From an uncultured Paracoccaceae bacterium (GTDB lineage Bacteria > Pseudomonadota > Alphaproteobacteria > Rhodobacterales > Rhodobacteraceae), in NCBI GenBank assembly GCA_937944395.1, contig CALDYW010000053.1, positions 1 through 35,263 of the forward strand: a stretch of DNA of 35,263 bases, given 5' to 3'. The position numbers and the translations under genes are program-made. Below, piece after piece: positions 1-35,263 of this stretch; position 1 is the stretch's first letter; every line of letters begins with the position of its first letter. A model generated the notes under the pieces. That model had not been told where the DNA came from. It saw nothing but the letters and a program-made list of their open reading frames with translations, and did no database searches.

Positions 1-2
1 GG

Positions 3-707
3 GCCGAGGATCCGACCAATGCGGACCCGCGCTACGACCGGGTCAGGGCGCGGGCGGCGCTGGCGGCGCTGGCTGCGCTCGGCAGCGACGCGGCGGGGAT
101 CGCCGCGACGGCGGCCCGGCTGGGCGATGCGCGCCGGGCGCTCGACGGTGCCGCGGCCGCCGCGGCCGCGGGCATCGTCGCTGTCGGGCGGGCGGGCGAG
201 GCGGTGATCGATGCCGCCGGACTTGCGACGCTCGATCCCGAACTGCGGCGGCGGATCGTCGCGCGGGTGCTGACCTGGGTTGCGGGCGGCGGCTATGCCC
301 CGCGCCACGCGGCGCTGGAGCGGTTCATCGCTTCCGTGCTGGCCGGACAGGGGGCCACGCTTCACGGCTGCTGGTCGGTCGCCTCCGGGGGGAAGGTTGT
401 GATCCTGCGCGAGCCTTCGGCCGTGGCCGGCCTCGAGGCTCCGGCGCCGGGGCGGTGGGACGGCCGCTGGCAGGTGGACGGACCGCCGGACACCGGCTGC
501 ACGATCCGTGCGCTGGGGCCGGCGGGGATCGCCCTGCGGCCGGACTGGCGGGCGACGCGCACCCCCCGCGCGGCGCTGCTGGCGGCGCCGGCGGTCTGGC
601 GGGGGTCTGCGCTGGTGGCCGCGCCGCTGATCGACGGGTCCGGCACCTGGTCGGTCCGGCTGCTGCCCGGCCGGACGCATCCCTTCGCCGCCGACGAGGC
701 GTGTTGA
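3..707 (+). CDS. tilS: tRNA(Ile)-lysidine synthase, C-terminal part (5' end outside window)
   Basis: TilS attaches lysidine to C34 of the CAU-anticodon tRNA(Ile) using ATP, so the tRNA reads AUA. The visible reading frame opens with EDPTNADPRYDRVRAR, which is the conserved post-N-domain segment of TilS (D-P-x-N-x-D-x-x-Y-x-R-x-R). The remaining ~220 residues are the helical linker and the weakly conserved C-terminal part. The PP-loop (SGGxDS) ATPase domain must lie upstream of the window. The stop overlaps the -35 element of the ftsH promoter, and tilS followed by ftsH is a widespread gene order. The assignment rests on the short N-terminal motif plus that context. Confidence 0.85.
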   Translation, partial: AEDPTNADPRYDRVRARAALAALAALGSDAAGIAATAARLGDARRALDGAAAAAAAGIVAVGRAGEAVIDAAGLATLDPELRRRIVARVLTWVAGGGYAPRHAALERFIASVLAGQGATLHGCWSVASGGKVVILREPSAVAGLEAPAPGRWDGRWQVDGPPDTGCTIRALGPAGIALRPDWRATRTPRAALLAAPAVWRGSALVAAPLIDGSGTWSVRLLPGRTHPFAADEAC

Positions 708-731
708 ACGCAGGCCGCGAACGTCTATGTT
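704..731 (+). promoter_or_regulatory. Candidate housekeeping promoter for ftsH
   Basis: TTGAAC (704-709) and TATGTT (726-731) are separated by 16 bp, a reasonable sigma-70-type pair. The -35 element overlaps the tilS stop codon, and the predicted start of transcription lies about 40 bp before the ftsH GTG. It is AT-rich compared with its surroundings. Found by eye, with no experimental support. Confidence 0.45.
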
Positions 732-779
732 AGGCCAAGACCGGCCGGGCCGCCCTGGCCCCGCCGAAGGGAGCTTCGC

Positions 780-2717
<1,938 letters not shown>

Positions 2718-2779
2718 CCGGGCGTTCCGGGGGTCCGGCGCGCGTCCGGGCCGGCTCGCGGCCGCTGCCCTTGCCCCGG

Positions 2780-2820
2780 GCTCGCTCCGCGCGGGGCGGG
2801 GTTGCCGCCGCGCGGCGAGC
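2780..2820. terminator. GC-rich hairpin downstream of ftsH
   Basis: CCGCGCGG (2787-2794) is repeated in inverted orientation at 2808-2815, and the outer arms GCTCG (2780-2784) and CGAGC (2816-2820) also pair, with a 2-nt bulge on the left. This gives a 13-bp stem in the 186-bp gap between ftsH and the MOSC gene. No T-tract follows, so it may act in termination or as a 3' mRNA stabiliser; neither can be decided from sequence. Confidence 0.35.
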
Positions 2821-2903
2821 GTCGCGGGTGTCCGGCCCGACCCGGCCCTTGCGCCCGATGCGCGGAGGGGCGAGGAAGGACCGCGCAGCGTCCGGAGGGT
2901 GCC

Positions 2904-3482
2904 ATGCCGGCCCTCGTTCCCACAGGTCACAAGGGCCGCGTCGTCTGGCTCGGCCGGGTGGAACGGCGCGCCCGGGGACTGCGCTCGACCCCGGTCGAGG
3001 CGCTGGCCCTCGGCTTCGCCGGACCCGAGGGCGAGGCCCATGCCGGGCTCACCCGCCCCGCCTGTTCGCGCGTCGCGGCGCTCCACCCGCGCGGAACCGA
3101 GATCCGCAACACCCGGCAGCTGTCGGTCCTATCGGCCGAGGACCTGGCGGCAATCGCCGCGGCGATGGGGCTTGAGGCTTTCGACCCGGCCTGGGCGGGG
3201 GCGACCCTTGTCGTCTCCGGGATCCCGGACCTCACCCATCTGCCGCCGTCGTCGCGGCTGCAGGCCGAGGGCGGCGCGACGCTGGTGGTGGACATGGAGA
3301 ACCTGCCCTGCCGCCTGCCGGCGCGACCCATCGAGACCGACCGGCCGGGATACGGTGCCCGCTTCCGTGCAGCGGCCGAGGGGCGGCGGGGGGTGACCGC
3401 CTGGGTCGAGCGCGAGGGGACGATCCGCCTGGGGGACCGGCTGAGGCTGTTCGTCCCCGCCCAGCGCCCCTGGGCGCCCTGA
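2904..3482 (+). CDS. MOSC domain-containing protein
   Basis: A 192-residue, single-domain MOSC protein (the fold of the C-terminal part of molybdenum cofactor sulfurase; related proteins YiiM and mARC handle sulfur or molybdenum cofactor). The diagnostic stretch MENLPCRLPARPIE near residue 135 carries the conserved cysteine, and the family's short beta-rich pattern fits throughout. The chosen ATG has a TCCGGAGGG ribosome binding site 4 bases upstream; a longer in-frame extension back to 2802 has no site. It stands alone between ftsH and fhs, so neighbours do not indicate a substrate. Family assignment is good; specific function is unknown. Confidence 0.75.
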   Translation: MPALVPTGHKGRVVWLGRVERRARGLRSTPVEALALGFAGPEGEAHAGLTRPACSRVAALHPRGTEIRNTRQLSVLSAEDLAAIAAAMGLEAFDPAWAGATLVVSGIPDLTHLPPSSRLQAEGGATLVVDMENLPCRLPARPIETDRPGYGARFRAAAEGRRGVTAWVEREGTIRLGDRLRLFVPAQRPWAP

Positions 3483-3509
3483 GCGCGACCCGAGGCGCAA
3501 GGGGAGGCA

Positions 3510-3522
3510 ATTGCGTCGCAAT
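3510..3522. promoter_or_regulatory. Perfect 13-bp palindrome upstream of fhs
   Basis: ATTGCG-T-CGCAAT is a perfect odd-length inverted repeat about 90 bp before the fhs start, in the 128-bp gap after the MOSC gene. GGGG (3501-3504) and CCCC (3525-3528) flank it symmetrically. A one-base loop cannot form an RNA hairpin well, so a DNA-binding site is the better guess. No regulator is identified, and I found no convincing promoter in the gap. Confidence 0.25.
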
Positions 3523-3610
3523 CGCCCCTGTTCGCCGCCGCCCGTCCGGCTAAGAGACGGCCAGCACGAGTCGCCCAGCCGCGCGACCTGGCGAAGAGGA
3601 CGGTAAAGCC

Positions 3611-5287
3611 ATGGCCCACAAGACCGACATCGAGATCGCCCGCGAGGCGAGAAAGCTGCCGATCCAGGAGATCGGCGCGAAACTCGGCATTCCGGCCGGG
3701 CAGCTTCTGCCCTACGGCCATGACAAGGCGAAGATCGCGCAAGGGTTCATCGCGGGTCTGGCCGACCGGCCGATGGGCAAGCTGATCCTGGTGACGGCGA
3801 TCAACCCGACGCCGGCGGGCGAGGGCAAGACCACCACGACCGTGGGCCTGGGCGACGGGCTGAACCGGATCGGCAAGCGCGCCGCCGTGTGCATCCGCGA
3901 GGCCAGCCTCGGCCCGAACTTCGGGATGAAGGGCGGCGCCGCCGGCGGCGGCATGGCGCAGGTCGTGCCGATGGAGGACATGAACCTCCACTTCACCGGC
4001 GACTTCCACGCCATCACCTCGGCGCACAACCTGCTCGCGGCGATGATCGACAACCACATCTACTGGGGCAACGAACTCGGCATCGACGAGCGCCGCATCA
4101 CCTGGCGCCGGGTGATGGACATGAACGACCGGGCGCTGCGCGACATCGTCGTCGGCCTCGGCGGGGTGGCCAACGGATTTGCCCGGCAGACCGGTTTCGA
4201 CATCACGGTGGCCTCCGAGGTGATGGCGATCCTCTGCCTCGCCTCGGATCTCGCCGATCTCGAGAAGCGGCTGGGCGATATCGTGGTGGCCTACCGGCGC
4301 GACAAGAGCCCGGTCTATGCCCGCGACCTGAAGGCCGACGGGGCGATGGCGGTGCTTCTGAAGGATGCGATGCAGCCGAACCTGGTGCAGACGCTCGAGA
4401 ACAACCCCGCCTTCGTCCACGGCGGGCCCTTTGCCAACATCGCGCATGGCTGCAACTCGGTGATCGCCACCACCACGGCGCTGCGGCTTGCGGACTACGT
4501 CGTGACCGAGGCCGGCTTCGGCGCCGACCTCGGCGCCGAGAAGTTCTTCGACATCAAATGCCGCAAGGCGGGGCTGAAGCCCGCCGCCGCGGTCATCGTC
4601 GCCACGGTCCGGGCGATGAAGATGAACGGGGGGGTCGCCAAGGCCGACCTTGGCAGCGAGAATGTCGAGGCGGTGCGCAAGGGCTGCGCCAACCTCGGCC
4701 GGCACATCGCCAACACCAAGGGGTTCGGCGTGCCGGTGGTGGTGGCGATCAACCACTTCGGCACCGATACCGAGGCCGAGATCGCCGCCGTCAAGGCCTA
4801 CTGCGCCGAACAGGGGGCGGAGGCGATCCTCTGCCGCCACTGGGCGCAGGGCTCGGCCGGCATCGAGGAGCTCGCGCACAAGGTCGTCCAGCTCGCCGAG
4901 GCGGGGACGGCGAACTTCGCCCCGCTCTACCCCGACGAGATGCCGCTGTTCCAGAAGATCGAGACCATCTCGAAGCGCATCTACCACGCCGGCGAGGTGA
5001 TCGCCGACAAGGCGGTGCGCGACCAGCTGAAGGCCTGGGAGGCGGCGGGCTACGGCCATTTCCCCGTCTGCATGGCCAAGACCCAGTATTCCTTCTCGAC
5101 CGACCCGAACCTGCGCGGCGCGCCCACCGGCCACACGATCCCGGTGCGCGAGGTGCGCCTCAGCGCCGGCGCCGGTTTCGTGGTGGCGATCTGCGGCGAG
5201 ATCATGACCATGCCCGGCCTGCCCAAGGTGCCCTCGGCCGAGGTGATCCGCCTCGATGCCGCCGGCCGGATCGAAGGGCTGTTCTGA
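3611..5287 (+). CDS. fhs: Formate-tetrahydrofolate ligase
   Basis: Makes 10-formyl-THF from formate, THF and ATP in the cytosol, feeding purine synthesis or running in reverse during one-carbon catabolism. The 558-residue protein has the family's P-loop TPAGEGKT (67-74), followed by the conserved segments [18 protein letters not shown], the [15 protein letters not shown] region and the C-terminal [20 protein letters not shown]. Length is normal. The ATG is preceded by GAAGAGGACGG. It leads an operon with a chorismate mutase gene (77-bp gap) and folD; Fhs and FolD act consecutively on the same carrier. Confidence 0.98.
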
Positions 5288-5363
5288 GGCGCTTCGCCCG
5301 GTTGCGGGGCCGGCGATGGGGCGCTACCTCGCGCGGCGGACCCCAGCCGACCCGGAGATGCGA

Positions 5364-5681
5364 ATGAAACCGCCCGCCGAGTGCCGCACCATGGCTGAAC
5401 TCCGCGCCGAGATCGACCGGATCGACGAGGCGCTGGTGCGGCTGTTCGGGGAACGCGCCGCCTACATCGACCGCGCGGTCGAACTCAAGTCCGACCTCGA
5501 CCTGCCGGCGCGGATCGAGGACCGGGTGGAACAGGTGGTGGCGAACGTCCGCCGCCATGCCGCGGCGCACGGGCTTCCGCCCGACCTGGTGGAAAAGCTC
5601 TGGCGCCGGCTCATCGACTGGTCGATCGCGCGCGAGGAAGCCGCGCTCGGCCCTGACACGCTCAGGAAGGACGCGCCATGA
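5364..5681 (+). CDS. AroQ-type chorismate mutase
   Basis: A 105-residue all-helical AroQ-class protein that would convert chorismate to prephenate. Residues R14, R31, K42 and R54 sit at the spacing of the E. coli active-site set R11/R28/K39/R51 with a constant +3 offset. The position of the last catalytic residue (Gln88 in E. coli, Gln90 in the PchB lyase) is Glu91 here. The start chosen has CGGAG 6 bases upstream; ATG at 5358 is also in frame. The stop overlaps the folD start (ATGA), so the two are translationally coupled. An isochorismate-pyruvate-lyase activity cannot be excluded, because PchB shares the fold. Confidence 0.85.
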
Positions 5682-6568
5682 CCGCCGGGATCATCGACGG
5701 AAAGACCTTCGCCGCCCGCATCCGCACCGAGGTTGCGGCCCATGTCGCCCGCCTCGGGGCCGCGACCGGCACGGCACCGGGGCTGGCGGTGGTACTGGTG
5801 GGCGAGGATCCGGCAAGCCAGGTCTATGTTCGCAGCAAGCATGCGGCCACGGTCGAGGCGGGCATGGCGAGCTTCGAGCACCGGCTGCCGGCGGCGACGA
5901 CGCAGGCCGAGCTGCTTGCCCTGATCGGCCGGCTGAACGCCGACCCGGCCGTGCACGGCATCCTCGTGCAGCTGCCGCTGCCCGCGCATCTGAACGCCGA
6001 TGCGGTGATCAACGCCATCGACCCGGCCAAGGACGTGGACGGGTTCCACATCTCGAACGTCGGGCTGCTCGCGACCGGACAGAAGGCGATGGTGCCCTGC
6101 ACGCCGCTCGGCTGCCTGATGCTGCTGCGCGACCGCTTGGGCAGCCTCGCCGGGGCCGAGGCGGTGGTGATCGGCCGCTCGAACATCGTCGGCAAGCCGA
6201 TGGCCCAGCTTCTGCTGCGCGACAGCGCGACGGTGACGGTCGCCCACAGCCGCACCCGCGACCTGGCGGCGGTGTGCCGCCGCGCCGACATCCTGGTTGC
6301 CGCGGTCGGCCGGCCCGAGATGATCACCGGCGAGATGGTGAAGGCCGGCGCCACGGTGATCGACGTGGGCATCAACCGGGTCGAGCGCGACGGCAAGGCG
6401 CGGCTGGTCGGCGATGTCGATTTCGCCTCGGTCGCGGCGGTCGCCGGGGCGATCACGCCGGTGCCGGGCGGGGTCGGGCCGATGACGATCGCCTGCCTGC
6501 TGGCCAACACGCTCACGGCCTTCTGCCGGTCGCGAGGACTGCCGGAACCCGAGGGGCTGACCGCCTGA
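5678..6568 (+). CDS. folD: Bifunctional methylene-THF dehydrogenase / methenyl-THF cyclohydrolase
   Basis: FolD interconverts 5,10-methylene-, 5,10-methenyl- and 10-formyl-THF with NADP. The 296-residue protein shows the N-terminal catalytic signature [12 protein letters not shown] with Tyr50 and the catalytic Lys54 at the same numbers as the E. coli enzyme, the [11 protein letters not shown] segment, the nucleotide-binding [14 protein letters not shown] segment, and the C-terminal [15 protein letters not shown]. It overlaps the chorismate mutase stop by 4 bp. A strong hairpin follows, shared with the convergent pdeM. Confidence 0.98.
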
Positions 6569-6569
6569 C

Positions 6570-6601
6570 CCGGCGCGCCGCGGCTCAGGCGGCGCGGCCG
6601 G
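6570..6601. terminator. Bidirectional hairpin between folD and pdeM
   Basis: The arm at 6570-6581 (CCGGCGCGCCGC) pairs with 6589-6601 with a single bulged base, leaving a 7-nt loop. It sits between the convergent folD and pdeM genes and includes the pdeM stop codon. No U-tract is present on either side. Position and stem strength suggest a shared terminator. Confidence 0.45.
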
Positions 6602-7247
6602 GGTAGGGCGCCTCGATCACGCGCGTCCCGGTCAGAAGCGCCCGCGCCCCCGGCCCCATCAGCGCGGCGAGTGCGGCCGACCCGGCCCGGAGCCCGCCCG
6701 TGTAGGTGCCGAAGGCGGGCAGGATCACCCGCCGGGAATCGACCAGGAAGCAGCGGCGCGACTGGCCGCCGACCCGCAGCTTCGGGTGGAAATGCCCCGA
6801 GACCTCGCCGGGCGCCGCCCCGGCCTGCGCCTCGTGGCGGAAGGTCAGCGGCCCCTCGCGCAGTTCGCCGCGCTGCGAGCCGGGCAGCCCGTTCGGTGCG
6901 GGGTCGTGGTTGCCCGCGACCCAGATCCAGCGCCGTCCGGCCACGAGCCGCAGCAGCCACCCGGATGCTGCCTCGGTCATCTCGCCCGCGGCCTGCGTGT
7001 CGTCGAAGCTGTCGCCGAGGCAGACGACGGTGCGCGCCCCGGTCGCGGCGATCTCGGCCGCGAGGCGGGCCAGCGTGTCCTGCGTCTCGTAGGGCGGCAG
7101 CAGGGCGGCGCCCGCCCGCGCCAGCCGCCCGGCCTTGCCGAGATGCAGGTCGGCGACCGCCAGAAGCCCGGCCTCGGGCCACCAGAGCGTGCCCGCGGGC
7201 CGGGCGACCAGGCCGGCACCGGCGAGTGTGAATGCGTGTCCGTTCAT
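6585..7247 (-). CDS. pdeM: Ligase-associated-type metallophosphoesterase PdeM
   Basis: A 220-residue calcineurin-like phosphoesterase. The metal-binding blocks are in family order: DLHLGK (D-x-H), GDSFDD, GNHDP and SGHFHP. The opening ALAGA...LWWPEAGLLAVADLHLGKA is typical of PdeM, a protein usually found beside the ligase-associated helicase Lhr and DNA ligase LigD and thought to act in DNA repair. Those partners are not next to it here. The ATG has AGGAACGC upstream. It is convergent with folD and divergent from the hydrolase gene. Confidence 0.85.
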   Translation of the reverse strand: MNGHAFTLAGAGLVARPAGTLWWPEAGLLAVADLHLGKAGRLARAGAALLPPYETQDTLARLAAEIAATGARTVVCLGDSFDDTQAAGEMTEAASGWLLRLVAGRRWIWVAGNHDPAPNGLPGSQRGELREGPLTFRHEAQAGAAPGEVSGHFHPKLRVGGQSRRCFLVDSRRVILPAFGTYTGGLRAGSAALAALMGPGARALLTGTRVIEAPYPGRAA

Positions 7248-7415
7248 GCTGCGTTCCTAGCGCCCCGTGTCGCGTCCGGGAACCCCCCGCGCCTGCCTCG
7301 CCTCGGCGATCGGGTTGCCGGGGGGGCCGGGGCGAACGGGACTGATCCGGGTCATCGCCGGCCGCGCCCCGGCCGTGACAGGATGGCCGAGGCGATTCGG
7401 TCGATCAGGTGGGCA

Positions 7416-8423
7416 ATGCGGCGCCGGACGGTTCTGGCAGGGCTTGCGGCCGCAACCGCGGCGGGGGGCGGCGTGCTCTGGGCAGGTCATGCCCGGCGCC
7501 TCGGCCGGGCGCGTGCGGCGATCACCGCCGATGCCGAGCCGCGCGCGATCGACAGTCCATGGGGCAGGGTCGAATACGCCGTCGCGGGCGCAGGGCCGCC
7601 GGTGCTGATGATCCACGGCACCGGGGGCGGGTTCGACCAGGCGCTCCTGTTCACGCGCCCTCTCGTCGCCGCGGGCTGGCAGGTCATCGCGCCGTCGCGC
7701 TTCGGGTATCTCGGCTCCGGCTTCCCCGCAGACGCCGGTCCCGAGGCACAGGCCGATGCGCTGGCGGCACTGCTCGATGCTCTGGGGATCGCGCGGTTGC
7801 CGGTGATCGGCGGCTCGGCCGGGGCGATCCCTGCCATCGCCTTCGCCCTGCGCCACCCGTCGCGGACGGCCGCGCTGCTTCCTGTCGTGCCGGTCGCGCA
7901 CGTTCCCGGCCGGCCTGCGCCGCCCCCGCCGGACGCCGTGGCGGCGGCGATCCTCCGCCGGGGTCTGCGGTCGGACTTGCTGTTCGATGCCGGCGTCGCC
8001 CTTGCCGAGGACCTGATGATCGCCAGCCTTCTGGCCACCGACCCCGCGCTGGTGCGCGCCGCCGGGCCGGCCGAACGGGCGCGGGTGCGCGCGATCCTGC
8101 ACGGGATCCTGCCGGTCAGCCTGCGGGCGCGCGGGCTTCTCAACGATGCCCGCTGGGCCGGCGACCCTCCGGCGATGGATCTTGCGGGGATCGCGGCCCC
8201 GACGCTGACGATCTCGGCCGAGGACGACCGTTTCGGCACCGCCGCCGCGGCCCCCCTGCGATCCCTCGGGCGGCGAGGGCCCGTCCCGACCCGCAGTTCC
8301 GGACGAATGTCGCGTCACCGGCCGCAGGGGCCCGCCCTTGCGGTCGGTGCGGGGCGCATGGCGTGCGCGCGGCCGTCCCTTCCGGGCCAGGTGGCGCTGC
8401 CGATGCGGTTCGGGGCAGCCTGA
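7416..8423 (+). CDS. Alpha/beta hydrolase with Tat-like signal and atypical C-terminus
   Basis: A 335-residue alpha/beta-hydrolase-fold protein. It begins MRRRTVLAGLAAATAAGG, a Tat-like or lipid-anchored leader, so it probably acts outside the cytoplasm. The oxyanion block IHGTGGG and the nucleophile elbow GGSAG (Ser134) are clear, and the acid is Asp270 or Asp271 in ISAEDDRF. The expected catalytic His block (usually GGH) about 30 residues later is missing. From about base 8245 the frame becomes arginine- and proline-rich and unlike the family, which suggests a frameshift or decay of the last ~60 codons. The start has AGGTGGGC upstream; ATG at 7383 is in frame but has a poorer site. Substrate unknown. 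Confidence 0.7.
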   Translation: MRRRTVLAGLAAATAAGGGVLWAGHARRLGRARAAITADAEPRAIDSPWGRVEYAVAGAGPPVLMIHGTGGGFDQALLFTRPLVAAGWQVIAPSRFGYLGSGFPADAGPEAQADALAALLDALGIARLPVIGGSAGAIPAIAFALRHPSRTAALLPVVPVAHVPGRPAPPPPDAVAAAILRRGLRSDLLFDAGVALAEDLMIASLLATDPALVRAAGPAERARVRAILHGILPVSLRARGLLNDARWAGDPPAMDLAGIAAPTLTISAEDDRFGTAAAAPLRSLGRRGPVPTRSSGRMSRHRPQGPALAVGAGRMACARPSLPGQVALPMRFGAA

Positions 8424-8441
8424 TTGTGGCCGGTTGCGCGC

Positions 8442-8460
8442 CCGCCCGGAGCCCGGGCGG
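8442..8460. terminator. Convergent hairpin between hydrolase and rpoH
   Basis: CCGCCCGG (8442-8449), loop AGC, CCGGGCGG (8453-8460): a perfect 8-bp stem in the 46-bp gap between the two convergent genes. No T-tract. Likely a shared transcription stop, inferred from position. Confidence 0.4.
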
Positions 8461-8469
8461 CCGATCGCC

Positions 8470-9366
8470 TCAGGCGGCCGGCAGCAGCCCGCGGTCGCGT
8501 GCGAGTTCGCGCATCCGCTTCTGCAGCTTCTCGAAGGCGCGCACCTCGATCTGGCGGATCCGCTCGCGGCTGACGTCATAGCGTGTCGAGAGTTCCTCGA
8601 GCGTCACCGGGTTCTCCTCGAGCCGGCGCTGCATGAGGATGTCGCGCTCGCGGTCGTTCAGCACGTCCATCGCCTGCACCAGAAGCTCGCGCCGTGCGCT
8701 CAGCTCGTCGCGCTCGGCATAGGCGGTGGCCTGGTCGGCGTCCTCGTCCTCGAGCCAGTCCTGCCACTGCGTCGAGCTGTCGCCGTCCGATCCCACCGTC
8801 GCGTTGAGCGAGGCATCGCCGCCCGAGAGGCGGCGGTTCATGTCCACCACCTCCTCCTCGGTCACGTTCAGGTCATGCGCGATTCGGGCCACGTTCTCGG
8901 GGCGCAGGTCGCCCTCCTCCAGCGCGCCGATCCGGGCCTTGGCCTTGCGCAGGTTGAAGAACAGCTTCTTCTGCGCCGAGGTGGTGCCGAGCTTCACGAG
9001 GCTCCAGGACCGCAGGATGTATTCCTGGATAGCGGCGCGGATCCACCACATGGCATAGGTGGCCAGACGGAAGCCGCGCTCGGGGTCGAACCGCTTGACC
9101 GCCTGCATCAGGCCGACGTTCGCCTCGGAGATCACCTCGGCCTGGGGCAGCCCGTAGCCGCGGTAGCCCATGGCGATCTTGGCGGCCAGACGCAGGTGCG
9201 AGGTGACCAGCGTGTGCGCCGCCTCGGTATCCTGATGATCGACCCAGCGCTTGGCCAGCATGTATTCCTCCTCCGGTTCCAGCATCGGGAACCGGCGGAT
9301 CTCCTGCAGGTAGCGGTTCAGCCCCTGCTCGGGCGATGGCGCGGGAAGATTGGCGTAGGTCGTCAT
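8470..9366 (-). CDS. rpoH: RNA polymerase heat-shock sigma factor RpoH
   Basis: Alternative sigma factor directing RNA polymerase to heat-shock (and in this group often singlet-oxygen) promoters. The 298-residue protein contains region 2 (MWWIRAAIQEYILRSWSLVK), the RpoH-specific box QKKLFFNLR right after it, and region 4 with the helix-turn-helix TLEELSTRYDVSRERIRQIE. The ATG was chosen because GGGAGG lies 6 bases upstream (9373-9378) and the protein starts in the family's usual way; the open frame continues far upstream without homology. A good promoter lies 43 bp further up. Rhodobacteraceae often have two RpoH paralogues; I cannot say which this is. Confidence 0.96.
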   Translation of the reverse strand: MTTYANLPAPSPEQGLNRYLQEIRRFPMLEPEEEYMLAKRWVDHQDTEAAHTLVTSHLRLAAKIAMGYRGYGLPQAEVISEANVGLMQAVKRFDPERGFRLATYAMWWIRAAIQEYILRSWSLVKLGTTSAQKKLFFNLRKAKARIGALEEGDLRPENVARIAHDLNVTEEEVVDMNRRLSGGDASLNATVGSDGDSSTQWQDWLEDEDADQATAYAERDELSARRELLVQAMDVLNDRERDILMQRRLEENPVTLEELSTRYDVSRERIRQIEVRAFEKLQKRMRELARDRGLLPAA

Positions 9367-9408
9367 CACATGCCTCCCGGTGACGCCGCGTCGGGGCGGC
9401 GCTCCGTC

Positions 9409-9437
9409 AATATGGCAAACTGAACGGTCTTGTTCAA
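9409..9437 (-). promoter_or_regulatory. Candidate promoter of rpoH
   Basis: Read on the minus strand, TTGAAC (9437-9432) and CATATT (9414-9409) are separated by 17 bp. It lies in the 167-bp gap between rluD and rpoH, the only AT-rich part of that gap. The spacing suits a housekeeping sigma factor better than RpoH itself, whose spacing is shorter. The predicted leader is about 35 nt. Confidence 0.5.
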
Positions 9438-9533
9438 GTTTCTGCCGGTTCCTGCCTCCGAAGCGATCATGCGCCGGATTGCCGCGCCCGTGGGGCGATG
9501 TGTCGGACCTATCACGTCGTTGTGCAGCGCGCG

Positions 9534-10577
9534 TTAACCCGCGCCCGCCTCGAGCCGGGCGGCAAGCTGCGCCAGGTCCGGGGGCAGGTCGGTGTGGAAG
9601 TGCAGCCGCGCGCCGGTCACCGGATGGACGAATCCCAGCGTGGCGGCGTGCAGCGCCTGGCGCGGAAAGGCGGCGGCCGCCTCGGCCGCCGCCGCGCCCA
9701 CCGCCGAAGCGGCCAGCCGCCGCCGCCCGCCGTAGACCGGATCGCCGATCAGGCCGTGACCGGCATGCGCCAGATGCACCCGGATCTGATGCGTCCGTCC
9801 GGTCTCGAGCCGGCATTCGACCAGCGCCGCGGCGGGCGGGCGGCCGAAGCTGCGCAGCACGCGGACCCGCGTCACCGCAGGACGACCGCCCGCGGGCAGG
9901 ACCGCCTGGCGCTGCCGGTCGGTCGGGTGGCGGCCGAGGCGCGTGGCGATCCGGATCGTCCCGCCGGGCTCGACCGTGACGCCGGGCAGTCCGCGCAGGC
10001 GCGGGTCGCCGGCGTCGGGAACGCCGTGGCAGAGCGCGAGGTAGCTCCGCTCGACGGCATGCGCCTCGAACTGGCGGGCAAGGCCGTGATGCGCGCGGTC
10101 GGAGAGGGCGACGACCAGAAGGCCCGAGGTGTCCTTGTCGATCCGGTGGACGATCCCGGGCCGCCGCGCGCCGCCGATGCCCGACAGCCGCGCCCCGAAC
10201 CGGTTCAGCAGGGCGTTGACCAGCGTGCCCGAGGCCGCTCCGGGGGCGGGATGCACGACCAGGCCGGCGGGCTTGTCGATGACCGCGAGATCGTCGTCCT
10301 CCCACAGCACGTCGAGCGCGATCGCCTCGGCTTGGTCGCGCGCCGGTGCCGGGGCGGGGACGGAGACGAGGATCTCCTCGCCCGCCGCGACGCGCGCCGA
10401 AGGGTCGGTGAGCGGGCTGCCGCCGCGGCTGACCCGGCCTTCGGCGATCAGCCGCGCGATCCGCGTGCGCGACAGGTCGGCTGCGGCTGGCAGGTCGCGC
10501 GAAAGCGCCCTATCAAGTCGCGGCGGCGGGTCGGCGCCGATCCGCACCGCGATCTGGCGCGAAGGTTCCTCGGTCAT
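9534..10577 (-). CDS. rluD: Ribosomal large subunit pseudouridine synthase, RluD/RluC family
   Basis: Isomerises uridines to pseudouridine in 23S rRNA. The 347-residue protein has an N-terminal S4-like RNA-binding domain (LSRTRIARLIAEGRV) and the RluA-family catalytic motif HRIDKDTSGLLV with the catalytic Asp. GRTHQIRVHLAHAGHGLIGDPVYGG completes the active site. The ATG shares bases with the start codon of the divergent gene on the other strand (cATg), so upstream sequence for each gene lies inside the other. GGTGGA lies about 7 bases upstream. RluD is a better guess than RluC because of the TDxQRQAV and DPVYGG pattern and its length. Confidence 0.9.
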   Translation of the reverse strand: MTEEPSRQIAVRIGADPPPRLDRALSRDLPAAADLSRTRIARLIAEGRVSRGGSPLTDPSARVAAGEEILVSVPAPAPARDQAEAIALDVLWEDDDLAVIDKPAGLVVHPAPGAASGTLVNALLNRFGARLSGIGGARRPGIVHRIDKDTSGLLVVALSDRAHHGLARQFEAHAVERSYLALCHGVPDAGDPRLRGLPGVTVEPGGTIRIATRLGRHPTDRQRQAVLPAGGRPAVTRVRVLRSFGRPPAAALVECRLETGRTHQIRVHLAHAGHGLIGDPVYGGRRRLAASAVGAAAAEAAAAFPRQALHAATLGFVHPVTGARLHFHTDLPPDLAQLAARLEAGAG

Positions 10578-10896
10578 GGACGGTCCACCGGGGCCCGAGG
10601 CCCCCCCTCCCGGCGATCTGCGTTTCCTCCGCCGGCTGGTGCTGGCCCTGACGGCGGTGATGATCGCCGGAATAGTGGCGATCGTCGTCCTGCTTGTCAT
10701 CCGCCTCGGGCCGGGCGCGGCGCCCGCGCCTGCCCTTCCCGAGCTTCCGGCCGGCCTGGTGCTGCCCGACGGCGCGGTGGCGCAGGCGGTGACCTTCGGC
10801 CCGGGATGGGTGGCGGTGGTGACCGCCGACCAGCGCATCCTTGTGTTCGACGCGGCCGAGGGGCGGCTGCGGCAGGCGCTGTCGCTCGCCCCCTGA
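10576..10896 (+). CDS. Small single-pass membrane protein (DUF6476-like)
   Basis: A 106-residue protein with a proline-rich cytoplasmic N-terminus, one strongly hydrophobic segment at about 26-47 (LVLALTAVMIAGIVAIVVLL) and an alanine- and proline-rich linker. A ~55-residue C-terminal domain follows, reading like two or three beta strands (GWVAVVTADQRILVFDAAEGRLR). Small proteins of this type beside rluD are common in Rhodobacterales and carry the label DUF6476 as I recall; no function is known. Start codon overlaps that of rluD on the opposite strand. Confidence 0.7.
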   Translation: MDGPPGPEAPPPGDLRFLRRLVLALTAVMIAGIVAIVVLLVIRLGPGAAPAPALPELPAGLVLPDGAVAQAVTFGPGWVAVVTADQRILVFDAAEGRLRQALSLAP

Positions 10897-10913
10897 GCCC
10901 GCCGGTCCTGCGG

Positions 10914-11660
10914 TCAGGGCACCCGCCCGGTCGTCAGCGCCGCCACCCAGTCGTCGGCCCCGGCCGCGCGGGCCAGCGCCACCATCGGCGCGGTCTCGTA
11001 GGGCACGGCGATCAGGGCCGCGGCCCAGCCCGCCGCCGTCCGTTCGAGGATCGCATAGCGGGCATCCGCCGCCCCGGTCTCGGCGCGCAGGGTCCGTGCC
11101 GGATCCCGCCGGTCGGCCCAGGCCGGCAGGCCGACCGATCCGGGATTGACCACCGGCCGCCCGTCGGCAAGGCGCAGCATCCGCGGCAGGTGGGTGTGGC
11201 CGCAGAGGAACCCCTCGGCATCGGGATGGCCGGCCGCCTCGGCCTCGATTCCGGACGCAGGGGCGGGCTCCAGCGCTCCGTCCGGGCCCGGCCGGTCGAG
11301 CCAGGGCGCGAGGTCGGAGGACGGCGTGCCGTGGCAGAGCAGCAGCCCCGCCACCGGCCGCGTTGCCGGAAGGCCGCGCAGCCAGTCGAGGTGCTCCGGG
11401 CGCAGCCGCGGGAACACGGGGGCCTCCCAGCTTCCCATCCGCTCAGGCGGCCGGTCGATCAGCGCGCGGTCATGGTTGCCGAGGACGCTCGGCAGCCCGA
11501 GCGCGACCAGCCGCTCGGCGGTGCCCGGGGCATCGAGCGGGCCCGAGAGGCTGTCGCCCAGGTTCACCGTCAGGTCGGCGCCGCGCCGGGCGATATCGGC
11601 CAGAACGGCGTCGAGCGCGGCGGAATTGCCGTGGATGTCCGAGATGACCGCGAGCCGCAT
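10914..11660 (-). CDS. YfcE/MJ0936-type metallophosphoesterase
   Basis: A 248-residue calcineurin-like phosphoesterase. Metal-binding motifs in order: SDIHGN, GDSLSGP, GNHD, CHGTP and GHTHLP, with NPGSVGLP near the C-terminus. This is the arrangement of the small phosphodiesterase family that includes YfcE and MJ0936. The start at MRLAVISDIHGN has GAAGGGG upstream; a 13-residue arginine-rich extension in frame has none. It is separated from the aldolase operon by 156 bp and is probably not part of it. Physiological substrate not predictable. Confidence 0.85.
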   Translation of the reverse strand: MRLAVISDIHGNSAALDAVLADIARRGADLTVNLGDSLSGPLDAPGTAERLVALGLPSVLGNHDRALIDRPPERMGSWEAPVFPRLRPEHLDWLRGLPATRPVAGLLLCHGTPSSDLAPWLDRPGPDGALEPAPASGIEAEAAGHPDAEGFLCGHTHLPRMLRLADGRPVVNPGSVGLPAWADRRDPARTLRAETGAADARYAILERTAAGWAAALIAVPYETAPMVALARAAGADDWVAALTTGRVP

Positions 11661-11780
11661 CCGCCCCTTCCCGCGCCGCCTGCGCCGATGCCGCGGCACG
11701 GGCCCTTCGTGCCGCAGTTCCGGGTCCGTCGCAAGCGCACCCGGACCGACGGGACGCGCGGGAAGAGCGCGGGCGAACCG

Positions 11781-11797
11781 GGGCCGGCGGCCGGCCC
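11781..11797. terminator. GC hairpin downstream of the iolCB-aldolase operon
   Basis: GGGCCGG-CGG-CCGGCCC is a perfect 7-bp inverted repeat 20 bp past the aldolase stop (minus strand), in the 156-bp gap before the metallophosphoesterase gene. The surrounding sequence is so G/C-rich that chance is a real possibility. Confidence 0.25.
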
Positions 11798-11816
11798 GGC
11801 CCCCCCCACCGGCCGG

Positions 11817-12656
11817 TCAGGCACGGCCCGACGAGCCCAGCCCGCGCAGCACCAGCCGCGTCGCCTCCCGCAGCGGTGCCTCGGTCTCGCGCAGAAGGGC
11901 GATGCGGTCGAACCGATGCGGATCGGCCGCGAGCGCCGCGCGCAGCGCCGCGCCGAAGACCCGGCGCAGTTCGGTGCCGATGTTGACCTTGCAGATGCGG
12001 CTGTCGCGTGCGAGCCGCGCCCGCTGCGCCGGCGGCACGCCCGACCCGCCGTGGATGACCAGCGGCCCCCGCGTCGCCGCCTCGATCGCCGCAAGGTGCG
12101 CCTCGTCGATCGGCAGGTCGGCCGCGGAGCGCAGGTGCAGGTTGCCGACCGAGACGGCCAGCGCATCCACCCCGGTCTCGCGCTCGAACCGGCCGGCCTC
12201 GGCCGGGTCGGTGCCCTGCGACGGCTTCCCGCCCGCATGGCCGACGACGCCGATCTCGCCCTCGCAGCAGACGCCCGCGGCATGGGCGAGCGCGGCGACC
12301 GCGGCGGTTGCGGCGATGTTCTGCTCGAGCGGCAGCGCCGAGCCGTCGAACATGACGGAGGTGAACCCGTGGTCGATGGCCGCGCGGCATTCCTCGGGCG
12401 AGCGGCCGTGATCGAGGTGCACCACCACCGGCACAACGACGCTTTCGGCAAGGTGCCGCAGCATCGGCCCGAGCACGGCGAGCGGCGTATGGTCGCGGCA
12501 GCCGGGCCCGGCCTGAAGGATCACCGGCGCGCCCTCGGCCTCGGCCGCCTGCGCATAGGCGCGTGCGTCCTCCCAGCCCAGGCAGACCAGCCCCGCGACC
12601 GCGTAGCCGTCGCGCAGCGCCGGGGTCAGCACCTGCGACAGGGTGGCCAGCGTCAT
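11817..12656 (-). CDS. iolJ: Class II aldolase, probable 6-phospho-5-dehydro-2-deoxy-D-gluconate aldolase
   Basis: A 279-residue zinc-dependent ketose-bisphosphate aldolase. The metal and catalytic block HLDHG is at 80-84 (Asp82, His83), followed by CEGEIGVVG, the GNLHLRS segment, IHGGSGVP and the phosphate-binding NIGTELRR. In this family the sequence alone fits fructose-bisphosphate, tagatose-bisphosphate or inositol-pathway substrates. The IolJ role (splitting 6-phospho-5-keto-2-deoxygluconate into dihydroxyacetone phosphate and malonic semialdehyde) is inferred from the upstream iolC and iolB, with which it shares a 4-bp ATGA overlap. In many Proteobacteria that step is done by an IolC-fused domain (DUF2090); here a separate class II enzyme is used. 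Confidence 0.8.
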   Translation of the reverse strand: MTLATLSQVLTPALRDGYAVAGLVCLGWEDARAYAQAAEAEGAPVILQAGPGCRDHTPLAVLGPMLRHLAESVVVPVVVHLDHGRSPEECRAAIDHGFTSVMFDGSALPLEQNIAATAAVAALAHAAGVCCEGEIGVVGHAGGKPSQGTDPAEAGRFERETGVDALAVSVGNLHLRSAADLPIDEAHLAAIEAATRGPLVIHGGSGVPPAQRARLARDSRICKVNIGTELRRVFGAALRAALAADPHRFDRIALLRETEAPLREATRLVLRGLGSSGRA

Positions 12657-13495
12657 CGGAACTTCGCCACCATGTCCATGATGCCCGGGATCGTGTGGAG
12701 CTGGTCGGCGTGGGCCGGCTGGAAGTACTGGATCAGGCTGCGCTGCGACAGCCCGCCGAGGATGGTGAAGTAGTACATCTCGTAGCCCGGCAGCACGCAG
12801 CAGGGGTGATAGCCGCGGTCGATCAGCACCGTCGATCCGTTCACGACGTGATAGGCCTCGCCGGGCGCGTCCTCGGCGCGCTGCAGCATCTGCAGGCCCG
12901 AGCCGTGGCCGGGGCGGAAGCGGAATTTGTAGGTCTCGTCATGGCGGGTCTCGACCGGCGGTCGGTCGGTGTCGTGCTTGTGCGAGGGAAAGCCCGACCA
13001 TCCGCCCGCGCCCACGGTGAACAGCTCCGACACCAGCAGGCGCCCCACCCGCCCGTGATATTTCGTCCCGAGGATGTGCTTGATCTTGCGGTGCGTCTTG
13101 GTGTCGTCCGAGCCGTACTGGACGATGTCGAGATCGCCCGCGCGGACCGCGAAGGGGTCCAGCGTCCGGTCGAACCGCGCCCCGGCGACGAAGACCTCGG
13201 CGGCCGCGCTCCGGCAGGTCAGACGGGCGGCAGCGCCGGCGGGGACATAGACGCCTTCCGGCTCGCCGTCCCAGACGTCGCGGACGCGGTTGCCGATGTC
13301 CTCGAAGGCCAGTCCCCCGACGTCCACCGTCACGGTGCCGGTGGCGGGGACGACGCAGGTCTCGTAACCGGGAACGCGGTAGTCGAAGGTCTCGCCCTGA
13401 CCGAGGCGCACGATGTTGAAATAGTTGAGCGGCACCAGCGGATGGTCGGCATCGACGATCGGGCGGTTGCGGTTGTCGTGCGGCGGGATGTGCAT
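12653..13495 (-). CDS. iolB: 5-deoxy-glucuronate isomerase
   Basis: Converts 5-deoxy-glucuronate to 5-keto-2-deoxygluconate in inositol catabolism. The 280-residue bicupin carries the metal site FPSHKHD (His172, His174) followed by RHDETYKF (Glu187) and a later His in DRGYHPCC. The PGYEMYYF and SLIQYFQPAHA segments near the end are typical of IolB. The ATG is preceded by GGACAGGAGGACGG. It lies between iolC (20-bp gap) and the aldolase (4-bp overlap). The N-terminal cupin is more divergent than the second, as usual for the family. Confidence 0.95.
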   Translation of the reverse strand: MHIPPHDNRNRPIVDADHPLVPLNYFNIVRLGQGETFDYRVPGYETCVVPATGTVTVDVGGLAFEDIGNRVRDVWDGEPEGVYVPAGAAARLTCRSAAAEVFVAGARFDRTLDPFAVRAGDLDIVQYGSDDTKTHRKIKHILGTKYHGRVGRLLVSELFTVGAGGWSGFPSHKHDTDRPPVETRHDETYKFRFRPGHGSGLQMLQRAEDAPGEAYHVVNGSTVLIDRGYHPCCVLPGYEMYYFTILGGLSQRSLIQYFQPAHADQLHTIPGIMDMVAKFR

Positions 13496-13515
13496 CTGTG
13501 CCGTCCTCCTGTCCC

Positions 13516-14496
13516 TCAGCTGCGATCAGGCGCCGGGCCGCGGGCCAGGAGCGCGTCGATCTCGCCGGTCGTCGGCATGGCCGGTGCGCAGCCGACCCGG
13601 CCGACCACGATGGCGGCCGCGGCCGAGCCGCGGCGCACCGCCGCCTCGGGCTCCTGACCGGCGGCCAGCCCCGCGATCAGTCCGCCGAGAAAGGCATCGC
13701 CCGCCCCGGTGGGCTTGAGCGCGCGGGTCGGATAGGTGCCGGTGCGGAACTCGGCCCCGCCCGCGAAGGTGATCGCGCCGCGCTCGCCCATCTTGTGGAC
13801 GACGACCGCCGCGCCGCGGTCGGCGAGGTCGCGGGCGCGTGCCAGCCCGTCGCCGCCGGCGCCCGCAAGCACGCCGAACTCGAGGTCGTTGCCCGCGACG
13901 ACCTCGCAGAGCGCCGCCGCTTCGGCGCAGACCGCGCCGGCCTCGGCCTCCGAAGTCCAGGAATAGGGCCGGTAGTCGATGTCGAGGATGCGCACGAGCC
14001 CCGCGGCGCCGGCGGCCGCCAGCGCGGCAAGGGTGGCGCCGCGCGAGGGTTCGGCGGCCAGCGCGGTGCCGGTCACGGCAAGGGCCGACCAGGCGTTCCA
14101 GTCCACCGCCGCCACATCCGCTTTGCAGAGCGCGAGGTCGGCCGCGCCGTTGCGGTAGATCACCGACTGGCAGTCCTCGAGCCGCGTCTCGACCAGGGCG
14201 AGCGAGGTTCGGCGGTCCCCGCCGACCACGCGCACATGCCGCCGGTCGATGCCGTGACGGTCGAGTTCCGCAAGGCAGAAGGCGCCCACGGCATCGTCCG
14301 ACACGCAGGAGAGCAGCCCAGCGCCGATCCCCTGCCGGCGGAGGGCGACCGCGACATTGGCCGACGAGCCGCCGAGACAGGCGAAGAACCGCGCGGCCTG
14401 CACGGTGCGCGTGCCCGGCGGATCGGCGTAGAGGTCCATCCCGGCCCGACCGAGGACGAGCACGGGGGCGCGCGCGAGGCGACGGAAGTCCGCCAT
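13516..14496 (-). CDS. iolC: 5-dehydro-2-deoxygluconokinase
   Basis: PfkB-family sugar kinase phosphorylating 5-keto-2-deoxygluconate, the substrate produced by IolB. The 326-residue protein has the N-terminal GGSSANVAVALRRQG (42-56), a lid region, IYRNGAADLAL, and the C-terminal signature KPTGAGDAFLGGLIAGL with the catalytic Asp. It lacks the extra C-terminal aldolase-like domain (DUF2090) fused to many proteobacterial IolC proteins, which fits the separate aldolase downstream. The ATG at 14496 has only a weak ribosome site and overlaps the stop of a 49-codon upstream open frame (TGATG), so it may depend on coupled translation. Confidence 0.93.
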   Translation of the reverse strand: MADFRRLARAPVLVLGRAGMDLYADPPGTRTVQAARFFACLGGSSANVAVALRRQGIGAGLLSCVSDDAVGAFCLAELDRHGIDRRHVRVVGGDRRTSLALVETRLEDCQSVIYRNGAADLALCKADVAAVDWNAWSALAVTGTALAAEPSRGATLAALAAAGAAGLVRILDIDYRPYSWTSEAEAGAVCAEAAALCEVVAGNDLEFGVLAGAGGDGLARARDLADRGAAVVVHKMGERGAITFAGGAEFRTGTYPTRALKPTGAGDAFLGGLIAGLAAGQEPEAAVRRGSAAAAIVVGRVGCAPAMPTTGEIDALLARGPAPDRS

Positions 14497-14645
14497 CAGG
14501 CCCCGAGCCCCGGGCGGCGGGCGGCACCCGCCGCCGCGGGTGCCGGGCCGCGCGCGTGCCCCGCGCGGCCGGTGCCGCGACCCTGCTGCCTCCGGCGGGC
14601 CCTCCGGGCCGGGATCGGCCCGATCCACGCGGCAGCGGATGCCAT
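14496..14645 (-). CDS. Putative 49-codon leader ORF coupled to iolC
   Basis: An ATG at 14645 is preceded by AAAGGAG with a 9-base spacing, the best ribosome binding site in this intergenic region. The frame runs 49 codons (Ala-, Arg- and Gly-rich, with one RRARRRQQGRG basic stretch) and its TGA shares a base with the iolC ATG (TGATG). No homology is recognisable and the composition is what random GC-rich DNA would give. The evidence is the initiation site and the exact coupling geometry. It could be a translated leader peptide that delivers ribosomes to iolC, or an artefact. Confidence 0.35.
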   Translation of the reverse strand: MASAAAWIGPIPARRARRRQQGRGTGRAGHARGPAPAAAGAARRPGLGA

Positions 14646-14700
14646 GCCGTGTTTCTCCTTTCCTCTGTCCGGGGGCGGGACTTGCGGTTCTTCCCGGCCG

Positions 14701-14728
14701 AGGATAACAGGTATGAAACCGGTTGCAA
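14701..14728 (-). promoter_or_regulatory. Candidate promoter of the iolC-iolB-aldolase operon
   Basis: On the minus strand TTGCAA (14728-14723) and TATCCT (14706-14701) are 16 bp apart. The -35 element lies within the LacI-type operator, so bound repressor would block it. The predicted start of transcription is about 50 nt before the leader ORF. Confidence 0.4.
14714..14727. promoter_or_regulatory. LacI-family operator between the two inositol operons
   Basis: TGAAACCGGTTGCA matches the LacI/GalR-family consensus TGNAANCGNTTNCA at every fixed position, centred on the usual CG step. It lies in the 261-bp gap between divergent iolC and the Gfo/Idh gene at 14758. It overlaps the leftward promoter and sits just downstream of a weaker rightward -10 candidate (TAACAG, 14705-14710; TTGCGG at 14682). 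The regulator is likely the LacI protein encoded at 18098 at the end of the rightward operon; a single site could repress both directions. Confidence 0.75.
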
Positions 14729-14757
14729 CGACACGCGGTGCCCCGCGGAGGATCAAC

Positions 14758-15873
14758 ATGCGCGCGCTCGGAGTGGGCATCGTCGGGGGGGGCTACATGG
14801 GCAAGGCCCATGCCGTTGCCATGGCCGCGGTGGGGGCGGTGTTCGACACCGCGCTGCGGCCGCGCCTCGAGGTGATCTGCGCCGCGACCCCCGCCTCGGC
14901 CGAACGCTACCGGGCGGCCTACGGCTTCGCGCGGGCGACCGCCGACTGGCAGGAGCTCGTGGCCGATCCGGCGGTGGAGGCCGTGGTCGTGGCGACACCG
15001 CAGGCGCTGCACCGCGAGATCGTGCTGGCCGCCGTCGCGCTGGGCAAGCCGGTCTTCTGCGAGAAGCCCCTGGGCCTGTCGTTCGAGGAAAGCCGCGAGA
15101 TGGCGGATGCGGCCGAGGCGGCGGGGGTCGCCAACATGGTCGGTTTCAACTACGTCCGCACGCCCGCCACGCAGTTCGCGCGTCGGCTGATCGCCGAGGG
15201 CGCGATCGGCACGCCCACCTGGTTCCGCGGCGAGCACACCGAGGACTTCCTCGCCGACCCCCGAAGCCCCGCGACCTGGCGGACGCGCGGGGCGGCGAAC
15301 GGCACGCTGGGCGACCTCGCCCCGCACATGGTCAACTGCGCGCTGGCGCTGCTCGGGCCGATCGCCGAGGTCTCCTCCGAGATCGAGACCGTCCATGCGC
15401 TGCGGCCGGGCGCCTCTGGAACCGAGCCGGTGACCAACGACGATCAGGCGCAGATGATGTGCCGCTTCGCCTCGGGGATCATGGGTCACCTGTTCTTCAG
15501 CCGGATCGCGACCGGGCGGAAGATGGGCTATGCCTACGAGGTGCACGGGACGGCCGGGGCGATCCGCTTCGACCAGGAGGACCAGAACACGCTCTGGCTC
15601 TACCGGTCCGAAGGGCCGGCGGCGACGCGCGGCTTCTCGCGGATCCTCGCCGGGCCCGAGCATCCCGATTACCTGCCGTTCTGCCAGGGGCCGGGTCACG
15701 GCACCGGCTATCAGGACCAGATCATCATCGAGGCGCGCGACTTCCTGCGCGCGATCGAGACCGGCACCCCGGTCTGGCCGACCTTCCGCGACGGGGCCGC
15801 GGTGAACGCGGTGATCGCGGCGGCGCGCCGGTCGGCGGAGGGCCGCCGCTGGGCCGCGGTTCCGCAGGTCTGA
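14758..15873 (+). CDS. Gfo/Idh/MocA oxidoreductase, probable inositol-type dehydrogenase (first)
   Basis: A 371-residue NAD(P)-dependent dehydrogenase. The Rossmann motif GIVGGGYMGKAHA is at the N-terminus, the family's catalytic-lysine block CEKPLG follows near residue 100, then NMVGFNYVRTPA and the second-domain active-site region DLAPHMVNCAL (Asp and His). It would oxidise or epimerise an inositol or related polyol, consistent with IolG, but the subfamily is not certain. The ATG has GCGGAGGA upstream. It leads the rightward operon 30 bp after the LacI operator, and the next gene follows after 13 bp. Confidence 0.85.
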   Translation: MRALGVGIVGGGYMGKAHAVAMAAVGAVFDTALRPRLEVICAATPASAERYRAAYGFARATADWQELVADPAVEAVVVATPQALHREIVLAAVALGKPVFCEKPLGLSFEESREMADAAEAAGVANMVGFNYVRTPATQFARRLIAEGAIGTPTWFRGEHTEDFLADPRSPATWRTRGAANGTLGDLAPHMVNCALALLGPIAEVSSEIETVHALRPGASGTEPVTNDDQAQMMCRFASGIMGHLFFSRIATGRKMGYAYEVHGTAGAIRFDQEDQNTLWLYRSEGPAATRGFSRILAGPEHPDYLPFCQGPGHGTGYQDQIIIEARDFLRAIETGTPVWPTFRDGAAVNAVIAAARRSAEGRRWAAVPQV

Positions 15874-15886
15874 GGGAGGGGCGGGG

Positions 15887-16780
15887 ATGACCATCCGCAT
15901 CGCCAATGCGCCCTGCTCCTGGGGGGTCGAGTTCGCCGACGACCCGCGCAACCCGCCCTGGCGCCGGGTGCTCGCGGAATGCGCCGCGGCCGGTTACGCC
16001 GGCATCGAGCTCGGCCCGGTGGGCTACATGCCCGAGGATCCCGCCCTGCTGGGCGCGCTACTGGCCGAACACGGGCTGACGCTGGTCGGCGGGGTGGTGT
16101 TCCAGCCGTTCCACGATCCCGCGATGTGGGACGCCGTGCAGCAGGCCGCGCGGCGCACCTGCCGCGCGCTCTCGGCGCACGGGGCGCGGCACCTCGTCAT
16201 CATCGATTCGATCTCGCCGCGGCGGGCGGCGACCGCCGGACGCCCCGCCGAGGCCGAACAGATGGACGCCGCCGAGTGGTCCGCCTTCCGCGACCGCATC
16301 GCCGCCGTCGCCCGGATGGCCGCCGAGGGATACGGGCTGACCGCCAGTATCCACGCGCATGCGGCGGGGTTTCTGGACTTCGAGCCCGAGCTCGAGCGCC
16401 TGCTCGACGAGGTGGACCCGGCCGTGCTCGGCATCTGCCTCGATACCGGCCACCATTCCTACGCCGGCTACGACCCCGTCGCCTTCCTGCGCCGGCACAT
16501 CGACCGCATCCGCTATCTGCACTTCAAGGACATCGACCCGGCGGTGAAGGCGCGCGCGGTGGCCGAGCGCACCGGCTTCTACGAGGCCTGCGGTCAGGGC
16601 ATCTTCTGCAACCTCGGGCGCGGCGAGGTGGACTTTCCCGCGGTGCGGCAGGTCCTGCTCGAGGCCCGGTTCGACGGCTGGTGCACGGTCGAGCAGGACT
16701 GCGATCCGCAGCTCAAGGTGCGGCCGGCCGACGATGCCCGGGCCAACCGCAAATACCTCCGACACATCGGGTTCGACTAG
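15887..16780 (+). CDS. Sugar phosphate isomerase/epimerase-type TIM barrel, IolE-like inosose dehydratase
   Basis: A 297-residue xylose-isomerase-like TIM barrel. The opening MTIRIANAPCSWGVEF resembles IolE (2-keto-myo-inositol dehydratase), as do the repeated metal-site blocks ELGPVGYMPED, SIHAHAAGFLD, GICLDTGHHSYAG and RYLHFKDID, and the ending GWCTVEQDCDP. GAGGGGCGGGG precedes the ATG. It lies between two Gfo/Idh dehydrogenase genes with 13- and 12-bp gaps. IolH, IolI or an epimerase remain possible; with iolB and iolC opposite, the dehydratase is the role otherwise missing. Confidence 0.75.
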   Translation: MTIRIANAPCSWGVEFADDPRNPPWRRVLAECAAAGYAGIELGPVGYMPEDPALLGALLAEHGLTLVGGVVFQPFHDPAMWDAVQQAARRTCRALSAHGARHLVIIDSISPRRAATAGRPAEAEQMDAAEWSAFRDRIAAVARMAAEGYGLTASIHAHAAGFLDFEPELERLLDEVDPAVLGICLDTGHHSYAGYDPVAFLRRHIDRIRYLHFKDIDPAVKARAVAERTGFYEACGQGIFCNLGRGEVDFPAVRQVLLEARFDGWCTVEQDCDPQLKVRPADDARANRKYLRHIGFD

Positions 16781-16792
16781 GATGGGCGTTTC

Positions 16793-17956
16793 ATGCGGCG
16801 ACTGAACTGGGGGCTGATCGGCGGCGGCGAGGGCAGCCAGATCGGCCCGGCGCACCGGCTGGGGGCGGCGGTGGACGGGCTCTATGCCTTCGTGGCGGGT
16901 GCGCTCGACCATCGCCCCGAGGTCGGGCGCGCCTTCGGCCGCCGGCTCGGGCTGGCGCCCGACCGCGCCTACGGCGACTGGCGCGAGATGCTGGCGGCCG
17001 AGCGCGACCGGCCCGACCGGGTGGACCTGGTCACCGTGGCGACACCCAATGCCACCCACTACCCGATCGCACGCGCCTTCCTCGAGGCCGGCTTCGACGT
17101 GCTCTGCGAGAAGCCGATGACGACGACGGTCGAGGAGGCCGAGGATCTGGTGCGCCTGGCGCGCGCGACCGGGCGGATCTGCGCGGTCAATTACGGCTAC
17201 ACGGGCTATGCGCTGGTCCGGCACATGCGCGCGATGGTGGCGCGCGGCGACCTCGGCCGCATTCGTCTGGTGGTGGCCGAGTTCGCCCACGGGCACCATG
17301 CCGCCGGCGACGACGACCGCAATCCCCGCGTGCGCTGGCGCTACGACCCGGCCGAGGCCGGCGTCTCGGCGGTATTCGCCGATGCCGGGATCCATGCGCT
17401 GCACCTCGCCGTCTTCGTCACCGGACAGGAGGTCACCCGGCTTGCGGCCGATCCGGTCTCCTGCGTGCCCTCGCGCCGGCTCGAGGACGACGCGATGATC
17501 AACTTCCGCATGGACGGGGGCGCCGTCGGCCGGCTCTGGACCTCGGCGGTGGCGATCGGGCGGATGCACGGGCTCACGCTGCAGGTGTTCGGCGAAAGGG
17601 GCGGGCTGCGCTGGGCGCAGGAGCAGCCGAACCAGCTCTACTGGATGCCGCTCGGGGGGCGGCTCGAGGTGATCGAGCGGGGCGAACCGGGCCTGTCGCC
17701 CGAGGCCGAGCGCGCCTCGCGCGTGACCGTCGGCCACGCCGAGGGCATGCCGCTGGCCTTCGCGAACATCTACCGCGACATCGCCGAGGCGATCCGGGCG
17801 CGGGCCGAGGGGCGCGCGCCCGATCCTTCGGTCGATCTCTACCCGCGGGCCGAGGATGGCCTGCGCTCGGTCGCGGCCGTCCATGCGATGGCCGCATCGG
17901 GCCGGGGCGGGGGCTGCTGGGTGGATGCCCGGCCGCCGATGTTCCGAACCGGCTGA
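16793..17956 (+). CDS. Gfo/Idh/MocA oxidoreductase (second)
   Basis: A 387-residue NAD(P)-dependent dehydrogenase of a different subgroup from the one at 14758. It has GLIGGGEGSQIGPAHR at the Rossmann turn, FVAGALDHRPE (a longer first loop), TPNATHYPIA, the catalytic block CEKPMTTTVEEAE, VNYGYTGYALVRHMR, and ADAGIHALHLA in the catalytic second domain. Proteins with this N-terminus often sit beside IolE-like genes. A scyllo-inositol or related keto-inositol dehydrogenase is a reasonable guess from context only. It shares the operon with the TIM-barrel gene (12-bp gap). Confidence 0.82.
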   Translation: MRRLNWGLIGGGEGSQIGPAHRLGAAVDGLYAFVAGALDHRPEVGRAFGRRLGLAPDRAYGDWREMLAAERDRPDRVDLVTVATPNATHYPIARAFLEAGFDVLCEKPMTTTVEEAEDLVRLARATGRICAVNYGYTGYALVRHMRAMVARGDLGRIRLVVAEFAHGHHAAGDDDRNPRVRWRYDPAEAGVSAVFADAGIHALHLAVFVTGQEVTRLAADPVSCVPSRRLEDDAMINFRMDGGAVGRLWTSAVAIGRMHGLTLQVFGERGGLRWAQEQPNQLYWMPLGGRLEVIERGEPGLSPEAERASRVTVGHAEGMPLAFANIYRDIAEAIRARAEGRAPDPSVDLYPRAEDGLRSVAAVHAMAASGRGGGCWVDARPPMFRTG

Positions 17957-18022
17957 TCGCGGGGCGGCGCGCGTCCGGAAGGGGTCGCGGCGCGGGCGTC
18001 GGGCGGGCGGGACGATGCAGGT

Positions 18023-18044
18023 CGGCAACCGGAGCGGCAACCGG
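18023..18044 (+). repeat. Two direct copies of CGGCAACCGG upstream of lacI-type gene
   Basis: CGGCAACCGG occurs at 18023-18032 and again at 18035-18044, a 12-bp period. Its core GCAACCGG is identical to one side of the operator at 14714-14727 read on the other strand (TGCAACCGGTTTCA). It lies in the 141-bp gap before the regulator gene. It could be a low-affinity autoregulatory site, or chance in GC-rich DNA. Confidence 0.3.
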
Positions 18045-18097
18045 CAGACCGTCGCGGGCGACCCGCGCCCGGCGGGTGCCGGCGAGGGGGCCGGGTC

Positions 18098-19189
18098 GTG
18101 ACCCGCAGGCCTTCCGGACCGCCGGACCCCGGCGCGGCGCAACCCGGCGCGGCCGGGGCCCGGCGCGGCACGCAACCGCGCCCGGCCGGCGCCCGGGTGA
18201 CGCTGCGCGAGGTGGCCCAGCGCGCGGGCGTCTCGCGTTCGGCGGTGTCGCGGACCTTCACCGAGGGGGCGCCGATCTCGGAGGAAACCCGCCGGAAGGT
18301 GCTGCAGGCGGCGCATGACCTCGGCTACAGCCCGAACCTGCTGGCCAGCAGCCTGACCACCGGCCGCACCCGGCTGATCGGGCTGGTCGCCGACAATTTC
18401 ACCAATCCCGCCTTCCTCGGCGTCATCGACCGCTTCACCCGCGCGCTCGATGCCCGCGGCTTCCGGCCGCTGCTGGTGAACCTTGCCGGACAGACCGATC
18501 CGGCGGCGTCGGTGCAGCTGCTCGCCCGTTACTCGGTCGAGGGGGTGATCCTCGCCTCCTCCACCCTTCCGCAGAGCTTCGCGCAGGCCTTCCGGCAGGC
18601 GGGGCTCCCGGTTGTCCATGCCTTCGGCCGCACCGCCGGCGACGCGGTCGCCCATGTGGTCGGCGTGGACAACGTCCGCGCCGGCGAGATCGCCGCAGCC
18701 GCGCTGATCGGCCGCGGCTACCGGCGGCTCGGGTTCCTCGGCGGGCCGGAACCGGCCACCTCGACCGAGGACCGGCTGGCTGGGTTCCGGCGCGCGGCGC
18801 TGGCGGTCGCGGGCGTCGGCATCGAGGCCGCCTTCGCCTCGGCCTACAGCCACGAGGCCGGGCGGAAGGCGATGGCCGCTCTGATCGCGCGGGGCGGACT
18901 TGCGCAGGCCTATTTCTGCGGCGACGACATGGTGGCGATCGGCGCGATGGATGCGCTGGCCGAGGCCGGGCTCGGCGTGCCCGGGGATGTCGGGCTCATC
19001 GGGATGAACGATGTGGCGATGGCCGGCTGGCGCAGCATCGGCCTCAGCACGATCCGCCAGCCCTTCGACGAGATCATTTGCGCCGCGATCGACCTGGTGC
19101 TGGCGCTCATCGCCGACCCGGGCCTTGCGCCCGAGGTCCGCATCCTGCCCTGCACGCTTGTCGAGCGGCGCACGCTCGGCCGCGTCTGA
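18098..19189 (+). CDS. LacI-family transcriptional regulator
   Basis: A 363-residue LacI/GalR regulator. The helix-turn-helix VTLREVAQRAGVSRSAVSRTF begins at residue 34 and is followed by the hinge-helix region NLLASSLTTGRT and a periplasmic-binding-like sensor domain. The HTH is complete. The first 33 residues are a Pro/Ala/Gly/Arg-rich extension rarely seen in this family. GTG at 18098 has GAGGGGG 7 bases upstream, whereas the in-frame GTG at 18197, which would give a standard length, has no site. It ends the rightward inositol operon. A sugar or inositol-phosphate effector and the operator at 14714 are inferred from context. Confidence 0.9.
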   Translation: MTRRPSGPPDPGAAQPGAAGARRGTQPRPAGARVTLREVAQRAGVSRSAVSRTFTEGAPISEETRRKVLQAAHDLGYSPNLLASSLTTGRTRLIGLVADNFTNPAFLGVIDRFTRALDARGFRPLLVNLAGQTDPAASVQLLARYSVEGVILASSTLPQSFAQAFRQAGLPVVHAFGRTAGDAVAHVVGVDNVRAGEIAAAALIGRGYRRLGFLGGPEPATSTEDRLAGFRRAALAVAGVGIEAAFASAYSHEAGRKAMAALIARGGLAQAYFCGDDMVAIGAMDALAEAGLGVPGDVGLIGMNDVAMAGWRSIGLSTIRQPFDEIICAAIDLVLALIADPGLAPEVRILPCTLVERRTLGRV

Positions 19190-19215
19190 GCCGCCGGCGG
19201 CGCCCGGGGGTCTTG

Positions 19216-19242
19216 CCGCGCCCGGGCGCCCCGGGGGCGCGG
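19216..19242. terminator. Hairpin between convergent regulator and dioxygenase genes
   Basis: CCGCGCCC (19216-19223) and GGGCGCGG (19235-19242) form a perfect 8-bp stem with an 11-nt GC-rich loop. It lies in the 87-bp gap between two convergent stops. No T-tract. Confidence 0.35.
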
Positions 19243-19276
19243 CGGCGGCGGGGCCCGCGCCGCGGACACCGGCCGG

Positions 19277-20464
19277 TCAGTGCGACCGCTTGCGCGCCGC
19301 CTTCGCGTCGATCTCGCGGTCGAAGCGCGCGGCGTCCCAGCCTTCGGCCAGCGCCCGGCGCATCACGTCCTGCTGGCTGGGCGGGGCCATGCCGCCGAGC
19401 GGCGAGTCGAGGTCGAGGTTCGCCGGGAACGGATAGCCCTCGCCCGAGGCCGCGATCACCGCCTCGACCTCGGGCCCGCTCAGCGTTTCGGCGGCGACCC
19501 GACGCGCCAGCACCGGATAGACCGCCTTGGCGACCCGGGCCCGGTCGACGATCTCGATCGACCGCCCGAAGCCCGAGCCGATCTGCATGAGGTTCGCGAA
19601 GCGGCGGACATGGGCGGTGCGGTTGTGCCCGGCGGCATGGAAGGTGGCGGGGTTGAAGAACAGAAGGTCGCCCTTCTCCAGCGGTATCTGGACATGCGCC
19701 TCCTCGAAGAAGGCGCGGAACTCGGGCCGCAGCACGGCAAGATAGCCCGGAAGGAAGCTCTGCGAATAGGGCAGCAGCTTCGTCGGCCCCGACTCGACCG
19801 GCATGTCGCCGTGCGCAACCGCCCCCTGCAGCGTCAGCGCCGCCGAAAGCCGGTGCTGGACGGCGGGGTAGGCGGTCAGCGTCGCGGCGTCGGTGAAGCC
19901 GAGGTGATAGTCGCGATGCGCGGTCTGGGCCGCCCCGCCCGGGTGGACGACGTTGACCTGGCAGGTGATCTGATAGGCCGGGCCGAGCCAGGACCGGGCG
20001 GCCAGCATCACCGCGGGGTTGGCGTTGTAGCGCAGGAAGAGGTCGGGATCCCTCGCGCTTAGCTTCTCGTGGGCGTTCCACAGCCGGCTGTTCGCGCCGG
20101 CCGCGGCGAAATGGTCGCCCCGGCCGGTGCCCGCGCGCGCCTCCTCGGCGATGATCGCCCCGAGCGCCTCCGTCACCGCGTCGATCAGCGAAAGATCCCC
20201 GTAGCCCGAACGGATGACGATGATTCCCGGCCCGTCGAGAAAGGCGCGGTTCCATTCGGCCATCAGCGCCCGGGCCGCGGCCGGGTCTCCCGCCGCCCGC
20301 CGTGCCGCGGCGCCGTCATATTGCGGAACGTTTCCGACGATCGCGGCGGCAAGCGGGTAGTCCGCCGCCGCCGTGGTCTGCGCGACATGGCTGCGGAAGG
20401 CCCCGAGATCGCAGTCGTCCTCGCCGAGCCAGACGGTCGGGTGCGCGGGACTTCTGTTCGGCAT
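19277..20464 (-). CDS. Phytanoyl-CoA dioxygenase (PhyH) family protein
   Basis: A 395-residue Fe(II)/2-oxoglutarate-dependent dioxygenase-like protein. The jelly-roll metal motif appears as HRD (His183, Asp185) in TAHRDYHLGF; the distal ligand is His276 or His280 in FNPATFHAAGHNRT, with Arg287 or Arg288 available to bind 2-oxoglutarate. The ESGPTKLLPYSQ segment between them is typical of PhyH proteins. GGGAGAGAG precedes the ATG. It stands alone, convergent with the LacI gene, so a role in the inositol pathway is not implied. Substrates in this family range from phytanoyl-CoA to amino acids, ectoine and phosphonates. Confidence 0.75.
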   Translation of the reverse strand: MPNRSPAHPTVWLGEDDCDLGAFRSHVAQTTAAADYPLAAAIVGNVPQYDGAAARRAAGDPAAARALMAEWNRAFLDGPGIIVIRSGYGDLSLIDAVTEALGAIIAEEARAGTGRGDHFAAAGANSRLWNAHEKLSARDPDLFLRYNANPAVMLAARSWLGPAYQITCQVNVVHPGGAAQTAHRDYHLGFTDAATLTAYPAVQHRLSAALTLQGAVAHGDMPVESGPTKLLPYSQSFLPGYLAVLRPEFRAFFEEAHVQIPLEKGDLLFFNPATFHAAGHNRTAHVRRFANLMQIGSGFGRSIEIVDRARVAKAVYPVLARRVAAETLSGPEVEAVIAASGEGYPFPANLDLDSPLGGMAPPSQQDVMRRALAEGWDAARFDREIDAKAARKRSH

Positions 20465-21416
20465 GGGCTCTCTCCCACTCGTCCGGCGCGGCCCGGGATC
20501 CGGCCGTCCGCGCCGTCATCGGTATCCCGGAGCGGCAGGGATTGCCACCGTCCCCGGAGAGCCGGCGGCCGTCGGCCGGCCGCCGCCGGAGCCGGCCGTG
20601 TTCCGCCGGGGGCGTGCCGCCGCCGCCGATGCCGCGGTCGCGGCCGAAGCCGCCTTCCTCGCCTCCGAAACCGCCGCGCGCGCGGTCGGGCTGGCGCACC
20701 TGCTGAACCCGGTCTCGATCGGGTGCGGCCCGACACGATCCGTCACCTCCGTCACGGGCCCGATGCCCGCCGCTTGCTTCCGGCCGCGGCAGGGGTCTGG
20801 GCGCACCAGCGCCGGCACGGCTTCGACGCGCAGACGCCGCGCAGCGACGGCGGCAGCCTGCGCATCCTCGCCGCGCCGGTCCCCCCGGCCGGTATCCGCC
20901 TCGCCGGACCTTGTGCGGCGGTTCCGCGCCGGAAGGGGGCGGCGGCCGGCCTCGGCACCTGCGACGAACACGACGCCTTCGCCCGCGGTCCTTGCCTTCG
21001 CCCGCGGTGCGCGGATCGAAACCCCGCCCCCGGCGCGGGCCACGCCGGTCGGACCTGCCGGCCGCGCCGCCGCGGGAGGCCCTGTTGCGGTGGCTGTCCG
21101 GCCGACCGGCGCCGACTCCCGAACCGCGCCGGGTGCGGGAAGGGATCGTCGGACCCTGCCCGCAGCGGTCGGCGATCGCGGAGGCGGCACGGACGCGATC
21201 TGAACCGGGTGCCGGCGTCCCCATCCGGCGAAGGGCCCTGCCGCCTCGTGCGCCGCCTGCCGGACGCCGCCACCCCGATCAGGTGCATGCCTGGGCAGGA
21301 GCCGGAACAGATGGAAGAGAATCGTCCGGATCCGGCGAAAGCATATCATCTGTTATTGACGCCCGCCTTTCCGCGCCCCTAGGCTCGAGCCGTCCGAACA
21401 AGGGGGGCAGGGCGGC
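20465..21416. other. 952-bp intergenic region with no recognisable gene
   Basis: Both strands and all frames were read. Several frames stay open only because the DNA is G/C-rich; their translations are Arg/Pro/Ala-rich and shift character from frame to frame. A few short protein-like runs (EAAFLASETAARAVGLAHLL in one frame near 20650-20705; WAHQRRHGFDAQTPRSDGG in another near 20800-20860) could be remains of a frameshifted gene, but I cannot name a family. The last ~65 bp hold the promoter of the transporter operon. Confidence 0.5.
21356..21385 (+). promoter_or_regulatory. Candidate promoter of the transporter operon
   Basis: TTGACG (21356-21361) and TAGGCT (21380-21385) are 18 bp apart, following the AT-rich stretch GCATATCATCTGTTATTGAC, one of the least GC-rich stretches in the window. 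The predicted leader is about 25 nt before the TTG start codon of the next gene. Confidence 0.45.
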
Positions 21417-23315
21417 TTGGCACGAGGCGGGCCTCAGGTCGCGACAGGGTCCGGTCCGGCCGCCGCCCTGCGCGGCGGCGCGACCGCCGCTGTCGTCGCT
21501 CTGGGCACGCTGATGCTCTGGGCCGTGCTCCCGGCCGGTTTCGAGGGTCCGCTGATCCTGATGCTGGTCAGCATGGTCGCGGTCGTCGGGATCGGTATCT
21601 ACAGCGGCAACAGCGGCATCGTGAGCTTCGGGCATACCGCCCTCATGGCGCTCGGGGCCTATGCCTCGGCGATGATGACGATCGCGCCGGACGACAAGGC
21701 GCGGCTGCTGCCGGCGCTTCCCGATGCGGTGATCGCGCTGCATCTGCCGCCGGTTGCGGCGATCCTCGGGGCCTGCGCGGTCGTCGGGGTGGTGGCGCTG
21801 CCCGTGGCCCTGCTGATCGGGCGGCTCGAGGGCTCGTCGGCCTCGATCGCCACGCTCGGGCTTCTGCTCATCGTCAACGGCGTGCTGGTCGGCGCGCGCG
21901 ACTATACCCGCGGCAGTCAGGCGCTGTTCGGCCTGCCCATCGCCGTGACCGTGCCGGTGGCGGCGGCCTTCGTGGTGCTTGCGATCCTCGCCGCGCGGGC
22001 GTTCCGAGACTCGCGCATGGGGCTCGCGCTCAGGGCCGCGCGCGAGAACGCCGCCGCGGCCGCCGCCGTCGGGGCCGACGTGGTCCGCGCCCGGCAGGCG
22101 GCCTTCCTGCTCTCGGCCGTCATCGCCGCACTGGCCGGCGCGCTCTACGGCCATTTCATCGGCGTGCTCACCCCCCGGGCGTTCTATTTCGACCTGACCT
22201 TCGCGCTGCTCGCGATCCTGATCGTCGGCGGCATGACGACGATCGCGGGCGCGGCGCTCGGGGCGGTCCTGGTCTCGGTGCTGGTCGAGGTGCTGCGCCG
22301 CCTGGCCGACGGGGGCACCTTCGGTCCGCTGACGCTGCCGCCGGTTTACGGCCTGACCACGATCGGGCTGAGCCTCGCGATCCTCGCGGTGCTCTACCGC
22401 CGGCAGGGCGGGCTTCTGCCCTATGTCGAGCCCGACGAGGTGCTGCGCCCGCCCGCGCGCCCTGCCGTGCCGCCGCCCGCGCCGGCGCGGATCGAGGCCG
22501 GCTCGGGCGAGCTTCGTGCCGAGCGGCTCACCCGCCGCTTCGACGGAGTGATCGCGGTGTCCGAGGCGTCGCTGGTGCTGCGCCCCGGCGAGATCCTCGG
22601 TCTGATCGGGCCGAACGGGGCCGGCAAGTCCACGCTGCTGTCGATGATCGCGGGCTCGGTCCCGCCGACCTCGGGCCGCGTGCGGATCGACGGTGCCGAT
22701 GCAACCGGCCTGCCGCCGCACCGGATCGCGCGGCGCGGCGTGCAGCGGACCTTCCAGAACATCCGGCTGTTCGGCAACCTCAGCGTGCTCGACAACGTCC
22801 GGGTGGCCGCCGATGGCGGGCCCTGGAGCCGGGCCGAGGCGACGGCGCGGGCCTGGGCGCTGCTGGACCGGTTCGACCTGACGGCGCTTGCGGCGCGCCC
22901 CGCGGGCACGCTGGCCTACGGGCCGCAGCGGCGGGTCGAGATCGCGCGGGCGGTGGCGCGGGCGCCGCGCTACCTTCTGCTCGACGAGCCCGCGGCGGGC
23001 ATGAACGCGGCCGAATCCGATGCGCTGCTCGACCTGCTCGAGGGGCTGCGCCGCGACGACGGCATCGGCCTTCTGGTGATCGACCACGACCTGCGGCTGA
23101 TCCTCAGGCTCTGCGACCGGGTGGCGGTGCTCGGCAAGGGGCAGGTGATCGCCGAAGGACCGCCCGAGGCGGTCAGCCGGGATCCGCTGGTGATCGAGGC
23201 CTATCTCGGGCGGCGTCACGCCGGCGACGGACGAGGGCCGGCCCGGTCGGCCGCCACCTCCGGGGCACCGGGGCAGAAGACGACGGACCAGCACGAAAGG
23301 AGAAGGGATCCATGA
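21417..23315 (+). CDS. Branched-chain-amino-acid-type ABC transporter, fused permease (LivM) and ATPase (LivG)
   Basis: A 632-residue fusion. Residues ~20-330 are the LivM-type inner-membrane permease with about 8-10 hydrophobic segments and the family motif GNSGIVSFGHTALMALGAY. After a proline-rich linker (~345-362), residues ~365-605 are a LivG-type ATPase with Walker A GPNGAGKST (398-406), the LivG-specific RTFQNIRLFGNLSVLDNV, a signature of LAYGPQRRVEIARA in place of LSGGQ, and Walker B LLLDEP (Asp523, Glu524). The start is TTG with AAGGGGGGCAGGG upstream, the weakest start in the operon. The binding-protein start lies within its stop (ATGA). It imports an amino-acid-like or amide-like solute. 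Confidence 0.9.
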   Translation: MARGGPQVATGSGPAAALRGGATAAVVALGTLMLWAVLPAGFEGPLILMLVSMVAVVGIGIYSGNSGIVSFGHTALMALGAYASAMMTIAPDDKARLLPALPDAVIALHLPPVAAILGACAVVGVVALPVALLIGRLEGSSASIATLGLLLIVNGVLVGARDYTRGSQALFGLPIAVTVPVAAAFVVLAILAARAFRDSRMGLALRAARENAAAAAAVGADVVRARQAAFLLSAVIAALAGALYGHFIGVLTPRAFYFDLTFALLAILIVGGMTTIAGAALGAVLVSVLVEVLRRLADGGTFGPLTLPPVYGLTTIGLSLAILAVLYRRQGGLLPYVEPDEVLRPPARPAVPPPAPARIEAGSGELRAERLTRRFDGVIAVSEASLVLRPGEILGLIGPNGAGKSTLLSMIAGSVPPTSGRVRIDGADATGLPPHRIARRGVQRTFQNIRLFGNLSVLDNVRVAADGGPWSRAEATARAWALLDRFDLTALAARPAGTLAYGPQRRVEIARAVARAPRYLLLDEPAAGMNAAESDALLDLLEGLRRDDGIGLLVIDHDLRLILRLCDRVAVLGKGQVIAEGPPEAVSRDPLVIEAYLGRRHAGDGRGPARSAATSGAPGQKTTDQHERRRDP

Positions 23316-24481
23316 CGACGGCACTTCGGACGACGACGACGACCACGGCCGTGGCACTCGCCCTCGCGGCGGGGGCAGCCCAGGCGCAGGAGACGGTGAC
23401 GGTCGGCTTTGCCGCGGGCCTCACCGGCTATCTGGCCTTCTACGACGGCATGGTGATGCAGGGCGCCGAGATGGCGGTGGACGAGATCAACGCCGCCGGC
23501 GGGGTGCTCGACGGGCGGTACACCCTGGCCCTGTCGGTCAAGGACATGCGGTCGGAGACCCCGGCGGCGGTGATCGCCGCGCGCGATCTGGTCGCCGAAG
23601 GGGTGCGCGCGCTGCTGGTGCCCTGCGACGTCGATCCGGCGATCGCGGCGGGGCAGATCGGCCAGCAGGCCGGGATCCCGATGATCGCCGCCTGCGCCTC
23701 GACCCCGACGCTGCCGGGCCTGGTCGGCGACTACCTGTTCAACCTCAAGACCGCCGACAACCTGCAGGCGGCGGTGCTGGCGGAATACGCCCGCGCCCAG
23801 GGCTACGAGACCGCCTACATCCTGCTGTCGCCCGACACGCCCTATACCGACCTGTTGCCGCGCTACTTCGCGCAGGCCTTCGAGAGCCTCGGCGGCAGGG
23901 TGGCGGCGATCGACACCTACGCCTTCGACCAGCAGGACTTCAGCGTGGAAGCCACGCGCATCGCGGCGCTCGACCCGCAGCCCGACGTGATCATGACCGC
24001 CGCCTACGAGCCGCATTTTCCCGCCTTCATCCAGCAGCTGCGCAATGCCGGTGTCACCGCTCCGGTGCTGGGCAGCGACGGAATCGATTCGCCCACCACG
24101 CTCGGGATCGGGCCGGCGGCGGACGGGGTGGTGTTCTCGATGGCCGGCTTCCCGGTCGAGGGCGGAACGCTCGCCGCCTTCTACGACGCCTACGAGGCGC
24201 GCTACGGCGAGGATCTGCCCTTCGCCTTCAGCGCCACCGGCTACGAGGCGGTCAAGCTGCTCGCCGCGGCGATCGAGACGGCGGGCTCGATCGAGGGGGC
24301 CGCGATCCGCGACGCGCTCGATGCGGTCGTGGACTTTCCCGGCGTGACCGGCACGACGATCACCTATGCCGGGCAGAACCGCGTGGCGCTGCGCGACGTG
24401 ACCCTGGTCGAGGTGCGCGACGGCGAGCAGCACTTCGTGCTGCAGGCGCGGCCGGCACCCGAAACGACCCCGAAGCCCTGA
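23312..24481 (+). CDS. ABC transporter substrate-binding protein, branched-chain amino acid type
   Basis: A 389-residue periplasmic binding protein (peripla_BP_6 / LivJ type). The signal peptide is unusual: MTTALRTTTTTT followed by AVALALAAGAAQAQE, with likely cleavage after AQA. The mature protein opens TVTVGFAAGLTGYLAFYDG, then QGAEMAVDEINAAGGV, which is the family's diagnostic start. GAAAGGAGAAGGG precedes the ATG. It overlaps the permease-ATPase gene by 4 bp. The solute cannot be read from sequence; the neighbouring catabolic enzymes suggest a nitrogenous compound. Confidence 0.92.
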   Translation: MTTALRTTTTTTAVALALAAGAAQAQETVTVGFAAGLTGYLAFYDGMVMQGAEMAVDEINAAGGVLDGRYTLALSVKDMRSETPAAVIAARDLVAEGVRALLVPCDVDPAIAAGQIGQQAGIPMIAACASTPTLPGLVGDYLFNLKTADNLQAAVLAEYARAQGYETAYILLSPDTPYTDLLPRYFAQAFESLGGRVAAIDTYAFDQQDFSVEATRIAALDPQPDVIMTAAYEPHFPAFIQQLRNAGVTAPVLGSDGIDSPTTLGIGPAADGVVFSMAGFPVEGGTLAAFYDAYEARYGEDLPFAFSATGYEAVKLLAAAIETAGSIEGAAIRDALDAVVDFPGVTGTTITYAGQNRVALRDVTLVEVRDGEQHFVLQARPAPETTPKP

Positions 24482-24498
24482 CCGGAAGCGCCGGGGCG

Positions 24499-25212
24499 AT
24501 GCTCGAAGTGACGGGACTGGAGGTTGCCTACGGCGCGATCCGGGCCGTCAGGGGCATCGACCTTCGCGTGGGGCAGGGCGAGATCGTCGCCCTGCTCGGA
24601 CCCAACGGGGCGGGAAAGAGCTCGACGCTCATGGCGATCATGGGCGTCGTGCCGCCGCGGGCCGGGCGCATCCGCCTGGAGGGGCGCGATGTCTCGGGGC
24701 TGGCCCCCGAAGCCCTGGTCCGCGCGGGCATGGCGCTGGTGCCCGAGGGGCGGCGCATCTTCGCGCCGCTGACGGTGACCGAGAACCTGGTCGTCGCCGC
24801 GCCGCCCGGTCGCCGAAGGTCGGAACTTGCGGCGGACCTCGAAGAGATGCACGCGCTCTTCCCGGTGCTCGCCGAGCGGCGGACCCAGCAGGCGGGCACC
24901 CTCTCGGGCGGCGAGCAGCAGCAGCTTGCCATCGCGCGCTGCCTGATGGGCCGGCCGCGGATGGTGCTTCTCGACGAGCCCTCGCTGGGGCTCGCGCCGC
25001 AGATCGTGGACCAGATCTTCGACCTGATCGCCGGTCTGCGCGACCGCGGCCTGACGATCCTGCTGGTCGAGCAGAACGTGGACCTGTCGCTCGAGATCGC
25101 CGACCGCGGCTATGTGCTGGTCGGCGGCGAGATGGTGCTGGACGGCCCGGCCGCGGCGCTTGCCGCCTCGGAAGGGGTCGAGCGCGCCTTCCTCGGCCTG
25201 TCGGGGGCGTGA
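24499..25212 (+). CDS. livF: ABC transporter ATP-binding protein, LivF type
   Basis: A 237-residue ATPase, the second nucleotide-binding subunit of the transporter. Walker A GPNGAGKSS is at 34-42, the LivF-specific LVPEGRRIFAPLTVTENL follows, then the signature LSGGEQQQLAIARCL from 135 and Walker B LLDEPSLGLAP (Asp159, Glu160). The D-loop and H-loop region differs slightly: VEQNVDL replaces the H-loop His, as usual for LivF. It lies 17 bp after the binding-protein gene and 7 bp before the LivH gene. Confidence 0.93.
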   Translation: MLEVTGLEVAYGAIRAVRGIDLRVGQGEIVALLGPNGAGKSSTLMAIMGVVPPRAGRIRLEGRDVSGLAPEALVRAGMALVPEGRRIFAPLTVTENLVVAAPPGRRRSELAADLEEMHALFPVLAERRTQQAGTLSGGEQQQLAIARCLMGRPRMVLLDEPSLGLAPQIVDQIFDLIAGLRDRGLTILLVEQNVDLSLEIADRGYVLVGGEMVLDGPAAALAASEGVERAFLGLSGA

Positions 25213-25219
25213 GGCCGCC

Positions 25220-26104
25220 ATGGATCTTCTGTTCCAGAACCTCGTCAATGCGCTGAGCCTCGGCGGCATCTACGCGCTCCTCGCGCTGGGGCTTGCGCTC
25301 GTGTTCAGCATCATGGGGCTGATCAATTTCGCCCACGGCGAACTGATGACGATCACCGCCTACGGGCTGATCCTCGGCGCCGGGCTGGGCCTGCCCTTCG
25401 GGGCCGCCGTGATCCTGGGTGTGGCGCTGGCCGGTCTCGCCGCGATGGCGATGGAGCGCATCGCCTTCCGCCCCGTCCGCGGCGCCTCGGCGGCCACGCT
25501 CCTGCTGACGAGCTTTGCGGTCAGCGCGGTGCTGCAGGTGCTGTTCCAGAACCTGATCGCTGCCCGCCCTTTGCCGGTCGCGGTGCCGCGGGCGCTGGCC
25601 GGCACGCTCGACCTTGGCGGGTTGCGCGTGGGCGTGCTGCCGCTCGCGACGATCCTCGGCACGGGGATCCTGCTGGCCGCCCTGGCGCTGGTGCTGCGCC
25701 GCACCCGGGTCGGAATTGCCATGCGGGCCGCGGCCATCGACTTCCAGATGACCCGGCTGGTCGGCATCCGCGCCGATGCGGTGATCGCCGCGGCCTTCGG
25801 CCTGTCCGGACTCCTCGCCGGCATCGCGGCGGTGTTCTGGGTGGCGCAGCGGGGGTCGGTCGATCCGATGATGGGCTTCCTGCCGGTCCTGAAGGCCTTC
25901 ATCGCGGTGATCGTCGGCGGCCTCGGCAGCCTCTCCGGGGCGGTGGTGGGGGCGTTCCTGCTGGCCTTCATCGAGGTCGGCCTGCGGGCGCTCCTGCCGC
26001 CCGAACTGCTGCCCTACCGCGAGGCGCTGGCGCTGGCGCTGATCATCCTCGTGCTCCTGGTGCGGCCCCAGGGGCTGTTCGGGCGCAGGGAGACGGTGCG
26101 ATGA
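25220..26104 (+). CDS. livH: ABC transporter permease, LivH type
   Basis: A 294-residue inner-membrane permease with about eight hydrophobic segments. Diagnostic LivH motifs: LSLGGIYALLALGLALVFSI, GLINFAHGELM, the cytoplasmic coupling region RAAAIDFQMTRLVGI, and the closing VGGLGSLSGAVVGAFLLA. The ATG 7 bp after the LivF stop was chosen for its normal LivH start. The stop overlaps the start of the N-formylglutamate-amidohydrolase-like gene (ATGA), so import and that enzyme are co-translated. Confidence 0.93.
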   Translation: MDLLFQNLVNALSLGGIYALLALGLALVFSIMGLINFAHGELMTITAYGLILGAGLGLPFGAAVILGVALAGLAAMAMERIAFRPVRGASAATLLLTSFAVSAVLQVLFQNLIAARPLPVAVPRALAGTLDLGGLRVGVLPLATILGTGILLAALALVLRRTRVGIAMRAAAIDFQMTRLVGIRADAVIAAAFGLSGLLAGIAAVFWVAQRGSVDPMMGFLPVLKAFIAVIVGGLGSLSGAVVGAFLLAFIEVGLRALLPPELLPYREALALALIILVLLVRPQGLFGRRETVR

Positions 26105-26913
26105 GCCTGCTCGGCCCCTCGGATCCGCCGCCGGTCGAAGTCGCGAACGCGGCCGGCGCGGCGCCGCTGCTGATCGTCTGCGACCACGCGGCCAACCGCG
26201 TGCCCGCGGCTCTCGGGGATCTGGGCTTGCCGGCCGCGGCCCGTGCGGCGCACATCGCCTGGGATCCCGGGGCGGCGATGATCGCCCGCCACCTCAGCGC
26301 CCGGTTCGATGCCCCCGCGATCCTGTCGGGCTATTCCCGGCTGGTCGTCGATTGCAACCGCTATCCGCACGATCCCGCCAGCATGCCCGAGGTCAGCGAC
26401 GGCACGCCGGTTCCGGGCAACCGCGACCTCGAGCCGGCGGCGCGCGAGGCGCGGCTTGCCGCGCTGTTCCGACCCTATCACGCCGCCATCGCGGCGCGGC
26501 TGGACCGCTTCGCCGCGGCGCAGGTGGTGCCGGTGCTGCTGTCGGTGCACACGATGACCCCGCGCCTCGGCGGGCGCGACCGGCCCTGGCCGGTGGCGCT
26601 GTCCTGGCGGCTCGACGGCCGGCTGGCGCCGGCGCTGATCGCGGCGCTCCGCGCCGGCGGGATCGCCGCCGGCGACAACGAGCCCTACGGCCTCGATCCG
26701 GGCGAGGACTACACCGTGCCCGAACACGCCATGCGCCGGGGTCTTGCCCATGTGCAGGTCGAGTTCCGCCAGGATCTCGTGTCCGGCGCCGGCGGCGCCC
26801 GCGTCTGGGCCGACCGTTTCGCCGACGCGCTGGCGCCGCTGCTCGGCGATCCGCGGCTCCGCCGGCCCGAGCACCACTGGCCCGGAACCGGCGCTCAGCC
26901 GATCCCGGGATAG
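26101..26913 (+). CDS. N-formylglutamate amidohydrolase (FGase) family protein
   Basis: A 270-residue member of the FGase/HutG-like zinc hydrolase family, which removes formyl groups from N-formylglutamate and related N-acyl amino acids. Family blocks: IVCDHAANRVP near the N-terminus, HIAWDPGA, SGYSRLVVDCNRYPHDP, LLSVHTMTP, and a late LDPGEDYTVPEHAMRR followed by VQVEFRQDL. It is the last gene of the transporter operon, translationally coupled to livH, and its 3' end overlaps the convergent amidohydrolase gene by 19 bp. No hut genes are nearby, so histidine breakdown by the standard route is not supported here. N-formylaspartate is a plausible alternative. Confidence 0.85.
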   Translation: MSLLGPSDPPPVEVANAAGAAPLLIVCDHAANRVPAALGDLGLPAAARAAHIAWDPGAAMIARHLSARFDAPAILSGYSRLVVDCNRYPHDPASMPEVSDGTPVPGNRDLEPAAREARLAALFRPYHAAIAARLDRFAAAQVVPVLLSVHTMTPRLGGRDRPWPVALSWRLDGRLAPALIAALRAGGIAAGDNEPYGLDPGEDYTVPEHAMRRGLAHVQVEFRQDLVSGAGGARVWADRFADALAPLLGDPRLRRPEHHWPGTGAQPIPG

Positions 26914-28037
26914 ATCCGCCGCGCGTTGCCCTCGGCGAACAGCCGCACGATCTCGTCCGCGTCGGCGGCCGAGCAGAGCCCGTCGGCCAGCCAGCGGTCG
27001 ATCACCCGCCCGAGCGCGCGGCGGTAGAGGAAGGCGCCGAGGTAGTAGAGCTCGGCCAGCCCGAAGGCGTCCGACGAGAACAGGTACTTGGTGAATTTCC
27101 CCATCTCCAGCGCCTCGGCGAGGATGCCGTCGTAGTTGCCCGCCCCGTAGTTCAGCACCACCCCGGTGTCGTAGTAGACGTTCCGGAACACCTCGGACAT
27201 CCACTGCGCCTCGCGGATGAAGGGGTAGTTGTGCAGGAGCGTGACCGGCACCTCCCAGCCTTCCAGTGCGGCAATGAAGGGGGTGAAACGGGTGGGGTCG
27301 CAGGCGTGCATCAGGATGTCCGGGTCGCCGATCCCGACATGCACCTGCAGGGGCCAGCGCCGCTCGCGGCAGAGGTCGGCGCCGACCCAGAGGATGTGGC
27401 GCAGCAGCACCGGATCGGCGATGCGCCAGCGCCCGGCGGCCTCGGCCGCGCGGAACCAGCGGCCCGCCGCCTCGGCCACCTCGGCCTGCGCCGGCGCGGT
27501 CTGGTCGAAGGCGAAGGAGATGCGGTAGGCCACGATGGTCTTGAGCCCGACCGCCGCGGCCGAGACCTCGCGCAGGCGCGCTGCGAAGGCATCGGCGAAG
27601 GCCGCGGCCGCGACGCCCGAGCGCGCCACCTCCTCGGCCACCGCCTCGATCCGGACGACCTCGGAGGCCGGGCAGCCGGCGATCGCCGCCATCGCGGGCA
27701 CGCCGAGGATGATCTCGGCCCGGTGGCCGGTGTCGATGATCAGATGCCCGAAGCCGCCCGCCCGCATCAGGCGGCGGTTGACCTCCGCCGCGCCCAGTTC
27801 GCGCCGTCGCGCCATGTAGGCCGGGCCGGGCGCCCCCGGCTCGAGGTCGAGGAGCGGCGCGCAGAAGCGCCGGATCGCCAGCCCGAGCGGCTTCTGGAAC
27901 TCGTGCGTGCCCGCAGGCGGCGGGCGGTAGCTTTCCGAGAACAGCGCCTGGAAGGCGGTGTCGTCGAGGTCGCGGTCGCTGATCCCGTGGCAGTGATGGT
28001 CGATCAGCGGGATCGTCGCGATCAGCTCGGCGAGCAT
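26895..28037 (-). CDS. Amidohydrolase family protein (PF04909 type, FluG N-terminal-domain-like)
   Basis: A 380-residue TIM-barrel metal-dependent hydrolase. The metal motif HHCHG lies at 14-18 right after LIDH, followed by QVHVGIGDPDI, the second-shell LLHNYPFIREA and the metal-site Asp in FSSDAFGLAELYY. The ending RIYPG is typical of the FluG/nodulin-6-type amidohydrolases, which in fungi are fused to a glutamine-synthetase domain. Here the synthetase-like gene lies immediately upstream, with one base between its stop and this ATG. A Tyr-rich region YDTGVVLNYGAGNYDGI precedes the metal Asp. The substrate is unknown; hydrolysis of an amide made by the synthetase-like enzyme is an inference. 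Confidence 0.82.
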   Translation of the reverse strand: MLAELIATIPLIDHHCHGISDRDLDDTAFQALFSESYRPPPAGTHEFQKPLGLAIRRFCAPLLDLEPGAPGPAYMARRRELGAAEVNRRLMRAGGFGHLIIDTGHRAEIILGVPAMAAIAGCPASEVVRIEAVAEEVARSGVAAAAFADAFAARLREVSAAAVGLKTIVAYRISFAFDQTAPAQAEVAEAAGRWFRAAEAAGRWRIADPVLLRHILWVGADLCRERRWPLQVHVGIGDPDILMHACDPTRFTPFIAALEGWEVPVTLLHNYPFIREAQWMSEVFRNVYYDTGVVLNYGAGNYDGILAEALEMGKFTKYLFSSDAFGLAELYYLGAFLYRRALGRVIDRWLADGLCSAADADEIVRLFAEGNARRIYPGIG

Positions 28038-28038
28038 G

Positions 28039-29358
28039 TCAGTAGGCCTCGCGGTAGCGCGCGCAGACGGTGTCATCGTCGAGCCCTTCCATCATCCCGA
28101 TCTCCTTGCGCTTCACGGCGATCCAGGACTGGCGCATCACCGGCGGCAGGAAGCCCGCAACGGTCGCGTCGGCCTCCATCAGGGCGATCGCCTCGGCCAG
28201 CGACCCCGGCAGCGGCCGGATTCCCAGGCGCTCGCGTTCCGCCCCGGTCAGATCGGCCGGGTCGCGGTCGAGCGCGGGCGGCAGCGGCAGGCCCGCGCGC
28301 ACCCCCTCGAGCCCGGCGCGGATCAGCGCGCCGAGGGCGATGTACGGGTTCGCGGTGCCGTCGGGCACCCGCAGCTCGATGTTGTAGCCGGCGCGCCGGC
28401 GTTCGGGATCGGCATGCGGCGAAGGGCAGATGCGCAGCGCCGCCTCGCGGTTCTGCACCCCGAAGGCGGCATAGCCGCAGGACCAGTGATGCGGACCGAG
28501 GCGGAAGTAGGATACCGGCGAGGGCGCGAAGAGCGCGCAGAGGCCGGGCAGGTGGCGCAGCACGCCGGCGCAGAAGGCGGCGGCGACCGCCGAGGCGCCG
28601 GCCGGCGCCGCGGCGTCGTAGGCGGCATTGCGCCCGGCGTCGTCCAGCAGGCTGAAGTGCACATGCGCCCCGGCCCCCACCGCCCCCGGCGCGGGTTTCG
28701 GGGTGAACGAGGCGCACAGGCCCGCCCGCCGCGCCGCCTCGCGGATCACCTCGCGGGTCAGCACGGCGCGGTCTGCGGCCATGAGCCCGGCCGCCGGGGC
28801 GGTGGAGACCTCGTACTGGCCGCGGCCGTATTCGGGCTCGACCGTTTCGGGTTCGACGCCGGCTTCGGTCAGCGCGCGGGCGATCATGCCGGCGACGCCG
28901 GCAGCCTCGCGCATCGCGGCGAGCGAGAAGGGCGTCTCGCGCGGTGCGCCCGGCCCGGTCAGCAGGAACTCGTGCTCGAAGGCGGCGGCAAAGCCGAGCC
29001 CGGTTTCCGCCCGGAGCCGGTCCAGCGCGTCGCGGAGGAAGCGGCGTCCGCAGCACTCCCAGCCCTGCCCGTCGGCGGTGTTGGACTCGCACAGCACGAT
29101 GTGGAACGGCGGCACGCCGGGCCAGAGGTCGAGCCGCACCTCGGTTTCGGGCGCCGGGGTCTGGCGGACCTCCAGCATCGGGCCCCACGGATTGTCGGCG
29201 ATGTCGTCGAAGGGGGTCAACGCCTGGCCGGCGACCGCCCAGCCCAGGCCGCGCTCGCGCCGGGCGGCATACTGGTGGGCGGGGACCGCGCGGCAGCGCG
29301 TCACGCCCACGTAATCGGACCAGCACAGGTGGATGATCTCGTCCGCCGCCGTCGTCAT
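28039..29358 (-). CDS. Glutamine-synthetase-like protein (type I fold; probable gamma-glutamylamide or amine ligase)
   Basis: A 439-residue GS-I-fold enzyme. Catalytic residues are kept: AFEHEF (Glu128, Glu130), RGQYEVS (Glu183), GAGAHVHFSL (His232), NREAALRI, and IELRVPDGTANPY. The N-terminal beta-grasp domain is shortened and lacks the usual DGSS ammonia-site motif, so a glutamylation of an amine, as in PuuA- or GMAS-type enzymes, is more likely than ammonia assimilation. The ATG at 29358 follows the rpiR stop by 4 bases; the family start MTTAADEIIHLCWSDY fits. It is the middle gene of rpiR - synthetase - amidohydrolase. With the amidohydrolase it reconstructs the two halves of FluG. Confidence 0.85.
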   Translation of the reverse strand: MTTAADEIIHLCWSDYVGVTRCRAVPAHQYAARRERGLGWAVAGQALTPFDDIADNPWGPMLEVRQTPAPETEVRLDLWPGVPPFHIVLCESNTADGQGWECCGRRFLRDALDRLRAETGLGFAAAFEHEFLLTGPGAPRETPFSLAAMREAAGVAGMIARALTEAGVEPETVEPEYGRGQYEVSTAPAAGLMAADRAVLTREVIREAARRAGLCASFTPKPAPGAVGAGAHVHFSLLDDAGRNAAYDAAAPAGASAVAAAFCAGVLRHLPGLCALFAPSPVSYFRLGPHHWSCGYAAFGVQNREAALRICPSPHADPERRRAGYNIELRVPDGTANPYIALGALIRAGLEGVRAGLPLPPALDRDPADLTGAERERLGIRPLPGSLAEAIALMEADATVAGFLPPVMRQSWIAVKRKEIGMMEGLDDDTVCARYREAY

Positions 29359-29362
29359 GCCC

Positions 29363-30268
29363 TCATGACCCTTCCCCCTTGCCTCCGCAGGCCGCCGGGC
29401 GCCCGCCGGTCCATTCGTAGCCCGCGCGCAGTTCCTCGACCTTGCGCATGCGGGCAAGCCCCGCCTCGCCCAGCCGCGCGGCGACCCCCGCGATCAGCGC
29501 CTCGCAGAGCGCCGTCATCGGCACCAGCGAATCGAAGGCCGAGGGCGAGCGCACCTCGGCGGTCAGCACGATCCGCGCGCAATCGGCGATCGGCGACAGC
29601 CAGGGATCGGTGCACAGGATGATCGTCGCGCCGCGCCGGCGGGCCATCTCGGCGATGCGCACGGTGCGCGCCTCGTATCGGCGCACGTCGAACAGCACGA
29701 CGACGCTGCGGCGCGTGATGTCCACGATCCGGTCCTCGCGCGGCTGCAGGTCGCCGCGCAGGCGGCCGACCCGGTCCCGCAGCAGGAACAGGTGCAGGAA
29801 CAGCATGTCGGCGATCAGCCGCGTGAACCGCCCGCCGTCGGTCACCACGGGCCGCGCCGGGTCGGCCAGAAGTTCGACCGCGGCCTCGAAATCCGCGCCG
29901 GACAGGCGCGCGAAGCTGTCGTCGAGCGCGGCGGCGAAGGTGGTGCGGCAGTGGTCCAGAAGCGCGCTGTCCGAGGGCGGGCGGCCGCTGTCGTAGAGCG
30001 TCAGCGGCGAGGAATGGCGGGCCTCCAGCTCCTGGCGGATCGCGCGCTGGAACTCGGGGTAGCTCGTGAAGCCGAGCTTGCCGACCAGCCGCAGCACGGT
30101 CGGCCCCGAGACTCCGGCCCGCCCGGCGAGGTTCGCAACCGTATCGAGCCCGGCGAGCATTCCGGTCCGGGTGAGAAGCCGAGCAACCCGTGCCTCGGCC
30201 GCGGCCAGCCCCACCGTCGCCTGGCGAAGCCGGTCGGTCAGCGTGGCGTCGAGGGTGGACTGCGGCAC
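29363..30268 (-). CDS. MurR/RpiR family transcriptional regulator
   Basis: A 301-residue regulator. The N-terminal HTH_6 domain contains TVANLAGRAGVSGPTVLRLVGKLGF with the recognition helix typical of RpiR. The rest is a SIS (sugar isomerase) domain: TDGGRFTRLIADMLFLHL, then VVLFDVRRYEARTVRIAEMA and TIILCTDPWLSPIA. RpiR proteins usually sense phosphorylated sugars, but those next to amine-catabolic genes exist. GTG start with GGAG 6 bases upstream. First gene of the leftward operon, divergent from the flavoprotein gene at 30406. Confidence 0.9.
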   Translation of the reverse strand: MPQSTLDATLTDRLRQATVGLAAAEARVARLLTRTGMLAGLDTVANLAGRAGVSGPTVLRLVGKLGFTSYPEFQRAIRQELEARHSSPLTLYDSGRPPSDSALLDHCRTTFAAALDDSFARLSGADFEAAVELLADPARPVVTDGGRFTRLIADMLFLHLFLLRDRVGRLRGDLQPREDRIVDITRRSVVVLFDVRRYEARTVRIAEMARRRGATIILCTDPWLSPIADCARIVLTAEVRSPSAFDSLVPMTALCEALIAGVAARLGEAGLARMRKVEELRAGYEWTGGRPAACGGKGEGS

Positions 30269-30276
30269 GGGCGCTC

Positions 30277-30300
30277 CGGAACGGCGGACGGAACGGACGA
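30277..30300. repeat. 12-bp-period repeat (CGGAACGG) at the rpiR promoter start
   Basis: CGGAACGG occurs at 30277-30284 and 30289-30296, period 12, and a degenerate third unit (TACGGATTG) follows at 30301. It covers the predicted start of transcription of the rpiR promoter and its leader, a good position for an operator of the RpiR protein itself. Confidence 0.35.
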
Positions 30301-30324
30301 TACGGATTGATCCCGGACTGTCAA
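30297..30324 (-). promoter_or_regulatory. Candidate promoter of the rpiR - synthetase - amidohydrolase operon
   Basis: On the minus strand TTGACA (30324-30319), a perfect -35 consensus, and TATCGT (30302-30297) are 16 bp apart. The predicted start of transcription lies about 20 nt before the GTG of rpiR. It overlaps the divergent promoter of the flavoprotein gene. Confidence 0.5.
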
Positions 30325-30335
30325 ATTGTTATCGC
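30307..30335 (+). promoter_or_regulatory. Candidate promoter of the flavoprotein gene
   Basis: TTGATC (30307-30312) and TATCGC (30330-30335) are 17 bp apart on the plus strand. The -35 element lies within the opposing promoter, so one regulator bound at 30277-30335 could control both. Predicted leader about 65 nt. Confidence 0.4.
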
Positions 30336-30405
30336 CTGTTTCCATCCGGGTTCTGCCGGTGCGCCGCGCGCCCCGGCGGCCCGGCCTGACCGGCGAGGCC
30401 CAGCC

Positions 30406-32478
30406 ATGACCCGCGATCCCCGCCACGACATCCTGTTCGAGCCGGTGCGGATCGGTCCGAGGGTGGCGCGCAACCGCTTCTACCAGGTTCCGCACTGCAA
30501 CGGGCTCGGCCATCGCGCACCGCGGGCGCTGGCCGCCATGCGCGCGGCGAAGGCCGAGGGCGGCTGGGCCGTGGTCTGCACCGAGGAGGTCGAGGTCCAC
30601 CCCGCCGCCGAGGTCTCGCCCAGCATCGAGGGCCGGATCTGGAGCGATGCCGACATCCCCGCGCACGAAGGCATGGTGCAGGCGGTGCAGGCGCATGGCG
30701 CGCTGGCCGGGATCGAGCTGGTCTTTCCCACCCCGCGCGCCAACCACGATTCGCGGCTGGTGCCGATGGGCGTGCGGGCCGGCCCGGTGGGCTCGGGCGG
30801 GATCGACCCCTGGCAGGCGCGCGCGATGGATGCGGACGACCTGCGCGATGTCCGCCGCTGGCATCGCGCCGCGGTCGGCCGGGCGATCCGGGCGGGCTAT
30901 GACCTGGTCTATGTCTATGCCGGGCACGGGCTGTCGCTGCTGCAGCAGTTCCTGTCGCGCGCCACCAACGACCGCAGCGACGCCTACGGCGGCTCGCTTG
31001 CGAACCGGTCGCGGCTGTTGCGCGAGATCCTGTCCGAGACGCTCGAGGAGGCGGCGGGCCGGGTTGCCGTGGCTGTCCGGATCGCGATGGCCGAGCCCGA
31101 CATCGACGACGGGCTGACGCGCGAGGAGATCGCCGAGGTCGTCGGCATGGTGGCCGAGGCGCCCGACCTCTGGGACTTCTGCATGGGCAGCTGGGAACGC
31201 GACTCGCCCACCGCCCGGCTGGCGCCCGAGGGCTTCCAGGAGGCGGCGATCCGCGGGCTGAAGGCCCTGACCACAAAACCGGTGGTGGGGGTCGGCCGCT
31301 TCACCTCGCCCGACACCATGGCCGCGCAGGTGCGCGGCGGGCTGATGGATTTCGTCGGCGCAGCGCGGCCGTCGATCGCCGACCCGTTCCTGCCGCGCAA
31401 GATCGAGGCGGGCGAGGCCGACCGCATCCGCGAATGCATCGGCTGCAACATCTGCGTCGCCAGCGACAACCTCGCCGCCCCGATCCGCTGCACCCAGAAC
31501 CCGACGATGGGCGAGGAATGGCGCCGCCGCTGGCACCCCGAGCGGATCGCGCCCCGGGGCAGCGCTGCGCGGGTGCTGGTGGTGGGCGGCGGGCCGGCGG
31601 GGCTCGAGGCGGCGCGCGCGCTCGGCGCGCGGGGGTACGAGGTGGCGCTGGCCGAGGCCGGGGCGCGGCCGGGCGGGCGGGCGGTGCGCGAGGCGCGGCT
31701 GCCGGGCCTGTCCACCTGGGCCCGCGTCGCCGACTGGCGGCTGGGCGAGATCGCCCGGATGGGCCATGTCGCGGTGTTTCCGGGCAGCCCGATGACCGCC
31801 GCCGACGTGCTGGACTTCGGGGCGGCGCATGTGGTCGTGGCCACCGGCGCCCGCTGGCGCCGCGACGGACGCGGGCGGCGCCACCCCCGGGGCATCGCCG
31901 TCGCCGAAGGCGCGAGCGTGCTGACGCCCGACGACCTGCTCGACGGTGCGGCGCCCGGGGGCAGCGTGCTGATCTACGACGACGAGCACTACGTCATGGG
32001 CAGCGCGCTGGCCGAGCTCCTGGCCGGGCAGGGGGCGGCGGTGACGCTCGTCACCCCCGCCCCTCTCGTCGCGGCCTGGACCGTGCACACCCTGGAGCAG
32101 GCCGCGGTCGAGCGGCGGCTGGTCGGCCTCGGCGTGCGGCTGCGGACGCGCACGGCTCTCGTGCGGATCGACCCCGGTGCGGCGATCCTGCGCGACGAGG
32201 TGACCGGTGCGGCCGACAGCCTGCCCGCCGATGCCGTGGTCGCGGTGACGGCCCGCGCGCCCTGCGACGGACTGGCGGCCGAGCTGCAGGCGCGGCGGGG
32301 GGAATGGGCGGATCACGGAGTGGCCGGCGTCACCGTGATCGGCGACGCGCTGGCGCCCGGGACGATCGCGCACGCGGTCTTCGCCGGCCACCTCTACGCC
32401 CGCAACCTCGACACAGGCGCCGGCGCCGACGACCTGCCCTTCCGCCGCGAACTGCCCTTCCCCGGTGAAGCGGGATGA
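30406..32478 (+). CDS. Trimethylamine dehydrogenase / histamine dehydrogenase-family iron-sulfur flavoprotein
   Basis: A 690-residue amine-dehydrogenase-type flavoprotein. From recall of the trimethylamine dehydrogenase (TMADH) sequence it aligns over most of its length. It keeps YQVPHC (Cys31, the 6-S-cysteinyl-FMN attachment), the catalytic Tyr171/His174 (YAGH), the FMN barrel, the 4Fe-4S cysteines Cys344, Cys347, Cys350 and Cys362, and the ADP-binding GGGPAG at 394-399. The substrate bowl differs: TMADH Tyr60 and Trp355 correspond to Glu61 and Asp354 here, while the third aromatic appears kept as Trp256. Histamine dehydrogenase also has an Asp at the Trp355 position, as I recall. Electron-transfer flavoprotein is the likely acceptor but is not encoded here. 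Dimethylglycine- or stachydrine-demethylase-like substrates remain possible. Confidence 0.85.
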   Translation: MTRDPRHDILFEPVRIGPRVARNRFYQVPHCNGLGHRAPRALAAMRAAKAEGGWAVVCTEEVEVHPAAEVSPSIEGRIWSDADIPAHEGMVQAVQAHGALAGIELVFPTPRANHDSRLVPMGVRAGPVGSGGIDPWQARAMDADDLRDVRRWHRAAVGRAIRAGYDLVYVYAGHGLSLLQQFLSRATNDRSDAYGGSLANRSRLLREILSETLEEAAGRVAVAVRIAMAEPDIDDGLTREEIAEVVGMVAEAPDLWDFCMGSWERDSPTARLAPEGFQEAAIRGLKALTTKPVVGVGRFTSPDTMAAQVRGGLMDFVGAARPSIADPFLPRKIEAGEADRIRECIGCNICVASDNLAAPIRCTQNPTMGEEWRRRWHPERIAPRGSAARVLVVGGGPAGLEAARALGARGYEVALAEAGARPGGRAVREARLPGLSTWARVADWRLGEIARMGHVAVFPGSPMTAADVLDFGAAHVVVATGARWRRDGRGRRHPRGIAVAEGASVLTPDDLLDGAAPGGSVLIYDDEHYVMGSALAELLAGQGAAVTLVTPAPLVAAWTVHTLEQAAVERRLVGLGVRLRTRTALVRIDPGAAILRDEVTGAADSLPADAVVAVTARAPCDGLAAELQARRGEWADHGVAGVTVIGDALAPGTIAHAVFAGHLYARNLDTGAGADDLPFRRELPFPGEAG

Positions 32479-32533
32479 CTTCCCCGTGCGACCCGGGCCG
32501 CCGTGCCCGATGTCACCGGGCGGATGGAACCGG

Positions 32534-32555
32534 CGCCGGAGGCCCCGTTCCGGCG
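32534..32555. terminator. Hairpin between convergent flavoprotein and DUF1501 genes
   Basis: CGCCGGA (32534-32540) and TCCGGCG (32549-32555) form a 7-bp stem with an 8-nt loop in the 100-bp gap between two convergent stops. No T-tract. Position-based call. Confidence 0.3.
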
Positions 32556-32578
32556 ATACCGCTTGACCGGCGCAGGCC

Positions 32579-33772
32579 TCAGCGCAGGATCGGCGGCGGG
32601 TCGGAAAAGTCCAGACCGGGGAACACAGTCCCCTCGATCGCCGCGCGGTCCAGCCCGAACAGGCCGGCGAGCGCCGCGCCCGCATGGGCGCGCAGGTCCG
32701 CGGTCGGCATCAGGTCGCGCGACTGGTAGAGGTCGGCCTCGTCGAGCCCCGGCCAGCGCCCGATCACGCGCCCCCCGCGCAACGCCCCCCCGGCCATCAG
32801 CAGCGCGCCGCCGGTGCCGTGGTCGGTTCCGCCCGATCCGTTCTCGCGCACGGTGCGGCCGAATTCGGTGAGCGCCATCACCAGCGTGCTGTCCCAGGCG
32901 CGCCCCAGGCCGCTGCGCAGGTCGGTCAGAACCTGCGCCAGCGCCTCGAGCCGGGGCGGCAGCACGGCGGCCTGGCGGCGGTGGGTGTCCCAGCCGCCCA
33001 TCGAGAAGGCGGCGATGCGGGCGTCGCCCGTCAACCGTTCGGCCACGAATGTGCCGAGGCTGCGTTCGCCCCCGCCGCCGCCGGCCGCCCGTGCCTCGGC
33101 CTCGCGCACGAGTTCTGCCGCCCCGGCATAGGCGCCGGCGAACAGGGGATCCTCGGCATAGACCGTCTCGAGCAGAAGCTGCGCCTGCGCCGACAGCGCG
33201 TTGCGCGACACCGGCAGCCAGTGGCCGGAGGGGTTCGGCCCCTCGAGGATCAGCAACGGTTCGGTGCCGATCGCGACCGCGGTTCGGGTGTCGGCGCCCG
33301 GCAGGAAGCCCACCGCCCGGTTCAGCCAGCCGTGGCGGTCGGGGGTGAGTTCGCCGGTCTCCGCGCCCGAGCCGTTCTCCAGCAGATCCTGCCCCTGGAA
33401 GTGGCTGCGGCGGTTGCGATAGGGGGTGGCGACGGCATGGGCAAAGCCGAGTTCGCCGGCCTCCCAGAGCGGCATCAGACCGCCGAGCGCCGGATGCAGC
33501 GCATAGAACCCGTCGAGGTCGATCCCCTCGGGGCCCGCGCCGGGTGCCAGCAGACCCGGCCGGTGGCCGCGCAGCGCCCGATCGCCCATCGGGCGCAACA
33601 GGTCGAGCCCGTCCACCGCGCCGCGCAGCAGGATCACCACCAGCCGGTTCTCGCCCGGAACGGCGGCGAAGCTCACGCGCGTCAAGAGCGGGCTCGCCGC
33701 CGCCGAACAGCCGATCAGGAAGGCCCGGCGGCCGAGGCGCGGTCCGGCAAGGCGTTGGATCGGCGCGGTCAT
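32579..33772 (-). CDS. DUF1501 family protein with Tat signal
   Basis: A 397-residue DUF1501 protein (alkaline-phosphatase-like fold by family knowledge). The N-terminus RLGRRAFLIGCSAAASPLL is a twin-arginine signal, so it is exported folded. Family blocks: LVVILLRGAVDGLDLLRPMGD, YALHPALGGLMPLWEAGELGFAHAV, SHFQGQDLLENG, SMGGWDTHRRQ, and ALTEFGRTVRENGSGGTDHGTGGALLMAGG, with the metal-site-like DHG. GAGGACC precedes the ATG; 12 bp separate it from the DUF1800 gene. The pair is conserved in many bacteria, but no function is established. Confidence 0.9.
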   Translation of the reverse strand: MTAPIQRLAGPRLGRRAFLIGCSAAASPLLTRVSFAAVPGENRLVVILLRGAVDGLDLLRPMGDRALRGHRPGLLAPGAGPEGIDLDGFYALHPALGGLMPLWEAGELGFAHAVATPYRNRRSHFQGQDLLENGSGAETGELTPDRHGWLNRAVGFLPGADTRTAVAIGTEPLLILEGPNPSGHWLPVSRNALSAQAQLLLETVYAEDPLFAGAYAGAAELVREAEARAAGGGGGERSLGTFVAERLTGDARIAAFSMGGWDTHRRQAAVLPPRLEALAQVLTDLRSGLGRAWDSTLVMALTEFGRTVRENGSGGTDHGTGGALLMAGGALRGGRVIGRWPGLDEADLYQSRDLMPTADLRAHAGAALAGLFGLDRAAIEGTVFPGLDFSDPPPILR

Positions 33773-33784
33773 CGGCAGGTCCTC

Positions 33785-35134
33785 CTAGCGGCGCATGAAG
33801 GCGGGCGAGGCGAGCAGCACCGCCACCCCCTCCCAGCGCTGTTCCGCCGCCCCGACGGCGAAGCGCAGGCCCGCGTCGGCGAGCGGTCCGAGCACGGCAT
33901 CGGTCAGCATGCCGGGCTCGATGCGTCCGGCGAAGGCGCGCGCGAGGTCGGCCGCCCAGTCGATCCGCTGGGCGAGGAGCGGCGGCGAGATCCAGGCGGT
34001 CGCGACGTCGGGCCAGCCGTTGGGGCCGTTCGCGCGGAACGGCACCTGGCCCATCCGCGGCAGGATGCGGCCGAACCGCATGGTGCCGCGCAGCGCGTCC
34101 TTGTCGTCGCGCTCGGCCCCGGTCAGTCCCAGGGCGCGGCAGGCCGCGACGACGTATTCGGCCGGCATCCGGACCTTGCCGAGTTCGGGCCGGGCGGCCT
34201 CGGGCCGGGTCAGCAGCGCCCGGTAGGTCGCCATCAGGTCGCCCTCGCTCGACAGGAAGGCCTGCGCCACCGCCGCGACGGCGGCCTCGGGTGGCTCGTC
34301 GGCCAGGAAATGCCGGCACAGTCCGAAGGCGACGCTTCGTGCGGTCTCGGGCCGGGCGGCGAGATCGTCAAGGAAGCGTTCGATCTCGTCGAACCCTTCG
34401 CGTCCGCGACGGCCGTAGTCGCGCCCGAGGATCGTGAAGACGCCCGGCTCGGACTGCCGCGGATCGAAGGCGGTGCCCTCGGGGCCGACCACGAGCCCGG
34501 TGAGCAGCCGCGCCGCCCCGGTCACGTCGGCCTGGGTGTAGCCCGAGCCCATGGTGTGCAGTTCCATCAGCTCGCGGGCGAAGTTCTCGTTCAGACCGCG
34601 CCCGCGGCTGCGGCCGACCGGGGAATTGGGACCGACCGAGCTGGACTGGTCGAGATAGAGCAGCATGGCCGGATGCAGGGCGACCGCGCGCAGCAGGTCG
34701 GCGAAGCGGCCGGTCAGGCGCGGCCGGATCGCCTCCTCGTGGAACGGCTGCACCATGAGCTGCAGCGCGAGGCCACGCATCACCACGGTGAAGCGGTTGC
34801 CCCAGTAGCCGGCGAGCCGTTCGCGGAAGCCCTGTCGCGCGCCGACGAGCCGCGGGATCCAGAGCTCCTCGTCCTCGCGCGCGATCCGCCGCGACTCCTC
34901 GCGGGCGAGACGCGGGGTTTCGGGGTCGCGGCGGTAGGCGCGCTGCTCGGCGCGCCCGCGCTCGATCAGCACGAGGCGCTCGGCAAGTCCCGGGCGGCGG
35001 AAGGCGGGGTCGGGGTCGTCCGGGGCCTCGAGCGTGGCCAGCACCCGGTCGGGGTCGAAGCCCGCGGGGCGGGGAACGGGTTCGGGTCCGACGGGGCCCA
35101 GTCCGAAGCGGATCTCCTCGAGGATGCTCAGCAT
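33785..35134 (-). CDS. DUF1800 family protein
   Basis: A 449-residue DUF1800 protein. Diagnostic blocks: YWGNRFTV near 110 (the family's F-W-x-N-H-F region), LHPAMLLYLD near 153, GRGLNENFARELMELHTMG at 178-196 (the signature G-x-N-E-N-x-A-R-E-L-x-E-L-H), and PAFMRR at the C-terminus. AAGGACGGG precedes the ATG. Cotranscribed with the DUF1501 gene. No obvious signal peptide, so it may be exported with its Tat-targeted partner or stay inside. Function unknown. Confidence 0.92.
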   Translation of the reverse strand: MLSILEEIRFGLGPVGPEPVPRPAGFDPDRVLATLEAPDDPDPAFRRPGLAERLVLIERGRAEQRAYRRDPETPRLAREESRRIAREDEELWIPRLVGARQGFRERLAGYWGNRFTVVMRGLALQLMVQPFHEEAIRPRLTGRFADLLRAVALHPAMLLYLDQSSSVGPNSPVGRSRGRGLNENFARELMELHTMGSGYTQADVTGAARLLTGLVVGPEGTAFDPRQSEPGVFTILGRDYGRRGREGFDEIERFLDDLAARPETARSVAFGLCRHFLADEPPEAAVAAVAQAFLSSEGDLMATYRALLTRPEAARPELGKVRMPAEYVVAACRALGLTGAERDDKDALRGTMRFGRILPRMGQVPFRANGPNGWPDVATAWISPPLLAQRIDWAADLARAFAGRIEPGMLTDAVLGPLADAGLRFAVGAAEQRWEGVAVLLASPAFMRR

Positions 35135-35240
35135 GGCCCGTCCTTTCCCCCGTTCAGATAGGCGCGCGCTGCCGCGGCGGAAGGGGGCGGCGGGCGGTTG
35201 GCGCGGTGCCCGGCGGCGGTCCGCCGCAGGGTGGGGGTCA

Positions 35241-35261
35241 AGGGGGGCCGTCTGCCCCCCT
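35241..35261. terminator. Strong hairpin at the right edge of the window
   Basis: AGGGGGGC (35241-35248), loop CGTCT, GCCCCCCT (35254-35261): a perfect 8-bp stem with a 5-nt loop. It lies upstream of the DUF1800 gene and probably serves a gene beyond the window edge. A T-tract could start outside the window and cannot be judged. Confidence 0.35.
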
Positions 35262-35263
35262 CT

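Follow-up and report, generated by a model that had tools for sequence, protein, structure and literature searches.

Trimethylamine dehydrogenase (TMADH) and histamine dehydrogenase (HADH, EC 1.4.9.1) oxidise an amine at a 6-S-cysteinyl FMN; the resulting imine is hydrolysed and the electrons are transferred singly, via a 4Fe-4S cluster, to electron-transfer flavoprotein (ETF). In the HADH of Nocardioides (Pimelobacter) simplex, histamine is contacted by Gln65, Ile74, Phe77, Glu79, Asn115, Tyr181, Trp267 and Asp358 (PMC10180351). In a saturation mutagenesis of the Rhizobium HADH, clones substituted at Gln60 or Ile69 were far less active, and none substituted at Tyr171, Phe176, Trp263, Asp265 or Asp354 was active; changes at Phe72 and Asn110 were tolerated, with a wide range of activity, and Phe72Thr raised both Vmax and Km (PMC10180351).

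The window, by which we mean the whole stretch of 35,263 nucleotides that was analysed, contains a real and complete gene for a histamine/trimethylamine-dehydrogenase-family flavoprotein (P0001; bp 30406-32478, plus strand), whose open reading frame encodes 690 amino acids without a stop. The Pfam profiles Oxidored_FMN (residues 10-338) and Pyr_redox_2 (residues 389-648) both match P0001 above their cut-offs. Its best matches among PDB sequences were 3k30 (783 bits), 6de6 (734), 6l6j (600) and 1djn (453). An AlphaFold2 model (mean pLDDT 89.3), which was used for the fold only, had 3k30 as its best match in Foldseek (TM 0.96, 1.5 A rmsd); 6l6j is named there as the 6-hydroxypseudooxynicotine amine oxidase HisD. 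The FMN-linking cysteine, the Tyr/His/Asp triad, the four 4Fe-4S cysteines and the two-domain fold are all present, and sequence comparison places P0001 in the TMADH/HADH family, with the HADHs as nearest characterised relatives.

Phmmer and MAFFT alignments matched Cys31 (30496-30498), the expected attachment site of the 6-S-cysteinyl FMN, to TMADH Cys30. In the catalytic triad, Tyr171 and His174 (30916-30927) correspond to TMADH Tyr169 and His172, and the retained bowl residue Trp263 and third triad residue Asp266 (31192-31203) to TMADH Trp264 and Asp267. Cysteines 344, 347, 350 and 362, which bind the 4Fe-4S cluster and have Asp354 between them (31435-31491), correspond to TMADH Cys345, 348, 351 and 364 (all plus strand). 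The cofactor and catalytic residues of P0001 are intact, as an earlier note made from the DNA alone had claimed for Cys31, Tyr171/His174 and the four cysteines, and the TMADH-family assignment in that note agrees with the Pfam domains, the phmmer/PDB matches and the fold. The source genome carries ETF alpha and beta genes, which is consistent with ETF as the electron acceptor of P0001.

The aromatic bowl of TMADH, Tyr60/Trp264/Trp355, reads Glu61/Trp263/Asp354 in P0001. The replacement of two of the three bowl aromatics, Tyr60 by Glu61 and Trp355 by Asp354, had been proposed in the earlier note and is borne out by the alignments, which have Glu and Asp at both positions where an aromatic would speak against the histamine-like reading given there. 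Its statement that histamine dehydrogenase has Gln and Asp at these positions was also correct (alignment; PMC10180351). The third bowl residue had been sought at position 256; it is Trp263, matching TMADH Trp264, so that both enzymes have Trp. Asp354 corresponds unambiguously to HADH Asp358 and, by phmmer, to TMADH Trp355; in the MAFFT alignment Trp355 lies in a gap beside it.

Only three of the eight histamine contacts are identical in P0001 (Glu75, Trp263 and Asp354). One change is conservative: Val70 (30613-30615) for HADH Ile74. The other four are Glu61 (30586-30588), aligned by phmmer and MAFFT with N. simplex HADH Gln65 and TMADH Tyr60; Ser73 (30622-30624) for HADH Phe77, which is Phe72 in the Rhizobium HADH; Arg111 (30736-30738) for HADH Asn115, Rhizobium HADH Asn110; and Leu176 (30931-30933) for Tyr181 of N. 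simplex and Phe176 of Rhizobium (all plus strand). Beside Arg111 the alignment has a deletion of one residue, but the match of Arg111 is supported by a relative from an uncultured Rhizobium sp. MAG (L009, 63% identity to P0001), which retains the NG anchor directly before its Pro-Arg. Because of this deletion, the moderate confidence of the Arg111 loop and a pLDDT below 50 at residues 351-355, the modelled orientation of Arg111 and Asp354 is tentative. P0001 combines an ordinary family architecture with an uncommon pocket.

These residues bear on the possibility that P0001 is a histamine or agmatine dehydrogenase, in which Glu61 and Asp354 would bind an imidazole or dicationic amine, with the remaining changes only tuning affinity. 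Glu75, Trp263 and Asp354 are retained, and Phe72 and Asn110 variants of the Rhizobium HADH remain active; Glu61, Val70 and Leu176, however, occupy positions at which substitutions leave histamine activity weak or absent. With Glu, Val and Leu at the equivalents of Gln60, Ile69 and Phe176, P0001 is expected to have poor histamine activity.

Gene calls around family members revealed a recurrent neighbour set, consisting of a TIGR04046 flavin-dependent oxidoreductase, RidA, DUF1028, an ArgE-like deacylase, a PuuC-like aldehyde dehydrogenase and a LysR regulator. Called as at least two of TIGR04046, RidA, DUF1028 and ArgE-like within 9 kb, the set was found at 24 of the 87 members whose flanks reach 7 kb or more (L054, L062, L066, L153, L044, L028 and 18 others). 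L028 and L054, the closest relatives of the two characterised HADHs, belong to this group. All 24 operon-linked members have Gln61, Ile70, Phe73, Glu75, Asn111, Trp263 and Asp354, so that seven of the eight histamine contacts are invariant; at the eighth, position 176, five of the 24 have Leu, a point against the reading of P0001 that we prefer below. The set occurred at 24 of the 30 members of the Gln61/Phe73/Asn111 group versus no Glu61 member. When the tree was considered, this association comprised only 3 independent pairs and was not significant alone; we regard it as suggestive. The histamine route of P. putida includes an aldehyde dehydrogenase, an FAD monooxygenase (EC 1.14.13.5) and amidases (PMC6467879), and by analogy the conserved set may be read as a candidate histamine-type catabolic operon. 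In Xanthobacter agilis, the same operon region holds two HADH homologues 6 kb apart (L054:10001-12052 and L054:16420-18477), one of which is the nearest to the Rhizobium HADH.

A scan blind to the pocket was used to find group-specific positions, defined as those at which the operon group does not vary and its residue is found in fewer than 40% of the other members. It returned 8 of the 690 positions (38, 61, 70, 73, 74, 111, 284 and 437). Four of these (61, 70, 73 and 111) are published histamine contacts (hypergeometric p=5.1e-7; no higher than 2.4e-5 whichever threshold was applied), and this enrichment supports the operon group as histamine-type. P0001 departs from the group at all four contacts, with Glu, Val, Ser and Arg, and none of the operon set (FMO, RidA, DUF1028, ArgE-like) was found near it; both results argue against histamine or agmatine as its substrate. 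Since these four are the pocket positions that distinguish the histamine-type relatives, P0001 probably oxidises another amine.

In the family sample, which was collected by similarity to P0001 and whose frequencies are therefore biased, the Glu61/Asp354 pair was present in 67 of 129 relatives and Gln/Asp in 48; after more loci had been added, Glu/Asp was the commonest pair (77 of 157; Gln/Asp 64 of 157). Among the matches listed, it is spread over Proteobacteria, Actinomycetota and Chloroflexota. Being so common in the sampled family, the pair is not the unusual feature of P0001 and no sign of a special enzyme. Ser73 together with Arg111 was found only in P0001 and L009 among the 157 members, and L009 has the same residues as P0001 at positions 61, 70, 73 and 111. 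Within strict limits, the matches listed from 390 genomes in the order and 398 in the phylum included no further member of this type, though others may exist. Small subgroups (L181, L182, L099 and L100) have other bowls, His61/His354 and Ala61/Trp354, and point to further uncharacterised pockets within the TMADH/HADH family.

In a tree of 129 sequences, P0001 and L009 paired with full support in a clade of 56 rows that also contained both HADHs (SH-aLRT 93). In a rooted tree of 29 sequences the clade holding both HADHs was the sister group of the pair (bootstrap 87, SH-aLRT 97), a kinship that could be read in favour of histamine or agmatine as the substrate. Placement of P0001 within the N-methylproline/stachydrine demethylase clade was rejected (AU p=0.0004) in a tree in which this clade was represented by HpbA sequences from annotated Paracoccus plasmids. 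The earlier note had named a place in the dimethylglycine/stachydrine demethylase clade as grounds for abandoning its histamine-like claim; neither this nor its other ground, aromatics at positions 61 and 354, was observed. The possibility of a 6-hydroxypseudooxynicotine oxidase was likewise rejected: HisD and NdpC form a separate 100/100 clade, and P0001 has Cys31 and Asp354.

The source genome (2.48 Mb, 72% complete) contains four HADH-like genes, of which P0001 is the divergent paralogue. Paralogue L002 (G000:C220) has a complete histamine-type pocket. Its neighbours, labelled by inspection of their sequences rather than by profile, are a nitrilase-like gene and an ABC transporter of polyamine type; the operon set was not detected next to L002, and DUF1028 was absent from the source genome at its 72% completeness. 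The C21 paralogue is cut off at a contig end and has as neighbours an amine-oxidase-like gene and a permease of polyamine type (again read from the sequences, not from profiles). In paralogue L003 (G000:C46:37-2094), an in-frame TAG stands in place of the invariant Trp256 codon; either the gene is a pseudogene or the assembly is in error. The intact-pocket paralogue in the same genome counts further against P0001 as a histamine or agmatine dehydrogenase. We consider that identity improbable, and histamine an unlikely substrate. That P0001 is itself a decaying, inactive paralogue, as the four HADH-like genes and the interrupted C46 copy might suggest, is very hard to reconcile with its fully open frame and the retention of every invariant catalytic and cofactor residue, and we give it almost no credence.

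Upstream, an RpiR-family regulator (29363-30268, minus strand) is divergent from P0001 across 137 bp. It is followed by the adjacent, overlapping genes of a GS-like protein (28039-29457) and an Amidohydro_2 protein (26895-28076), both on the minus strand; the same two domains are fused in fungal FluG. The other neighbours are an N-formylglutamate-amidohydrolase-like protein (FGase) and a branched-chain-type (Liv) ABC transporter, the permease and ATPase of which are fused in one protein of 632 aa (BPD_transp_2 + ABC_tran; 21417-23315, plus strand). Downstream, convergent DUF1501 and DUF1800 genes give no clue to the substrate.

The GS-like protein could be a metabolic partner that ligates glutamate to an amine, with P0001 oxidising the gamma-glutamyl amine, Arg111 binding the carboxylate and the RpiR regulator controlling both. 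The close divergent regulator would fit this arrangement, as would the best NCBIfam model of the GS-like protein, gamma-glutamylputrescine synthetase (below cut-off), and Arg111 could bind a carboxylate. Four other genomes, however, carry the GS/RpiR/transporter/FGase block but no dehydrogenase beside it, and the block is missing at relatives of P0001; the nearest of these, L009, is flanked by RTX/serralysin-like proteins, a phosphoribosyltransferase and a flavodoxin, which are uninformative on substrate. The adjacency of block and dehydrogenase is weak evidence on the substrate. The GS/amidohydrolase/FGase/Liv cluster was dropped as a clue, as a separate conserved unit, and we think a partnership with P0001 quite unlikely. 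The block (window 21417-30268) recurs at L139, L140, L142 and L143, where it is often accompanied by an isochorismatase-like hydrolase and a class III aminotransferase. We make no case for an operator common to the RpiR intergenic regions, as the sole word that they have in common, TGTCAA(A), is the complement of a -35 hexamer.

The reading that we prefer, with reasonable though limited confidence, is that P0001 is an active TMADH/HADH-family member whose most likely substrate is not histamine but another cationic amine, possibly a zwitterionic one. We infer its covalent flavin, reaction, electron acceptor and substrate class as follows. The amine would be bound above the FMN linked to Cys31, near the Tyr171/His174/Asp266 triad, and would be oxidised to an imine that is hydrolysed to an aldehyde and an amine or ammonia, the electrons passing singly via the 4Fe-4S cluster, probably to ETF. 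Three acids, Glu61, Glu75 and Asp354, would favour a cationic amine, Ser73 would open the wall closed by Phe in histamine dehydrogenases, and an anionic group of the substrate may pair with Arg111. Only tentatively do we suggest that P0001 and L009 represent a new specificity, for a zwitterionic cationic substrate (amino-acid-like or a gamma-glutamyl amine) held by Glu61, Glu75 and Asp354 at its amine and by Arg111 at its anionic group. The term histamine-like in the earlier note holds for kinship, the HADHs being nearest and their clade sister to P0001, but only weakly for substrate, in view of the four changed group-specific contacts and the paralogue with an intact pocket. The positive charge that it proposed for the amine is reasonable, but a primary or imidazole-type amine is not supported.

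About half of the sampled family has Glu61/Asp354, and in agreement with the earlier note no characterised enzyme with this pair was found; HisD and NdpC of the nicotine pathway have Glu/Val. Annotation by similarity as histamine or trimethylamine dehydrogenase would therefore often be unsafe. Positions 61, 70, 73 and 111 offer a simple four-residue test for operon-linked, histamine-type members, and P0001 and L002, a paralogue pair in one genome, would allow a direct comparison of what these positions do.

Among the described enzymes, the N. simplex (Pimelobacter) HADH (3k30) has the same fold as P0001 and 55% identity in the family alignment; the two have the flavin-linking Cys, the triad, the 4Fe-4S cysteines and Glu75/Trp263/Asp354 in common, and differ at Glu61/Gln65, Val70/Ile74, Ser73/Phe77, Arg111/Asn115 and Leu176/Tyr181. 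The Rhizobium sp. 4-9 HADH (6de6, 50% identity), whose nearest relative L054 sits in the conserved operon, shares the cofactor residues and Asp354 with P0001, which differs from it at positions 61, 70, 73 and 111 and has Leu176 for Phe176. HisD (6l6j) and NdpC (Shinella sp. HZN7) are 45-48% identical to P0001 and have Glu61 and Leu176 in common with it, but they have Ala instead of the FMN-linking Cys, Val at 354 and a clade of their own. With Methylophilus TMADH (1djn, 39% identity) P0001 shares the cofactors, the triad and Trp263, whereas Tyr60/Trp355 of TMADH are replaced by Glu61/Asp354. The N-methyl-L-proline demethylase HpbA (StcD-like) has the superfamily domains of P0001 but only 26% identity to it, belongs to a separate clade and carries CVGANYCL instead of the cysteine motif CIGCNIC.
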